Assembly: GCF_003201595.1 (NCBI RefSeq)
Contig: NZ_QJJS01000005.1
Location: 186,001-250,000 of the forward strand
Reading direction: 5' to 3'
DNA from: Sphaerotilus hippei
Lineage (GTDB): Bacteria; Pseudomonadota; Gammaproteobacteria; Burkholderiales; Burkholderiaceae_C
DNA: 64,000 bases
Under the pieces are notes generated by a model. The model did no database searches, had not been told where the DNA came from, and worked only from the letters and a program-made list of their open reading frames with translations. The position numbers were made by a program, and so were the translations under genes. The stretch's first letter is position 1. Each line of letters starts with the position of its first letter. Below, piece after piece: positions 1-64,000 of this stretch.

Positions 1-855
1 GAGCGGGTGATGCGCGACCTGGTGGGCCAGGGCAACAAGCTGATCTTCGGCACCACCTTCGGCTACATGGAGCCGATGCTCAAGGTCGCCGCCGACACGC
101 CCGACGTCAAGTTCGAGCACGCCACCGGCTACAAGAGTGCGGGCAACATGCGCACCTACGACAGCCGCACCTACGAAGGCGCCTACATGGCGGGCGTGAT
201 CGCCGGCTCGATGACCAAGACCAACACGCTGGGCGTGGTGGCCTCGATCCCGATTCCCGAGGTGATCCGCAACATCAACACCTTCACCCTGGGGGCCCAG
301 AGCGTCAACCCCAAGGTCAAGACCAAGGTGGTCTGGGTCAACAAGTGGTTCGATCCGCCGAAGGAAGGCGAAGGCGCGCAGAGCCTGATCAACGGCGGCG
401 CCGACGTGCTGTTCCAGAACACCGACTCCAGCGCCGTGCTGCAGAAGGCCGAGGAGAAGGGCAAGCTGGCCTTCGGCTGGGATTCGGACATGAGCAAGTT
501 CGGCCCGAACGCCCACCTGGCCTCGTCGGTCATCAACTGGGCGCCGTACTACAAGAAGGCCGTCAAGGACACGCTGGACGGCACCTGGACCACCGGCGGC
601 GTCTGGTGGGGGGTCAAGGACGGCGCGATCGACCTGGTGTCGATCTCCGACAAGGTGCCTGCCGAGGTCAAGGACAAGGTCGCCCAGGTGAAGGCCGGCC
701 TGACCGATGGCAGCTTCGTGATCTGGAAGGGCCCGGTGGTCGGCCAGGACGGCAAGGAGCTGCTCAAGGCCGGCGAGGTCGCCGACGACAAGTTCCTCCA
801 TGGCGTGAACTTCTACGTCAAGGGTGTGGACGGCAAGGTGCCCAGCGGCAAGTGA
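1..855 (+). CDS. BMP family ABC transporter substrate-binding protein (5' truncated)
   Basis: The reading frame is open from base 1, so the N-terminus and signal peptide lie outside the window; about 284 residues remain. The visible part matches the BMP/PnrA/Med family of periplasmic binding proteins, which bind nucleosides or related ligands for an ABC importer. Supporting segments are the early YMEP stretch, the GAYMAGVIAG segment, the GGADVLFQNTDSSAV ligand-site region, and the late FGWDSDMS and GGVWWGVKDGAIDL segments. The permease and ATPase genes are not downstream, where ribosomal genes begin, so any partners must lie upstream of the window. The family call is strong; the ligand is unknown. 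Confidence 0.88.
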   Translation, partial: ERVMRDLVGQGNKLIFGTTFGYMEPMLKVAADTPDVKFEHATGYKSAGNMRTYDSRTYEGAYMAGVIAGSMTKTNTLGVVASIPIPEVIRNINTFTLGAQSVNPKVKTKVVWVNKWFDPPKEGEGAQSLINGGADVLFQNTDSSAVLQKAEEKGKLAFGWDSDMSKFGPNAHLASSVINWAPYYKKAVKDTLDGTWTTGGVWWGVKDGAIDLVSISDKVPAEVKDKVAQVKAGLTDGSFVIWKGPVVGQDGKELLKAGEVADDKFLHGVNFYVKGVDGKVPSGK

Positions 856-905
856 TGCCGGCCGGGCTGCGGCCCGGTCGTCCGCGGCCCTGTGAGGGCG
901 GCGGG

Positions 906-955
906 GGAAAAAGCCTTCGAGACGGCGCTTCTGCGCTATACTCGAAGGCTTTTCC
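906..955. repeat. Near-perfect 15-bp inverted repeat overlapping a putative rplM promoter
   Basis: Left arm 906-921 and right arm 941-955 are complementary over 15 bp with one extra A in the left arm, around a 19-nt loop. Read on plus, the right arm ends in a TTTT run, so it could terminate the upstream BMP gene. A good -10 hexamer (TATACT, 937-942) sits at the loop/right-arm border, with a weak TTCGAG (916-921) 15 bp upstream as a possible -35. The element could therefore combine terminator and promoter, or be an operator. About 165 nt of leader separate it from rplM. Seen directly; function inferred. Confidence 0.5.
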
Positions 956-1115
956 GTCTTTGGCTACGCGGAGAAGAGGCATCTGGCGAGGTCGGACGCG
1001 CATGGCGCGGGTCGGTCGGGTCGTGATGTCAGCCAGGAACCTGAGAGGCTGCCCGAATAAGCAGAACCGATGGCACTGGAAGTAGCCGCAGACCATCTAG
1101 CAAAGAGATTTGCCC

Positions 1116-1544
1116 ATGAAGACTTTCAGCGCCAAGCCGGCCGAAGTCGTGCATGAGTGGTTTGTGATTGACGCAACGGACAAGGTTCTGGGACGGGTGG
1201 CCAGCGAAGTCGCCCTCCGCCTGCGCGGCAAACACAAGGCCATTTACACGCCTCACGTGGATACCGGTGACTTCATCGTCATCGTCAATGCGGACAAGAT
1301 CCGCGTCACCGGCAACAAGGCCGAGGACAAGGTGTACTACCGTCATACCGGTCACCCGGGTGGCATCTACGGCACCAAGTTCAAGGACATGCAAGCCAAG
1401 CACCCTGGTCGCGCCATCGAGAAGGCCGTCAAGGGCATGCTGCCCAAGGGTCCGCTGGGCTACGCGATGATCAAGAAGCTGAAGGTCTATGCCGGTGGTG
1501 AACACCCGCACGCCGCTCAGCAGCCCAAGTCGCTGGACATCTAA
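1116..1544 (+). CDS. rplM: 50S ribosomal protein L13
   Basis: The product is 142 residues, the usual length of bacterial L13, an early-assembly protein of the large subunit that binds 23S rRNA. It begins [15 protein letters not shown] and contains the family segments [16 protein letters not shown] and HTGHPGG, ending HPHAAQQP. I chose the ATG at 1116 rather than the TTG two codons upstream, because it gives the conserved N-terminus. It is followed after 9 bp by rpsI, the conserved L13-S9 operon. The long leader after the inverted repeat at 906-955 could hold an autoregulatory site; none is proven. Confidence 0.98.
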
Positions 1545-1553
1545 GGAGCGATC

Positions 1554-1946
1554 ATGGTTGGTGATTGGAACTACGGCACGGGCCGTCGCAAGTCGTCGGT
1601 CGCGCGTGTCTTCATCAAGAAGGGCACGGGCCAGATCGTGGTCAACGGCAAGCCGGTTGACCAGTATTTCGGCCGTCAGACCTCGATCATGGTCGTCAAG
1701 CAGCCGCTGCTGCTGACCAACAACGCCGAAACGTTCGACATCAAGGTCAACGTGCATGGCGGTGGTGAGTCCGGTCAGGCCGGTGCGGTCCGTCACGGCG
1801 TGACCCGTGCGCTGATCGACTACGATGCGACCCTGAAGCCCGAGCTGAGCAACGCTGGTTTCGTGACCCGCGACGCTCGCGAAGTCGAACGGAAGAAGGT
1901 CGGTCTGCACGGCGCGCGTCGCCGCAAGCAGTTCAGCAAGCGCTGA
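1554..1946 (+). CDS. rpsI: 30S ribosomal protein S9
   Basis: This 130-residue protein is full-length S9, whose basic C-terminal tail reaches the P-site tRNA in the small subunit. Family marks are the N-terminal [14 protein letters not shown] segment, [14 protein letters not shown] in the middle and the tail [16 protein letters not shown] ribosome-binding sequence precedes the ATG. It is the second gene of the rplM-rpsI operon and is followed by a strong intrinsic terminator at 1985-2012, which closes the operon. Confidence 0.98.
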
Positions 1947-1984
1947 TCGACCGAGCCCGTTGCCATCACGGCAGCGACCGCTCC

Positions 1985-2012
1985 AAAGGGCCACCTCGTG
2001 TGGCCCTTTTTC
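1985..2012 (+). terminator. Intrinsic terminator of rplM-rpsI
   Basis: A 10-bp perfect stem (1985-1994 with 2000-2009) around a 5-nt loop is followed by a T tract (2007-2011). It lies 39 bp after the rpsI stop. Confidence 0.9.
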
Positions 2013-2047
2013 TTGTCTGGTTCTTGTGCAGGTGGAGTGCTTGAGGC

Positions 2048-2758
2048 ATGCGCTGGAAGTTGTTGCGTCGTCGTTTTTCGGTCAGTGCGCCCCGGGTCAC
2101 CGTGCGCAGCCGCCTGCCCTGGCCCTTGCGCTGGCTGTCCCTGGCGCTGGTGTTCGGCTTCTCGGCGGCCGTGGCCTTGTGGGCCTTCGAGTTCGGCAAG
2201 GAAATTGCGGGTGTGGACCGCAATGCGGTCAAGGAACTGGCGCGTGTCACCGAGGAGCTCGAGCAGATGCGTCAAGTCCACGAACGGGCGTTGACGGTCT
2301 CGAACTCCGCCGATAGCCTGCTGCGGGCCGGTCGGGTCGCTCAGGAGAGCCTGGCCGCACGTGTCAAGGCGCTCGAAGCCGAGAACCTCGCGCTCATGCG
2401 TGACGTGGCCTTCCTCGAGAAGGTCGCGCCGGGCGGCGGCGGTTCCCGGCTGGTGTCGGTGCGGGGCCTGCAGGCCCAGCTCGAAGCCAGCGGACGTGTG
2501 CATTTCCAGGCCTTGCTGATGCAGCAGCAGGGCCGTTCGACCGAGTTCACCGGGCGGGCAGAGATCGTGCTTACGGGTACGCTGGACGGGAAGAACTGGT
2601 CTCAGCCCGATCGACAGGCGACGCAGATCAAGCTCAAGCCGTATCAGCGCCTCGAAGGGGCGATCGATTTCCCGCCGAAAGCCGTTCTGAAACAGCTCGA
2701 TGTGAAAATACTGGACCAGAACGGCAAGACCGTCGTCACGGAATCCGTGCGCCTCTGA
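2048..2758 (+). CDS. Membrane-anchored coiled-coil protein, DUF6776-type
   Basis: This is a 236-residue protein of unknown function. A basic N-terminus (about 1-30) is followed by one transmembrane segment (about 31-50, PLRWLSLALVFGFSAAVALWAF) and a coiled-coil-prone stretch (about 60-125, rich in E, L, A and R, with EELEQMRQVHERAL and VKALEAENLALMRDV). A C-terminal domain ends KILDQNGKTVVTESVRL. This layout matches the DUF6776-type family of small anchored proteins; I recall that family from its architecture and could not search it. It sits 56 bp upstream of bactofilin and probably shares its transcript. A role in envelope organisation with bactofilin is inference only. Confidence 0.75.
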   Translation: MRWKLLRRRFSVSAPRVTVRSRLPWPLRWLSLALVFGFSAAVALWAFEFGKEIAGVDRNAVKELARVTEELEQMRQVHERALTVSNSADSLLRAGRVAQESLAARVKALEAENLALMRDVAFLEKVAPGGGGSRLVSVRGLQAQLEASGRVHFQALLMQQQGRSTEFTGRAEIVLTGTLDGKNWSQPDRQATQIKLKPYQRLEGAIDFPPKAVLKQLDVKILDQNGKTVVTESVRL

Positions 2759-2814
2759 GGGGAGGCGGCGGGCATGAATCGCTCGTTCGTTGCACAACCA
2801 TCATCAGGAAAACC

Positions 2815-3240
2815 ATGTTCAATTCGAAGAAACAGCCGTCCATCCGCAGCCTGGTCGGCGAGGGAACCGTCATCCAGGGCACGCTTCGTTTTGGCGACGG
2901 CCTGCGCATCGATGGCGAGGTGCAGGGCGACGTGGTGGCCAACGTCAACGACACGAGCATCCTGGTGATCAGCGAGAAAGCCAAGGTCGTCGGTACGGTC
3001 AAGGCGGGTCATGTCATCATCAACGGGACCGTCATTGGCCCGGTGGAGTCGAACCACCTGCTGGAACTGCAGCCCAAGGCCCTGATCCGTGGCGACGTGC
3101 GCTACGAATCCCTTGAAATGCACCAGGGTGCCACCATCGAAGGTGCATTGACGCGCCTGAATTCGGGCGGCAATGCCGCCTCGGCAGCCCTCGAGGACAA
3201 GAAGTCCCCGAAGCTGCTCGCCGTGGGCAATGACAAATAA
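2815..3240 (+). CDS. Bactofilin (polymer-forming cytoskeletal protein)
   Basis: This 141-residue protein carries the bactofilin (DUF583) beta-helix core from about residue 15 to 110. It begins IRSLVGEGTVIQGTLRFGDGLRIDGEVQGDV and continues through repeated short turns such as GTVKAGHVIINGTVIG and RGDVRYESLEM. Bactofilins polymerise without nucleotides at the membrane and scaffold wall-modifying or polarity proteins. The flanking tails are short and polar, as is typical. The upstream neighbour is an anchored coiled-coil protein and the next genes include a wall-recycling kinase and an M23 peptidase, which suits an envelope role, though that link is inferred. Confidence 0.93.
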   Translation: MFNSKKQPSIRSLVGEGTVIQGTLRFGDGLRIDGEVQGDVVANVNDTSILVISEKAKVVGTVKAGHVIINGTVIGPVESNHLLELQPKALIRGDVRYESLEMHQGATIEGALTRLNSGGNAASAALEDKKSPKLLAVGNDK

Positions 3241-3273
3241 CCGATCGACTTGAACCGTAGACAGGAGTGCCCG

Positions 3274-3645
3274 ATGAGCGCCGCAGCAGAAAACATCCAG
3301 ACCGAGACCCCGATGCCCGCCCCGATCCTGTTCACCGACAGCGCGGCGGCCAAGGTGGCCGATCTGGTGGCCGAAGAGGGCAATCCTGACCTGAAGCTGC
3401 GTGTCTTCGTGCAGGGTGGGGGCTGCTCGGGCTTCCAGTACGGCTTCACCTTCGACGAGCTGGTCAACGACGACGACACCCAGATGGTCAAGAACGGCGT
3501 CACGCTGCTGATCGACGCGATGAGCCTGCAGTACCTCGGCGGTGCCGAGATCGACTACAAGGAAGATCTGCAGGGTGCCCAGTTCGTGATCAAGAACCCG
3601 AACGCCACGACGACCTGCGGCTGCGGGTCGAGCTTCTCGGTCTGA
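3274..3645 (+). CDS. erpA: Iron-sulfur cluster insertion protein ErpA
   Basis: This 123-residue A-type carrier delivers Fe-S clusters to apo-enzymes, classically those of isoprenoid synthesis and respiration. The three cluster-ligand cysteines are present: one in [11 protein letters not shown] and two in the C-terminal TTCGCGSSF. The ATG at 3274 follows an AGGAG ribosome-binding site at a good distance; an upstream in-frame TTG at 3250 would add a non-conserved tail. The stop codon abuts the stop of the convergent anmK inside a TGATCA palindrome (3643-3648), leaving no intergenic base. Confidence 0.96.
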
Positions 3646-4770
3646 TCAGGCCGGGTAGCAGGCGCCCAGCACCCGGGCGCCTCGTGCGCCGGTGACCGCC
3701 GCTTCGCTGGCGGGACGCCGATGCACATGGCAGGCCGCCAGCCAGGCGAAGGCGGCCGCCTCCACCTCCAGCGCCGGCAGGCCGGCGGCATCGCTGTCCT
3801 GCACCGTCACGCCCGGCAGCAAGCCGGCCAGGCGGCGCATCAGGTCGCCATTGAAGGCGCCCCCACCACACACCAGCAGCCGTGTCGCACGGGGAGCGTG
3901 GGCCCGCAGGTCGGCCGCGATCACCCGGGCGGTGAACTCGCACAGCGTGGCCTGCACGTCCTCGGGCGGGGCCTCGAGGTCCTCGGCGCTGAGCAGCGTG
4001 TCCAGCCAGGCGGGCGAGAACAGGTCCCGGCCGGTGCTCTTGGGGGGCGGCTGGTGCAGATAAGGCTCGCTGCAGCAGCGCTGCAGCAGCGTGGCCCGGA
4101 CCCGGCCTGAAGCGGCCCAGGCGCCGTCGTGGTCGTAGGTCAGGCCCCGGTGCCGGCCGATCCAGTGGTCCATCAGCACATTGCCCGGCCCGCAGTCGAA
4201 GCCGCGGGGCGGCTGGCCGGGTTCGAGCACCGTCAGGTTGCTGATCCCGCCGATGTTGACCACGCCGACCGTGCGATCGGCCTGGCCGAACATGAAACGG
4301 TGGAAAGGCGGCACCAGTGGCGCCCCCTGGCCGCCGGCGGCGACGTCGCGGCTGCGGAAATCGGCGATGACGTCGATGCCGCAGAGCTCCGCGAGCAGTG
4401 CCGGCTGGTGGATCTGCAGGGTGTAGCCCGTGCCGTCGTGCAGGCCGGGCTGGTGTCGCACCGTCTGGCCATGGGCGCCGACGGCACGCAGGTCGGCCGC
4501 GGTGTGGCCGCTGCCGCGCAGCAGCTCGTCGACGACGGCGGCGTAGGCCCGTGCCAGCGCGTTGGCGGCCAGCGCGGCGTGGTGCAGTTCGTCGGGGCCG
4601 CTGGTCTGCAGCGCCATCAGCCGCTCGCGCAGCGCGGGCTCGAAGGCCTGGTGGGCGTGCCGGATCACGGTCAGGCGCGGTGCGTCCAGGTCGATGCCGC
4701 ACATCACGCCGTCGACCCCGTCCAGCGAGGTGCCCGACATCAGGCCGATGTACAGCGACTCGCCAGGCAT
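3646..4770 (-). CDS. anmK: Anhydro-N-acetylmuramic acid kinase
   Basis: AnmK phosphorylates and hydrolyses 1,6-anhydro-MurNAc to MurNAc-6-phosphate in cytoplasmic peptidoglycan recycling. The 374-residue product opens with the diagnostic GLMSGTSLDGVD, has GAHGQTVRH, the sugar-site segment FDCGPGNVLMDHW and the late CGGGAFNGDLMRRL. I prefer the ATG at 4770; a GTG four codons upstream (4782) is possible. It starts about 37 bp after the M23 peptidase gene on the same strand, so the two probably form a wall-metabolism operon, divergent from tyrS. Confidence 0.96.
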   Translation of the reverse strand: MPGESLYIGLMSGTSLDGVDGVMCGIDLDAPRLTVIRHAHQAFEPALRERLMALQTSGPDELHHAALAANALARAYAAVVDELLRGSGHTAADLRAVGAHGQTVRHQPGLHDGTGYTLQIHQPALLAELCGIDVIADFRSRDVAAGGQGAPLVPPFHRFMFGQADRTVGVVNIGGISNLTVLEPGQPPRGFDCGPGNVLMDHWIGRHRGLTYDHDGAWAASGRVRATLLQRCCSEPYLHQPPPKSTGRDLFSPAWLDTLLSAEDLEAPPEDVQATLCEFTARVIAADLRAHAPRATRLLVCGGGAFNGDLMRRLAGLLPGVTVQDSDAAGLPALEVEAAAFAWLAACHVHRRPASEAAVTGARGARVLGACYPA

Positions 4771-4807
4771 CCGGTCGACCACGGGCAGCGTCCGGTGCCG
4801 TGCCGGC

Positions 4808-6214
4808 TCAGCGTGCCGATGCGGTGGCCGTGCCCAGCGTCGCCGGCGAACTGCGGGTGGCGTCCAGGCGATCCATGGCCAGCGCGGCGGTCTGCTTGAA
4901 GCGTGCGCGCGAGGCGGCGCTCAGCGTCACGGTCTCGGAGCTGCGGGCGATCTGCACCGGATCGACCTGCTGGCCCTTGACCTTGAACTCGAAGTGCAGG
5001 TGCGGGCCGGTCGCCCAGCCGGTGGAGCCGACCGCGCCGATGGTCGCGCCCTGCGCCACGGAGGCGCCACGGTTGACGTCGATGCGGCTCAGGTGGGCGT
5101 AGACCGTGCTGCGGTCGTCGCGGTGCTTCAGCACCACGACGTTGCCGTAGCCGTTCTGCACGCCGGAGAACTCCACCACGCCGTCGCCGACCGCCCGCAC
5201 CGGCGTGCCCGTCGGCGCGCCGTAGTCCACGCCCAGGTGGGCGCGCCAGGTCTTCTGGATCGGGTGGAAGCGCATCGCGAAGCCCGAGGTCACGCGGGAG
5301 AAGGCCAGTGGCGAGGCAAGCAGGCCGCGCACCTTGCTGGAGCCGTCGGGGGCGAAATAACCGCCACGGCCGCCTTCTTCCTGGAACCAGATCGCTTCGT
5401 GCAGCTTGTCGCGGTTGACGAAGCGTGCAGCCAGGACCCGGCCAGCGTCGGCCGTCCAGGGCACCGGCTCGCCGTCGGCGCTGCGGGTCTCGTAGACCGC
5501 AGCGAAGGTGTCGCCGCGGCGCAGTTCGCGGCGGAAATCGATGTCGGCGCCGAACATCTCGGCCAGCTGGCTGGTGACGGCGTCGGGCAGGCCGGCGTCG
5601 TCGGCAGCGGCGAACAGCGTCGACTCGATCGTGCCCGAGCCGACCCGCGCGCTGCGCTGCAGCTCGGCCTGCTCGGAGCGGGCGACCAGGCCGGCTGCCG
5701 TGCGTTCGATCGTCAGCCGGGTGAAATGGGTCTCGTGCTGCTGGCTGTCGGCCGCCGGGCCCTTGACGACCAGCTGCTGCAGGCGACCCCCGCCGGCCTC
5801 GGAGACCAGGCGGGCGTGCACCAGCTTGCCGGCCCGGCCCGTCAGCATCTGCGCGGCGACCGCGTTGCTGCGCAGGAAGGTGGCGGCTTCGGCATCGCTG
5901 ATGCCCAGGCGGCGCAGCAGCGAGTCCGCCGTGTCGCCGCTGCGGGTGGTGTCGCTGCGGTGCAGGACCAGCTCGCTCAGGTCGAGGGCGGCCACCTGCG
6001 GGGCCAGTCCTTCGGGCTGCAGCGCCTGCACGACCTGCCGGGTCGGCGGGCTGTCGGGCGGCGTGGCGGTCAGGGGGGCGACACCGAAGGCGGTCACGGC
6101 ACTGCCGAGCAGCACGGTCGCGATTGCGGACATCACGGCACCCGGGTGGCGCCGCATCATCAGTTCAGCGCCGGCCATCGTCATGCGCGCTTGTTCAGCC
6201 AGGGAAGTCACCAA
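4808..6214 (-). CDS. M23 family metallopeptidase (MepM-like murein endopeptidase)
   Basis: The 468-residue envelope protein has an N-terminal transmembrane or signal-anchor segment (about 27-47), a middle region resembling OapA/LysM-like peptidoglycan contact, and a C-terminal M23 LytM domain. Zinc ligands are visible in HLGVDYGAPTG and in GPHLHFEF, as expected for an active enzyme that cuts peptide crosslinks in peptidoglycan. The start is uncertain: TTG 6214, GTG 6211 and ATG 6184 are all in frame and none has a clear ribosome-binding site. Its neighbour anmK recycles wall fragments. Active-site residues are complete, so this is not a LytM activator of the EnvC type. Confidence 0.93.
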   Translation of the reverse strand: MVTSLAEQARMTMAGAELMMRRHPGAVMSAIATVLLGSAVTAFGVAPLTATPPDSPPTRQVVQALQPEGLAPQVAALDLSELVLHRSDTTRSGDTADSLLRRLGISDAEAATFLRSNAVAAQMLTGRAGKLVHARLVSEAGGGRLQQLVVKGPAADSQQHETHFTRLTIERTAAGLVARSEQAELQRSARVGSGTIESTLFAAADDAGLPDAVTSQLAEMFGADIDFRRELRRGDTFAAVYETRSADGEPVPWTADAGRVLAARFVNRDKLHEAIWFQEEGGRGGYFAPDGSSKVRGLLASPLAFSRVTSGFAMRFHPIQKTWRAHLGVDYGAPTGTPVRAVGDGVVEFSGVQNGYGNVVVLKHRDDRSTVYAHLSRIDVNRGASVAQGATIGAVGSTGWATGPHLHFEFKVKGQQVDPVQIARSSETVTLSAASRARFKQTAALAMDRLDATRSSPATLGTATASAR

Positions 6215-6348
6215 TGTAGATACTGCACACGGTTGGGAGCAGCCCCGGGAGGCCGCAGGTGATGATCCGGACGGGGGGCGTGGCCGGTGTCGACCGCGCG
6301 CCGGGGAGCTGACGCTCTAGAATCCTGTCCGCCTTCAGGCCGCCCGAG

Positions 6349-6354
6349 TATAAC
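6349..6354 (+). promoter_or_regulatory. Putative -10 element for tyrS
   Basis: TATAAC lies 56 bp before the tyrS ATG in the divergent interval 6215-6409. No convincing -35 is seen at 16-18 bp spacing (the hexamer there is TGTCCG), so the assignment is tentative. Confidence 0.35.
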
Positions 6355-6409
6355 GGTGTGAGCTGATGTCACAAGTGCAAGCAATTCCCGAGTAAATTCA
6401 AAGCCTTAC

Positions 6410-7648
6410 ATGTCCAGCCCAGTCTCCGCCGAACCCGTTCATCCCCTCACCGACCGTGTGCGCGAGGCGCTGGCCATCAGCCGTCGCGGCTGCGAGGAAC
6501 TGCTGCCCGAGGACGACTGGGTGCGCAAGCTGGCCCGCTCGGAAGCCACCGGCGTGCCCCTGCGCATCAAGCTCGGCCTCGATCCGACCGCCCCGGACAT
6601 CCACCTCGGCCACACCGTCGTGCTCAACAAGATGCGCCAGCTGCAGGACCTGGGGCACACGGTGATCTTCCTGATCGGCGACTTCACCTCGATGATCGGC
6701 GATCCATCGGGCCGCAACACGACCCGCCCGCCGCTGACGGCCGAGCAGATCAAGGTCAACGCGGAAACCTACTACCGCCAGGCCAGCCTGGTGCTCGATC
6801 CGGAAAGGACCGAGATCCGCTACAACTCCGAATGGTGCGATCCGCTCGGCGCACGCGGCATGATCCAGCTGGCCTCGCGCTACACCGTCGCGCGCATGAT
6901 GGAGCGCAACGACTTCCACGAGCGTTTCCATGCCGGCACCTCGATCGCGGTGCACGAGTTCCTCTACCCGCTGATGCAGGGCTACGACTCGGTGGCGCTG
7001 AAGAGCGACCTCGAGCTGGGCGGCACCGACCAGAAGTTCAACCTGCTGATGGGGCGCCACCTGCAGGCCGAATACGGCCAGGAGCCGCAGTGCATCCTGA
7101 CCATGCCGCTGCTGGTGGGCCTGGACGGCGTCGAGAAGATGTCCAAGTCCAAGAACAACTACATCGGCATCAGCGAGCCGGCCAACACCATGTTCGCCAA
7201 GCTGCTGTCGATCAGCGACGTGCAGATGTGGACCTGGTACACGCTGCTGAGCCTGCGCAGCGAGGCGGAGATCGCCGCGCTGAAGGCCGAGGTCGAGGCC
7301 GGGCGCAACCCGAAGGACGCCAAGGTCGCGCTGGCCCGCGAGATCGTCGCGCGTTTCCACAGCGTCGCGGCCGCCGATGCCGCGGAGCAGGACTTCCAGC
7401 ACCGTGCCCGCGGCGGCATCCCCGACGAGATGCCCGAGCTGAGCCTGGCCGGCGCGCCGCTGGGCATCGGTGCGCTGCTCAAGCAGGCCGGGCTGGTCGC
7501 CTCGTCCAGCGAAGGCCTGCGCATGGTCGAGCAGGGGGGGGTGCGCATCGATGGCGTGGCCATCTCCGACAAGGGCCTGAAGATCGAGGCCGGCACCTGG
7601 GTGGTGCAGGTCGGCAAGCGCAAGTTCGCCCGCGTGACGCTGGGCTGA
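6410..7648 (+). CDS. tyrS: Tyrosine--tRNA ligase
   Basis: This 412-residue class I aminoacyl-tRNA synthetase charges tRNA-Tyr. The HIGH-type motif is HLGH at residues 65-68 and the KMSKS loop is at 243-247 (KMSKS exactly). The tyrosine-site segment [16 protein letters not shown] lies between them. The last 70 residues form an S4 RNA-binding domain ([20 protein letters not shown]). Length and layout fit the TyrRS subtype common in betaproteobacteria. It is transcribed divergently from the M23 peptidase/anmK pair, a neighbourhood I recall as frequent in Burkholderiales. Confidence 0.97.
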
Positions 7649-7686
7649 CCGCCTGGCGGGCCGGCGTGATCGGCTTTATCACATCC

Positions 7687-7712
7687 GGTGCCATCTGTCT
7701 GCAGATGACACC
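7687..7712. repeat. 26-bp dyad between tyrS and the PEP-CTERM gene
   Basis: The arms GGTG-C-CATCTG and CAGATG-A-CACC pair over 10 of 11 positions around TCTG (7698-7701). It lies 39 bp after tyrS and has no T tract. It may be a weak tyrS terminator or an operator for the next gene. The rest of 7649-7861 shows only a GC-rich leader and the AAGGAG site before 7862. Confidence 0.45.
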
Positions 7713-7861
7713 CGGCTGGGGTCGCCCTGAGCCGGCTTTTGCCCCCGGCTGAAGTCCGTAGTCTCCTGAACTGAACAAACCGGTGCCCGCCGCCGGCTCC
7801 GCCCCAGAGGGTGAGCCGGCCGGGTGTCCCGATGCACAGTCAGGCGATGAAGGAGCGGCCG

Positions 7862-8761
7862 ATGAAACGATGGACACGGGGTCAACTGGCGGGCGGTCTC
7901 GCCGGCATGCTGATGCTGATGTCGGGCGGACACGCCCACGCCAGCCTGGTCGGCCGCGATGCGGACGGCAATGCGGCCAACGGCTACGAGGCCTACTACG
8001 ACACCGTGCTGGACATCACCTGGCTGGCCGATGCCAACCTGGCCTACACCACCGGAGTGGCCGCGGCCGAGCAGGGACGCATGTCGTGGCTGGACACGAC
8101 CGCCTGGATCGACCAGACCGTCAATGCCGCCGGCCTCTATGGCGTCAGCACCTGGCGGCTGCCGAGCTACGCGCCGGTCGATGGCACGAGCTACCAGCTC
8201 GACTCCTCGGTCACGCCGACGGCTTACTTCGACGGCACGATCGACTACGGCATCAACAACGCCAGCACGTCCAGCGAGCTGGGTTACATGTACTACGTCA
8301 ACCTCGGCCTGCTGGCCTGGGCCGACACCACGGGCACGGCGACCACCGGCGGCTACGGCTTCGACAGCCCCGGCGTGACGCTGGACAACGAGGTGACCGG
8401 GGGTTACTACAACACCGTGCAGCTGGCCGACGTGACCGTGGGCGCGGTCACCTTCTCGCAGGTGGCGGTCCACGGCGGCCTGTGGACCGGGGCGACCGTG
8501 ACGAACGACCCCTACTGGGGTTCGGGCCAGAGCGCCTTCTACCTGACCGCCGACAACGGGCAGATCGACCTGGACGCCGTCAGCTACGACCCGAACGGCT
8601 TCGACACCCGGCAGGCGGCCTGGCTGGTCACCGACGGTGACCCGTTCAGCGTCTCGGCCGTGCCCGAACCCGCCTCCGGCGTGCTGATGGCGGCCGGCGC
8701 CGGGCTGTTCGCCGTGCGGGCGCGCCGCATGAAAAAGGGCGCTGCATCGCAGCGCCCCTGA
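7862..8761 (+). CDS. PEP-CTERM sorting-domain protein, DUF1566-like
   Basis: This is a 299-residue exported protein. A signal peptide (about 1-28, ending HAHA) is followed by a DUF1566-like region (YYDTVLDITWLADANLA, then W-rich stretches and TWRLPSY) and a C-terminal PEP-CTERM tripartite tail: VPEPASG, a hydrophobic helix and the basic RARRMKK. Such tails are processed by an exosortase during envelope or exopolysaccharide-linked sorting. No exosortase or EPS gene is in this window, so it is an orphan target here. The ATG at 7862 follows AAGGAG. Its last codons encode the hairpin that terminates the convergent Bug gene (8732-8757). Confidence 0.88.
   Translation: MKRWTRGQLAGGLAGMLMLMSGGHAHASLVGRDADGNAANGYEAYYDTVLDITWLADANLAYTTGVAAAEQGRMSWLDTTAWIDQTVNAAGLYGVSTWRLPSYAPVDGTSYQLDSSVTPTAYFDGTIDYGINNASTSSELGYMYYVNLGLLAWADTTGTATTGGYGFDSPGVTLDNEVTGGYYNTVQLADVTVGAVTFSQVAVHGGLWTGATVTNDPYWGSGQSAFYLTADNGQIDLDAVSYDPNGFDTRQAAWLVTDGDPFSVSAVPEPASGVLMAAGAGLFAVRARRMKKGAASQRP
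8732..8757 (-). terminator. Intrinsic terminator of the Bug gene, inside the 3' end of the convergent CDS
   Basis: A perfect 9-bp stem (8737-8745 with 8749-8757) has a 3-nt loop. On the minus strand it is followed by five Ts (8736-8732), so it terminates leftward transcription from 8788. It overlaps codons for the C-terminus of the plus-strand PEP-CTERM protein. Confidence 0.8.
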
Positions 8762-8787
8762 TCGTTCACGGGCCCGGGGGCCGTGTC

Positions 8788-9759
8788 TCAGTCGGCGTAG
8801 ACGCCGGCGGCCTTGATGACCGGGCCCCACTTGGCGGTCTCGGCCTCGACGAACTTCTTGTGCTCGGCCGGGTTCATGCGGGCATCGGAGACGACCACGG
8901 CGCCCAGGGCTTCCTGGCGCTTGTGGAAGTCGGCATCCTTCAGCGCCGCCTTCAATGCGGTGTTGAGCTTGTCGACCACTGCCTTGGGCGTGCCCTTGGG
9001 GGCGTACAGGCCGTGCCAGATCGTGACGTTGAAGCCCTTCAGGCCGGCCTCGTCCAGCGTGGGCAGGTTCTTCAGGGCTTCGGTGCCCAGGCGCTTGCTG
9101 GTGGTGACCGCGTAGGCCTTGACCTTGCCACTGGCGATCTGCGAGGTGGTGTTGGTGGTCTGGTCGCACATCAGGTCGACCTGGCCGCCGATCAGGTCGG
9201 TGATGGCCGGACCGGTGCCCTTGTAGGGCACGGTGGTCATGTCGACCTTCAGCGTGTTCTGGAACAGCAGGCCGCACAGGTGCGAAGCCGATCCCAGGCC
9301 CGCGTTGGCCAGGTTGATCTTGCCCTTGTTGGCGTCGATCCACTTGGACAGCTCGGCGTAGTTGCCCGCCGCCATCGACGGCCGGGCGATCAGCGTCATC
9401 GGCACCTCGTTGACCAGACCGAGGTATTCGAAGTCTTCCAGGCCCTTGTACTGCATCGTGCGGTAGAGCGCCGGCGCGGTGGCCATCGCCACGTGCGTCA
9501 GCAGCAGGGTGTAGCCGTCCGCGCTGGCCTTGGACACCTTGGTCGCGCCCAGCGTGCCGCCGGCACCGGCGGTGTTCTCGATGATGATCTGGCCACCCAG
9601 CGGCTTGCGCATCGCCTCGGCCAGGTCACGCGCCACCTTGTCGGTCGGGCCACCGGCGGTGAACGGAACGACCAGGGTGATGGGCTTCTCCGGATAACCC
9701 TGGGCGGCGACCGTGCTCGCCACGGCAGCCAGGGCAAGGGCCGTCATCGTCTGTTTCAT
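8788..9759 (-). CDS. Bug/TctC family tripartite tricarboxylate transporter substrate-binding protein
   Basis: This 323-residue periplasmic binding protein has a signal peptide ending near VASTVAAQ and the Bug-family start YPEKPITLVVPFTAGGPTDKVAR. The family segments ENTAGAGGTLGA, GQVDLMCDQ and WHGLYAPKGTPK are also present. Bug proteins bind carboxylates or other small anions and are very numerous in Burkholderiales, mostly without adjacent TctAB membrane partners, as here. The ATG at 9759 follows AGGAG. It lies downstream of the acyl-CoA-ligase/Liv cluster on the same strand, but a hairpin at 9845-9875 separates them. The ligand is unknown. Confidence 0.93.
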   Translation of the reverse strand: MKQTMTALALAAVASTVAAQGYPEKPITLVVPFTAGGPTDKVARDLAEAMRKPLGGQIIIENTAGAGGTLGATKVSKASADGYTLLLTHVAMATAPALYRTMQYKGLEDFEYLGLVNEVPMTLIARPSMAAGNYAELSKWIDANKGKINLANAGLGSASHLCGLLFQNTLKVDMTTVPYKGTGPAITDLIGGQVDLMCDQTTNTTSQIASGKVKAYAVTTSKRLGTEALKNLPTLDEAGLKGFNVTIWHGLYAPKGTPKAVVDKLNTALKAALKDADFHKRQEALGAVVVSDARMNPAEHKKFVEAETAKWGPVIKAAGVYAD

Positions 9760-9844
9760 GGAGTCTCCTGGTGGGTGCAAATGGATCTGTCGCCGGATCC
9801 TAGACCCACTGTCCGGTCTGTTCATCGCGGGAACTACGTAAGGC

Positions 9845-9875
9845 GGCCCGGGCGTGTGCTGTTCACGCCCGGGCC
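9845..9875 (-). terminator. Hairpin after the ligase/transporter cluster
   Basis: A perfect 12-bp GC-rich stem (9845-9856 with 9864-9875, 7-nt loop) begins 6 bp beyond the stop of the minus-strand ligase gene. There is no T tract, so it may act as an mRNA 3'-end stabiliser or an inefficient terminator. Confidence 0.5.
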
Positions 9876-9881
9876 GGCCTT

Positions 9882-11147
9882 TCAGCGGTAGCTGCGGGCA
9901 TCCTCGATGACCTTGCCATCGTTGGGCAGGCTGCCGGGCTCGCCGCGCTGCACGTCCGCCCTCAGCTTGGTGATCTCGCGCACGCTGGCGGCCACCTCGT
10001 CGCACAGCGTGGCGGGGGCGTCGGCGGGGGCCTCGATGCGCAGCGTCATGCGGTCTTGCGCCATCTCGCCCTCGACCACCAGGCGGGCCCGCCGGACCAG
10101 CGGGTGACGGCGCTGCACCTCGGCCACCTGCGAGGGGTGCACGAACATGCCACGCACCTTGGTGGTCTGGTCGGCCCGGCCCAGCCAGCCCCGGATGCGC
10201 CGCTGCGTGCGCCCGGTCGGGCAGGGGCCGGGCAGGATGGCCGACAGGTCGCCGGTGCCGAAGCGGATCAGCGGGTAGTCGCGGTTGAAGGTGGTCACCA
10301 CCACCTCGCCGACCTCGCCATCGGGCACCGGGTCGCCGGTGCCGGGCCGCACGATCTCGAGCAGCACGCCCTCGTCGATCACCAGGCCCTCCCGGGCCGG
10401 GGTCTCGTAGGCGATCAGGCCCAGGTCGGCGGTGGCGTAACACTGGTAGCCGTCGACGCCACGCTCGGCCAGCCAGTCGCGCAGCGACGGCGGAAAGGCC
10501 TCGCCGCTGAGCAGCGCCCGGCGCACGCTGCTGATGTCCGCGCCGGTCTCGGCGGCCTTGTCGATCAGGATCTTCAGGAAGCTGGGCGTGCCGATGTAGC
10601 CGTGCGGCCGCAGCTCGGCCATGGCCTGCAGCTGCAGCTCGGTGTGGCCCACGCCGCCGGCAAAGACGGTGCAGCCCAGCGCGTGGGCGCCGGTCTCCAT
10701 CATCGAGCCCGCCGGCGTCAGGTGGTAGCTGAAGCTGTTGTGGATCAGGTCGCCGGGCCGGAACCCGGCGGCGTGGATGGCTCGTGCCATGCGCCAGTAG
10801 TCGCCGCCCGTGCCCTCGGGCTCGTAGATCGGCCCGGGGCTCTGGAACACCCGGCGCGCGCCGGCCCCCGGGCCCTGGCCCCGCCAGCCGATCGTGGCGT
10901 GGCCGCCGAACACGTCGCTCGTGCGGGTGGCGCGCTGGCGCTCCAGCAGTTCGCTCTTGCGGGTGACCGGCACGCCGGCCAGCGCGTCGCGGCTGGTGAT
11001 GGTGGCGGGCTCGACCCCGGCCAGCCGTTCGGCCAGGGCCGGGGCCCGATCGCGGGCGTGGGCGATCTGCGCCGGCAGGGCCGCCAGCAGCGCGGCCTCC
11101 CGTTCGGCCGGGTCGCGCCGCTCCAGGGTGTCGTAGGCATCGTTCAT
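9882..11147 (-). CDS. Phenylacetate-CoA ligase (PaaK)-like protein lacking the canonical P-loop
   Basis: The 421-residue protein aligns by eye with the adenylate-forming PaaK family. Matching segments are GDLIHNSFSYHLTPAG, IGTPSFLKIL, SGEAFPPSLRDW, FGTGDLSAILPG, GRADQTTKVRGMFVHPSQ and the C-terminal PNDGK with its candidate catalytic lysine. The normal SSGTTGKP loop is replaced by FQSPGPIYEPEG (101-112), and the usual YGxTE motif reads YATADLG (237-243). ATP use is therefore uncertain. It lies 17 bp after the LivF-type ATPase gene and likely belongs to the same operon. A role in activating the transported acid is inference. Confidence 0.8.
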   Translation of the reverse strand: MNDAYDTLERRDPAEREAALLAALPAQIAHARDRAPALAERLAGVEPATITSRDALAGVPVTRKSELLERQRATRTSDVFGGHATIGWRGQGPGAGARRVFQSPGPIYEPEGTGGDYWRMARAIHAAGFRPGDLIHNSFSYHLTPAGSMMETGAHALGCTVFAGGVGHTELQLQAMAELRPHGYIGTPSFLKILIDKAAETGADISSVRRALLSGEAFPPSLRDWLAERGVDGYQCYATADLGLIAYETPAREGLVIDEGVLLEIVRPGTGDPVPDGEVGEVVVTTFNRDYPLIRFGTGDLSAILPGPCPTGRTQRRIRGWLGRADQTTKVRGMFVHPSQVAEVQRRHPLVRRARLVVEGEMAQDRMTLRIEAPADAPATLCDEVAASVREITKLRADVQRGEPGSLPNDGKVIEDARSYR

Positions 11148-11164
11148 CGTCGGTCTCCGGGCCC

Positions 11165-11971
11165 TCAGGCCAGCCAGCGCTTGCGCCGCTTGTAGCTCTT
11201 CACGTCCTTGAAGCTCTTGCGGTCGCCCCCGCCCATGCCGAGGTAGAACTCCTTGACGTCCTCGTTCTCGCGCAGGTCGCCGGCCGCGCCGTCCATCACG
11301 ATGCGGCCGTTCTCCAGGATGTAGCCGTAGTCGGCGTAGCGCAGCGCGATGTTGGTGTTCTGCTCGGCCAGCAGGAAGGTGACCCCTTCCTTGGTGTTGA
11401 GGTCCTTGACGATCTCGAACACCTCCTCGACGATCTGCGGCGCCAGGCCCATCGACGGCTCGTCGAGCAGCACCATCTTCGGGTTGGCCATCAGCGCGCG
11501 GCCGATCGCGCACATCTGCTGCTCGCCGCCCGAGGTGTAGGCGGCCTGGCTGCTGCGCCGGGTCTTCAGGCGCGGGAAGTAGGCGTAGACCTTCTCCAGC
11601 GTCTGGGCCACCGCGGCCTTGCCGTCGGTGCGGGTGTAGGCACCGGTCATCAGGTTGTCCTCGATGCTGAGGTGGGCGAAGCAGTGCCGGCCCTCCATCA
11701 CCTGGACCACGCCGCGCGTGACCATGTCGGCCGGCGTGAGCTTCTCGATGCGGTCGCCCCGCAGCTCGATCGAGCCTTTGGTGACGTCGCCGCGCTCGCC
11801 GGCCAGCAGGTTGCTGATCGCGCGCAGCGTGGTGGTCTTGCCCGCGCCGTTGCCACCCAGCAGGGCGACGACCTTGCCTTCGGGCACCTGCAGCGAGACG
11901 CCCTTGAGCACCAGGATCACGTGGTTGTAGATGACCTCGATGCCGTTGACGTTGAGAAGTACAGCGCTCAT
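11165..11971 (-). CDS. LivF-type ABC transporter ATP-binding protein
   Basis: This 268-residue ATPase belongs to a branched-chain amino acid-type (HAAT) importer. It has Walker A GGNGAGKTT near residue 40, Q-loop region VVQVMEGRHCF, an ABC signature TSGGEQQM (Thr replacing the usual Leu), Walker B KMVLLDEPSMGLAP and the H-loop region replaced by LLAEQN, as in LivF. The C-terminus is extended by a basic tail (DRKSFKDVKSYKRRKRW), longer than in LivF proper. It pairs with the LivG-type ATPase at 15516-16304. The substrate is probably not leucine, given the flanking CoA ligases. Confidence 0.93.
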   Translation of the reverse strand: MSAVLLNVNGIEVIYNHVILVLKGVSLQVPEGKVVALLGGNGAGKTTTLRAISNLLAGERGDVTKGSIELRGDRIEKLTPADMVTRGVVQVMEGRHCFAHLSIEDNLMTGAYTRTDGKAAVAQTLEKVYAYFPRLKTRRSSQAAYTSGGEQQMCAIGRALMANPKMVLLDEPSMGLAPQIVEEVFEIVKDLNTKEGVTFLLAEQNTNIALRYADYGYILENGRIVMDGAAGDLRENEDVKEFYLGMGGGDRKSFKDVKSYKRRKRWLA

Positions 11972-12061
11972 GCGTTCACCTTGTGTGTCAGGCCCGCGCG
12001 GCCGATCCGGGCGGGCCGGTCCGCGGGCGCGGGGCGGCGGCAGTCGCCGCCTCGGAGGGGC

Positions 12062-13393
12062 TCAGCTCTGGCAGTCCGCCGGGGCTCGGCGGGTGAGCTT
12101 CTTCTCGGTGGCGTAACGCTCGGACGCGGCCTTGATCATCGGCTTGAGGATCTGCTCGTCGGCCTGATACCAGTCCGAGCTGAAGCTCCACTTGGCGCCG
12201 TCCCAGGTGTGCACGCGGGCCCAGCTCGAGCCCATGTGGTCCTGGCACGAGGTGCTGACCGGGCGGATCACGCCGGTCAGGCCGAGGGCGGCGAGCTTCT
12301 TGTCGTCGAGCGCCAGGTTCTCCAGGCCCCAGCGCACCTGCTCGCCGGTCATGACCTTGCCCTTGCCGAAACGCTCCTGCGCGCGGCGCACGGCCTCGAC
12401 GCCCAGCGCCTGGATGATGACGCCGCGGGCGTAGAGCACCGAGCCGACCTCGTCCTTCGGGCCGCTGCCCTGGCCCTTGTCGTGCACCAGCTTGAGGATG
12501 TCCTGGATCACCTTGGGAGTCTGGCCCGAGGTGTTGAGCGCCAGCGCGTTGTAGCCCTTGGCGCCTTCGCCCACGTCCTTGACGTCCGGCTCCGCGCCGG
12601 CCCACCACACGCCGTACATCTTGTCGCGCGGGTAGCCGGTGGCCTGGGCCTCCTTCAGCGCGGTCGAGTTCATCACGCCCCAGCCCCACAGCAGCACGTA
12701 GTCGGGGCGCTGCTGGCGCACCTGCAGCCAGGCCGATTTCTGCTCCACGCCAGGCGCCGTGACCGGGATCTTCACCAGCTCGAAGCCGTGGGTCTTGCTG
12801 CGCTCCTCGAGCAGCGGCATCGGCTCCTTGCCGAAGGGGCTGTCGTGGTAGACCAGCGCGATCTTCTTGCCCTTGAGCTTGTCCAGCCCGCCGTTCTGCT
12901 TGCCCAGGTGCTGGATCAGGATGTCGGCGGCCGTCCAGTAGCTGCCCATCAGCGGGAAGTTCCACTTGAACACGCCGCCGTCCTGCGAGGCGGCCAGGCC
13001 GTAGCCCAGCGTGATCAGCGGGATCTTGTCGTTGGGCACCTTGTCGGTCAGCGCGAAGGTGATGCCGGTGGCCTGCGGGTCGAACAGCGAGGCCCCCTTG
13101 CCCTTGAGGCGCTCGTAGCACTCGACGCCCTTGTCGGTGGCGTAGCCGGTCTCGCATTCCTCGAAGGTCAGCTTCACGCCGTTCACGCCACCGTCACGGG
13201 CGTTGATCATCTTCAGGTAGTCCTGCTTGCCGTTGGCCCAGGGCACGCCGTTGGGCGCGTAGGGGCCGGTGCGGTAGACCAGCAGCGGGAAGAACTGCTC
13301 CTTGGCCTGGGCGAAGGAGGTGCCCGGCACGAGCGTGGCGCTGAGCCCGGTGGCGACAAGGGCGGCAGCGAGGGCAAGGGACTTCAAGGTCAT
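12062..13393 (-). CDS. ABC transporter substrate-binding protein (type 1 periplasmic fold)
   Basis: This 443-residue exported protein has a signal peptide (about 1-28, ending TSFAQA) and a type 1 periplasmic-binding-protein fold. Supporting segments are LLVYRTGPYAPNG, GVNGVKLTFEECETGYATDKGVECYERLKGKG, KKIALVYHDSPFGKEP and GVWWAGAEPDVKDVG. It is longer than LivJ/LivK and belongs to the subgroup found with fatty or aromatic acid CoA ligases. The ATG at 13393 gives the signal peptide; the open frame continues 27 codons upstream without exported character. It lies between the ATPase and permease genes of the same importer. Confidence 0.92.
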   Translation of the reverse strand: MTLKSLALAAALVATGLSATLVPGTSFAQAKEQFFPLLVYRTGPYAPNGVPWANGKQDYLKMINARDGGVNGVKLTFEECETGYATDKGVECYERLKGKGASLFDPQATGITFALTDKVPNDKIPLITLGYGLAASQDGGVFKWNFPLMGSYWTAADILIQHLGKQNGGLDKLKGKKIALVYHDSPFGKEPMPLLEERSKTHGFELVKIPVTAPGVEQKSAWLQVRQQRPDYVLLWGWGVMNSTALKEAQATGYPRDKMYGVWWAGAEPDVKDVGEGAKGYNALALNTSGQTPKVIQDILKLVHDKGQGSGPKDEVGSVLYARGVIIQALGVEAVRRAQERFGKGKVMTGEQVRWGLENLALDDKKLAALGLTGVIRPVSTSCQDHMGSSWARVHTWDGAKWSFSSDWYQADEQILKPMIKAASERYATEKKLTRRAPADCQS

Positions 13394-13474
13394 GGCAGTC
13401 TCCGTGGGGCAGGGTAGGGGTTGGAGAGAGAGCCGCTCTGGTGGCGGCTGGATCGGTGGCGTCAGCGGCGCCAT

Positions 13475-14539
13475 TCAGTGCGGGAAGGGCCACAGGCGCA
13501 GCTTCTCGCGGGCGGTGGACCACAGCCGCGCGATGCCGTGCGGCTCGACGATCAGGAAGAACACGATCAGCGCGCCGAAGATCATCACCGTCAGGTGCGA
13601 GGACAGCGCCGTGTCGATGGGGATGCCCACCATCGCCGGCAGGCTGTCGAGCAGGATGGGCAGCAGCACGATGAAGGCCGCGCCGAAGAAGCTGCCGACG
13701 ATCGAGCCCAGCCCGCCGATGATGATCATGAACAGCAGGTCGAAGGAGCGGGTGATGTTGAAGGCCGCCGGCTCCCACGAGCCCAGGTGCACGAAGCCCC
13801 ACAGCGCACCGGCCACGCCGACGATGAAGGAGCTGACCGCGAAGGCGCTCAGCTTGGCGTAGACCGGGCGGATGCCGATCACCGCCGCAGCCACGTCCAT
13901 GTCGCGCATGGCCATCCACTCGCGGCCGATCGCGCTGCGGGTCAGGTTCTTGGCCATCAGCGCGAACAGGCACAGGAAGGCCAGGCAGAACAGGTACTTC
14001 TGCACCGGCGACTCGATCGGCAGGCCCATCACGTTCAGCCCGGCCACGCTGACCGAGCCCGACGAGGAGTCGTTCGTCAGCCAGCGGATGCGCAGGAAGG
14101 CCCAGTCGGAGAAGAACTGCGCGGCCAGCGTCGCCACGGCCAGGTACAGGCCCTTGATGCGCAGGCTGGGCAGGCCGAACATCACGCCGATCACCGTCGA
14201 GCAGACCCCGCCGAGCAGCACCGCGGCGATCACCGGCATGCCCTCGATGCGCACGAAGAAGTTGTAGGCCCCGTAGGCGCCGATGGCCATGAAGGCGCCG
14301 GTGCCCAGCGAGATCTGGCCGCAGTAGCCCACCAGGATGTTCAGCCCCAGCGCGGCCATCGACAGGATCAGGAAGGGGATCAGGATCGCGCGCATCGTGT
14401 ACTCGCTGGCCAGCAAGGGCACGGCGAGGAAGGCGAAGGCGATGAAGCCGAGCACGAGCACGCGGTCCTGCGCGATCGGGAAGATCTGCTGGTCGGCGCG
14501 GTAGCTGGTCTTGAACTGGCCGTTCTCACGGTAGAGCAT
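13475..14539 (-). CDS. LivM-type ABC transporter permease
   Basis: The 354-residue inner-membrane permease has many hydrophobic segments (for example VLVLGFIAFAFLAVPLLAS and FLILSMAALGLNILVGYCGQISLG). The LivM hallmark GYCGQISLGTGAFMAIGAY is present, as is the EAA-like cytoplasmic loop GREWMAMRDMDVAAAVIGI that contacts the ATPases. A family GGLGSIVGSFFGAAF segment lies near the C-terminus. It forms the translocation pore with the LivH-type protein encoded 25 bp upstream. Confidence 0.95.
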   Translation of the reverse strand: MLYRENGQFKTSYRADQQIFPIAQDRVLVLGFIAFAFLAVPLLASEYTMRAILIPFLILSMAALGLNILVGYCGQISLGTGAFMAIGAYGAYNFFVRIEGMPVIAAVLLGGVCSTVIGVMFGLPSLRIKGLYLAVATLAAQFFSDWAFLRIRWLTNDSSSGSVSVAGLNVMGLPIESPVQKYLFCLAFLCLFALMAKNLTRSAIGREWMAMRDMDVAAAVIGIRPVYAKLSAFAVSSFIVGVAGALWGFVHLGSWEPAAFNITRSFDLLFMIIIGGLGSIVGSFFGAAFIVLLPILLDSLPAMVGIPIDTALSSHLTVMIFGALIVFFLIVEPHGIARLWSTAREKLRLWPFPH

Positions 14540-14564
14540 GTGCTTCTCCTTGTGCGCTCTGCGC

Positions 14565-15500
14565 TCAGACGCGGTCGATGATCTTTTCGCCGAACAGGCC
14601 CTGCGGGCGCACCAGCAGGAAGCCCAGCGCCATCACGTAGGCGAACCAGATCTCGATGCCCCCGCCCAGCATCGGGCCGATGTAGGCCTCCGACAGCTTC
14701 TCGCCCACCCCGATCAGCAGCCCGCCGATGATGGCGCCGGGCACCGAGGTCAGGCCGCCGAGGATCACCACCGGCAGGGCCTTGAGCGCGACCTGCGTCA
14801 GCGAGAACTGCACGCCCAGCTTGGAGCCCCAGATGATCCCGGCCACCAGCGCGGCGAAGCCCGCCACCGACCAGACGATCACCCAGATGCGCCGCAGCGG
14901 GATGCCGATGGACTGGGCCGCCTGGTGGTCGTCGGCCACCGCCCGCAGCGCCCGGCCGGTGCCCGTGTACTGGAAGAAGGCGGCCAGCGCGGCCACCAGC
15001 GCGGCGGCGATCAGCGCCGCGTACAGGTCCTCCTGGCTGATCAGGATGCCGCCCTGGAAGGTCGACTCGAACAGGAAGATCGGGTCCTTGGGCATGCCCA
15101 CGTCGATCTTGTAGATGTCCGAGCCGAACACGATCTGCCCCAGCCCCTCGAGCACGTAGGTGATGCCCAGCGTGGCCATCAGCAGCGTGATGCCCTCCTG
15201 GTTGACCAGCTTGCCGAGCACGTAGCGCTCGATCGCCCAGGCCACGCCCACCATCAGCACCATCGTCGCGGCGAAGGCCAGCAGGTTCACGAGCAGCTTG
15301 CTCTCCAGGCCGGTGCCCTTGCCGATCCATTCGGAGAAACGCGCCATCGCCAGCGCGGCGAACAGCACCATCGCCCCCTGCGCGAAGTTGAAGACGCCGC
15401 TGGCCTTGAAGATCAGCACGAAGCCGAGCGCGATCAGCGAATACAGCATGCCCGCCATCAGGCCGCCGAAGAGGGTTTCGAGAAACGGTCCCATCGTCAT
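14565..15500 (-). CDS. LivH-type ABC transporter permease
   Basis: This 311-residue permease partners LivM. It begins LFGGLMAGMLYSLIALGFVLIFKASGVFNFAQGAM, the characteristic LivH N-terminus. It has the coupling loop GRALRAVADDHQAAQSIGIPLRRI and the late GLTSVPGAIIGGLLIGVGE segment. An AGGAG-like site precedes the ATG at 15500. The gene lies 15 bp after the LivG-type ATPase, within one operon reading from 18247 to 9882. Confidence 0.95.
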   Translation of the reverse strand: MTMGPFLETLFGGLMAGMLYSLIALGFVLIFKASGVFNFAQGAMVLFAALAMARFSEWIGKGTGLESKLLVNLLAFAATMVLMVGVAWAIERYVLGKLVNQEGITLLMATLGITYVLEGLGQIVFGSDIYKIDVGMPKDPIFLFESTFQGGILISQEDLYAALIAAALVAALAAFFQYTGTGRALRAVADDHQAAQSIGIPLRRIWVIVWSVAGFAALVAGIIWGSKLGVQFSLTQVALKALPVVILGGLTSVPGAIIGGLLIGVGEKLSEAYIGPMLGGGIEIWFAYVMALGFLLVRPQGLFGEKIIDRV

Positions 15501-15515
15501 TGCTCCTGCACGCGT

Positions 15516-16304
15516 TCAGTGGCTGGTGCCGAGGTAGGCCCGGATCACGTCCTCGTTGGCACGCACCTCGTCGGGGCTGCCATCGCCGATCTTCTTGCCG
15601 TAGTCGAGCACCACGACGCGGTCGCTGATGTCCATGACCACGCCCATGTCGTGCTCGATCAGCACGATGGTGCTGCCGAACTCGTCGTTGACGTCGAGGA
15701 TGAAGCGGCACATGTCCTGTTTCTCCTCGACGTTCATGCCCGCCATCGGCTCGTCGAGCAGCAGCACCTGCGGCTCCATCGCCAGCGCGCGGCCCAGGTC
15801 GACGCGCTTCTGCAGGCCGTAGGGCAGGCGGCCGACCGGGGTCTTGCGGTGCGCCTGGATCTCGAGGAAGTCGATGATGTGCTCGACGAACTCGCGGTGC
15901 GCCTCCTCCTCGCGCTGCGCCGGCCCCCAGCGCAGCGCCTGCAGGAAGAGGTTGCTCCTCATCTTCAGGTTGCGCCCGGTCATCAGGTTGTCGATCACGC
16001 TCATGCCCTTGAACAGCGCCAGGTTCTGGAAGGTGCGCGCCACGCCCATCTCGGCGACCTGGCGGCTGTTCATGTGGCCGAAGGTCCGGCCGCGGAAGGT
16101 GATCGAGCCTTCCTGAGGCGCGTAGACGCCGTTGATGCAGTTGAGCATCGAGCTCTTGCCGGCACCGTTGGGGCCGATGATCGAGCGGATCTCGTGCTCG
16201 CGCACGTCGAAGCTGATGTCGGTGAGCGCCTTCACGCCGCCGAAGCGCAGCGAGATGTTGCGCACGTCGAGGATCACGTCCCCGCTCTGCTGGTCTTTGC
16301 TCAT
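15516..16304 (-). CDS. LivG-type ABC transporter ATP-binding protein
   Basis: This 262-residue ATPase has Walker A GPNGAGKSS, the degenerate signature LPYGLQKRVDLGRAL typical of LivG, Walker B QVLLLDEPMAGMN and the switch histidine in VLIEHDM. It energises the importer together with the LivF-type protein. Its ATG overlaps the stop of the upstream acyl-CoA ligase gene as ATGA (16301-16304), which supports translational coupling of the ligase and the transporter. Confidence 0.95.
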   Translation of the reverse strand: MSKDQQSGDVILDVRNISLRFGGVKALTDISFDVREHEIRSIIGPNGAGKSSMLNCINGVYAPQEGSITFRGRTFGHMNSRQVAEMGVARTFQNLALFKGMSVIDNLMTGRNLKMRSNLFLQALRWGPAQREEEAHREFVEHIIDFLEIQAHRKTPVGRLPYGLQKRVDLGRALAMEPQVLLLDEPMAGMNVEEKQDMCRFILDVNDEFGSTIVLIEHDMGVVMDISDRVVVLDYGKKIGDGSPDEVRANEDVIRAYLGTSH

Positions 16305-18247
16305 GCAGCCCTCTTCACGGCAGGGAAGGTCTTCGTGTCGATGATCGCCAGCGTGGCCGAGACGCTGCCGCTGCGGCCGTCCTCGAACTTCACCGCCGTC
16401 TCGATGTACTGCGACGACAGGCCGCCGTACATCGCGTCGACCAGCACCTTGTACTTGTCGGCGATGGCGCCACGCTTGACCTTGCGGGTGCGGGTCATCT
16501 CGCCGTCGTCGGCGTCGAGCTCCTTGTGCAGCACCAGCGTGCGGTGGATCTGGCTGCCCGCCAGCAGCGTGTCCTGGGCGAGGTCGGCGTTGACCTTCTC
16601 GACGCACTCGCGCATCAGCTCGAGCACCTCGGGCTTGCTGGCCAGGTCGGCATAACCGGCATAGGCCAGGTTGCGCCGCTCGGCCCAGTTGCCCACCGCT
16701 TCCATGTCGATGTTGAGGAAGGCGCAGACCCGGTCGCGGCCGTGGCCGAAGGCGACCGCCTCCTTGATGTAGGGGAAGAACTTCAGCTTGTTCTCGACGT
16801 ACTTGGGCGCGAACATCGCGCCGTCGTGCGGGCCGCCCTGCAGCCGGCCCACGTCCTTGACGCGGTCGATGATCTTCAGGTGCCCGCAGGCATCGATGAA
16901 GCCCGCGTCGCTGGTGTGATACCAGCCGTCGTCGCTGAGCACCTCGGCGGTGGCCGCCGGGTTCTTGTAGTAGCCCTTGAGCAGGCCGGGCGACTTGACC
17001 AGGATCTCGCCGTTCGGGGCGAGCTTGATCTGCACGCCCTCGATGGGCACGCCCACGGTGTCGGCCCGGGCCTCGTGATCGGGCTGCAGGCAGACGAACA
17101 CGGCGGTCTCGGTCGAGCCGTAGAGCTGCTTGAGGTTGATGCCGATCGAGCGGTAGAAGGTGAACAGGTCGGGGCCGATCGCCTCGCCGGCCGTGTAGGC
17201 CACCCGCACCCGCGACAGCCCCAGCGTGTTGCGCAGCGGGCCGTAGATGCACAGGTCGCCCAGCGCATGCAGCAGCCGGTCGAGGCCGCCCACCGGCTTG
17301 CCGTCCATCAGCGACGGGCCCACGCGGCGAGCCAGCGCCATGCAGCGGTCGAACAGCCACTTCTTCGGCCGGCTCGCGTCCTCCATGCGGATCATCACGC
17401 TGGTCAGCAGGCCCTCGAAGATGCGCGGCGGGGCGAAGTAGTAGGTCGGCCCGATCTCCTTGAGGTCGATGGTCACCGTCGCGGTCGACTCGGGGCAGTT
17501 CACCACGTAGCCGCACACCAGCCACTGGGCGTAGCTGAAGATGTTCTGGCCGATCCAGGCCGGGGGCAGGTAGGCCAGCACCTCCTCGCGCTCGGTCAGC
17601 CGGTCGAAGCGGGCCCCGGCGCCGGCGCGGTCGATCAGGTTGTCATGCGTGTGCACCACGCCCTTGGCGTTGCCGGTGGTGCCCGAGGTGAAGAACATCG
17701 CCGCCACGTCGCCGGGCCGCGTGGCCTGCACGGCGGCGTCGAAGAAGCCGGCGTGCTCGCGGGCATGGGCGCGGCCGGCCTCGATCAGCTGGTCCAGCGA
17801 GGCCAGGCCCGGCTCGTCGTACTTGCGCAGGCCGCGCCCGTCGTCGTACCAGAGGTGCGTGAGCTGCGGGCACTGCTCGCGGATCTCCAGCATCTTGTCG
17901 ACCTGCTCCTGGTCCTCGACCACCACGAACGCGACCTCGGCGTTGTTGAGCGGGAAGACGCATTCGGCCGCCACGGCGTCCTGGTACAGCGGCACGGGGA
18001 TGGCGCCCAGCACCTGCGCGGCGATCATCGTGGCCGACAGCCGCGGCCGGTTCTCGCCGATGATGACCAGGTGCTGGCCCCGCTGCAGCCCGGCGGCGGC
18101 CAGGCCACCGGCCAGGTCACGCACCAGCTCGGCCAGCGCGCTCCAGTTCAGGGTCTGCCAGATGCCGTACTGCTTCTCGCGCAGGGCAGGGGCCAGGGGC
18201 CGGCGCTGGGCGTGCTCCAGCAGCAGTCGCGGAAATGTGGTGCTCAC
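16301..18247 (-). CDS. AMP-binding long-chain acyl-CoA synthetase family protein
   Basis: This 648-residue adenylate-forming enzyme converts a carboxylic acid, ATP and CoA to an acyl-CoA. The P-loop is intact (FFTSGTTGNAKGV), the A5-type motif reads YGSTETAVF, A7 is WYHTSDAGFID and A8 is LKIIDRVKD. It resembles FadD15/long-chain ligases associated with HAAT transporters. The GTG start at 18247 has an AAGGAG site about 7 bp upstream. It is the first gene of the minus-strand operon and is divergent from a Crp/Fnr regulator, the likely controller. The true substrate (fatty or aromatic acid) is not evident. Confidence 0.93.
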   Translation of the reverse strand: MSTTFPRLLLEHAQRRPLAPALREKQYGIWQTLNWSALAELVRDLAGGLAAAGLQRGQHLVIIGENRPRLSATMIAAQVLGAIPVPLYQDAVAAECVFPLNNAEVAFVVVEDQEQVDKMLEIREQCPQLTHLWYDDGRGLRKYDEPGLASLDQLIEAGRAHAREHAGFFDAAVQATRPGDVAAMFFTSGTTGNAKGVVHTHDNLIDRAGAGARFDRLTEREEVLAYLPPAWIGQNIFSYAQWLVCGYVVNCPESTATVTIDLKEIGPTYYFAPPRIFEGLLTSVMIRMEDASRPKKWLFDRCMALARRVGPSLMDGKPVGGLDRLLHALGDLCIYGPLRNTLGLSRVRVAYTAGEAIGPDLFTFYRSIGINLKQLYGSTETAVFVCLQPDHEARADTVGVPIEGVQIKLAPNGEILVKSPGLLKGYYKNPAATAEVLSDDGWYHTSDAGFIDACGHLKIIDRVKDVGRLQGGPHDGAMFAPKYVENKLKFFPYIKEAVAFGHGRDRVCAFLNIDMEAVGNWAERRNLAYAGYADLASKPEVLELMRECVEKVNADLAQDTLLAGSQIHRTLVLHKELDADDGEMTRTRKVKRGAIADKYKVLVDAMYGGLSSQYIETAVKFEDGRSGSVSATLAIIDTKTFPAVKRAA

Positions 18248-18328
18248 CAGGAATCTCCTTCGCTTCTTGTTCTGGAGGCATCCTACGAAGCCGTTTGACG
18301 TCCGGGTGTCGGCCTGACGACAATCCTA

Positions 18329-18351
18329 GGGACTGTCCCAAGCTCTATAAC
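18329..18351 (+). promoter_or_regulatory. Palindrome and -10 element directly before the Crp/Fnr gene
   Basis: GGGAC-T-GTCCC (18329-18339) is a perfect palindrome lying upstream of TATAAC (18346-18351). Because the -10 ends 8 bp before the ATG at 18360 and no ribosome-binding site is present, the transcript may be leaderless. The palindrome would sit in the promoter spacer, where a repressor could act on this gene or on the divergent ligase operon. Confidence 0.45.
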
Positions 18352-18359
18352 CCCCGACC

Positions 18360-19115
18360 ATGACCACCCTCAATTCCTTGCGGGAGCGGGCTCGAGCGCC
18401 CACCGGGCGGGAGCTGGCCAGCATTCCCTGGCTGCGCTTTCTCGAAGCTGACGAACGCGGGCGCGTGGCGGCGCAGCTGCAGGTGGTGGAGGTCGAGCCG
18501 GGGGTGCTGCTGTGCCGCATCGGGCGTCCGGCCAGCTACTGGTTCGGCCTGATCGACGGCCTGCTCAAGATGAGCAACGACACCGTCGACGGCACGCCGA
18601 TCACCTTCACGGGCGTGCCGCCGGGCGCCTGGTTCGGCGAGGGCACGCTGCTCAAGCGCGAGAGCTACCGCTACAACATCGAGGCCCTGCGCCGCAGCAC
18701 GGTGGCGGGCATTCCGCTGGAGACCTTCCACGAACTGCTCGAGCGCAGCATCGGCTTCAACCGTTTCGTGCTCAACCAGCTCAACGAACGGCTGGGCCAG
18801 TTCATCGCCGCGCGCGAGATCGACCGGCTCGACCAGCCCGATGCGCGGGTCGCGCGCAACCTGGCCGCGCTGTTCAACCCGGTGCTCTATCCGGGCGTGG
18901 GCGAGCTGCTGCGCATCACGCAGCAGGAGCTCGCCTACCTCGTGGGCCTGTCGCGCCAGCGGGTCAACGAGGCCCTGCGCACGCTGCAGTCGGGCGGCTA
19001 CATCCGCATCGACTACGGCGGCGTGCGGGTGCTGGACCTGCCGGGCCTGCGGCAGTACGTGCGCGGCGCCCGGCCGGCCCCGCCGTCGCCCTCAGTGCAC
19101 GAAGCCGATCGTTGA
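18360..19115 (+). CDS. Crp/Fnr family transcriptional regulator
   Basis: This 251-residue regulator has an N-terminal cyclic-nucleotide-binding-type beta barrel (about 25-145, with FTGVPPGAWFGEGTLLKRE) and a dimer helix. A C-terminal winged helix-turn-helix follows (about 185-235, LRITQQELAYLVGLSRQRVNEALRTLQ). The N-terminus has no FNR-type cysteine cluster, so an oxygen-sensing Fe-S centre is not indicated; the effector is unknown. It is divergent from the acyl-CoA-ligase/Liv operon, which it probably controls (inference). Its last 24 bases overlap the 3' end of the convergent AAA ATPase gene. Confidence 0.92.
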   Translation: MTTLNSLRERARAPTGRELASIPWLRFLEADERGRVAAQLQVVEVEPGVLLCRIGRPASYWFGLIDGLLKMSNDTVDGTPITFTGVPPGAWFGEGTLLKRESYRYNIEALRRSTVAGIPLETFHELLERSIGFNRFVLNQLNERLGQFIAAREIDRLDQPDARVARNLAALFNPVLYPGVGELLRITQQELAYLVGLSRQRVNEALRTLQSGGYIRIDYGGVRVLDLPGLRQYVRGARPAPPSPSVHEADR

Positions 19116-20099
19116 GCGCTTGCCGGCGCCGGTGTCGGGCAGGTCGGCCACCTCGATGCGGTCGCGCCGGGCCAGCTTGGCGTTGCCGAAGGCGGTCATC
19201 CAGGCGCGGCGCATCTCGCGCGGCGCGAGTTCGCTCAGGCCGTCGAGCACGTCGTCGCCGGGCCGCTCGTCGAAGCGCCGGCCCCAGTCGTGGGCGGCGC
19301 GGATGCCCTGGTAGAGGCGCACCGCGATGCGGCGTGCCGCCTCACGATCGGGCATCTGCACCTCGAACACGTTCATGCGGTTGAGGATGGGCTCGGGGAT
19401 GCAGCGCTCGTCGTTGGCGGTGGCCACCCAGATCACCTGGCTGGCGTCGATCGGCACCTCGGCGAACTCGTCGATGAAGCTGTGGGCGGTGTCGTGCTCG
19501 AGCAGGCCGTAGAGCGAGCCCAGCGGGTCGTAGGCGTGCTCGCCACCGGCCTTGTCGATCTCGTCGACGACGATGACCGGGTTGGCGTAGGCGCCGTCGA
19601 CCAGGGTCTCGAAGACCTTGCCCGGGCGCGCGCCCTTCCACTGGCTCGACGAGCCCGACAGCACCCAGCCGGCGGTCAGCGAGCTCATCGAGACGAAGCC
19701 CAGGCCGGTGCCCAGCAGCTGGGCGATGTGGCGGGCGAAGTGGGTCTTGCCCACGCCCGGCGGGCCCAGCAGCAGCATCGGCGTGATCTCCAGCGCGTCG
19801 CGGCTGTCCTCGCACAGCGCGATCTGGCGGCGCACGTCGTCGAGCACCGGGTGGAAGTTGGGCAGCTCGTCGTAGAGGTGGTCCATGGCCGGCAGGCCCG
19901 AGGGCTTGACCTGGAAGCGCTCCGGTCCCTTCTCCAGCATGCGCTCGTAGGTCGCGCGCAGGTGCTCGTGCTCCTTGGCCGGCAGCTTGGTCAGCCGCTT
20001 TTCAACCTCGTTCACCTGGTAGAGGTGACGCATCTGGGCGATCGGGATCGCGCCTGGGCGCGGCCCGGTACAGACCAGTTCGGTGGAAGGGGAGCTCAT
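19092..20099 (-). CDS. Lon-like AAA family ATPase without protease domain
   Basis: This 335-residue protein has a basic helical N-terminus (about 25-95) and one AAA module: Walker A GPPGVGKT (112-119), Walker B VIVVDE (175-180), sensor-1 region VIWVATAND and an arginine-finger region PILNRM. The module resembles that of Lon, including ERMLEKGPE-like helices before the Walker A, but no Ser-Lys peptidase domain follows. It probably remodels a protein substrate. It lies 106 bp downstream of gspF on the same strand, and its 3' end overlaps the crp-type gene by 24 bp. Any link to secretion is unproven. Confidence 0.88.
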   Translation of the reverse strand: MSSPSTELVCTGPRPGAIPIAQMRHLYQVNEVEKRLTKLPAKEHEHLRATYERMLEKGPERFQVKPSGLPAMDHLYDELPNFHPVLDDVRRQIALCEDSRDALEITPMLLLGPPGVGKTHFARHIAQLLGTGLGFVSMSSLTAGWVLSGSSSQWKGARPGKVFETLVDGAYANPVIVVDEIDKAGGEHAYDPLGSLYGLLEHDTAHSFIDEFAEVPIDASQVIWVATANDERCIPEPILNRMNVFEVQMPDREAARRIAVRLYQGIRAAHDWGRRFDERPGDDVLDGLSELAPREMRRAWMTAFGNAKLARRDRIEVADLPDTGAGKRSTIGFVH

Positions 20100-20205
20100 G
20101 CAAACCTCCTGAAGCGCTGGGTGTCACACCATTGAAGCAAAGCACGCCGCAAGCCAGCCCTGGAAGTAACCCGGCATGTCCCCCCCAAACGCAGGCATGG
20201 GGGGC

Positions 20206-21432
20206 TCAGCGCACCCAGGTGTTGAGCTGGATGATCGGCATCAGCACCGCCAGCACGATCAGCATCACGACCAGGCCCATGGCGACGATGAGCAGCGGCT
20301 CCAGGAGGGTGGCCACCGCCATCGCCCGGCGCTGCACCTCGGCGCCCAGCTGCGCGGCGGCGCGGTCGAGCATGCGCGGCAGCTCGCCGGTCTGCTCGCC
20401 CAGGCGGGCGAACATGGCCAGCAGGCCCGGAAAGCGTTTCTTGCCGGCCAGCGCCGAGGCCAGCGGCGCCCCTTCGCGCACCTGCACCAGCGCGTCCATC
20501 GCGTCGGCCTGCATCGCGGCGTTGGAGAGCGTCTCGGCCGCCGCCTGCAGCGCCTTCAGGATGGGCACGCCCGAGCCGGCCAGCATCGCCAGCGTGCTGG
20601 CGAAGCGGGCGGCGTTGTAGCCCCGGGCGAGCCGCCCGAGCAGCGGCAGCCTCAGGTAGGCCGCGTCCAGCTTCAGGCGGGTGGCGGGCTGGCGCCGGGC
20701 CAGCACCAGGCCACCGACGCCGGCGGCAAGCAGCAGCGCGATCAGCCAGCCCCACTGGCGCAGCGTGGCGCTGATGGCCAGCATCGCGCTGGTCAGCCAG
20801 GGCAGGGTCTGCTTGCTGCCGGCGAACACCTGGGCCACCTGCGGCACGACGTAGGTGACCAGGAAGATGACGATGACCACCGCGACCAGCGAGACGATGG
20901 CCGGGTAGAGCGCCGCGCCGATCAGCTTGGCCTGGAGCGCCTGGCGCTCCTCGAGGTCGTCGGCCAGGCGCTCGAGCACCCGGCCGAGCTGGCCGCTCTG
21001 CTCGCCGGCGGCGACCACGGCGCGGTAGACCGGATCGAACTCGCGCGGCGCGCTGCCCAGCGCGCGGGCGAAGGTCGAGCCGGCGTTGACCTCGGCGCGC
21101 AGCTCGGCCAGCAGGTCCTGCTGGCGCGGGTCCTCGGCCTCCTCGGCCAGTGCGGTCAGCGCCCGCTCCAGCGGCAGGCCAGCACCGACCAGGCCGGCGA
21201 GCTGGCGGGTCCAGATGGCCAGCGCGGTGGCGTTGAAGGCGCGCCGGCGCATGAAGCCGCCACCGGCGGCCGCGGCCTCGCGGCTGGCCTCGCTGCCCAC
21301 CGGCTGCACGTCCAGCGGCACCAGCTCGCGCGCGCGCAGCTGGGTGCGCACGGCCCGGGCGTTGTCGGCGTCGAGCAGGCCGGTGTGGGTCTTGCCCGCG
21401 GCGTCCAGGGCTTCGAAACGGTAGGCGGGCAT
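20206..21432 (-). CDS. gspF: Type II secretion system inner-membrane platform protein GspF
   Basis: The 408-residue polytopic protein forms the platform under the pseudopilus and contacts the GspE ATPase. It shows the duplicated GspF domain: the first copy includes LAIWTRQLAGLVGAGLPLERAL and the second includes YNAARFASTLAMLAGSGVPILKALQ. Three hydrophobic segments are visible, the last at the C-terminus (PLLIVAMGLVVMLIVLAVLMPI). It is the last gsp gene of the operon, 6 bp after gspE. A C-run/G-run hairpin (20180-20204) follows without a T tract. Confidence 0.97.
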   Translation of the reverse strand: MPAYRFEALDAAGKTHTGLLDADNARAVRTQLRARELVPLDVQPVGSEASREAAAAGGGFMRRRAFNATALAIWTRQLAGLVGAGLPLERALTALAEEAEDPRQQDLLAELRAEVNAGSTFARALGSAPREFDPVYRAVVAAGEQSGQLGRVLERLADDLEERQALQAKLIGAALYPAIVSLVAVVIVIFLVTYVVPQVAQVFAGSKQTLPWLTSAMLAISATLRQWGWLIALLLAAGVGGLVLARRQPATRLKLDAAYLRLPLLGRLARGYNAARFASTLAMLAGSGVPILKALQAAAETLSNAAMQADAMDALVQVREGAPLASALAGKKRFPGLLAMFARLGEQTGELPRMLDRAAAQLGAEVQRRAMAVATLLEPLLIVAMGLVVMLIVLAVLMPIIQLNTWVR

Positions 21433-21438
21433 GGGGTC

Positions 21439-22860
21439 TCAGTCGCGGGTCACGCGCAGCAGCTCTTCGAGCGAGGTCTCGCCGCTGGCGACCAGGCGCT
21501 CGCCGTCCTCGCGCATCGTCAGCAGGCCGTTGCGGCGGGCGGCGGCGAGCAGCTCGGACTCGGCCGCGTGGCCGTGGATCAGCGCCCGCACCTCGTCGCC
21601 GACCGTCATCAGCTCGTAGACGCCGGTGCGGCCCTTGTAGCCGGTCTGGCCGCAGTCGTCGCAGCCCACCGGGTGCCAGTGCCCGTCGTCACCCTGGCGC
21701 TTGCAGCTCGGGCAGAGCCGGCGCACCAGGCGCTGCGCCAGCACGCCCAGCAGACTGGAGCTGAGCAGGAAGGGCTCGATCCCCATGTCGGTCAGGCGGG
21801 TGACGGCGCTGGTCGCGTCGTTGGTGTGCAGCGTGGCCAGCACCAGGTGACCGGTCAGCGAGGCCTGCACCGCGATCTGCGCGGTCTCGTGGTCACGGAT
21901 CTCGCCGATCATGATCACGTCCGGATCCTGGCGCAGGATGGCGCGCAGCGCCTTGGCGAAGGTCAGGTCGATCCTGGCGTTGACCTGGGTCTGGCCGATG
22001 CCGCCGAGTTCGTACTCGACCGGGTCTTCCACGGTCAGCACGTTGGTCGTGCTGGTGTCGACCTGGCCGAGCGCGGCGTAGAGCGTGGTGGTCTTGCCCG
22101 AGCCGGTCGGGCCGGTCACGAGCACGATGCCGTGCGGCTGCTGGATCAGGCTCGAGAAGCGCTGGTAGGTCGCGCCCTGCATGCCCAGGCCGGGCAGCGA
22201 GAATTTCGCCTCGCCCTTGTCGAGCAGGCGCAGCACGGCCCGTTCGCCGTGCACGCCGGGCAGCGTCGAGACGCGCACGTCGATCGCGCGTCCGCCGATG
22301 CGCAGCGAGATGCGCCCGTCCTGCGGCAGGCGCTTCTCGGCGATGTCGAGCTCGGCCATGATCTTCAGCCGGCTGATCAGCGCGGCGTGCAGCGCCTTGT
22401 TGGGCTGCACCACCTCGCGCAGCGTGCCGTCGACGCGAAAGCGCACCGCCGAGCTGCGCTCGTAGGGCTCGATGTGGATGTCGCTCGCGCCGTCCTTGGC
22501 CGCCTGCGTCAGCAGCGCGTTGAGCATGCGGATGATCGGCGCGTCGTTGGCGGCCTCGAGCAGGTCCTCCACCGCGGGCAGGTCCTGCATCATGCGGCTG
22601 AGGTCGACCGCGCTCTCGACCTCGCCGATCACGGTGGCCGCGCTCGACTCGCTGCCGGCATAGGCCTGGGCGATGCGCTGCGCCAGCAGCGCCGGCTCCT
22701 CGTGGTCGAGGGTGTCGACGGCGTAGAGGCGCAGCACCTCGGCCAGCGCCGCCGCCGGGGTGGCCGGCGAGGTCGACAGCGTCAGCGAGCGGCCGTCGTC
22801 CTCGAGCAGCAGGCCGTGCGTCTTGGCCCAGGAATAGGGCAGCAGGTAGCGGTGCGCCAT
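21439..22860 (-). CDS. gspE: Type II secretion system ATPase GspE
   Basis: This 473-residue cytoplasmic ATPase drives pseudopilus assembly. It contains an N1E-like start, Walker A GPTGSGKTTT, the Asp box VTGPTG to TVEDPVEY, Walker B DPDVIMIGEIRD and the His box TGHLVLATLHTNDA. The zinc-binding cysteine tetrad is complete (CPSC and CDDC with the spacing usual for GspE). The N-terminal region is somewhat short, and the ATG at 22860 begins MAHRYLLPYSWAKTHGLLL, a conserved start. Only 2 bp separate it from gspD upstream. Confidence 0.97.
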   Translation of the reverse strand: MAHRYLLPYSWAKTHGLLLEDDGRSLTLSTSPATPAAALAEVLRLYAVDTLDHEEPALLAQRIAQAYAGSESSAATVIGEVESAVDLSRMMQDLPAVEDLLEAANDAPIIRMLNALLTQAAKDGASDIHIEPYERSSAVRFRVDGTLREVVQPNKALHAALISRLKIMAELDIAEKRLPQDGRISLRIGGRAIDVRVSTLPGVHGERAVLRLLDKGEAKFSLPGLGMQGATYQRFSSLIQQPHGIVLVTGPTGSGKTTTLYAALGQVDTSTTNVLTVEDPVEYELGGIGQTQVNARIDLTFAKALRAILRQDPDVIMIGEIRDHETAQIAVQASLTGHLVLATLHTNDATSAVTRLTDMGIEPFLLSSSLLGVLAQRLVRRLCPSCKRQGDDGHWHPVGCDDCGQTGYKGRTGVYELMTVGDEVRALIHGHAAESELLAAARRNGLLTMREDGERLVASGETSLEELLRVTRD

Positions 22861-22862
22861 GG

Positions 22863-25103
22863 TCAGCGGGCGGGAGCGGGTTCGGTGGCCGGGCCGGCCG
22901 GCGGGCTCACCGGCGTGCCGGCAGGGGCGCTGGCGGAGGGCGCCGCGGGGCGGACCAGCGTGGCCGCGGCCGGATTCTCGGGCAGCTGCGGTCCTTCGTT
23001 GATGCTGGTGACCCTCGAGGGCTTGGGCTGGCCGTCCTGCTGGGCGGCACGGATCGCGTCGTAGCGGTTCAGCGTCAGCTGGTCGGCCTCGCCCTGGTTG
23101 CGCATGACCACCGGGCGCAGGAAGACCAGCAGATTGGTCTTGATGCGCTTGCGGGCGGCCGACTTGAACAGGCCGCCGACCAGCGGCACGCTGGCCAGGC
23201 CGGGCACGCGGTCCTCGCCGTCGGTGTATTCGTCCTTGAGCAGGCCGCCGAGCACCAGCATCTGGCCGTCGTCGACCACGACGGTGGTCTCGATCGCGCT
23301 CTTGTCGGTGCGGGGTCCGGCGCTGTTGGAGACGGTGCTCTCGACCACCGAGGAGTTCTCCTGGTAGATCACCATGCGCACCGTGCCGTTCTCGCCGATC
23401 TGCGGCTTGACGCGCAGCGTCAGGCCGACGTCCTTGCGCTCGACGGTCTGGAAGGGGTTGACCGAGCTGCTGCTGGTGCTGGTGCTGGAGGTGTAGGAGC
23501 CGGTGATGAAGGGCACGTTCTGGCCGATCACGATCTTGGCCTCCTCGTTGTCCAGCGTCACCAGGTTGGGCGTGGACAGCACGTTGGCCCCGGTCTCCGA
23601 CTCGAGGAAACGCGCCAGCGCCCCCAGCGTGTAGACCCCGGCGATCTTCTGGATCAGGCCGATGTTCAGGCCGGTGCCCACGCTGACCCCGGAGGTCGAG
23701 CCGGTGGTGGTGGCGATGGTCGCGCTGGCCAGGTTGGTGCCGCTGCCGGTGCTGTAGTTGGTGCCGGCGTACAGGCCGGTCGAGTTGCTGCCGTTGCTCA
23801 GCAGGCCCTGCCACTGGAAGCCGTACTCGGCGGCCTTGGTGGCGTCCATCTTGACGATCATCGACTCGACGTAGACCTGCGCGCGCCGCGCGTCGAGCTG
23901 GTCGATGACCGCGCGCAGCTGGCGGTAGACCGGGTCGGGCGCGGTGATGATCAGCGAGTTGGTGGCCGGGTCGGCCTGCACGAAGCCGCCGGTCGACGGG
24001 CTGGCGGCCGCGGCCACCGGCGCGGTGCTCTGGGTCGAGGCGCCGGCGCTGCTGCCGGCCCCGGTGCTGCCCAGGCTGCCGCTCGCGGGGGTCATGCCGG
24101 TGCTGCCCCCGGCGCTGCCGGTCGAGCCGCCGGTGCCGCTGCCCGAGCCGCTGGCGCTGTAGGCCGCCCGCAGCACGGCCGCGAGCTTGGTGGCGTCGGC
24201 GTTGCGCAGGTAGACCACGTGGATGTTGCCGGCCGGGTTCTGCGCGCTGGCGGGGCGGTCGAGCTTGTCGATGACCGCGCGGATCTGCGCCAGCCGCACG
24301 GCGGTGGGCGCCCGCACGAGCAGGGCGTTGGTGCGGGCGTCGGCGATCACCGAGGCGCCACCCGCCGTCCCGGTGGCCAGGGAGCCGGCGGCGGCCGTGC
24401 CGGTGCCGGAGCTGTCGATGAACTTCGACACCATCTGCGCCAGGTCCGCGGCGACGGTGTGCTGCACCGGGATGACCTCGACGTCGGTCGTGCCCGCGGT
24501 GTCCAGCGCCGCGATGATGCGCGCGATGCGCTGCAGGTTGTCGGCGTAGTCGGTCACCACCAGGGTCTGGTTGCCCGGGTTGGCGTTGATGGTGTTGTTG
24601 GGCGAGATCAGCGGGCGCAGCACCGTCACCAGGTTGTTCGGGTTCTCGTGCTGCAGGCGGAAGACCTGGGTGACGATCTGGTCGCCACGCCGCGCGACCT
24701 CGCCGACCGACACCGAGCCGGTCTGCAGCTTGGCGTCCGCCTCGGGCACCACCTTCAGCAGGCCGGCGACCTCGACGGCCGCGAAGCCCAGCCCGCGCAG
24801 CGTCGACAGGTAGGTCTGGAAGGCCTCGGCGGTGCTCAGCGGCTGTTCGCTGTAGAGCGTCATCGTGCCCTTGACGCGCGGGTCCACCAGGATCGGCCGC
24901 TTGACCATGGCCGCGATCGCCCGCGACACGGCCTCGATCTCGGCGTTGACGAAGCGCACCGTGACCTTCTCGGCCACCACGGTGCGTCCCGGTTTCTGGG
25001 CCTGGGCCCGGACCGGCAGCGCCGGGGCGATCGACAGGCTGGCGAGCAGGGTCGCGCAGAGGGCACGCCGGGGCAGGTGCAGAGGGCGTTGCGTCATGGT
25101 CAT
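22863..25103 (-). CDS. gspD: Type II secretion system secretin GspD
   Basis: The 746-residue outer-membrane secretin forms the exit channel. After a signal peptide (about 1-33) come the N0 domain (VTVRFVNAEIEAVSRAIAAMV), N1-N3 repeats and the C-terminal secretin beta-barrel (about 440-690, with VLSTPNLVTLDNEEAKIVIGQNVPF). A Ser/Gly/Thr-rich low-complexity insert (about 310-365) interrupts N3, and the C-terminus is a Pro/Ala-rich tail. No cysteine lipobox is seen and no pilotin gene is nearby. Its ATG overlaps the gspN stop (ATGA, 25100-25103). Confidence 0.97.
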   Translation of the reverse strand: MTMTQRPLHLPRRALCATLLASLSIAPALPVRAQAQKPGRTVVAEKVTVRFVNAEIEAVSRAIAAMVKRPILVDPRVKGTMTLYSEQPLSTAEAFQTYLSTLRGLGFAAVEVAGLLKVVPEADAKLQTGSVSVGEVARRGDQIVTQVFRLQHENPNNLVTVLRPLISPNNTINANPGNQTLVVTDYADNLQRIARIIAALDTAGTTDVEVIPVQHTVAADLAQMVSKFIDSSGTGTAAAGSLATGTAGGASVIADARTNALLVRAPTAVRLAQIRAVIDKLDRPASAQNPAGNIHVVYLRNADATKLAAVLRAAYSASGSGSGTGGSTGSAGGSTGMTPASGSLGSTGAGSSAGASTQSTAPVAAAASPSTGGFVQADPATNSLIITAPDPVYRQLRAVIDQLDARRAQVYVESMIVKMDATKAAEYGFQWQGLLSNGSNSTGLYAGTNYSTGSGTNLASATIATTTGSTSGVSVGTGLNIGLIQKIAGVYTLGALARFLESETGANVLSTPNLVTLDNEEAKIVIGQNVPFITGSYTSSTSTSSSSVNPFQTVERKDVGLTLRVKPQIGENGTVRMVIYQENSSVVESTVSNSAGPRTDKSAIETTVVVDDGQMLVLGGLLKDEYTDGEDRVPGLASVPLVGGLFKSAARKRIKTNLLVFLRPVVMRNQGEADQLTLNRYDAIRAAQQDGQPKPSRVTSINEGPQLPENPAAATLVRPAAPSASAPAGTPVSPPAGPATEPAPAR

Positions 25104-26017
25104 CCGATCGTGAGCACGGAGCGGGCGCCGTCGCGCCGTCCGATGATGTTGAGCAGGTTGTCGAGGGCGCCCTGGGCATCGGGCTCGGCACGGGCCTCGC
25201 CGCGCAGGCGCAGGCCGCTGCGGCTCCAGCTGCCCCGGGCCTCCAGGCGCAGCGCGCCGTCGAGGGTGGTCAGCTCCACCTGGGCGATGCCGGCTTCGCT
25301 GGCGTCGCTGCGCACCGCCAGCCGGTAGCTGCCCAGGCGCTCGAGCGTGGTCAGCCGGGAGGACAGGTCACGCAGTTCCAGCGTCGCCTCGCCGGTCAGG
25401 GCAAAACGTCCGGCCGCCCATTGCAGCGTCAGGCCGGAGCTGGACAGCCGCAGCGCGCCACCGGGCTGCACCGTGTTCCAGGGCGTGCCCAGCCCGGTGA
25501 GCAGCGCGGCCGGCCACTGGGCCAGCCAGCCGGCGTCGCCGCTGCCGGGTTCCAGCGTGGCGCTGACCTGCCCCAGGCCGGGGGCGATGCGCAGCGCCAG
25601 CGTGCCGCTCAGGCAGCAGGCCTGCTGCAGCGCCAGGCGCAGGGCGGTGCCGGCCGGGCGCAGCGTCCAGTTCAGCCGGCCGGGCAGGGTGCTGGCGTCG
25701 CCGCTGCCCGGGCCGCCGCCGAGCACCATCACGGCGTTGCCGGTCCAGACCGTGCCGCGGGCATCGGCCAGCAGCACCCGGCCCTGCGTGGCCTGCGCCA
25801 CCGCGGCCGCCAGCCACGAGGCCGGCGCGAACACGATCAGCGCGACCAGCGCCCCCGTCAGCAGCCCGCCGACGGCCCAGCGCCGCACGCGGGCCAGCTC
25901 GGCGGCCCAGGGGTCGAGGCCGGAGGACGGACGACCCGCCGGGCGGGGCGCCCGGACCGTGGCCGGCAGGCGCAGTTCCGGTCGGGGCGGGCGGCGGGCG
26001 CGGGGCAGCAGAGGCAT
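25100..26017 (-). CDS. gspN: Type II secretion system protein GspN
   Basis: The 305-residue protein has a Pro/Arg-rich cytoplasmic start, one transmembrane segment (about 48-70) and the GspN periplasmic region with ATQGRVLLADARGTVWTGNA and LDNLLNIIGRRDGARSVLTIG. GspN is an optional type II secretion component of unclear function, common in betaproteobacteria and Xanthomonas-like clusters. It lies 18 bp after gspM and is coupled to gspD. Assignment rests on these motifs and the operon position. Confidence 0.88.
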   Translation of the reverse strand: MPLLPRARRPPRPELRLPATVRAPRPAGRPSSGLDPWAAELARVRRWAVGGLLTGALVALIVFAPASWLAAAVAQATQGRVLLADARGTVWTGNAVMVLGGGPGSGDASTLPGRLNWTLRPAGTALRLALQQACCLSGTLALRIAPGLGQVSATLEPGSGDAGWLAQWPAALLTGLGTPWNTVQPGGALRLSSSGLTLQWAAGRFALTGEATLELRDLSSRLTTLERLGSYRLAVRSDASEAGIAQVELTTLDGALRLEARGSWSRSGLRLRGEARAEPDAQGALDNLLNIIGRRDGARSVLTIG

Positions 26018-26035
26018 GGGGGACCGGCGGGCGCT

Positions 26036-26560
26036 TCAGGCCGGATGCAGCAGCGCCAGCACCACGGTGCCGGTGTAGCCGTTGCCCTGGCGCTGCAGCT
26101 GCAGGTCGACCACCCGGGCCCGGGCGGCGCTGCGCACCTCGCCCAGCCAGGCGGTCAGGGCGTCGGACGGCACGGCCGTGAGGCTGACGCTGGCCTGCTC
26201 GCCGGTGAGCGTCAGCCGGGCGCCGGCGCCCAGGCGTTCGGTCGCCGCCTGCAGCGCCTGCCGGGCGGCCTCGGGCGCGACGGCGGGCAAGGCGCGCAGC
26301 GCACGGGCTTCGGCCGCCATCAGCTGCATGCGGGCGAGCTGGGTGTCGAGTTCGGTGCGCTGGGCCGCTGCGCTGCGCAGCGTGCGCCAGGCGGGGGCCA
26401 GCGCCACGCTCCAGGTCAGCGCCACGGCGATCAGGCCGGCGGCGAACAGCAGGGCGCGCTGCTCGCGGGCCCCCAGCGTGCGCCAGCGGGCCCGCCAGGG
26501 ATCGAGGGCGTCGCCGGTGGTCCGGGCGGCGTTCGGTGCGGGGCGGCGCAGGGGCATCAT
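26036..26560 (-). CDS. gspM: Type II secretion system protein GspM
   Basis: This 174-residue bitopic protein has a transmembrane segment at about 38-60 (REQRALLFAAGLIAVALTWSVALAP). It is followed by a coiled coil and a small ferredoxin-like periplasmic domain (LTLTGEQASVSLTAVPSDALTAWLGEVR). GspM partners GspL in the inner-membrane platform. Its ATG overlaps the gspL stop (26557-26560). Sequence conservation in this family is low, so position between gspL and gspN carries weight. Confidence 0.92.
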   Translation of the reverse strand: MMPLRRPAPNAARTTGDALDPWRARWRTLGAREQRALLFAAGLIAVALTWSVALAPAWRTLRSAAAQRTELDTQLARMQLMAAEARALRALPAVAPEAARQALQAATERLGAGARLTLTGEQASVSLTAVPSDALTAWLGEVRSAARARVVDLQLQRQGNGYTGTVVLALLHPA

Positions 26561-27885
26561 CGCGGGCTTCCGTCGGGTCGTGTGGCGGCCGGCAGGCGGC
26601 GCAGGGTGACGCTGCCGGCGCGGGCTTCGACCTGCCAGCCCGAGGGCTGCAGCAGGGTGCGCATGCGCTCCTGCCCGGTCTCGTCGAGGCCCGGCCCGGT
26701 CAGCGTCAGCTCGCCGGGGGTGTAGCGCAGGCTCTGCGCCGGGGCGGACCCCGGCCAGGCGGTGGCGGCGGCCTGCAGCATCGGCTCCAGATCGCTGTCA
26801 CCCGGTCGGCCGGCGGCGGCGCGCAGGCGGTCGTTCTCGCGCTGCATCTGGATCGGGGCGTCGAGGATGGCGCGCACCTGCGGGTGGCTGCTGCGCATGA
26901 TCTGCATCACCGCCTCGCGGCGCTGCTGCAGGCCGCGGCGTTCATGCCAGGCCCAGGCGTTCAGGCCGATCAGCTGCACCGCCACCAGGGCGGCCAGCCC
27001 CCAGCGCACGGGGCGCCAGTCCGGCGAGCGCAGCCGCTGCCAGCGCTCGCGCAGCACGGCCAGCCCGCGGTGGCGGGGCGCCAGCGCAAACTGGCGCAGC
27101 TGCCAGGGGCTGGTCTGCGCGGCCAGCAGGCGCTCGGCCACCGGCCGCACCTGCACCGGCCGGCCCAGCCACTGCTCGGCCTGCGCGGCCATCTTCGGGC
27201 TGGCGCTGGCCTCGATCGGCCCGTCGCCGAGCTGGCGCAGCCAGTGGCGGGCGCCGCTGCCCTGGGCCGGCCAGGTCGAGACGCCCCGCGCATCGACGCA
27301 GGTGACGACCATCAGGGCGTCCTCGCGTTCCTGCAGCCCGGGGGCCGCATGCAGGTGCAGGCGCACCGTCGGGTGCGCCGCCGCCGGATCGGGCACCGCG
27401 TCCGGATCGACCGGCTCGGGCGGGGACAGCATCGGCACGACCCGGTCGACGCGGCGGTGCTGCTGCTCCAGCGTCTCGAGCGCACCGGTCAGCCAGGCGC
27501 GGTCACAGCAGGCGACCCAGGTCGGCTGGCCGGGTCGGCTGTCGGGGGCCAGCGCGAGGTGCACCTGCTCGGGTTCGTCGAGCAGCGCCTCCTCGAGCAG
27601 GCCGGCCAGGGCGGCGGCCATGCGGGCCGGAGGCGCCTTCGGGCAGGTCAGGCGGTGGAAGCTGATGTCGCTGTCACCGATCACCAGCACCGTCTGGCTG
27701 GCCGCGGGCAGCAGCGCGGCGGCGCAGCAGCCTTCGCTGCTGATGCCGCGCCCGTCGGTGCTCAGCGCATAGCGGAACTCGGCGCCGGCCAGCGCCGCAC
27801 CACCGGCCGGGACGGTCGGTGGCACGACCGGTTGAAGGGGGTGCCAGCGCGGTCGCGCGGGCAGCAGGATCAGGAGCAGGCTCAT
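26557..27885 (-). CDS. gspL: Type II secretion system protein GspL
   Basis: The 442-residue protein has an actin-like cytoplasmic domain (about 1-280) that recruits GspE. A transmembrane segment (about 305-325, WGLAALVAVQLIGLNAWAW) and a C-terminal periplasmic ferredoxin-like domain (GELTLTGPGLDETGQERMRTLL) follow. It matches GspL in length and topology and is coupled to gspM. A 71-bp gap before it (27886-27956) is the widest break inside the minus-strand gsp run. Confidence 0.93.
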   Translation of the reverse strand: MSLLLILLPARPRWHPLQPVVPPTVPAGGAALAGAEFRYALSTDGRGISSEGCCAAALLPAASQTVLVIGDSDISFHRLTCPKAPPARMAAALAGLLEEALLDEPEQVHLALAPDSRPGQPTWVACCDRAWLTGALETLEQQHRRVDRVVPMLSPPEPVDPDAVPDPAAAHPTVRLHLHAAPGLQEREDALMVVTCVDARGVSTWPAQGSGARHWLRQLGDGPIEASASPKMAAQAEQWLGRPVQVRPVAERLLAAQTSPWQLRQFALAPRHRGLAVLRERWQRLRSPDWRPVRWGLAALVAVQLIGLNAWAWHERRGLQQRREAVMQIMRSSHPQVRAILDAPIQMQRENDRLRAAAGRPGDSDLEPMLQAAATAWPGSAPAQSLRYTPGELTLTGPGLDETGQERMRTLLQPSGWQVEARAGSVTLRRLPAATRPDGSPR

Positions 27886-27956
27886 GGGTGGGGGCGCAAG
27901 TGCCGGCGATTGTAGGGGGCCGATTCGACAGGATGACGTCTGCCGGATGTTTCATT

Positions 27957-28949
27957 TCAGGGCTGGAAACCCGGGCTGGCCACACGCTCCGGCGCGATGC
28001 GCTCGGTGCGCAGGATGCGCAGGTTGTTCATGTCCCGGCGTTCGATCAGCGAGCGCTGCGTCACCACCAGGTCTTCGGTGCGCAGCGCGCCCACCACCTC
28101 GAAATACTGGGTGCTGACGCTGGTGCGGGCCGGGTCCGGGCTGACCTGCGCGCCCAGCAGCGGCGTGGCGTCGCCGATGTTGCGCAGCGGATCGCTGCGG
28201 CGGTGCTGGATCAGCCGGTCCACGCCGGCCAGGTCGCTGCCCACGAGCACGGCGGCCAGCACCTCCCGGGAGGCGGTGTTGAGGTTGACCGGGGTCGCCA
28301 CGGGCAGCAGCGTCACCTGCGGCAGCAGCAGCTGCAGGCTGAGCGGGTCCAGGCCCAGCCAGCCGAGCTGCTCGGCGCGCTCGGGCATCAGCGGGGTCTC
28401 GCTGCCGCCGTCGCTGTCCTGGCCGCCGCTGGCGGGCTGGGCCCGTCGCAGGGCGCTGGCCAGGCGGTCGGCGGTGTCCTCGGCCAGGCCGACCTGCCGG
28501 CACAGCCGCTGCAGCGTCAGCAGCTCGGCGGGCACGACCTTGCCCTGCTGCACCACGTTGCGCAGGTTGTAGCGGGCCTGGGCGTCGCTGATCGCGCCCG
28601 ACAGGAAAGCGTCGGGTGCATCGTCGCTGTGGTCCCGGTCCGCGGCCAGGAAGGTCGACAGCCGGGCTTCGGCCAGCGGCACGGCCCAGGGCTCGCCGAG
28701 GTGATCGACCGCGGCCGCGCTGCCCTTGGTGCGGGCATCCTCGCGCAGGATCAGCAGCGTCCAGTCGAGCGCGCCCTGCAGCACCCAGGCGGCCTGGGCC
28801 TGGCCCCGTTCGGCCTGCTCGACCTGGAGCGTGCGCCACTGCTGCCAGACCATGCCGCTGGCCAGCGTGGCCACCAGCGCCACGATGATCATCGCGGTGA
28901 GCAGCGCGGCACCGGCCTGGCGCCGCGCCGGAGCGGGGCGGCCGCTCAT
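27957..28949 (-). CDS. gspK: Type II secretion system minor pseudopilin GspK
   Basis: This 330-residue pseudopilin sits at the pseudopilus tip with GspI and GspJ. The short basic leader ends ARRQAG before the hydrophobic helix AALLTAMIIVALVATLASGMVW. The family's large globular insertion follows, including YNLRNVV and the late VNLNTASREVLAAVL helix-hairpin region. The residue at position 5 of the mature protein is not Glu, as is usual for GspK. Its ATG overlaps gspJ (28946-28949). Confidence 0.95.
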   Translation of the reverse strand: MSGRPAPARRQAGAALLTAMIIVALVATLASGMVWQQWRTLQVEQAERGQAQAAWVLQGALDWTLLILREDARTKGSAAAVDHLGEPWAVPLAEARLSTFLAADRDHSDDAPDAFLSGAISDAQARYNLRNVVQQGKVVPAELLTLQRLCRQVGLAEDTADRLASALRRAQPASGGQDSDGGSETPLMPERAEQLGWLGLDPLSLQLLLPQVTLLPVATPVNLNTASREVLAAVLVGSDLAGVDRLIQHRRSDPLRNIGDATPLLGAQVSPDPARTSVSTQYFEVVGALRTEDLVVTQRSLIERRDMNNLRILRTERIAPERVASPGFQP

Positions 28950-29617
28950 GGGTGCACCAGCCTGAGGTCACGCGTGATCGTGCCGCCCCCGGCGGGCTCG
29001 ACCACCAGGCGCACGCCCTTGGGCAGGGCCTCGCGCCGCGTGCCGCTGCCACCGGACGAGCCGGATCCGGCGCCACCGCTGGCCGGCGTGGCGGAGGCCA
29101 TCACGTCGCCGCTGGACTGGGCGTTGCTCCAGGTCGTGTCGCTGCCGTGCATGGTGTAGAGCTGCCAGCCCTGCACGCCGGGCATGACCAGCACGTCGGC
29201 CGGGTCGTTGCCCACCAGCTGCAGGCTGCGCAGCCAGGCCTCCTGCAGGGCGGCCGAGGTGGTCACGGCCGGTGCGGTCCAGCGGTGCAGGCCGTCCGAG
29301 CGCAGCGTCCAGACGACCACCTGCACGCCGTCGGCCTGCCGGCGGGTCAGGCGCACCAGCGGGCCCTCGAAGTCCAGCCCGGGCACGACGCCGCTGTCGG
29401 CCAGCCCCTTGAGGTCGGCTTCCCACTGGGCCATCACGGTCTGCAGCCGCATCAGCCCGTCGGTGCGCGCCTGGGCCACGTCGCGGGTGCGCATCACGCT
29501 GGCGATGCCCTGCCAGGCCATGCCCGACATGACCGCGAAGATGAACAGCGCGACCATCACCTCGATCAGCGTGAAGCCGTGCGGGCGCTGCGGCCCCGGG
29601 GGGTGGCGGGTGGGCAT
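28946..29617 (-). CDS. gspJ: Type II secretion system minor pseudopilin GspJ
   Basis: The 223-residue protein has a prepilin leader ending RPHG and the mature start FTLIEVMVALFIFAVMSGMAW, with Glu5 present. The W-rich body (MAQWEADLKGL, VVWTLRSDGLHRW) and length fit GspJ, a tip pseudopilin. A Gly/Ser-rich stretch (GGAGSGSSGGSGTRR) occurs near the C-terminus. It is 6 bp after gspI. Confidence 0.95.
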   Translation of the reverse strand: MPTRHPPGPQRPHGFTLIEVMVALFIFAVMSGMAWQGIASVMRTRDVAQARTDGLMRLQTVMAQWEADLKGLADSGVVPGLDFEGPLVRLTRRQADGVQVVVWTLRSDGLHRWTAPAVTTSAALQEAWLRSLQLVGNDPADVLVMPGVQGWQLYTMHGSDTTWSNAQSSGDVMASATPASGGAGSGSSGGSGTRREALPKGVRLVVEPAGGGTITRDLRLVHP

Positions 29618-29623
29618 CGGCGT

Positions 29624-29998
29624 TCAGTAGCGGTAGCGGGGCGTGACCGTGCTCAGGCGCACGAGCGCGTCGCCGCGGTCATCGAACATCTGCACGTCGA
29701 CGCGGCGGAAGTTCGGATTGGGCGTGGGCCGCACCTGCAGCACGCCGCGGTAGCTGCGGCCGGCCTGGTCGCAGCTGAAGTCGCTGTCGCCGACGGAGGG
29801 GAACTGGCCCTGCAGGCGCAGCCCGGTGAGCTGGTTGTCGGCGCACCACTGCGCGGCCAGCGTGTCGGCCAGGCGTTCGGTGTTGTGCACCAGCGCGCCG
29901 GAGGCCCGCATCGCCGACCCCAGCGTCACCGCCACGATGGCCAGCGCGACCAGCACCTCGATCAGCGTCATGCCGCGCTGCGCCGGGCCGGCCCTCAT
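29624..29998 (-). CDS. gspI: Type II secretion system minor pseudopilin GspI
   Basis: This 124-residue pseudopilin has leader MRAGPAQRG and mature start MTLIEVLVALAIVAVTLGSAM, with Glu5. The small C-terminal domain contains WCADNQLTGLRLQGQFP, typical of GspI, which nucleates the tip complex. Its ATG overlaps the gspH stop (29995-29998). Confidence 0.95.
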   Translation of the reverse strand: MRAGPAQRGMTLIEVLVALAIVAVTLGSAMRASGALVHNTERLADTLAAQWCADNQLTGLRLQGQFPSVGDSDFSCDQAGRSYRGVLQVRPTPNPNFRRVDVQMFDDRGDALVRLSTVTPRYRY

Positions 29999-30480
29999 TC
30001 GTTCACCACGGCAAAGGGCCCCAGGCCGTCGGTGGCCAGCACCAGGTGCCGGTCGCCCATCAGCAGCTCGATGCGCTGCCCGGACAGGATGGGGTCGGGC
30101 CCCAGCCGCACCATCGCCTGGCGCTCGGGCAGGCGGACCTGGATCAGGGCGTGGCTGTCGGCGTCGAGCCAGCGGTCGGGCAGCGCGTGGCGGGGCGGCA
30201 GGCCCTCGAAGCGGAAGTCCTGCTGTGCATCACCCTGGGCCGAAGGGCCGGGCACCCAGCGCACCTCGATGCCCAGCGCCCGCGACTGCGCCCGCCCGGC
30301 CTCGAGCAGCAGCGCCAGCCGCTCGCCTTCGCGCGCCAGCCGGGCGTGGGCCGGATCCGGCACGGCCAGCGTGACCAGCGCGCTGGCCAGCGCGATGATC
30401 GCCACCACCACCATCAGCTCGAGCAGGCTGAAGCCGCGCGACGGTCCGGGCAGGGTCGGCACGCGGCCGCGGGTCCGCAC
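29995..30480 (-). CDS. gspH: Type II secretion system minor pseudopilin GspH
   Basis: This protein of about 161 residues has a prepilin-type start: the mature N-terminus is FSLLELMVVVAIIALASALVTLAV after SRG. No ATG is available; I give the GTG at 30480, and a GTG at 30462 (155 residues) is equally possible. Neither has a clear ribosome-binding site, so translation may depend on gspG, whose stop is 11 bp before. The C-terminal domain ends LVLATDGLGPFAVVNE, as in GspH. The cleavage-site Gly and Glu5 are intact. Confidence 0.9.
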   Translation of the reverse strand: MRTRGRVPTLPGPSRGFSLLELMVVVAIIALASALVTLAVPDPAHARLAREGERLALLLEAGRAQSRALGIEVRWVPGPSAQGDAQQDFRFEGLPPRHALPDRWLDADSHALIQVRLPERQAMVRLGPDPILSGQRIELLMGDRHLVLATDGLGPFAVVNE

Positions 30481-30491
30481 GGGCGGGGCGT

Positions 30492-30920
30492 TTATTGCCA
30501 GGACCCGAGGTCGGCGTCCTTGCCCTCGCCGCCGGGCTGGCCGTCGGCGCCGAGGCTGAACACGTCGATCTCGCCTTTCACGCCCGGGTTGGCGAACTGG
30601 TAGCCGCGGCCCCAGGGGTCGTTGGGCAGCTTGTCCAGGTAAGGCTTCCAGTTGCCCGGCACCGGCGAGGCGGTGGGGCGCGCGACCAGCGCCGACAGGC
30701 CCTGCTCGCCGGTGGGGTAGCGCTGGTTGTCGAGCTTGTAGAGCTTGAGCGCCTGCATCAGGTTGTTGACGTCGGTGCGGGCCGCGGTGATGCGGGCGTC
30801 GTCGGCGCGGTCCAGCACGTTGGGCACGATCAGCGCGGCCAGCACGCCGATGATGACCAGCACCACCATCAGTTCGATCAGGGTGAAGCCGCGCTGCGCG
30901 GCAAGTCTCAGGCTGTTCAT
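30492..30920 (-). CDS. gspG: Type II secretion system major pseudopilin GspG
   Basis: The 142-residue major pseudopilin has leader MNSLRLAAQRG and mature start FTLIELMVVLVIIGVLAALIVP. The highly conserved calcium-binding C-terminal part follows (GLSALVARPTASPVPGNWKPYLDKLPNDPWGRGY, then GEIDVFSLGADGQPGGEG). It is the first gene of the minus-strand gsp operon, divergent from gspC across 77 bp. The prepilin peptidase gene (gspO/pilD) is not in the window. Confidence 0.97.
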   Translation of the reverse strand: MNSLRLAAQRGFTLIELMVVLVIIGVLAALIVPNVLDRADDARITAARTDVNNLMQALKLYKLDNQRYPTGEQGLSALVARPTASPVPGNWKPYLDKLPNDPWGRGYQFANPGVKGEIDVFSLGADGQPGGEGKDADLGSWQ

Positions 30921-30981
30921 CGCGGGGTGGGGGAATCGTTGCAGGGGTCGGGGCGGACCCGCCGGGGCGGGCAGATCGTCG

Positions 30982-30989
30982 ATCATAAT
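30982..30989. promoter_or_regulatory. Overlapping -10 elements between gspG and gspC
   Basis: On minus, TATGAT (30987-30982) could serve gspG with a leader of about 55 nt. On plus, CATAAT (30984-30989) ends 8 bp before the gspC ATG, which lacks a ribosome-binding site and so may be leaderless. No good -35 is visible for either. Confidence 0.3.
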
Positions 30990-30997
30990 GCGCCCCC

Positions 30998-31564
30998 ATG
31001 GCAGCACGTTGGACAGCATGGTGGGTGTGGGCGATCGTCGCGGCAACGCTGGTGTTCTGGGGGTTGCGCCTGACGGCGTCGTCGATTCCGGTGCCTGCCG
31101 AGGCCCGTCTGGTCGGCAACGAGCAGGTCGCCCGCGGGGACGTGGCCCGGCTGTTGCGCAGCGGCCCGGCCGCACCGGCTCCCGCCCCCGCGGTGGCGAG
31201 TCGCTTCCGTGTCGTCGGGGTGGTGGCTTCGGCCCGCCCGGACGAGTCCGGCCTCGTGATGCTCGCGTTCGATGAGCAGCCGCCGCGCACCTTCCGGGCC
31301 GGCCAGGTCGTCGACGGCGACCTGATCGTGCAGCGCATCGAGGCCCGGCGCGTCGAGCTCGGCCCGAGGGGGCAGGCGGCGACGATCGTGCTGGAACTGG
31401 CGCCGCTGCCGGTGGCCACCGTCGCCACGCTGGCGAACGCGGCCGGTGGCCCGGGCGCACCCGCGGCCCAGGCCAACCCCGCGCCGCCGGTCGGCCTGTC
31501 GCCTCCGTCCGCGCCCCCGGCCCGTCCGGCCGACGGCGAAGCGGACGCCTCGCCGCCGCGCTGA
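30998..31564 (+). CDS. gspC: Type II secretion system protein GspC
   Basis: This 188-residue bitopic protein has a short cytoplasmic start, a transmembrane segment (about 8-26, WVWAIVAATLVFWGLRL) and the homology region that binds the secretin N0 domain (about 68-132, FRVVGVVASARPDESGLVMLAFDEQPPRTFRAGQ). It has no PDZ or coiled-coil domain; the C-terminus is a Pro/Ala tail. This is the short form seen in several betaproteobacteria. It is the only gsp gene on plus, divergent from gspG, and ends 6 bp from the convergent cobT-like gene. Confidence 0.9.
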   Translation: MAARWTAWWVWAIVAATLVFWGLRLTASSIPVPAEARLVGNEQVARGDVARLLRSGPAAPAPAPAVASRFRVVGVVASARPDESGLVMLAFDEQPPRTFRAGQVVDGDLIVQRIEARRVELGPRGQAATIVLELAPLPVATVATLANAAGGPGAPAAQANPAPPVGLSPPSAPPARPADGEADASPPR

Positions 31565-31570
31565 CCGCGG

Positions 31571-32710
31571 TCAGAAGTCGGGCGTGCTCGGCAGGGTGCG
31601 CAGGAACTCCCGCACCGGCGCCTCGGCGACCGGGTCTTCCGTGCGCAGCTGCTGCGGCGGCAGCGGCTCGACGGTGTCGGCGACATCGCTCAGCAGCGCC
31701 GCGGCCGCGCTGACGAGCGGCCAGCTCAGCGCGATGCCCGTGCCGTCGATGCTGTTCATGCCCAGCGCGAGCAGCGCGGTGCTCTCCAGCGAGTCCAGCA
31801 CGGCATCGAGTCCGGCGTGTTCGGTGCTGCGGCAGAAGATGCAGTAGTCGGCCACCGGGCCGGCGATCTGGGCCGCGACGATCAGCGCCGCGCAGGCGCT
31901 CAGCCCGTCGACCAGCAGCAGGCTGCGCCGCTCGGCGGCCTTGAGCATGGCGCCGACCATCATCGCGGTCTCGAAGCCGCCGAAGGCGGCCAGGGCCTCG
32001 ACTGGATCGTCGATGCCGGTGTGGCGGCTCTGGGCCGCCTGCAGCACCGAGACCAGGTGGTCGAGCTCGGTCGCCTCCATGGCCGGGCCGCTGCGCAGGA
32101 TGGCGTGCAGCGGCACGTCGATCAGGCGCGAGATCAGCAGCGCGGAGGCCTCGTGGCTGCCCACGCCGATGCCGGCGCAGCCCAGCACGTTGCCCGGCAT
32201 CGACTCGACGATCTCCATGCCGGCGCGGATGGCCGCGTGCACCTGCTCCAGCGTCATCGCCTGCGCGACCCGGCAGTTGCGGGTGCCGTGGGCGATCTTG
32301 CGGGCCAGCAGGCCGGGGCAGCGCGGCACCGGCTCGGCCAGGCCGCTGTCGACCACCTCGACCGTCAGGCCCTGATGGTGGGCGAACACCGGCAGCGGCA
32401 CCCGGCTGTGCAGGATGTCGTTGACCACCGCCGTGGTCGAGTGCGCCAGCGGCGAGCTCACGTCGACCGCCAGGCCGTGGTCACCGGCGAAGACCAGCAG
32501 GCGCGGCTGGCGCAGCCGCGGGCGCAGCGAGGCCTGCACCAGGCCGATGCGCACCGCCAGCGGCTCCAGCTCGCCCAGGTGGCCGGCCAGGCGGGTGCGT
32601 CGGTCGAGCTTGCCGAGCAGGGCGGTCTCGAGCTCGGGGTGATCGGTGGGGGTGATCAGAGGGGAGTCGTCGGTGAACATCGTGGCTGCCGCAACGGGGG
32701 GATCCCGCAT
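31571..32710 (-). CDS. CobT-like phosphoribosyltransferase homologue with altered active site
   Basis: The protein of about 379 residues follows the CobT fold, whose canonical member transfers ribose-phosphate from nicotinate mononucleotide to dimethylbenzimidazole in cobalamin synthesis. Matching segments are LLVFAGDHGLAV (about 71-82), IAHGTRN, GGFETAMMVGAML and GTGIALSWPL. Key CobT motifs differ: GEMGIGNTT is replaced by GCAGIGVGS, and the catalytic-Glu motif LGEGTGA by SIDGTGI. No other cob gene is nearby. The start is unsure (GTG 32713, ATG 32710 or ATG 32680). A different substrate or a non-catalytic role is possible. Confidence 0.8.
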   Translation of the reverse strand: MRDPPVAAATMFTDDSPLITPTDHPELETALLGKLDRRTRLAGHLGELEPLAVRIGLVQASLRPRLRQPRLLVFAGDHGLAVDVSSPLAHSTTAVVNDILHSRVPLPVFAHHQGLTVEVVDSGLAEPVPRCPGLLARKIAHGTRNCRVAQAMTLEQVHAAIRAGMEIVESMPGNVLGCAGIGVGSHEASALLISRLIDVPLHAILRSGPAMEATELDHLVSVLQAAQSRHTGIDDPVEALAAFGGFETAMMVGAMLKAAERRSLLLVDGLSACAALIVAAQIAGPVADYCIFCRSTEHAGLDAVLDSLESTALLALGMNSIDGTGIALSWPLVSAAAALLSDVADTVEPLPPQQLRTEDPVAEAPVREFLRTLPSTPDF

Positions 32711-32772
32711 CACGGCCGCATTGTGCTCGCCGGGCTTGCGCCCGCCGTGCTACGAAGTCACGCTGCGCCCCG

Positions 32773-34404
32773 TCAGCGCAGGAAGAGTCGGTAGACCGGG
32801 TTGTCGCTCTCTTCCACCCAGGGGTAGTCCAGCGTGTTGAGGAAGCGGCGGAAGCTCGCCCGGTCGCTGCGCGGCACCTGGATGCCCACCAGGATGCGGC
32901 CGTAGTCCGCGCCCTGGTTGCGGTAGTGGAACAGGCTGATGTTCCAGCTCGGGTGCAGGCTCGACAGGAAGCGCATCAGCGCGCCGGGCCGCTCGGGGAA
33001 GACGAAGCGGAACAGCCGCTCGTTCTCGGTGAGGGGCGAATGCCCGCCGACCATGTGGCGCAGATGCTCCTTGGCCAGGTCGTCGTGGCTGAGGTCGATC
33101 GCGTCGAAGCCGTGCTGGCGGAAGGTGTCGGCGATCTCGACCGACTCGCCGCGCCGGCTCATGCCCACGCCGACGAAGATGTGCGCCACCCGCTCGTCGG
33201 AGATGCGGTAGTTGAACTCGGTCACGCTGCGCGGGCCGAGCAGCTCGCAGAAGCGCCGGAACGAGCCCCGCTCCTCCGGGATCGTGACGGCGAACAGCGC
33301 CTCCCGCTCCTCGCCCATCTCGGCCCGTTCGGCCACGAAGCGCAGCCGGTCGAAGTTCATGTTCGCGCCGCAGGTGATGGCCACGAAGGTCTTGCCGGTG
33401 CAGCCGGTGCGCTCCACGTACTGCTTGACGGCCGCCACGCTCAGGCCGCCCGAGGGCTCGATGATCGAGCGCGTGTCCTGGAACACGTCCTTGATGGCTG
33501 CGCAGACCGCGTCGGTGTCGACCACCATGAACTCGTCGACCAGCTCGCGCGCGATGCGGAAGGTCTCCTCGCCCACCTGCTTGACGGCGGTGCCGTCGGC
33601 GAACAGGCCGACGTCGTTGAGCCGCACCCGCTTGCCGGCCTGGACCGAGCGCATCATCGCGTCCGAGTCGGTGGTCTGCACGCCGATGACCCGGATCTCC
33701 GGGCGCACCGCCTTCAGGTAGGCGGCCACGCCCGAGATCAGTCCGCCCCCGCCGATGGCCACGAAGACCGCGTCGATCGGGCCCTGGTGCTGGCGCAGGA
33801 TCTCCATCGCGATCGTGCCCTGGCCGGCGATGACCAGCGGGTCGTCGAAGGGGTGCACGAAGGTCAGGTGGTCGCGCTGCGCGATCTGGACCGCGGTCTC
33901 GTAGGCATCGGAGTAGCTGTCGCCCTCCAGCACCACCTCGCCCTTCAGGGCACGGACGGCATCGACCTTGACCTGCGGGGTCGTGCGGGGCATCACGATC
34001 AGCGCCCGGCAGCCCAGGCGCTGCGCGCCCAGCGCCACGCCCTGGGCGTGGTTGCCGGCCGACGCGCAGATCACGCCGCGCGCCAGTTCCTCGGCCGACA
34101 GGTGGGCCATCTTGTTGTAGGCGCCACGCAGCTTGAAGCTGAAGACCGGCTGGTTGTCTTCGCGCTTGAGCAGCACCTGGTTGCCCAGCCGCGCCGACAG
34201 GTTGCGTGCGGTCTCGAGCTCGGTCTCGCGAGCCACGTCGTAGACCTTGGCGGTCAGGATGCGTGGCAGGTAGCGACTCAGGATGGCTTCGCGCGGCGTC
34301 GGGCCGGTGCCGGCCCGGGGCTTGCGGCGTGCGGCGGTGGCCGAGGGAGGGGTGTCCGGGACAGAGGCGGGGCTGGTGGAACGCTTGGCGCGCGCGGTGG
34401 GCAT
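32773..34404 (-). CDS. ilvA: Threonine ammonia-lyase, biosynthetic
   Basis: This 543-residue PLP enzyme makes 2-oxobutanoate from threonine, the first step of isoleucine synthesis. The catalytic domain shows the PLP lysine in FSFKLRGA, GNHAQGVALGA and the glycine loop AIGGGGLISG. Two C-terminal ACT-like domains (from about residue 370) begin EREALFAVTIPEERGSFRRF, indicating feedback control by isoleucine. An N-terminal basic, Ser/Pro-rich extension of about 45 residues is not part of the usual enzyme. The ATG at 34404 has no clear ribosome-binding site. A separate terminator and sRNA candidate lie upstream. Confidence 0.96.
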   Translation of the reverse strand: MPTARAKRSTSPASVPDTPPSATAARRKPRAGTGPTPREAILSRYLPRILTAKVYDVARETELETARNLSARLGNQVLLKREDNQPVFSFKLRGAYNKMAHLSAEELARGVICASAGNHAQGVALGAQRLGCRALIVMPRTTPQVKVDAVRALKGEVVLEGDSYSDAYETAVQIAQRDHLTFVHPFDDPLVIAGQGTIAMEILRQHQGPIDAVFVAIGGGGLISGVAAYLKAVRPEIRVIGVQTTDSDAMMRSVQAGKRVRLNDVGLFADGTAVKQVGEETFRIARELVDEFMVVDTDAVCAAIKDVFQDTRSIIEPSGGLSVAAVKQYVERTGCTGKTFVAITCGANMNFDRLRFVAERAEMGEEREALFAVTIPEERGSFRRFCELLGPRSVTEFNYRISDERVAHIFVGVGMSRRGESVEIADTFRQHGFDAIDLSHDDLAKEHLRHMVGGHSPLTENERLFRFVFPERPGALMRFLSSLHPSWNISLFHYRNQGADYGRILVGIQVPRSDRASFRRFLNTLDYPWVEESDNPVYRLFLR

Positions 34405-34440
34405 GGGATGGTCTGCGGCTGGCGGGTCAGGGAGCCTTCG

Positions 34441-34446
34441 ATCATA
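34441..34446 (-). promoter_or_regulatory. Putative -10 for ilvA
   Basis: TATGAT on minus lies between the sRNA terminator (34459-34489) and the ilvA ATG (34404), giving a leader of about 30 nt. No clear -35 is seen because the T tract occupies that region. It would allow ilvA to be expressed independently of the upstream terminator. Confidence 0.35.
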
Positions 34447-34458
34447 AGCCGCACGGGC

Positions 34459-34489
34459 AAAAAAAAGCCCGAGGCATGAACCTCGGGCT
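34459..34489 (-). terminator. Strong intrinsic terminator upstream of ilvA
   Basis: A perfect 9-bp stem (34466-34474 with 34481-34489) with a 6-nt loop is followed on minus by an 8-nt T tract (34466-34459). It ends 54 bp before the ilvA start codon. Confidence 0.9.
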
Positions 34490-34566
34490 GAATCCACCTT
34501 TAGAGGAGGGTGGAGGAGACAATCGGTGTGAGGGCAAACCAGTAATGCTGATTCAGCGCAACACGT
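34459..34566 (-). ncRNA. Candidate small RNA with two anti-Shine-Dalgarno CUCCU motifs
   Basis: On minus, a promoter-like pair (34601-34573) precedes about 108 nt ending at a textbook terminator. The RNA contains CUCCU at 34518-34514 and again within the 10-nt loop (34508-34499) of a 6-bp hairpin (34514-34509 with 34498-34493). No start codon with a meaningful ORF is present. CUCCU is complementary to ribosome-binding sites, as in several known sRNA families that expose CCUCC in loops. The alternative is an ilvA leader with an attenuator, but no leader peptide rich in Ile, Val, Leu or Thr codons is visible. Confidence 0.55.
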
Positions 34567-34572
34567 GATACA

Positions 34573-34601
34573 AGTTTAACCCAATCGATGCTGCATTGCA
34601 A
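34573..34601 (-). promoter_or_regulatory. Putative promoter of the small RNA
   Basis: TTGCAA (34601-34596) and TAAACT (34578-34573) are separated by 17 bp; each matches the sigma-70 consensus at 4 of 6 positions. The predicted start is near 34566. Confidence 0.45.
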
Positions 34602-34703
34602 CGCAGGCCGTCAAGACCGATGAAACGCCGGTCGGGAACGGGACGGGGAGGGCATGGCGATAATCCGCCCGATCCCCTCACCGAGACACGGAAGCACGCA
34701 ATC

Positions 34704-35141
34704 ATGGAATGCACCATCCACTGGATGCCCTCGTCGGGCATGGCTTTTTCGGCCGAGACCGGCAGCGGACACCTGATCACGATGGACGGCGCGCCCGAAG
34801 GGGGCGGCCGCAACCTGGCGCCCCGCCCGATGGAGACCCTGCTGGCCGGCGCCGGTGCCTGCACCGCCTACGACGTGGTGCTGATCCTCAAGCGCGGGCG
34901 CCATCAGATCGAAGGCTGCCAGGTGCAGGTCAAGGCGGACCGCGCCGAGACCGAGCCCAAGGTGTTCACGCGCATCGTGATGCACTTCGTCGTGACCGGC
35001 CGCGCGCTGCCGCAGGCTGCCGTCCAGCGGGCGGTGCAGATGTCCTACGACAAGTACTGCTCGGCCACCGCCATGCTGGCCAAGACCGCCGAGATCGTGC
35101 TCGAGGTCGAGGTCAGGGACTCGGCCGCCCCCGCGACCTGA
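34704..35141 (+). CDS. OsmC family protein
   Basis: This 145-residue protein resembles the YhfA-like branch of OsmC/Ohr, small dimeric proteins whose members reduce peroxides with a Cys pair. Both conserved cysteines are visible, one in AGAGACTAYDVV and one in DKYCSATAML. The N-terminus is the usual beta-strand start (MECTIHWMPSSGMAFSAE). The ATG at 34704 follows a GGAAG site; the frame stays open upstream to 34596, but that part overlaps the sRNA promoter and is not conserved in style. It ends 3 bp from the convergent coq7. The peroxidase role is by family only. Confidence 0.92.
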   Translation: MECTIHWMPSSGMAFSAETGSGHLITMDGAPEGGGRNLAPRPMETLLAGAGACTAYDVVLILKRGRHQIEGCQVQVKADRAETEPKVFTRIVMHFVVTGRALPQAAVQRAVQMSYDKYCSATAMLAKTAEIVLEVEVRDSAAPAT

Positions 35142-35144
35142 GCA

Positions 35145-35816
35145 TCAGATCCGGTGGGCGACGGTGGTCATCACCCTGGCCGCCGCACGCATCGTCCACC
35201 GCACGGGAGCGGGCAGGGCCACGCCCCCCGAGTCCAGCGCTTCCCGGGCATGGCGGACTTCGTCGTCGCGCATCTGCGTGACGATGGCTCTGGACGCGTG
35301 ATCCTGTGCTGGCAGCCGTTCGAGGTGGCCGTCCAGGTGCTGTTCCACCTGGCGTTCGGTCTCGACCACGAAGCCCAGGCTGACCCGGTCGCCCGCCACG
35401 CCGGCGACCGCGCCGATCGTGAAGGCGCCGGCGTACCACAGCGGGGTCAGCCAGCTGATGCGGTCGCCCAGTTCGTCGAGGCGCTCCTTGGTCCACGCGA
35501 GGTGATCGACCTCATCCTGTGCAGCATGCTCCAGTTGGGTGCGCAACTGCGGCGAGCGGGTGGTCAGGGCCTGGGCCTGGTAGAGCGCCTGGGCACACAC
35601 TTCCCCGACGTGATTCACCCGCATCAAGGCCCCGGCCAGGCGACGCTCCGGCTCCGACAGCTCGCTGGCGTCCTGCCGGTCGATCTCCAGCGTCCGGGCC
35701 GGATTGGCTCGGCTGGCGCAGGAGGCGCCCGAGACCGTCCTGAGCGCGTGGTCGATGGACATCAGCAGCCGGTCGACCGGGCTGAACCGTGGAGAAGGCG
35801 AGTGGGTGCCTGACAT
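35145..35816 (-). CDS. coq7: 2-polyprenyl-3-methyl-6-methoxy-1,4-benzoquinone monooxygenase
   Basis: This 223-residue di-iron hydroxylase acts in ubiquinone synthesis. The carboxylate and His ligands expected for the ferritin-like four-helix fold are present in [38 protein letters not shown] and [14 protein letters not shown] hydrophobic segment ([20 protein letters not shown]) is suited to membrane association. The ATG at 35816 gives the usual length; the upstream in-frame extension to 35969 is not supported. It is preceded by a 231-bp interval shared with the divergent porin gene. Confidence 0.95.
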
Positions 35817-36047
35817 GCGTGGACCTCTGGGTTGGCCTGGGGCCTGTATTGGATCTGCTCGAGCCGTGTCCGGATTGACGCGTTGCTGACAGACAACAGC
35901 TGACATCCAGTCGCCATCCGGCCTTGGTAATCTCCGCTCCGGTCTGGTGCAATACCCGCTTGCTTCCACTGAGGGAGCAGGACAGATCAGCTCTTCAGCC
36001 AGGTTCAGATTCTGAGCTTCTGCTGATTAACCTAGGAGATCGTTGCA

Positions 36048-37082
36048 ATGAAAAAATCCCTCCTCGCCCTGGCCGCGCTGTGCGCGTTTGCCGGTGCCGC
36101 TTCCGCTCAGTCGTCTGTCACCCTGTTCGGCGTCGTGGACGTCAACGCCCGCCAAGTCAAGAACGGTGACACCAAGCAGACCCAGCTGGGCACCGACGGC
36201 CTGTCGAGCAGCCGCCTGGGCTTCCGTGGCGTCGAAGACCTCGGTGGTGGCCTGAAGGCCGGCTTCTGGCTGGAATCGCAGGTCCAGGCCGATGGCGGCA
36301 CCGCCAACGCCACCCGTTTCTGGCACCGTCGTGCCACCGTGAGCCTGATGGGCTCGTTCGGTGAAGTGCGCCTGGGCCGTCAGCTGGACCCGTCGTACAA
36401 CGCCTGGGGCGCTTACGACACGTTCAACACCAATGGCCTGGCTGATCTGGGCTCGCTGGTGTCGGTGCTTGGTTCCGGTGCGGACACCAAGTCCCGCATC
36501 GACAACGGCGTGAACTACATCCTGCCGTCGAACCTGGGTGGTTTCTACGGTGAAGTGGCTGCCGCTCCTGGCGAAGGCACGGCTGGCAAGAAGTACATCG
36601 GCACCCGCCTGGGTTATGCCGCCGGTCCGGTGGACGTGTCGCTGGGCTATGGCCAGACCGACGCTTCGCTGAGCACCGACGACAAGCTGAAGGTGCTGTC
36701 GCTGGCCGCTTCGTATGACCTGAAGGTCGTCAAGCTGTTCGGCGCCGTGGTGCAGAGCAAGTACCTGTCGCAGAAGCAGCGCGTCAGCCACGTCGGCGTG
36801 ATCGTGCCGGTCAGCACCGCGGGCAAGTTCCGCGTCTCGTTCGCGAACTCCAACCTGTCGGGCACGAGCACGACGGGTGCCAGCGTCGACGCGAACGATG
36901 CCAACCAGTTCGCCCTGGGTTACATCCACTCGCTGTCCAAGCGCACCGAGCTGTACACCACCTACGCGCAGATCAAGAACAAGGGCTCGTCGGCCCTGTC
37001 GGTCGCCACGGTCAACGGCTACACCATCAAGGCTGGCGACAAGTCGCGTGGCCTGGAATTCGGCGTCAAGCACAGCTTCTGA
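36048..37082 (+). CDS. Gram-negative outer-membrane porin
   Basis: The 344-residue general porin has a signal peptide (1-20, ending ASA) and the betaproteobacterial porin start QSSVTLFGVVDVNARQV. The strand SSRLGFRGVEDLGGGLKAGFWLESQ and the terminal phenylalanine of GLEFGVKHSF, required for outer-membrane insertion, are also present. Codon use is strongly biased (almost only CTG, GGC, AAG), consistent with high expression. An AGGAG site precedes the ATG and a strong terminator follows. The 231-bp upstream interval (35817-36047) holds its promoter, but I could not single out convincing hexamers. Confidence 0.96.
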   Translation: MKKSLLALAALCAFAGAASAQSSVTLFGVVDVNARQVKNGDTKQTQLGTDGLSSSRLGFRGVEDLGGGLKAGFWLESQVQADGGTANATRFWHRRATVSLMGSFGEVRLGRQLDPSYNAWGAYDTFNTNGLADLGSLVSVLGSGADTKSRIDNGVNYILPSNLGGFYGEVAAAPGEGTAGKKYIGTRLGYAAGPVDVSLGYGQTDASLSTDDKLKVLSLAASYDLKVVKLFGAVVQSKYLSQKQRVSHVGVIVPVSTAGKFRVSFANSNLSGTSTTGASVDANDANQFALGYIHSLSKRTELYTTYAQIKNKGSSALSVATVNGYTIKAGDKSRGLEFGVKHSF

Positions 37083-37130
37083 TCGAAGCTGGGCTCGAAC
37101 CCTCGCCTCGCGGTGAGGGTCGTGCCGTGG

Positions 37131-37156
37131 AAGCCGCCCCTCCGGGCGGCTTTTTT
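37131..37156 (+). terminator. Intrinsic terminator of the porin gene
   Basis: A perfect 9-bp stem (37131-37139 with 37144-37152) with a 4-nt loop runs into six Ts (37151-37156). Confidence 0.92.
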
Positions 37157-37186
37157 CATGGGTGAGACCCGTTTCGGGAGCGTGAT

Positions 37187-37957
37187 GTGAAGGCTGCGGT
37201 CGGTGGGCGCGAAGCTCCGGTGTCATGGCGGGGTCGGCGAGGCCGGTGGCCGTCGCTCGTGCTGCTCTGCGGCGTGCTGGCGGCCTGTGCCTCAGGGCAG
37301 ACCGGTGGGCCGGTGGCTGCGGCGCCGGCAGAGGCCGCCGAGTCGGCGTGGTCGGCCCAGCGGCTGCCGGGCAAGCGCGAGACGATCTACGCCGCCTCGA
37401 ACCGCCAGGGGCGGCCGTGCGTCGAGGCCGTGGCGGATCGCTCGGCCAGCCTGTGGCGCCGCCGCACCAGTGTGGCCGTGCCACAACTGGATCGGATCGA
37501 CTTTTCGTGGTGGGTGCACAACCTGGCGGAGGGCGCCTCCGTGGCCGAGGCCAGCCGGGACGACGCGGCGGCGAGGGTGGTGCTGGCCTTCGAGGGTGAC
37601 GACGAGCGTCTGTCGCTGCGCAACCGGGCCTTGTTCGACCTGGCCGAGGCGATGACCGGCGAGCGTCCGCCGCATTCCACGCTGATGTACGTCTGGGACG
37701 CGACGGCTCCGGTGGGCAGCGTGATCGTCAGCAGCCGCAGCGACCGGGTCCGCAAGATCGTCGTCGAGTCCGGGGCGCAGCGCCTGGGCCAGTGGCGGGA
37801 CTACGAGCGGGATCTGGTCGGTGACTTCCGCCGGGCGTTCGGCGAGGAGCCGGGTCCGCTCACCGGCGTGGCCTACATGACCGATGGCGACAACACCGGC
37901 AGCCGCGTGCGCGCCTGTTACGGGCGCTCGCGCCTGCGGGGCCGCGAGATCGACTGA
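37187..37957 (+). CDS. DUF3047 domain lipoprotein
   Basis: The 256-residue protein starts at GTG (37187) after a GGGAG site. A signal peptide ends in a lipobox, L31-A-A-C34, so it is probably a lipoprotein. The remainder matches the uncharacterised DUF3047 family, with LFDLAEAMTGERPPHSTLMYVWD in the middle and the closing GVAYMTDGDNTGSRVRACYG. Function is unknown. It stands alone between the porin terminator and the convergent lptM gene, 14 bp away. Confidence 0.82.
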   Translation: MKAAVGGREAPVSWRGRRGRWPSLVLLCGVLAACASGQTGGPVAAAPAEAAESAWSAQRLPGKRETIYAASNRQGRPCVEAVADRSASLWRRRTSVAVPQLDRIDFSWWVHNLAEGASVAEASRDDAAARVVLAFEGDDERLSLRNRALFDLAEAMTGERPPHSTLMYVWDATAPVGSVIVSSRSDRVRKIVVESGAQRLGQWRDYERDLVGDFRRAFGEEPGPLTGVAYMTDGDNTGSRVRACYGRSRLRGREID

Positions 37958-37971
37958 AGGTGTGCCGGGGC

Positions 37972-38193
37972 TCAGCCCCCGGTCGCCGGGGCCGAGGTCG
38001 GGGTCGGCAGCTTCAGGGCGCCCTTCTGTCCGCAGCCGCCCAGCAGCAGCGCGGCACCGATCGCGCAGGCGATCCACGGCGCGATCCCCCGGGTGCTGCG
38101 CCGGGATGCTCCACCGCCGTGGTTGGTGAACCGCGACCCGTGCTGCGCAGGGGTGGGGGTGGGCGCTAAACTGGATCGGAAGCGACTGCTCAT
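37972..38193 (-). CDS. lptM: LPS-assembly lipoprotein LptM (YifL-like)
   Basis: This 73-residue protein has a polar N-terminal part of about 35 residues, a hydrophobic segment and the lipobox GGCGQKGALKLP, the LptM signature. LptM assists maturation of the LptDE translocon in the outer membrane. The ATG at 38193 is 19 bp from the divergent cyaY start. In many betaproteobacteria lptM is followed by lysA; here the next gene on its 3' side is the convergent DUF3047 gene, so lysA has moved or is missing from this locus. Confidence 0.82.
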   Translation of the reverse strand: MSSRFRSSLAPTPTPAQHGSRFTNHGGGASRRSTRGIAPWIACAIGAALLLGGCGQKGALKLPTPTSAPATGG

Positions 38194-38212
38194 CCTCCCA
38201 ATTCTAGCGATC

Positions 38213-38575
38213 ATGGAACCGACGACCCCCTCCACCTCCGCACTGTCCGATGCCCGATACCACCAGCTGGCCAGTGCGGTGCTGGCCGGCATCGAGGCCA
38301 CCGTCGATCGCTGGCTCGACGACGACGTGATCGACATCGACAGCCACCGCACCGGCGGGCTGCTCGAGCTGAGCTTTCCCGGCGGCAGCAAGATCATCAT
38401 CAACATGCAGCCACCGCTGCACGAGATCTGGATGGCCGCTCAGGCGGGCGGCTACCACTACCGTTGCGTCGACGAGCGCTGGGTCGATACCCGTACGGGC
38501 GATGAGTTCTTCGCCGCCTTGTCCGCCCAGGCCAGTCGCCAGGGCGGCAAGCCGCTGGTGTTCGTGGCGGGCTGA
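38213..38575 (+). CDS. cyaY: Frataxin-like iron donor CyaY
   Basis: The 120-residue protein is the bacterial frataxin, which binds iron and tunes IscS-dependent Fe-S assembly. An acidic first helix and ridge (DRWLDDDVIDIDSHRTGG) lead into the beta-sheet (LLELSFPGGSKIIINMQPPLHEIWMA) and the HYRCVDERWVDTRTGDEF segment. The ATG at 38213 is divergent from lptM, a conserved betaproteobacterial arrangement. It ends 15 bp from the convergent PBP1A gene. Confidence 0.95.
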   Translation: MEPTTPSTSALSDARYHQLASAVLAGIEATVDRWLDDDVIDIDSHRTGGLLELSFPGGSKIIINMQPPLHEIWMAAQAGGYHYRCVDERWVDTRTGDEFFAALSAQASRQGGKPLVFVAG

Positions 38576-38590
38576 CGCCGCGGCGCGGCC

Positions 38591-40963
38591 TCAGTTGCGG
38601 AACAGGTCGAGGATGCCTTTGCGCTCCTCGGTGCTGGGCGCCTGCGGGGCGTTGTCCTCCATGCCCAGCGAGCCGATGCCGGCGCCGTGGGTGTTCTCTT
38701 CGTAGTACCAATCGCCGCCGACGTTGATGACCCCTTCGGGCGCGGTGTATTCCTTGACGGGCACCGAACGCAGGGCCTTGCTCATGAAGTCGATCCAGAC
38801 GGGCAGGGCCAGGCCGCCGCCGGTCTCCTTGTCCCCGAGCTTGTGGGGCTGGTCGTAGCCGATCCACACCACGCCGACCAGCTTCTGGCTGAAGCCGGCG
38901 AACCAGGCGTCCATCGAGTCGTTGGTGGTGCCGGTCTTGCCGTAGAGGTCGGGGCGCTTCAGGCTGCTCTGCGCCTTGGCGGCAGTGCCTGAACGGGTGA
39001 CCTCCTGCAGCAGCGTGTCCATCACGAAGGCGTTGCGGGCCGGGATGGCGCGCATGTCGTCGCTGAGCTGCGGCGGCTGCGATTGTGCGATCACCCGGCC
39101 GCGGGCATCGGCGATGCGGCTGATCAGGCTCGGATTGATCCGGTAGCCGCCATTGGCGAAGACCGCATAGGCGCTGGCCATCTGCATCGGGGTGACGCTG
39201 CCGGCGCCGAGTGCCATCGTCAGGTAGGGCGGGTGACGTTCGGCCTCGAACCCGAAGCGGCTGATCCAGCCCTGGGCATAGGTCGGGCCGATCGACTGCA
39301 GCACCCGGATCGAGACCATGTTCTTCGACTTGGCCAGGCCGCGGCGCAGCGACATCGGCCCGTCGAACTGGCCGTCGTAGTTCTTGGGCTCCCAGGGCTG
39401 GCTGCCGGTCGAGCCGGCATCGAAGAACAGCGGGGCATCGTTGACCACCGTGGTCGGCCCCAGTCCCTTCTCCAGCGCGGCGGAGTAGATGAAGGGCTTG
39501 AAGCTCGAGCCGGGCTGACGCCAGGCCTGGGTGACGTGGTTGAACTTGTTGCGGGTGAAGTCGAAGCCGCCCACCAGCGCGCGCACCTCGCCGGTCACGG
39601 GATCGAGCGCGACGAAGGCACCTTCCACTTCCGGGCGGTGCATCACGGCCCAGTCGCCCTTGGGCGACTTCAGCAGGCGCAGCACCGCGCCGCGCCGGAT
39701 CTGGGGCGGCTCGCTGCCGCTGCTGCGCAGTGCACTGGCGGCCATGCGCACGGACTCGCCGGTGAGGTTGAAGGTCTCGCCGTTCTGCAGCATCACCTTG
39801 ATGCTGCGGGCGTCGGCGCGCAGCACGACCGCGCTGCGCAGGTCGCCGTAGTCGGGATGCTCTTCCAGGGCTTCGGCGACCCGGGCGTCGAGCTTGCGAT
39901 CGTCGTCGGCCGGCAGGCTGACGTAGGCCTCCGGGCCGCGGTAGGCCTTGCGGCGCTCGAAGTCCAGCAGCCCCTTGCGCAGGGCCTGGTAGGCGGTCTC
40001 CTGTTCGGTGGTCTGGATCGACAGCGTGATGTTCAGGCCACGCGTGTAGGTGTCTTCCCCATATTGTGCGTAGACCATCTGGCGGACCATTTCGGCCACG
40101 TATTCGGCATGGACACGCGGGGCGGCCGTGCTGGTGTCGCGGTAGACCAGCTTCTGCGCCAGGGCCTCGTCGTGCTGCTCCTGCGTGATGAAGCGGGTCT
40201 CCAGCATCCGGTCGATGATGTGGCGCTGGCGGGTCTCGGCGCGTTTCGGGTTGACGATCGGGTTGTAGGCCGATGGTGCCTTGGGCAGGCCGGCGAGCAT
40301 CGCGGCCTCGGCGGGGGTGATCTGGTCGAGCGGCTTGCCGAAGTAGATCTCGCTGGCGGCAGCGAAGCCGTAGGCCCGCTGCCCCAGGTAGATCTGGTTC
40401 ATGTAGACCTCGAGGATCTTTTCCTTCGACAGCAGGCGCTCGATCTTCAGTGCCAGCAGGATCTCGTAGATCTTGCGCGTGAAGGTCTTTTCGGTGGAGA
40501 GGTAGAAGTTGCGCGCCAGCTGCATCGTGATCGTCGATGCGCCCTGGCTGCGCACCTCGCGCAGGTTCTCGAGGCCGGCTCGCAGCACGCCGACGTAGTC
40601 GACGCCGCTGTGTTCGTAGAAGCGGGAGTCCTCGATCGCCAGCACCGCGTTCTGCATCACCTTGGGGATCTGCCCGATGGGCAGGTAGCTGCGGCGCTCC
40701 TCGCCGAACTCGCCCAGCAGCACGCCGTCCGCCGAGTAAATACGCATGGGCAACTTGGGCCGATAGTCGATCATGCTGTTGACCGATGGCAGATTCGGGT
40801 AGGCCATCGCCAGCGCGATCCCCAGAACGCACAGACCGGCAAACGCAACCGTTAGCAACCCCCCGATCAGCCACCCGAAGACACGGGCTACCATCGCAAC
40901 CGGATTGCGGGAGCCGGGTCGGCCGGACGGGCGTGAGGAGGGGGTGGAGGAGGATTCGCTCAT
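38591..40963 (-). CDS. mrcA: Penicillin-binding protein 1A (bifunctional glycosyltransferase/transpeptidase)
   Basis: This 790-residue class A PBP polymerises and crosslinks peptidoglycan. After a transmembrane anchor (about 25-50) comes a GT51 domain with the catalytic Glu in AIEDSRFYEHSGVDYVG and the STITMQLARNFYLS segment. An OB-like insert follows, then the transpeptidase with SSFKPF (SxxK), SKN and YGKTGTTND (KTG). I chose the ATG at 40963; an in-frame GTG at 41008 lies upstream of a perfect TATAAT and so would not be transcribed from that promoter. It is divergent from pilM, the usual neighbour. Confidence 0.97.
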   Translation of the reverse strand: MSESSSTPSSRPSGRPGSRNPVAMVARVFGWLIGGLLTVAFAGLCVLGIALAMAYPNLPSVNSMIDYRPKLPMRIYSADGVLLGEFGEERRSYLPIGQIPKVMQNAVLAIEDSRFYEHSGVDYVGVLRAGLENLREVRSQGASTITMQLARNFYLSTEKTFTRKIYEILLALKIERLLSKEKILEVYMNQIYLGQRAYGFAAASEIYFGKPLDQITPAEAAMLAGLPKAPSAYNPIVNPKRAETRQRHIIDRMLETRFITQEQHDEALAQKLVYRDTSTAAPRVHAEYVAEMVRQMVYAQYGEDTYTRGLNITLSIQTTEQETAYQALRKGLLDFERRKAYRGPEAYVSLPADDDRKLDARVAEALEEHPDYGDLRSAVVLRADARSIKVMLQNGETFNLTGESVRMAASALRSSGSEPPQIRRGAVLRLLKSPKGDWAVMHRPEVEGAFVALDPVTGEVRALVGGFDFTRNKFNHVTQAWRQPGSSFKPFIYSAALEKGLGPTTVVNDAPLFFDAGSTGSQPWEPKNYDGQFDGPMSLRRGLAKSKNMVSIRVLQSIGPTYAQGWISRFGFEAERHPPYLTMALGAGSVTPMQMASAYAVFANGGYRINPSLISRIADARGRVIAQSQPPQLSDDMRAIPARNAFVMDTLLQEVTRSGTAAKAQSSLKRPDLYGKTGTTNDSMDAWFAGFSQKLVGVVWIGYDQPHKLGDKETGGGLALPVWIDFMSKALRSVPVKEYTAPEGVINVGGDWYYEENTHGAGIGSLGMEDNAPQAPSTEERKGILDLFRN

Positions 40964-40987
40964 GGGGGAGATGCGTCGAGGCCAGCG

Positions 40988-40993
40988 ATTATA
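40988..40993 (-). promoter_or_regulatory. -10 element for mrcA
   Basis: A perfect TATAAT on minus lies 25 bp before the mrcA ATG. No good -35 is seen 16-18 bp upstream. It supports the shorter PBP1A start. Confidence 0.45.
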
Positions 40994-41132
40994 GGAACGG
41001 GGTGACACGGGCCCTGGCCCAGGTCGGTTCGATCATGATCCGTGCAGCAGTTCTCGTTTTCCGGTCGTGCCATGAAGGCCGTGTACGTGTGCCTTTTGCA
41101 ACGAGCGGGAACGCGAAAATACGGGAAAATCT

Positions 41133-41161
41133 TTGTACATCAATGGCTTTATTGCTAGCAT
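41133..41161 (+). promoter_or_regulatory. AT-rich putative pilM promoter
   Basis: TTGTAC (41133-41138) and TAGCAT (41156-41161) are spaced by 17 bp in the most AT-rich stretch of the interval (26 of 60 bases are G or C in 41101-41160). The match is moderate. Confidence 0.3.
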
Positions 41162-41216
41162 TGAAGTAACTTATTAACTGCTCGTGTCGGGTGGACGCAC
41201 GGCTGTGGGGAAACGC

Positions 41217-42296
41217 GTGAGCTTTCTTGACCTTCTTCTGGGACGCAAGTCGGCATCCCTGCTCGGGCTGGACATCAGCTCGTCGAGCGTCAAGCTGGTC
41301 GAGCTCGGGCAGACCGCGTCCGGCGAGTACGTGGTGGAGCGCTTCGCGAGCGAGCCCTTCGAGAAGGGCTGGATCGCCGACGGGCAGATTGAAAAATTCG
41401 ATGAGGTCGCCGATGCGGTGCGTCGGGTGGTCGCCAAGAGCGGCACCAAGACCCGCCAAGTGGCGATGGCCATGCCCCAGTCCGCGGTCATCACCAAGAA
41501 GATCGTGCTGCCCGGCGGCCTGCGCGAAGAGGAGCTGGAGCTGCAGGTCGAGGCCGAGGCCAACCAGTACATCCCCTTCTCCCTCGACGAGGTCAGCCTC
41601 GACTTCTGCATCATCGGTCCGAGCCCCGAGGCGGTGGGTGATGTCGAGGTGCTGATCGCAGCCTCCCGCAAGGACCGTGTCCAGGATCGGCAGGGTCTGG
41701 CCGAGGCGGCCGGGCTGAAGCCGGTGGTGCTCGACATCGAGTCCAACGTCTCGCGACTGGCCATCGGCCGCATGATCGCCACCCTGCCCAACGAAGGGCG
41801 GGATGCGCTGGTGGCGCTGTTCGAGATCGGCGCCGACACCACCAGCCTCAAGGTGCTGCGTGACGACGAGATCCTGTACGACCGGGACCAGGCCTTCGGC
41901 GGGGCCCAGCTGACCCAGCTGATCTCGCGGCAGTACGGCTTCTCCTTCGAGGAGGCCGAGAACAAGAAGGTCGCCGGCGACCTGCCCGACGACTACGAGA
42001 GCACGCTGCTCGCCCCCTTCGTCGACAGCCTGGCCCAGGAGATCGGGCGTGCGCTGCAGTACTTCTTCACCAGCACGCCGCACCACAAGGTCCACTACGT
42101 GATGCTGTCCGGTGGCACGGCCACGCTGCCGGGCCTGAAGGACCGCGTGATCGAGCTGACCGGCTTCGCGTCGATGGTGGTCAACCCCTTCGAAGGCATG
42201 AAGATCGGGGCGGCCGTGCGTGAAAACCGTCTGCGTCGCGATGCGCCGTCTTACCTGACGGCCTGCGGACTGGCGATGCGGAGATTCCTGCAATGA
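41217..42296 (+). CDS. pilM: Type IV pilus assembly protein PilM
   Basis: This 359-residue actin-like cytoplasmic protein binds the N-terminus of PilN and forms a ring under the pilus alignment complex. It begins SFLDLLLGRKSASLLGLDISSSSVKLVEL, has AMPQSAVITKKI, LFEIGADTTSLKVL and the late YVMLSGGTATLPGLKDRV. I chose the GTG at 41217, preceded by GGGGAA, over the GTG at 41184, because it gives the standard PilM start and length. The pilN ATG overlaps its stop (42293-42296). Confidence 0.97.
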   Translation: MSFLDLLLGRKSASLLGLDISSSSVKLVELGQTASGEYVVERFASEPFEKGWIADGQIEKFDEVADAVRRVVAKSGTKTRQVAMAMPQSAVITKKIVLPGGLREEELELQVEAEANQYIPFSLDEVSLDFCIIGPSPEAVGDVEVLIAASRKDRVQDRQGLAEAAGLKPVVLDIESNVSRLAIGRMIATLPNEGRDALVALFEIGADTTSLKVLRDDEILYDRDQAFGGAQLTQLISRQYGFSFEEAENKKVAGDLPDDYESTLLAPFVDSLAQEIGRALQYFFTSTPHHKVHYVMLSGGTATLPGLKDRVIELTGFASMVVNPFEGMKIGAAVRENRLRRDAPSYLTACGLAMRRFLQ

Positions 42297-42934
42297 TCCT
42301 GATCAACCTCCTCCCGCACCGGCAGGAGCGCCGCAAGCGACGCCGGCAGGCCTTCTTCGCCGGCATCGGCGTGGCGGCGGTGGTGGGGCTGCTGGTGGGC
42401 GTGCTGTGGTACCTGGTGGTCGTCGAGCTGAGCCAGCGCCAGGCCTCCCGCAATGCGTTCCTGCAGACCGAGATCCAGCGGCTGGAAGGCCAGATCAAGG
42501 ACATCGCGTCCCTGCGGGCCGAGATCGATGCGCTGAAGGCCCGGCAGAAGGTGGTCGAGGACTTCCAGATCGACCGCAACATGCCGGTCCACCTGCTCAA
42601 CGAGCTGGTGCGCCAGACGCCCGAAGGGGTCTACCTGACGGCGTTGCGCCAGGATGGTCAGGGCGTGGCCGTCACCGGCGTGGCGCAGACCAACGAGCGG
42701 GTGTCCGAGTTCCTGCGCAACACGGCCTACCACTCGGAGTGGCTCGACCATCCCGAGCTGGTGGAGATCAAGGCCGCCGCCGTCTCGACGGTGGGGCGTG
42801 ACGCGAAGCGGCTGTTCGAGTTTTCGGTGCGGCTCAACCTGAAGCGCCCGCAGGACAAGGAAGCCGAAGCGGCCTCCGCGCCTGCGTCGGGGGCGGCCGG
42901 TGTCGCGGCCAGCGCTTCGGCGACCCAGTCCTGA
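42293..42934 (+). CDS. pilN: Type IV pilus assembly protein PilN
   Basis: The 213-residue bitopic protein starts with the conserved cytoplasmic PilM-binding peptide MILINLLPHR. A transmembrane segment (about 22-44), a coiled coil (QTEIQRLEGQIKDIASLRAEIDALKARQ) and a small periplasmic domain (VYLTALRQDGQGVAVTGVAQTNERVSEFLRN) follow. The last 25 residues are Ala/Ser-rich. It pairs with PilO. Confidence 0.96.
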   Translation: MILINLLPHRQERRKRRRQAFFAGIGVAAVVGLLVGVLWYLVVVELSQRQASRNAFLQTEIQRLEGQIKDIASLRAEIDALKARQKVVEDFQIDRNMPVHLLNELVRQTPEGVYLTALRQDGQGVAVTGVAQTNERVSEFLRNTAYHSEWLDHPELVEIKAAAVSTVGRDAKRLFEFSVRLNLKRPQDKEAEAASAPASGAAGVAASASATQS

Positions 42935-42943
42935 AAGACGTCC

Positions 42944-43657
42944 ATGGCGACCTCCCGACCGTTCACCCTCGATTTCGACGACCTGGTCGAACAGGTGCGT
43001 TCGCAGTTCACGGACCTGAACCCGAACGAACCCGGCCAGTGGCCCATCCTGCCCAAGGCGCTGGCCTGGCTGGCCGCCGCGCTGGCGGCGCTGTTCCTCG
43101 CCTGGTTCATGCTCGTGTCCGACGCGATCGGCCAGCTCGACGCCGAGACCGCCCGCGAGCAGACCCTCAAGGACGAGTACCGCGCCAAGCTCACCCAGGC
43201 GATCAACCTCGACGAGCTGCGCAAGCAGAAGCTGCAGGTGCAGGAGTACGTCACCCAGCTCGAGCGCCAGCTGCCCGGTCGTGCCGAGATGGACGCGCTG
43301 CTGTCGGACATCAACCAGGCCGGCCTCGGGCGCGGCCTGCAGTTCGAGCTGTTCCGCCCCGGCCAGGTCGCCATCCGCGACTACTATGCCGAGCTGCCGA
43401 TCTCGCTGCGCGTGAGCGGTCGTTACCACGACATCGGCTCGTTCGCCGCCGACGTGGCCAACCTCTCTCGCATCGTCACGCTGCACAACCTCGTCATCCT
43501 GAGCGTGCCGGCCGCCGGCGGCAACGCCTCGCAGCTGCCCAGCGGCATGCTGACGATGGAGGCCACCGCCCGCACCTACCGCTACCTGGATCCCTCCGAG
43601 GTCGAGGCCAGCCAGAAGGCGGCCAAGGCCGGCAAGCCCGACGGGAGCAAACCATGA
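42944..43657 (+). CDS. pilO: Type IV pilus assembly protein PilO
   Basis: This 237-residue bitopic protein has a long cytoplasmic start, a transmembrane segment (about 38-60, LAWLAAALAALFLAWFMLVSD), a coiled coil and a periplasmic ferredoxin-like domain. The family segments LERQLPGRAEMDALLSDINQAGLGRGL and LRVSGRYHDIGSFAADVANLSRIVTL are present. It forms heterodimers with PilN and overlaps pilP by 4 bp. Confidence 0.96.
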   Translation: MATSRPFTLDFDDLVEQVRSQFTDLNPNEPGQWPILPKALAWLAAALAALFLAWFMLVSDAIGQLDAETAREQTLKDEYRAKLTQAINLDELRKQKLQVQEYVTQLERQLPGRAEMDALLSDINQAGLGRGLQFELFRPGQVAIRDYYAELPISLRVSGRYHDIGSFAADVANLSRIVTLHNLVILSVPAAGGNASQLPSGMLTMEATARTYRYLDPSEVEASQKAAKAGKPDGSKP

Positions 43658-44214
43658 GCCGGATCCAGGCCGCCCGTCCCCTGGCACTGGCCGCGCTGGC
43701 ACTGGCCACGCTGCTGACCGCCGGCTGCGGTGACACCCATGAAGAACTGCAGGCCTGGATGGACCAGCAGCGGCTCGAGGTCCGGCCGCGGGTCTCGCCG
43801 TTGGTGCCTCCGCGCAAGTTCGATCCCCAGCCTTACCTGGCCTCGCTGACGGTCGATCCGTTCAGCAACCAGAAGCTGCAGGTGGCGATCAAGCAGGAGG
43901 ACCGGCAGCCCAATTCGGTGCTGGCCGCGGAGATGAACCGGCGGCGCGAGCCGCTGGAGGCGTACACGCTCGACTCGCTCGTCATGGTCGGCAGCGTCGT
44001 GCGCGGTGGGGTGCCCCACGCCCTGCTGAAGGCCGACAGCCTGCTCTACCAGGTCCGGGTCGGCAACTACCTGGGTCAGAACTTCGGTCGCGTGACCCGC
44101 ATCAGCGAAACAGAAATCACATTGCGCGAAATCGTGCAGGACGCCGTGGGGGAGTGGGTTGAACGCTCCGCCACGCTGACCCTCCAGGAGCGTGCTCAGG
44201 AGAAGGGTCGATGA
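43654..44214 (+). CDS. pilP: Type IV pilus assembly lipoprotein PilP
   Basis: The 186-residue lipoprotein has a signal peptide ending TAGC25, then an extended segment that contacts PilNO (LVPPRKFDPQPYLASLTVDPFSNQKL). The C-terminal beta domain (MVGSVVRGGVPHALLKADSLLYQVRVGNYLGQNFGRV) binds PilQ. The ATG at 43654 overlaps the pilO stop, and its own stop overlaps the pilQ ATG (44211-44214). The longer open frame upstream of 43654 is a shadow of pilO. Confidence 0.96.
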   Translation: MSRIQAARPLALAALALATLLTAGCGDTHEELQAWMDQQRLEVRPRVSPLVPPRKFDPQPYLASLTVDPFSNQKLQVAIKQEDRQPNSVLAAEMNRRREPLEAYTLDSLVMVGSVVRGGVPHALLKADSLLYQVRVGNYLGQNFGRVTRISETEITLREIVQDAVGEWVERSATLTLQERAQEKGR

Positions 44215-46391
44215 AGCAGATCCAGGAGAAGTCCACCATGTCCCATTGGCCTACGCGTCTGGCGGCGCTGTTCGCGTGCGCTCTCGTGCCCGCGGCGGCG
44301 TGGGCCGAATCGGTCGTGCAATCCGTGTCCGGATCCCAGCAAGGCAGTGGTGAGGTCATCCGCATCGAGCTGTCCGAGGCCCTGGCGCAGCTGCCCCGCG
44401 GTTTTGCGCTGCAATCGCCGGCCCGCATCGCGCTGGACCTGCCGGGCGTGACCAACGCCACCGGCCGCAGTTCACATGAGCTCAACCTGGCCAACCTGCG
44501 ATCGGTCGCGCTGGCCCAGGCCGGTGACCGCACCCGCCTGGTGCTCAACCTGAAGCAGTACACCGGCTACCGCACCGAGCTGCAGGGCAAGACCCTGGTG
44601 GTGCGGCTCGACCCCGCGGTCATTCCGCAGCCCGGCGCCAGGGTGGCGGCGGCCGATCCGGCCATCCACTTCTCCGACAGCCGCAATGCGCAGGTCGAGG
44701 AGGTGCAGGGCATCGATTTCCGTCGGGGCCAGGAAGGTGCCGGCCGCGTGGTGGTCGATCTGGCCAACCCGCAGATCGGGGTCGACATCCGCCAGATGGG
44801 CCAGAACCTGGTGGTCGAGTTCCTGCGCTCGACCTTGCCGGAAGCGCTGCGCCGCCGTCTCGACGTGACCGACTTCGGCACGCCCGTGCAGCGGGTGACC
44901 ACGACCCAGGCCGGTGACCGGGTGCGCATGGTGATCGAGCCGCGTGGTGCCTGGGAGCACAGTGCCTACCAGACCGATTCCCAGTTCGTGCTCGAGGTCC
45001 GCCCCGTCAAGGTCGATCCGAACAAGCTCACCCAGGGCGCGGGCTACAGCGGCGAGAAGCTGACGCTGAACTTCCAGAGCATCGAGGTGCGCTCGCTGCT
45101 CCAGGTCATCGCCGACTTCACGAACTTCAACATCGTCACCAGCGACACGGTCACCGGCAACGTCACGCTGCGCCTGAAGGACGTGCCCTGGGACCAGGCC
45201 CTGGACATCATCATGCAGGCCAAGGGCCTGGGCGTGCGCAAGAACGGCAACGTGCTGTGGGTCGCCCCCAAGGACGAACTGGCTGCCAAGGAGAAGCAGG
45301 ACCTCGAGGCCAAGGCCCAGGTCACGGCGCTGGAGCCGCTGCGCTCGCAGGCCTTCCAGCTCAACTATGCCAAGGCCGAGGACGTCGCGCGCAGCCTGGG
45401 CGGCCAGCAGTCCGCGACCGGCTCCACCGCCAGCGGGGCCGGCACCCGCATCCTGTCCGTCCGGGGCAGCGTGTTTGCCGAGACCCGCACCAACCAGCTC
45501 TTCATCAGCGACATCCCGAGCAAGCTCGAGGAGATCGGCCAGCTGATCGGAAAGATCGACATCCCGGTGCGCCAGGTGATGATCGAGGCGCGCATCGTCG
45601 AGGCCGAGGACACCTGGGGCCGTGCGCTCGGGGTCAAGCTCGGGGCGACCGACCTGCGCGCCCAGCAGGGCGGCACGCCCGGCTGGAGCGTGGGCGGCAG
45701 CAACCGGATCGCCATCGGCGGCAACTACCTGTCCAACGGCTACCAGACCTCGCAGACCAGCACGACGGTGGACTACAGCAACACCCAGTTCGTCAGCCTG
45801 CCCGCGGACACCTCGTCTCTGGGTGCGACGGCCGCGACCTTCGCGCTGTCGCTGTTCGGGGCGTCCTCGAACCGTTTCCTGAACCTGGAGCTGTCGGCGC
45901 TGGAGTCCGAGGGCAAGGGCAAGCTGGTCTCCAGCCCGAGGGTGATCACGGCCGACCAGAAGAGCGCGCTGATCGAGCAGGGCACCGAACTGCCCTACCA
46001 GTCGGCCACCTCCAGCGGTGCCACCGCGGTGTCCTTCCGCAAGGCCAACCTGAAGCTCGAGGTCATCCCCCAGATCACGCCGGAGGGCAACATCATCATG
46101 GACGTCGACGTGAACAAGGACAGCGTCGGCCAATCGACCTCGGCCGGTTTTGCGATCAACACCAAACACGTCAAGACCCAGGTGCTGGTGGAGAACGGCG
46201 GCACGGTCGTGATCGGCGGCATCTTCGAAGTCAGCGAGATCGAATCCATCAACAAGGTCCCGGTGCTCGGTGACGTGCCCTACCTGGGCGTGCTGTTCCG
46301 CAACAAGACCCGCAAGTCGAGCAAGACCGAACTGCTGGTCTTCCTGACGCCGAAGGTGATCACGGATCGCAATGCGCCGGCGGGGCGCTGA
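44211..46391 (+). CDS. pilQ: Type IV pilus secretin PilQ
   Basis: The 726-residue outer-membrane secretin is the exit pore of the pilus. A signal peptide (about 1-32) is followed by two AMIN peptidoglycan-binding domains (about 35-260, with IRIELSEALAQLPRGFALQSPARIALDLPG). Next come an STN/N0 domain (LTLNFQSIEVRSLLQVIADFTNFNIV), an N1 domain and the secretin barrel (about 470-720, with LVSSPRVITADQKSALIEQG and VPVLGDVPYLGVLFRN). It closes the core pilMNOPQ operon; the next gene is an unrelated lipoprotein. Confidence 0.97.
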   Translation: MKQIQEKSTMSHWPTRLAALFACALVPAAAWAESVVQSVSGSQQGSGEVIRIELSEALAQLPRGFALQSPARIALDLPGVTNATGRSSHELNLANLRSVALAQAGDRTRLVLNLKQYTGYRTELQGKTLVVRLDPAVIPQPGARVAAADPAIHFSDSRNAQVEEVQGIDFRRGQEGAGRVVVDLANPQIGVDIRQMGQNLVVEFLRSTLPEALRRRLDVTDFGTPVQRVTTTQAGDRVRMVIEPRGAWEHSAYQTDSQFVLEVRPVKVDPNKLTQGAGYSGEKLTLNFQSIEVRSLLQVIADFTNFNIVTSDTVTGNVTLRLKDVPWDQALDIIMQAKGLGVRKNGNVLWVAPKDELAAKEKQDLEAKAQVTALEPLRSQAFQLNYAKAEDVARSLGGQQSATGSTASGAGTRILSVRGSVFAETRTNQLFISDIPSKLEEIGQLIGKIDIPVRQVMIEARIVEAEDTWGRALGVKLGATDLRAQQGGTPGWSVGGSNRIAIGGNYLSNGYQTSQTSTTVDYSNTQFVSLPADTSSLGATAATFALSLFGASSNRFLNLELSALESEGKGKLVSSPRVITADQKSALIEQGTELPYQSATSSGATAVSFRKANLKLEVIPQITPEGNIIMDVDVNKDSVGQSTSAGFAINTKHVKTQVLVENGGTVVIGGIFEVSEIESINKVPVLGDVPYLGVLFRNKTRKSSKTELLVFLTPKVITDRNAPAGR

Positions 46392-46425
46392 GATCGAGAT
46401 AACAAAAAGACAGGGGAAGCGAGTG

Positions 46426-48402
46426 ATGATTGCAGTGAATATGGTGGCGCGCGTTCTGTGTGCTGTGGCCGCAGCCACGCTGGTGGCCTGCGGCGGTGGA
46501 GGCGGTGCCTCTGGTTCATCGGTCTTTGATGGAACCGGCTCCACGGGAACGTCCACAACGACGAGCGAGACCGTTTCATCTTCCACGGCAGGTACGGTCG
46601 TCCTGAGTTTGTCGAGCAGCACCGTGAGTGCCTCCACGCCTGGCACGGTCTCTGCCCTGGTGAAAAAATCCGATGGCACGCCGATGAGTGGTGTGATCGT
46701 CCGATTTGCCGTGACGGCCGGCAAGGCGACGGTGTCTCCGGACAGTGTATTGACCGACACGAATGGAGTTGCCGCGGCCAGTATTACCCCGGTGTCCGGG
46801 ACGCTCGGTGCCGATTACGTCACGGCAGCAGCGGAGTTGTCGAGCACCTCGACCCTGAGCACTCGGGCTGCATTCACCGTTTCTGCTGTCGATGTCGCCC
46901 TGGCCAACATGACGGCATCTCCTGCGCCCATCGATGCTTACGGGGCATCGGCCATTGGTGTCGACGTCACCGGGGCCTCGGCGACGTCGCCCGTGACCGT
47001 GAACTTCTCGTCGACCTGCGCGAGCTCCGGTAAGGCGGTGCTCTCGCCGACGACGGTGACGGTGACCGGCACCACCGCCTCGATCACTTATCAGGACAAG
47101 GGCTGTGCGGGCACTGACCGCATCAGTGCCTCCATCGTCGGGACCAGTCAGCAACGTCAGGTTGACCTTGTCGTGGCTGCGCCCGTGGCGTTGGCGCTTG
47201 AATACGTGTCGTCTTCGCCAGAAAAGATCTGTCTGGCAGGCAGCGGCTGTGATGAATCCGCGGTCGTCAAGTTCCGCCTCCGGGACCAGTACGCCAACCC
47301 GGTGGCTGGCAGCACCGTGAACTTCTCGCTCGACATCGCGGGTGTCGCCACGCTGTATCCCTTGAGCCAGCAGACCCAGACCGATACCTCGGGCATCGCG
47401 CAGGTTTCGGTGAAGTCGGGGTCCATCCCGACGCCGGTGCGTGTCCGTGCGGAGTACACCACGCCTGCCGGTACCAAACTTTCGACCGTCTCCAATGTGC
47501 TGGCGATCAATGCCGGCCTGCCGACCCAGCGTGCGGTCAGTTTTTCTGCCGCGACCTACAACGTTGATGGCTGGTCGGTCGACGGGACGGAAAGCGCGAT
47601 TCGTGTGCAACTCAATGACCGATTCGGCAATCCTGTGCCTGATGGCACTTCCGTCAGTTTTGTCGCCGAAGGTGCGAGTGTCATTCCGGCTCGCTGCACG
47701 ACGGTCAGCGGAGTTTGTTCCGTCAAGTTCGTGACGAGCAACTATCGGCCGCCAAATGGTCGGGTCACGGTGGTCGCATTTGCGCAGGGCGAAGAATCTT
47801 TCGTCGATAGCAGTGGCGATAATCTTTACACTGCAGGCGAGTCATTCGATGATCTGGGCGAGGTTTTTGTCGACAAAGACGAAAATTCGTCGCTGGATAC
47901 GGCGACTGGCGAGTACCTCGCCGGCTCGGCTAAGAACGGTGTCTGGGATGGAAATTCCTACGTGAGGGTGAGCCGGGTGTTCACCCTGTCGAACAGTGCT
48001 GCCGAGCCCAGGCTGTTCGCGTTTGATAGTGTCCTCGGGTGTGATGCCAAAAGCACGGCGGCCTTGACGACGCTGAGTGCGTTGAGTTTGCGGCCGAGCT
48101 TGGCCAGCTGCCGAGTCTCGCAATTGATCTGCATTCGGGATGCCAATATCGCTGCAGATGCTCTGGGTGGCAATCCAATACCGGCGGGAGCCACATTGAC
48201 CGCGACGACGAAGGCCAAGGGGGCTGCCGTCAGCGTGGACTTCACGCCGATTCCATCGACGGTCACTGGGGCAACGGCTCACCGCGTGACGGCTGAGCTG
48301 AGTGACTGTTCGAAAGCGCTGGAGGCGTCGGGTCCTCTGGACCTGGAGATCAAGATGCCTGCGGGTCAGACCTACACGTTCGACATCGGGATGGTCCAGT
48401 AG
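46426..48402 (+). CDS. Ig-like (Big_1) repeat lipoprotein inserted between pilQ and aroK
   Basis: This 658-residue surface-type protein has a lipobox L19-V-A-C22 followed by five glycines and a Ser/Thr linker. Big_1-like modules occur at about 45-140 (SGVIVRFAVTAGKATVSPDSVLTDTNGVAAASI), 255-360 (RLRDQYANPVAGSTVNFSLDIAG) and 380-470 (QLNDRFGNPVPDGTSVSFV). An acidic, possibly calcium-binding stretch follows at about 470-520. GGGGAAG precedes the ATG. Composition is more AT-rich than its neighbours: 28 of 60 bases are G or C at 47821-47880, against 42 of 60 in aroB at 49501-49560. This and its position suggest transfer. A pilus-associated or adhesive role is inference. Confidence 0.85.
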   Translation: MIAVNMVARVLCAVAAATLVACGGGGGASGSSVFDGTGSTGTSTTTSETVSSSTAGTVVLSLSSSTVSASTPGTVSALVKKSDGTPMSGVIVRFAVTAGKATVSPDSVLTDTNGVAAASITPVSGTLGADYVTAAAELSSTSTLSTRAAFTVSAVDVALANMTASPAPIDAYGASAIGVDVTGASATSPVTVNFSSTCASSGKAVLSPTTVTVTGTTASITYQDKGCAGTDRISASIVGTSQQRQVDLVVAAPVALALEYVSSSPEKICLAGSGCDESAVVKFRLRDQYANPVAGSTVNFSLDIAGVATLYPLSQQTQTDTSGIAQVSVKSGSIPTPVRVRAEYTTPAGTKLSTVSNVLAINAGLPTQRAVSFSAATYNVDGWSVDGTESAIRVQLNDRFGNPVPDGTSVSFVAEGASVIPARCTTVSGVCSVKFVTSNYRPPNGRVTVVAFAQGEESFVDSSGDNLYTAGESFDDLGEVFVDKDENSSLDTATGEYLAGSAKNGVWDGNSYVRVSRVFTLSNSAAEPRLFAFDSVLGCDAKSTAALTTLSALSLRPSLASCRVSQLICIRDANIAADALGGNPIPAGATLTATTKAKGAAVSVDFTPIPSTVTGATAHRVTAELSDCSKALEASGPLDLEIKMPAGQTYTFDIGMVQ

Positions 48403-48444
48403 GGAGGCGGGCTGCTGCGGGCGATCCCGATAGACTGTCGTCCC

Positions 48445-48462
48445 GTGTCAGATCCCTGACAC
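48445..48462. repeat. Perfect 7-bp inverted repeat upstream of aroK
   Basis: GTGTCAG and CTGACAC flank ATCC. It lies 42 bp after the Ig-like gene and may be an operator or part of a 3' hairpin. Confidence 0.4.
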
Positions 48463-48487
48463 CGCTGTCTCCGTCCCTTAGGCGTTG

Positions 48488-48521
48488 CGGCCGTCGAATC
48501 CACAGGGTTCGATGGCCGTTT
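48488..48521 (+). terminator. Probable terminator between the Ig-like gene and aroK
   Basis: An 11-bp stem with one G-U pair (48488-48498 with 48508-48518) and a 9-nt loop is followed by TTT and a T-rich stretch to 48527. It would separate the pil/Ig-like transcript from the aro genes. Confidence 0.6.
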
Positions 48522-48554
48522 CGTTTCGATGCTGCGCTCAACGCACCTGTGGTC

Positions 48555-49151
48555 ATGCCTGATCCGTCCGTTCCTCCGTCGTCTGGGGTTCCGCCCCTGC
48601 CCATCATCAGCCTGGTCGCCATGCCCGGCGCCGGCAAGACCACGGCCGGTCGCCAGCTGGCGCACATGCTGGGGGTGCCGTTTGCCGATGTGGACGTCGA
48701 GATCGAGCGGCGCATCGGCTGCAGCATCCGGTCGTTCTTCGAGCAGCATGGCGAGGTCGCGTTCCGGCAGATCGAGGCCGACACGATCGCCGAGCTCGTG
48801 AAGCGGCCGGCCCATGTGCTGGCCACCGGTGGCGGTGCGGTGCTGAGGCCCGAGAACCGGGCGGCACTGAAGGCCAACACCGTCGTGCTCTACCTGCGCG
48901 CGACGCCCGAGGAGCTGTACCGGCGCCTGCGCCACGATACGCAGCGCCCGCTGCTGCAGGTGGCCGATCCGCTGCGCAAGCTGCGCGAGCTCTACCGCGA
49001 CCGTGATCCGCTCTATCAGGAAGTGGCGCACTACACCGTCGAGACCGGCCGGCCGTCGGTCAGCCACATGGTCAACATGATCCTGATGCAGCTGGAGCTG
49101 GCGGGGGTCGTCGACAACCAGCTGGTCAAGTCGGCCACGCTGAGGCACTGA
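48555..49151 (+). CDS. aroK: Shikimate kinase
   Basis: This enzyme of about 198 residues phosphorylates shikimate. Key parts are present: the shikimate-binding DVDVEIERRIG, FFEQHGEVAFRQIE, the glycine loop ATGGGAV and the lid arginine in DTQRPLLQ. The P-loop reads AMPGAGKTT, with Ala where the first Walker A glycine is usual. Start choice is uncertain: ATG 48555, or a GTG two codons upstream. It precedes aroB by 53 bp; pilQ-aroK-aroB is the usual proteobacterial order, interrupted here by the Ig-like gene. Confidence 0.94.
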   Translation: MPDPSVPPSSGVPPLPIISLVAMPGAGKTTAGRQLAHMLGVPFADVDVEIERRIGCSIRSFFEQHGEVAFRQIEADTIAELVKRPAHVLATGGGAVLRPENRAALKANTVVLYLRATPEELYRRLRHDTQRPLLQVADPLRKLRELYRDRDPLYQEVAHYTVETGRPSVSHMVNMILMQLELAGVVDNQLVKSATLRH

Positions 49152-49204
49152 GGGGCGGCGGGTGCGGCGGCCTGGCGGGGCAGGGCACTCGTTAAACTCG
49201 CTGC

Positions 49205-50326
49205 ATGAACGCCAAGACCGCTCCTGCTTCGCCGACGGCTGCCGCCGATCCTGTCACGGTCCGTGTCGACCTGGGGGACCGCAGCTACGACATCCTGATC
49301 GGGTCGGGCCTGCTCGATCGTGCCGAGACCTGGGCCGGGCTGCCTCGCGCGTCGACCGCCCTGATCGTCACCAACACCACGGTGGCCCCGCTCTACGCCG
49401 AGCGGGTGCAGGCGGCGCTGCAGCCGCATTACCCGCGCGTGCGGGTGCTGGCGCTGCCGGACGGCGAGGCCCACAAGGATGCGGCCACGCTCGAGCGGAT
49501 CTACGACGAGCTGCTTGGCCAGGCCTGCGACCGCAAGACGGTGCTGTTCGCGCTGGGCGGCGGCGTGGTGGGCGACATGACGGGTTTTGCCGCGGCCTGC
49601 TACATGCGCGGCGTGCCCTTCGTGCAGGTGCCGACCACCCTGCTGGCCCAGGTCGATTCGTCGGTGGGCGGCAAGACCGCGATCAACCACCCGATGGGCA
49701 AGAACATGATCGGCGCGTTCTACCAGCCGCAGCGGGTGATCTGCGACCTGGACACGCTGGACACGCTGCCGATCCGGGAGCTGTCGGCGGGCCTGGCCGA
49801 GGTGATCAAGTACGGCCCGATCGCGGACCCCGAGTTCCTGTCCTGGATCGAGGCGCACATCGACGCGCTGATGGCCCGTGACAAGGTGGCGCTGGCGCAT
49901 GCGGTGCGCCGCTCCTGCGAGATCAAGGCGGCCGTGGTCGGCAGCGACGAGCGGGAAGGGGGCGTGCGCGCCATCCTGAACTTCGGCCACACCTTCGGCC
50001 ACGCGATCGAGGCGGGCCTGGGCTACGGCGAGTGGCTGCACGGCGAGGGCGTGGGCTGTGGCATGGTCATGGCGGCCGAGCTGTCGGTGCGGCTGGGGCT
50101 GATGCCGGCGGCTTTCCGCGAGCGCCTCGAGGCGCTCTGCGTGCGGGCCGGCCTGCCGGTGCGGGGTCCGGCGCTGGGGGCGGCGCGTTACCTGGAGCTG
50201 ATGCGCGTGGACAAGAAGGCCGAGGGGGGCGAGATCCGCTTCGTCGTGATCGATCGCCTGGGCTCGGCCCGCATGCAGGGTGCGCCCGACACGATGGTCA
50301 CCGGCGTGCTGGATGCCTGCTGCTGA
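49205..50326 (+). CDS. aroB: 3-dehydroquinate synthase
   Basis: The 373-residue NAD- and metal-dependent enzyme makes 3-dehydroquinate from DAHP, the second step of the shikimate pathway. It shows the NAD loop [52 protein letters not shown] with a metal-ligand Glu, and the metal-binding [11 protein letters not shown] and WLHGEGV. Its stop overlaps the dgt start by 14 bp. Confidence 0.98.
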
Positions 50327-51509
50327 ATCCCGCCGCACGAGCGCCGGCGCCCGTGCGCCGGCCGGGGTGCTGGCGCCGTACGCCTCGCGTCCCGAGACCG
50401 GCCGCGGCCGGCGCCATGCGGAGCCGCCGGCTCCGACCCGCAACGACTACCAGCGTGACCGTGACCGCATCGTGCACAGCACGGCGTTCCGGCGGCTGGT
50501 CTACAAGACCCAGGTCTTCCTCAACCACGAGGGCGATCTGTTCCGCACCCGGCTGACCCACTCGCTGGAGGTGGCGCAGCTGGGGCGCTCGATCGCCCGC
50601 AGCCTCGGGCTGCACGAGGATCTGGTCGAGGCCATCGCGCTGGCCCACGACCTGGGTCACACCCCTTTCGGCCATGCCGGCCAGGACGAGCTGCACGCCT
50701 GCATGGCGCCCTACGGCGGCTTCGAGCACAACCTGCAGAGCCTGCGCGTGATCGACGTGCTGGAGCAGCGTTACCCGACCTTCGATGGCCTGAACCTGAG
50801 CTTCGAGACCCGCGAGGGGGTGCTCAAGCACTGCTCGAAGCGGGTCGCCCGCTGGATCGAGGCGCACGAGCCGGGAGGCATCGGCCGGCGTTTCCTGGAT
50901 CGCACCCAGCCCAGCCTGGAGGCGCAGCTGGCCAACCTGGCCGACGAGATCGCCTACAACGCCCACGATGTCGACGACGGGGTGCGTTCGGGGCTGATCA
51001 CGATCGACCAGCTCTGCTCGGTGCCGCTGTTCGCGCGTTTCCACGCCGAGGCGCTGGGCGAGCACCCCGGGCTGGCGCAGATGAAGCGCAGCCGGCTGCT
51101 GGCCGAGATCCTGCGGCGCATGCTGTCGGCGCAGGTCTACGACGTGATCGACGCGACCGGCGAGCGCCTGCGCCAGCAGCGTCCCGGATCGGTCGAGGCC
51201 GTGCGGGCCGGGCCGGCGCTGGTGGGCTTCAGCCCGGAGATGCAGCGGGCCAGCCGCCAGCTCAAGCGTTTCCTGTTCCGGGCGCTCTACCGCCATCCCC
51301 AGGTGATGGACACCACCGGGCGGGCCTGCCGGGTGGTGCGCGAGCTGTTCGCCTGCTACGAGGCGGACCCGGGCGAGATGCCGCCCGAATACGCGCAGTC
51401 GCCGCTGCTGCGGCGTTCGGTGGCCGACTACATCGCCGGCATGACCGACCGGTTCGCCGTGCGCGAGCACGAACGGCTCACCGGCCTGCAGCTCTTCGCG
51501 TCGCCCTGA
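50313..51509 (+). CDS. dgt: Deoxyguanosinetriphosphate triphosphohydrolase-like HD protein
   Basis: The 398-residue HD-superfamily protein belongs to the Dgt family, which hydrolyses dNTPs to deoxynucleoside and triphosphate. The metal site is visible as [10 protein letters not shown], then [13 protein letters not shown], and the later [12 protein letters not shown] with the final Asp. About 45 poorly conserved N-terminal residues precede [19 protein letters not shown]. The ATG at 50313 overlaps aroB. The stop abuts the convergent cysK stop within TGATCA. Confidence 0.93.
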
Positions 51510-52433
51510 TCAGGCGGCCTCGACCGGCAGGAAGCCGTCGGTCGACAGGTAGCGCTCGCCGGTGTCGTAGTTGAAGCCCAGCACCCGGCTGCCGGCCGGC
51601 AGCTCGGCCAGCTTCTGGGCGATGGCCGCCAGCGTCGCGCCGCTGGAGATGCCCACCAGCAGGCCTTCCTCGCGGGCGCTGCGGCGGGCCATCTCCTTGG
51701 CCGCCTCGGCCTCGACCTGGATCACGCCGTCGAGCCATTCGGTCTTCAGGTTGGCCGGGATGAAGCCGGCGCCGATGCCCTGGATCGGGTGAGGCGAGGG
51801 CTTGCCGCCGCTGATCACCGGCGAGGCGGCCGGCTCGACCGCAAAGACCTTCAGCTGCGGCCAGGCGGTCTTGAGCACCTGGGCGCAGCCGCTGATGTGG
51901 CCGCCGGTGCCCACGCCGGTGATCAGCGCATCGAGGCCGTCGGGGAAGTCGGTCAGGATCTCCCGGGCGGTGGTGCGCACGTGCACGTCGATGTTGGCCG
52001 GATTCTCGAACTGCTGCGGCATCCAGGCCCCGGCCGTGCTGGCCACCAGTTCCTGGGCCTTCTCGATCGCGCCCTTCATGCCTTTCTCGCGCGGCGTCAG
52101 CACGAAGCGGGCACCGTAGGCCAGCATCAGGCGGCGGCGCTCCAGGCTCATGCTCTCGGGCATCACCAGCACCAGCGGATAGCCCTTGACGGCGGCCACC
52201 ATCGCCAGGCCGACGCCGGTGTTGCCCGAGGTCGGCTCGATGATGGTGCTGCCCGGCTGCAGCGCGCCGCTGGCCTCGGCCGCCTCGATCATCGCCAGCG
52301 CGATGCGGTCCTTGATCGAGCCGCCCGGGTTACTGCGCTCGGACTTGATCCAGACCTCGGCGTCGCCGAAGAGGCGGTTGATGCGGATGTGGGGCGTCTG
52401 GCCGATGGTGGCCAGCACGTTGGCTGCTTTCAT
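51510..52433 (-). CDS. cysK: Cysteine synthase A (O-acetylserine sulfhydrylase)
   Basis: The 307-residue PLP enzyme forms cysteine from O-acetylserine and sulfide. The PLP lysine is in [12 protein letters not shown], the substrate loop is [11 protein letters not shown], and the phosphate loop [10 protein letters not shown] and the late GISSGAT are present. The ATG at 52433 follows AGGAG; the extra upstream frame to 52508 is not needed. The [11 protein letters not shown] segment fits CysK better than CysM. It is convergent with dgt and divergent from the transposase gene. Confidence 0.94.
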
Positions 52434-52531
52434 GACGACATCTCCTGTGAGGTCCGGGTGTTGTGCTGATTCTGTCGCATCGACAGCGCCCACGCGCGGC
52501 GTCGACAATCGCGTTTTCCCCGGAACCGTCC

Positions 52532-53242
52532 ATGGCCCGCCTGTCCCGACTCGTGCTTCCCGGTCTGCCCCACCATGTCATCCAGCGGGGGCACAACCGC
52601 CAGGCCATCTTCCTCGACGATGCCGACCGGCAGGCCTATCTGGCGGCGCTGCAGGACGTCGCGGCCTCGCTGCGCGTGGCCGTGCACGCCTACGTGCTGA
52701 TGGCCGAGCATGTGCACCTGCTGCTGACGCCGCCCGACGAGGCCGCGCTGGGGCTGCTGATGCAGGGCCTGGGGCGGCGTTACGTGGCGGCGTTCAACCG
52801 CCGCCACGGCCGCAGCGGCACGATCTGGGAAGGGCGCTACCGGGCCACGGTGATCGAGCCCGAGCCCTACACGCTGCCCTGCATGCGCTACATCGAGCAG
52901 AACCCGGTGCGCGCCGGGCTGTGCCTGCATGCGGCCGACTGGCCGTGGTCCAGCGCCGCCCACCATGTCGGGCGCCGGCGTGATGCGCTGATCAGCGAGC
53001 CGATGCCGTTCTGGGCCCAGGGCAACACGCCGTTCGAGCGCGAGATGGCCTGGCAGCGCCTGCTCGACGAGCCGCTGCCCGATGTGCAGGTGCAACAGAT
53101 GACCGACAGCGCCCTGAAGGGTTGGGTGCTGGGATCTGGCCCCTTCCTTGCACGTGTGGGCACCTCCACAGGGCGACCCGTCGCGCCCCGGCCCCGTGGG
53201 CGGCCCCGGCATGCACCGACTCGGGACGGCGGGGCCGCTTGA
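52532..53242 (+). CDS. REP-associated tyrosine transposase (RAYT), Y1_Tnp domain
   Basis: This 236-residue protein belongs to the single-domain IS200-like HUH transposases. The N-terminus [19 protein letters not shown] is typical, the metal-binding HUH is HVH in MAEHVHLLL, and the catalytic region is [25 protein letters not shown] basic, Pro/Arg-rich tail ([16 protein letters not shown]) follows. RAYTs are usually single-copy, domesticated, and linked to short palindromic repeats rather than insertion-sequence ends. Two related repeats follow at 53275-53342. I see no target duplication or terminal inverted repeats. Confidence 0.9.
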
Positions 53243-53274
53243 CTCTCCGCTTTGGTGCCTGCGGCCCGCTTTGA

Positions 53275-53295
53275 TCTGTCCCTAATTAAATTCTG
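53275..53295. repeat. RAYT-associated short repeat, copy 1
   Basis: A 21-nt element TCTGTCCCTAATTAAATTCT plus a final G shares its TCTG-N-CCC start and ATTCTG end with copy 2 at 53323-53342. It lies in an AT-rich island between the RAYT gene and gltB. Confidence 0.55.
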
Positions 53296-53322
53296 CTGCT
53301 GATCGTTTGGTTTCTATTCGAG

Positions 53323-53342
53323 TCTGACCCCATTTTATTCTG
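53323..53342. repeat. RAYT-associated short repeat, copy 2
   Basis: TCTGACCCCATTTTATTCTG is a degenerate direct copy of the element at 53275-53295. It ends 1 bp before the putative gltB -35. Confidence 0.55.
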
Positions 53343-53343
53343 C

Positions 53344-53372
53344 TTGAGGGTCAGTGAGCGCTGCTGTAAATT
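53344..53372 (+). promoter_or_regulatory. Putative gltBD promoter
   Basis: TTGAGG (53344-53349) and TAAATT (53367-53372) are spaced by 17 bp, each 4 of 6 to consensus. They lie 39 bp before the gltB ATG, which follows TAGGAG. Confidence 0.5.
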
Positions 53373-53410
53373 CGCGCAGTTTTCTATCCCGTCATTCGTA
53401 GGAGTGCGCC

Positions 53411-58174
<4,764 letters not shown>

Positions 58175-58185
58175 TTGTGGAGCCC

Positions 58186-58215
58186 CGGCCGCAGCCGCGA
58201 CACGCGCTGCGGCCG
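58186..58215. repeat. Inverted repeat between gltB and gltD
   Basis: A perfect 9-bp stem (58186-58194 with 58207-58215) with a 12-nt loop lies in the 74-bp gap. It lacks a T tract and is probably an intercistronic mRNA hairpin rather than a terminator. Confidence 0.45.
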
Positions 58216-58248
58216 TCCTGACAGAACTATCGCGAGAGTGGACGCATC

Positions 58249-59715
<1,467 letters not shown>

Positions 59716-59766
59716 TCGCCGGGCCGGTGCGTCCGCCTTGCGGCGAGACGCGTCACCGCCATGCCG

Positions 59767-59792
59767 AGGGCCGCCATCCAGGCGGCCCTTTT
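59767..59792 (+). terminator. Intrinsic terminator of gltBD
   Basis: A perfect 9-bp stem (59767-59775 with 59781-59789) with a 5-nt loop is followed by TTTT (59789-59792). It lies inside an open frame that runs into mlaF, which argues that mlaF starts further downstream. Confidence 0.75.
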
Positions 59793-59859
59793 CATTTGTT
59801 CATGCCCGGCGCTGCAAGGCCTCATCCGCGGGGGCCACACTGGTGTCAGTGCTTTCCCC

Positions 59860-59865
59860 TATCAT
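59860..59865 (+). promoter_or_regulatory. Putative -10 of the mla operon
   Basis: TATCAT lies after the gltBD terminator and 51 bp before the chosen mlaF start. No convincing -35 is seen. The assignment is tentative. Confidence 0.3.
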
Positions 59866-59916
59866 GCCGGCCATGGCACCGGACCGGTGCCGCTCCTCTT
59901 GCCCACCGACCGCCTC

Positions 59917-60756
59917 GTGTCCTCCTTGCCGCCGCCCCTTTCCGCGCCCGATCCCGCCGCTCTCGTCGAGCTGCGCGGGGTGACCTGTGGCTACGGTGAC
60001 CGGATCGTCCTGCGGGACGTGAACCTGTCCGTGCCGCGAGGCGCCGTCGTCGGCCTGATGGGCACGTCCGGCGGGGGCAAGACCACGGTGCTGCGCCTCA
60101 TCGGCCGGCAGCTCGACGTGCAGTCGGGATCGGTGTCGTTCGACGGGGTCGACGTGGCCACGCTCGAGCGCCAGGCGCTGATGGCCATGCGCCGTCGCAT
60201 GGGCATGCTGTTCCAGTTCGGCGCGCTGTTCACCGACCTGTCGGTCTTCGACAACGTCGCCTTCCCGCTGCGCGAGCACACGGGCCTGCCCGAGGCGATG
60301 GTGCGTGACCTGGTGCTGATGAAGCTCAACGCGGTCGGCCTGCGGGGCGCGCGTGACCTGATGCCCAGCCAGATCTCGGGGGGCATGAGCCGCCGGGTCG
60401 CGCTGGCGCGCGCGATCGCGCTCGATCCGGAACTGATCATGTACGACGAACCCTTCGCCGGCCTGGACCCGATCTCCATGGGCATCTCGGCCCGGCTGAT
60501 CCGCGATCTCAACGATGCGCTGGGGGTCACGAGCATCGTGGTCTCCCACGACGTCGACGAGACCTTCCTGATCGCCGATCACATCATCTTCATCGCCAAC
60601 GGCGGCGTGGCCGCCCAGGGCACGCCGGCCGAGCTGCGGGCTTCCGACGATCCGCTGGTGCGCCAGTTCGTCAGCGCCGCCCCCGACGGCCCGGTGCGTT
60701 TCCACTATCCGGCCGTGCCGCTGGCCCAGGACCTGGGCCTCGGGGGGCGGGCATGA
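59917..60756 (+). CDS. mlaF: Phospholipid transport ATP-binding protein MlaF
   Basis: This ATPase of about 279 residues powers retrograde phospholipid transport between the membranes. It has Walker A GTSGGGKTT, the MlaF-like FQFGALFTDLSVFDNVAFPL, signature ISGGMSRRVALARAI, Walker B LIMYDEPFAGLDP and switch VVSHDV. I chose the GTG at 59917; a GTG at 59887 is possible, while the frame back to 59761 overlaps the gltBD terminator. Its stop overlaps the mlaE ATG (60753-60756). Confidence 0.95.
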   Translation: MSSLPPPLSAPDPAALVELRGVTCGYGDRIVLRDVNLSVPRGAVVGLMGTSGGGKTTVLRLIGRQLDVQSGSVSFDGVDVATLERQALMAMRRRMGMLFQFGALFTDLSVFDNVAFPLREHTGLPEAMVRDLVLMKLNAVGLRGARDLMPSQISGGMSRRVALARAIALDPELIMYDEPFAGLDPISMGISARLIRDLNDALGVTSIVVSHDVDETFLIADHIIFIANGGVAAQGTPAELRASDDPLVRQFVSAAPDGPVRFHYPAVPLAQDLGLGGRA

Positions 60757-61532
60757 ACCTGCATCCTGAAGCCGTCGGGCGGGGCGTGCGGGAGTGGCTC
60801 GGTGCCGTCGGCCACGCGACCCGCCTGCTGCTGCGGCTGATCACCCTGCTGCCCGCGGCCCTGCGCCGTCCGCGCCTGGTGGTCGAGCAGGTGCACTTCC
60901 TCGGCAACCTGTCGCTGGCCATCATCTCGGTGTCGGGCCTGTTCGTCGGGTTCGTGCTCGGCCTGCAGGGCTACTACACGCTGCAGCGCTACGGCTCGTC
61001 CGAGGCGCTGGGGCTGCTGGTGGCGCTGTCGCTGGTGCGCGAGCTCGGCCCGGTCGTCACGGCCCTGCTGTTCGCCGGGCGGGCGGGCACGGCCCTGACG
61101 GCCGAGATCGGCCTGATGAAATCCGGCGAGCAGCTCGCCGCGATGGAGATGATGGCGGTCGACCCGGTGCAGCGCGTGCTGGCGCCCCGCTTCATCGGCG
61201 GGCTGATCGCCTTGCCCCTGCTGTCGGCGGTGTTCAGCGCGGTCGGCATCATCGGGGGCTGGCTGGTGGGCGTGGTGCTCATCGGCGTGGATCCGGGGGC
61301 GTTCTGGTCGCAGATGCAGAACGGGGTCGAGGTGTTCGCCGACGTGGGCAACGGGGTGATCAAGAGCGTGGTGTTCGCGCTGACCGTCACCTTCGTGGCG
61401 CTGCTGCAGGGCTACCTCTGCCAGCCCACGCCCGAAGGCGTGGCCCATGCGACCACACGCACCGTGGTGATGGCGTCGCTGGCGGTGCTGGGGCTCGACT
61501 TCGTGCTCACGGCACTGATGTTTTCGATTTGA
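60753..61532 (+). CDS. mlaE: Phospholipid transport permease MlaE
   Basis: The 259-residue permease of the MlaFEDB complex carries the conserved MlaE core. This includes VEQVHFLGNLSLAIISVSGLFVGFVLGLQG, RELGPVVTALLFAGRAGTALTAEIGLMKSGEQLAAMEMMAVDP and the late VKSVVFALTVTFVALLQGY-type segment. Several hydrophobic helices are visible. It is translationally coupled to mlaF and 15 bp before mlaD. Confidence 0.96.
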   Translation: MNLHPEAVGRGVREWLGAVGHATRLLLRLITLLPAALRRPRLVVEQVHFLGNLSLAIISVSGLFVGFVLGLQGYYTLQRYGSSEALGLLVALSLVRELGPVVTALLFAGRAGTALTAEIGLMKSGEQLAAMEMMAVDPVQRVLAPRFIGGLIALPLLSAVFSAVGIIGGWLVGVVLIGVDPGAFWSQMQNGVEVFADVGNGVIKSVVFALTVTFVALLQGYLCQPTPEGVAHATTRTVVMASLAVLGLDFVLTALMFSI

Positions 61533-61547
61533 AGAACAGGGTAGGAC

Positions 61548-62039
61548 ATGCAGAAGTCCCGTCATGATGTGTGGGTCGGTCTCTTCGTGATGATCGGTGC
61601 GGCAGCCTTGCTTTTCCTGGCCCTGAAGGCGGGCAACCTGCTGTCGGTGTCGTTCGAGCCGACCTACCGGGTGGTGGCCAGCTTCGACAACATCGGCGGC
61701 CTGAAGCCGCGTGCGGCGGTCAAGAGCGCCGGGGTCGTCGTGGGGCGCGTGGCCACCATCGGCCTGGACGACAAGACCTATCAGGCCCAGGTGGTCATCG
61801 ACATGGAGCAGCGTTTCGTGTTCCCGAAGGACTCGTCGGCCAAGATCCTCACCGCCGGCCTGCTGGGCGAGCAGTACATCGGCCTGGAGCCGGGCGCCGA
61901 GGCGAAGAACCTGGCCAACGGCGACCGCATCACCCAGACCCAGTCGGCGGTGGTGCTCGAGACGTTGATCAGCCAGTTCCTCTACAACAAGGCCGCTGAC
62001 GCCAGCGATGCGCCGGCGAGTGCCGAGGCCCTGAAATGA
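61548..62039 (+). CDS. mlaD: Phospholipid transport MCE-domain protein MlaD
   Basis: This 163-residue protein has one N-terminal transmembrane helix (about 10-28) and an MCE domain (YRVVASFDNIGGLKPRAAVKSAGVVVGRV), ending in a helix (AVVLETLISQFLYNKAADA). It forms the hexameric periplasmic lipid tunnel on MlaFEB. The stop overlaps the mlaA ATG (62036-62039). Confidence 0.96.
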   Translation: MQKSRHDVWVGLFVMIGAAALLFLALKAGNLLSVSFEPTYRVVASFDNIGGLKPRAAVKSAGVVVGRVATIGLDDKTYQAQVVIDMEQRFVFPKDSSAKILTAGLLGEQYIGLEPGAEAKNLANGDRITQTQSAVVLETLISQFLYNKAADASDAPASAEALK

Positions 62040-62722
62040 CGCGTCGCCTGCTCTCCTGGCTGGTCGTGGCCTGGCTGTCGCTGGCGGGTGCCGGCTGCGC
62101 CACGGTCGACAACCCCGATCCGTTCGAGAAGGTCAACCGGGGCGTGTTCGCGTTCAACGAGGCGGCCGACGAGGCGGTGATCCGTCCGGTGGCCACGGTC
62201 TACCGCGACGTGCTGCCGATGTTCGTGCGCACCGGCTTCAGCAACTTCTTCGGCAATGTGCGTGACGCCTGGTCATCGGTGAACCTGTTCCTGCAGGGGC
62301 GTTTCGCCGAGGGCTTCTCCGACATGATGCGCTTCGGCAGCAACACCGTGTTCGGCATGCTGGGGGTCGTCGACGTGGCCACCGAACTGGGTTTCGAGCG
62401 CCACGGCGAGGATTTCGGCCTGACGCTGGGCCGCTGGGGCGTGCCTTCGGGGGCCTACATCGTCTGGCCGATCTTCGGCCCCTCGACGGTGCGTGACTCG
62501 GTCGGCCTGCCGGTCGACCAGCTCGCCGCGCCGCAGGCCTTCATCAGCCCGTCGGCGGCCCAGTACACGCTGACCGCCACCCAGCTGATCAGCACGCGGG
62601 CCTCGCTGCTGCAGGCGACCAACCTGCTCGACGACATCGCGCTCGACAAGTACACCTTCGTGCGCGACGCCTACCTGCAGCGGCGGCGCAGCCGCATCTT
62701 CTCCGACGAGAGCGAGCAGTGA
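62036..62722 (+). CDS. mlaA: Outer-membrane phospholipid-binding lipoprotein MlaA (VacJ)
   Basis: The 228-residue protein removes misplaced phospholipids from the outer leaflet. A signal peptide ends near GAGC21, a relaxed lipobox. The VacJ core includes NPDPFEKVNRGVFAFNEAADEAVIRPVA, FFGNVRDAWSSVNLFLQGR, RFGSNTVFGMLGVVDVA and WGVPSGAYIVWPIFGPSTVRDS. In E. coli mlaA is unlinked; here it sits between mlaD and mlaC, a betaproteobacterial arrangement that puts the outer-membrane part in the same operon. Confidence 0.96.
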   Translation: MTRRLLSWLVVAWLSLAGAGCATVDNPDPFEKVNRGVFAFNEAADEAVIRPVATVYRDVLPMFVRTGFSNFFGNVRDAWSSVNLFLQGRFAEGFSDMMRFGSNTVFGMLGVVDVATELGFERHGEDFGLTLGRWGVPSGAYIVWPIFGPSTVRDSVGLPVDQLAAPQAFISPSAAQYTLTATQLISTRASLLQATNLLDDIALDKYTFVRDAYLQRRRSRIFSDESEQ

Positions 62723-62825
62723 TCCTCGCCGGACGGACGGCGCCCGGGCCCGTGGCTGTCGTCCTGGCGTCCGGATGATCCGTTACGGGAATCGGTGCCG
62801 TTTCCGGCGCCACAGAAAGGAAAGC

Positions 62826-63440
62826 ATGTTGAAGATGATGAGGACGGTCGCGATGGCGGCCGGTCTGGCACTGGCATCCTCGCTGGTGCTGGCCCAGGTG
62901 GCTCCGGATGCGCTGGTCAAGCAGGTGTCCTCCGAGGTGGTGGATTCGGTCAAGGCCGACAAGACCATCCAGGCCGGGGATGTCAAGAAGATCATCGCCC
63001 TGGTGGACGCGAAGATCCTGCCGCACGTGAACTTCCAGCGCATGACCTCGTCGGCGGTCGGCCGCTACTGGCGCCAGGCGACGCCCGAGCAGCAGGGTCG
63101 CCTCCAGGACGAGTTCAAGACCCTGCTGGTGCGCACCTACGCCGGCGCGCTCACGCAGGTCAAGGACCAGACCATCGAGTTCCGCCCGCTGCGCTCGCGG
63201 CCCGAGGACACCGAGGTCATCGTGCGCTCCGAGGTCAAGGGCAAGGGCGATCCGATCCAGCTCGACTACCGCCTCGAGAAGGCCGGTGACGCGTGGAAGA
63301 TCTACGACGTCAACGTGATGGGGGTCTGGCTGGTGGAGAACTACCGCTCCAGCTTCGCGCAGGAGATCGCCAGCTCGGGCATCGAAGGCCTGATCACCAA
63401 GCTGGCCGCGAAGAACAAGTCCGCCGCCAGCAAGGTCTGA
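62826..63440 (+). CDS. mlaC: Periplasmic phospholipid-binding protein MlaC
   Basis: The 204-residue shuttle carries phospholipid between MlaA and MlaFEDB. A signal peptide (about 1-23, ending LVLA) precedes the MlaC/Ttg2D fold, with ILPHVNFQRMTSSAVGRYWRQATPEQQ, FKTLLVRTYAGAL and WKIYDVNVMGVWLVENYRSSFAQEI. An AAGGAA site precedes the ATG at 62826. The 103-bp gap after mlaA is the only sizeable break in the operon. Confidence 0.96.
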   Translation: MLKMMRTVAMAAGLALASSLVLAQVAPDALVKQVSSEVVDSVKADKTIQAGDVKKIIALVDAKILPHVNFQRMTSSAVGRYWRQATPEQQGRLQDEFKTLLVRTYAGALTQVKDQTIEFRPLRSRPEDTEVIVRSEVKGKGDPIQLDYRLEKAGDAWKIYDVNVMGVWLVENYRSSFAQEIASSGIEGLITKLAAKNKSAASKV

Positions 63441-63443
63441 GCG

Positions 63444-63734
63444 ATGGCGCTGCAACTGCCGCAACGGCTGACCCACGATCAGGCCAGGGCCTGCAGCGCC
63501 GCACTGATCGCTCAGATGACCGCGCAGGGCACGAAGGCGACGGTGCTCGACGCGTCGGCGCTGCAGGTCTTCGACTCGTCAGCGCTGGCGGTGATCCTGA
63601 GCCTGCGCCGTGCGGCAGGGGCCGCGGGCGGCTCCCTGCTGCTGCAGGGCCTGCCGGTGCGGCTGCAGTCGCTGGCCCGGCTCTATGGCATCGACACGCT
63701 GATCGAGGATCCGGCCGCATCCGGCGCGGCCTGA
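63444..63734 (+). CDS. mlaB: STAS-domain protein MlaB
   Basis: This 96-residue protein has a single STAS domain (VLDASALQVFDSSALAVILSLRRAAGAAGG). MlaB binds MlaF and is needed for ATPase complex assembly. The DSSALA turn holds the conserved serine region. It follows mlaC by 3 bp, completing the order F-E-D-A-C-B, and ends 9 bp from the convergent regulator gene. Confidence 0.92.
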   Translation: MALQLPQRLTHDQARACSAALIAQMTAQGTKATVLDASALQVFDSSALAVILSLRRAAGAAGGSLLLQGLPVRLQSLARLYGIDTLIEDPAASGAA

Positions 63735-63743
63735 GGCGCTGGC

Positions 63744-64000
63744 TCAGCTGGTGGGCACGTCGCGCTTGAGGCGCAGGTTGCGCTTGATCTCCTGCAGCAC
63801 GGTGCGCAGCTCGGGGCCGAGCTTGAGCGCCACGCCGGTGGTCAGGATGTCGATCACCGTCAGGTGCAGCAGCCGGCTGACCATCGGGCTGTAGCGGTCG
63901 TAGTCTTCCGGATGGTCGACCGCCAGCATGATCTGCGCATGCTGCGACAGCGGGCATCCGCTGGTCGACATCACGATGATGGTCGCGCCTTTCTTGCGCG
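63744..64000 (-). CDS. MurR/RpiR (HexR-like) transcriptional regulator, 3' part
   Basis: The frame is open to the window edge, so only the C-terminal 85 or so residues are visible. They match the SIS sugar-phosphate-binding domain of RpiR-type regulators: KKGATIIVMSTSGCPLSQHAQIMLAVDHPEDYDRYSPMVSRLLHLTVIDILTTG. The N-terminal helix-turn-helix lies outside. HexR, a regulator of central sugar metabolism in proteobacteria, is the closest functional guess. The family call is good; the target genes are unknown. Confidence 0.85.
   Translation of the reverse strand, partial: RKKGATIIVMSTSGCPLSQHAQIMLAVDHPEDYDRYSPMVSRLLHLTVIDILTTGVALKLGPELRTVLQEIKRNLRLKRDVPTS

Follow-up and report, generated by a model that had tools for sequence, protein, structure and literature searches.

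An RF02278 small RNA between ilvA and an osmC-like gene in Sphaerotilus hippei has a predicted PhaR operator over its promoter

Judged by its covariance model match, the Sphaerotilus hippei DNA analysed here (the window, 64,000 nucleotides) encodes on its minus strand a clear member of RF02278, the "Betaproteobacteria toxic small RNA" family, and a dyad over the -35 hexamer of its promoter fits the published PhaR consensus. As a whole, the locus is quite probably best explained as an RF02278 anti-Shine-Dalgarno sRNA under PhaR/PHB control. The RNA itself is ordinary for this known family, and the PhaR link is the part not found in print in the literature covered. The dyad, which was absent from the original prediction for this region, is its most informative part.

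The window was searched using cmscan, and RF02278 was its sole match at gathering thresholds (72.3 bits against a gathering score of 50, E = 1.2e-12). The match runs from 34521 to 34459 and covers model positions 1-64 completely, so that the named Rfam family put forward earlier as a test was matched over all 64 positions. Because the whole RNA reaches 72.3 bits with RF02278, the sRNA structure, as judged by the model, is not due to chance. Like RF02278 in Rfam 15, the RNA is full length and has the UGUCUCCUCCA site at its 5' end, two hairpins with unpaired CU-rich sites, a CU-rich loop, and a second hairpin that is the terminator; it shows no difference of kind. Other families were considered and rejected, with scores of 29.2 bits for anti-hemB RF02837 (gathering score 49.5) and 19.3 bits for suhB/MmgR RF00519 (gathering score 41), and scores under the respective gathering cut-offs for SorY and ncS16. 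The Burkholderia cenocepacia ncS35 was also set aside as a relative, being without an Rfam match according to its authors. At E ≤ 0.001, RF02278 was found once in the own genome, in 170 of 200 genomes of the host family (141 over the cut-off), and in 192 of 300 genomes of the order (116 over the cut-off). Six to nine matches each were present in G233, G281, G388, G470, and G495 of family f7 and in G341 and G485 of family f31; G233, G417, G444, and G518 have two matches within a few hundred bases.

All parts of the RNA locus lie on the minus strand. The -35 hexamer TTGCAA (34601-34596) and the -10 hexamer TAAACT (34578-34573) are separated by a 17-nt spacer. They have 8 of 12 consensus matches by hand count, and a promoter scan of 2 kb at 9 of 12 matches returned no match; on consensus alone the putative promoter is weak, and its support is conservation. 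From the -10 position and by analogy with S17 of Bordetella pertussis, transcription is predicted to start at about 34566, followed by a 5' leader (34566-34522) and by the RF02278 body (34521-34459). Site 1, UGUCUCCUCCA, occupies 34521-34511 at the 5' end of the body and contains the first CUCCU (34518-34514), the last base of which also belongs to the stem of the first hairpin (34514-34493). This hairpin has six base pairs, TCCACC (34514-34509) with GGTGGA (34498-34493), enclosing the 10-nt loop CUCCUCUAAA, in which Site 2, the second CUCCU, lies at 34508-34504. The intrinsic terminator (34489-34459) consists of a stem of 10 pairs (34489-34466) and eight T (34466-34459). Three terminator-like sites including this one were found in 2 kb, compared with 0.8 in shuffled sequence. 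The folding energy of the 108-nt RNA is -39.1 kcal/mol, the shuffle mean being -24.5 (z = -4.48), and none of 200 shuffles was as good. Minus-strand frames starting in 34566-34459 have 2-65 codons as far as translated, and the one from 34497 is in the ilvA frame; on the plus strand, a mechanical open reading frame of 120 aa (34206-34568) runs antisense across the sRNA. A TATGAT at 34446-34441, 3' of the terminator, is by sequence a possible -10 of an ilvA promoter. The features claimed in the original prediction were thus read back at their positions, namely a sigma-70-like promoter, a body without coding capacity, a strong terminator with an 8-T tail, one CUCCU in a 10-nt loop closed by a 6-bp stem, a second on its 5' side, and the TATGAT. 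Its sRNA of about 108 nt stands as a stand-alone sRNA, and its length is revised: in view of the processing of S17 and NcS27, the 108-nt transcript is probably the precursor of a form of about 63 nt (34521-34459), the 5' leader probably being removed by RNase E, as predicted from S17.

Conservation was examined in 110 loci from the host family, made up of the 30 best-scoring loci and 80 chosen from the listing, with eight second copies included deliberately (seven away from osmC; the eighth, L104, linked to it). In the window, the neighbours are ilvA, encoding threonine dehydratase (32773-34404, minus strand; PF00291, PF00585), as the conserved downstream neighbour, a divergent and conserved osmC-like gene (34704-35141, plus strand; PF02566), and conserved coq7 (35145-35969, minus strand; PF03232), which also adjoins Bordetella S17; a porin gene lies further out, beyond the osmC-like gene and coq7. 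Eight of the 110 loci are away from ilvA, osmC, and coq7, and the other 102 are called linked. In an alignment of 44 of the 110 copies, Site 1 was invariant (44/44), and 9 of 15 consensus pairs had pair-keeping changes on both sides. In the first hairpin, compensatory changes were seen at two of six pairs, the other four being constant. The proposed covariation check was thereby answered, with CU-rich sites kept and stems covarying. Across all sets, 249 of 263 distinct homologues had the first 11 nt unchanged, and a CUCCU, CCUCC, or UCCUC followed 3' of them in 229 (both among the matches listed), where the 263 include the named set, found via Site 1 itself, so that this share is not independent. 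Among the matches listed, both variable pairs of the first hairpin were formed in 248 of 259 parsed homologues (11 unpaired as parsed, 4 unparsed); of these 248, 167 have C-G at both, 47 have U-G and 30 have U-A at the first, and 4 combine C-G at the first with a different pair at the second. The seven loci of family f20 (L344-L350) have GGTGTGG in place of GGTGGA in the first hairpin, and in L345-L347 the operator lies 5' of the presumed -35 or the -10 lies outside the rule used.

The PhaR consensus TGCRNYGCASMA rests on footprinting and on aligned promoters from Bradyrhizobium (PMC6201568). The exact 12-mer TGCAATGCAGCA at 34600-34589 of the minus strand, overlapping the -35 hexamer and the spacer, fits this alphaproteobacterial consensus and is a predicted PhaR operator; a TTGC-NNN-GCA-N-CA dyad over the -35 recurs in the upstream regions of the family loci. 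The own genome has one PhaR (TIGR01848, 152.7 bits) and two phasins (PF09361), with the exact motif upstream of both and the sites flanking a TATACT. The sRNA 12-mer is identical to the site before one of these phasin genes (G000:C3:193743-193754:+). On both strands of the own genome, the exact PhaR-type motif occurs 182 times against 26 for the reversed pattern, about once per 24 kb; these 182 sites could reveal a wider PhaR regulon. Phasin upstream regions (the two of the own genome and 30 from 28 other genomes) contain the exact motif in 30 of 32 cases and the reversed pattern in none. The two without it are both from family f17, in which the dyad is present at the sRNA and the motif is missing at two of the three phasins examined. 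Within a genome, phasins and sRNA have similar dyad forms, mostly GCAGCA/GCAACA in family f1 and often GCACAA in f4.

Within 150 nt upstream, the exact operator was found in 69 of the 102 linked loci and the reversed pattern in none (0/102), compared with 12 of 3,248 tiles of 150 nt taken from elsewhere in these loci. Because the family loci are where the motif was initially spotted, this count is not blind; the consensus itself is published. The TGCNNNGCA dyad covering the -35, combined with a TANNNT -10 at 16-18 nt, was present in 90 of the 102 and in 3 of 2,567 control tiles. Within 200 nt, either the exact motif or the dyad with its -10 was found in 93 of the 102 linked loci, in two of the eight unlinked copies, and in 13 of 2,567 control tiles; the nine linked loci without it include L042, which has a short upstream stretch. 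A further set of named loci, at least 79 among the matches listed, was collected by the exact pattern of Site 1 and stem, and 65 of these 79 carried the motif or dyad with -10, a tally from which L223 was dropped. L182 and L042 were kept in their respective sets despite short upstream stretches. L223, on a Micromonospora contig, is one core-pattern match without a T run after it and is probably due to chance. In a B. parapertussis MAG (L198), the promoter is TTGCAA-17-TACTAT with the dyad TGCAACGCACAA across it.

Co-occurrence of operator and PhaR was uninformative in the host family because 195 of its 200 genomes have PhaR, and this test, without power there, was moved to the order, where 209 of 300 genomes (completeness ≥90% requested) have it. 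The operator criteria were fixed in writing before the order loci were fetched, the PhaR link having already been seen in named genomes. Of the 100 over-cut-off loci compared, the 66 from genomes with PhaR were chosen, mostly one per genome, and the 34 from genomes lacking it were those over the cut-off among the matches listed. By either criterion, the operator was present in 48 of the 66 PhaR-positive loci, representing 44 of 59 genomes; the PhaR-less set among the matches listed had it in none of its 34 loci and 27 genomes (Fisher p = 6e-12 for genomes, uncorrected for relatedness). The exact motif alone gave 41 of 59 against 0 of 27 genomes, and the reversed pattern was found in neither group (PhaR-less genomes among the matches listed). 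At the family level, with f1 counted, 14 of 18 PhaR-carrying and 0 of 6 PhaR-less families had the operator (Fisher p = 0.0016), and in the mixed families f4, f9, and f43, the genomes lacking PhaR were also without it (both among the matches listed). In genus g236, the genome with PhaR has TCTTGCAACGCAACAAA-17-TAATAT and the genome lacking PhaR is without the dyad. In 28 named genomes among the matches listed, chosen to take in most operator-less loci, the operator was missing from all five that lack PhaR and from 5 of the 23 that carry it; L171, L175, L182, and L187, also without operator, were outside this test. G437 of the order sample is seemingly the organism of L150 in the named sample. 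PhaR-less loci often share another dyad, AATATTAGA-TAA-TTCTAATAAC, seen in 21 of the 34 against 3 of the 66 loci with PhaR (among the matches listed). Examples are in L262-L294 (e.g., L267, L272, and L286) and in L158 and L180. This pattern, like the sigma-54 pattern below, was written after looking.

Three features expected of a PhaR-regulated gene were found together, with the consensus at the promoter, phaR and phasin operators in the genome, and the operator missing where PhaR is missing among the matches listed. A less likely reading, to which we give a small but real chance, is that the sRNA part holds but a different regulator recognizes the dyad, or that the dyad is just how the -35 region looks across the family. 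PhaR binding here is predicted, from a consensus of Bradyrhizobium origin, and some genomes with PhaR are without the dyad (15 of 59; in four sampled families, f21, f39, f43, and f48, no PhaR-carrying genome had the operator by these criteria). That reading is countered by the similarity of the dyad when the phasins and sRNA of one genome are compared, by its absence from 27 of 27 genomes lacking PhaR among the matches listed, by the contrast within genus g236, and by conservation extending to spacer positions, to which sigma-70 is mostly indifferent.

The relation to ilvA bears on whether the RNA is instead an ilvA leader or attenuator, in which conditional termination would alternate with read-through yielding ilvA mRNA. 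The distance from the T run to the ilvA ATG is 54 nt here, 94 of the 110 family loci have a co-directional ilvA no more than 1 kb downstream, and the order ilvA-sRNA-osmC, with osmC divergent upstream, is kept in 93 of those 94; osmC is in the other orientation in two of the 110. An attenuator would be tied to ilvA in every locus, but the sRNA is kept with ilvA displaced or not nearby. Six loci with osmC and coq7 have no adjacent ilvA, with ilvA displaced by about 2.7-2.9 kb in L063, L066, and L067 and not in the stretch examined in L007, L088, and L104. In nine Bordetella, Achromobacter, Alcaligenes, and Candidimonas loci, ilvA was in the stretch examined in none, and coq7 was upstream in eight (for L185, only 226 nt upstream was available). 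Seven second copies lie elsewhere, behind sigma-54-like sites. Of the seven short frames in 34566-34459, six have no isoleucine codon, and the seventh, with two, starts at the end of the T run. We regard an ilvA attenuator as very improbable. The ilvA neighbourhood is probably not the function, because coq7-linked loci keep the sRNA without ilvA nearby, and the earlier suggestion that the terminator need not be an ilvA attenuator held. So did its main claim of a stand-alone anti-Shine-Dalgarno sRNA, the RNA being an RF02278 member that persists where ilvA is elsewhere. A 2026 paper tied ilvA and sigma-54 to PHB synthesis in Halomonas (PMC13101641), which may bear on the ilvA neighbourhood here.

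The second copies away from osmC (L103 and L105-L110) have sigma-54-type -24/-12 sites in seven of seven cases, 38-44 nt before the sRNA core. The consensus for such sites is YTGGCAY-N5-YTGC. The pattern was found in none of the 102 linked copies and in 1 of 3,537 control tiles, and a second RF02278 copy may thus be run from RpoN in some genomes. No shared domain was found beside these copies among 10 open reading frames at five of the seven loci; three of the 10 had no domain match, and L103 was without any.

By its sequence and neighbourhood, the locus is read as an orthologue of S17, which in B. pertussis adjoins coq7, is transcribed from a sigma-A promoter (TTGCAT-17-TACTAT), yields a stable 67-nt form upon RNase E cleavage, and co-precipitates with Hfq (PMC11722255). 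S17 represses an mRNA near its ribosome-binding site (RBS), with one pairing confirmed by compensatory mutation, and without S17, 91 genes rise (92 in the abstract), 70 of them with complementarity at or near the RBS (PMC11722255). The RF02278-like 5' sites of S17/S17S, the coq7 neighbour, and the sigma-70-type promoter with a 17-nt spacer are shared with the locus here; S17 differs in its 190-nt precursor, in that no ilvA neighbour is reported, and in being linked to Bvg mode by the authors (PMC11722255). A repressor of the S17 promoter was postulated and left unnamed in that preprint, the text of which does not contain the word PhaR; the comparison of the Bordetella promoter with the operator was made on the B. 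parapertussis MAG (L198). Burkholderia cenocepacia has four RF02278 homologues, NcS27, ncS03, ncS05, and ncS62, against one copy here, likewise with CU-rich sites facing the RBS, and NcS27 is a 92-nt RNA processed to a short form (PMC5688073, PMC4603805). Three of the four have an upstream motif in common, unnamed in the main text, and glucose medium increases ncS03, ncS05, and ncS27 by factors of 8.0, 6.9, and 4.3 (PMC5688073). Higher NcS27 levels are likewise reported under starvation, in stationary phase, and in biofilms (PMC5688073), so inputs besides PHB likely act on these sRNAs. Overexpressed NcS27 weakens growth on a number of substrates, and the RNA is regarded as a metabolic-shutdown regulator (review PMC10987360). 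That the RNA in the window is toxin-like, inhibiting growth as in toxin-antitoxin or maintenance systems, as the family name and the inhibition of Escherichia coli by cloned relatives (reported in PMC4603805 and PMC7011215) could suggest, is highly improbable given the conservation of the locus between metabolic genes, the description of NcS27 as acting on metabolism (PMC10987360), and growth inhibition not being seen with S17S in exponential phase in E. coli BL21 (PMC11722255).

In the Ralstonia model, PhaR represses at low PHB and moves to the granules once PHB forms (PMC6201568), and its regulon includes Ralstonia phaP1 and phaP3 (PMC11332829). The locus resembles that regulon in its exact operator consensus, equal to the own-genome phasin operator, and differs in that the regulated product would be a betaproteobacterial sRNA (PMC6201568, PMC11332829). 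A precedent in another class is MmgR of Sinorhizobium meliloti (RF00519, alpha-r8), a short sRNA with a conserved promoter dyad between -35 and -10 that is under negative control by AniA (PhaR); it differs in its Rfam family, in its reported targets, which are phasins, and in its positive control by NtrC (PMC8401924). In the open-access literature covered, MmgR was the only PhaR-controlled sRNA found, and a PhaR link to RF02278 was not found in print, where further papers may hold one.

The preferred reading, an RF02278 sRNA under PhaR/PHB control, starts from observed features: family membership, conserved sites, stems, and locus, the operator, its identity with a phasin operator, and co-occurrence with PhaR. 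What we infer for S. hippei is that the RNA is transcribed and processed and that PhaR binds its promoter, along with the sign of the regulation and the targets, the mechanism being modelled on S17 and the B. cenocepacia relatives. The RNA would be a trans-acting RF02278 sRNA with its own sigma-70 promoter, made as a precursor of about 108 nt and probably trimmed by RNase E to about 63 nt. Its two exposed CU-rich sites, at the 5' end and in the first loop, would pair with Shine-Dalgarno regions of many mRNAs and lower translation, keeping ribosomes off messages for uptake and catabolism. Without PHB, PhaR would occupy the operator over the -35 and spacer, and the sRNA would be low; as PHB granules form, PhaR would be titrated away, sRNA and phasins would rise together, and the raised sRNA would damp uptake and catabolism of further nutrients. 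Such a cycle fits the rise of the relatives in glucose medium and their reported targets. A whole-genome search for targets by the exact complement of Site 1, GGAGGAGACA, gave five occurrences, one being the sRNA locus itself and the other four not convincing RBS.

RF02278 is widespread in the order (192 of 300 genomes), and its studied members alter many mRNAs. We lean, with some reserve, towards a wider reading in which RF02278 sRNAs across Betaproteobacteria form the RNA branch of PhaR regulation, a PHB-released anti-Shine-Dalgarno RNA lowering nutrient uptake and catabolism, with the other dyad replacing the operator in many genomes that lack PhaR and extra copies in some genomes under sigma-54. 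If this is true, PhaR would be the postulated repressor of the S17 promoter in Bordetella, a question left open in the preprint to which the PhaR operator is one testable answer, and PhaR might read the unnamed common motif in Burkholderia. Carbon storage as PHB would then be linked to translation control, with the sRNA as a signal of stored carbon, in a betaproteobacterial circuit parallel to that of alphaproteobacterial MmgR despite the different Rfam families.
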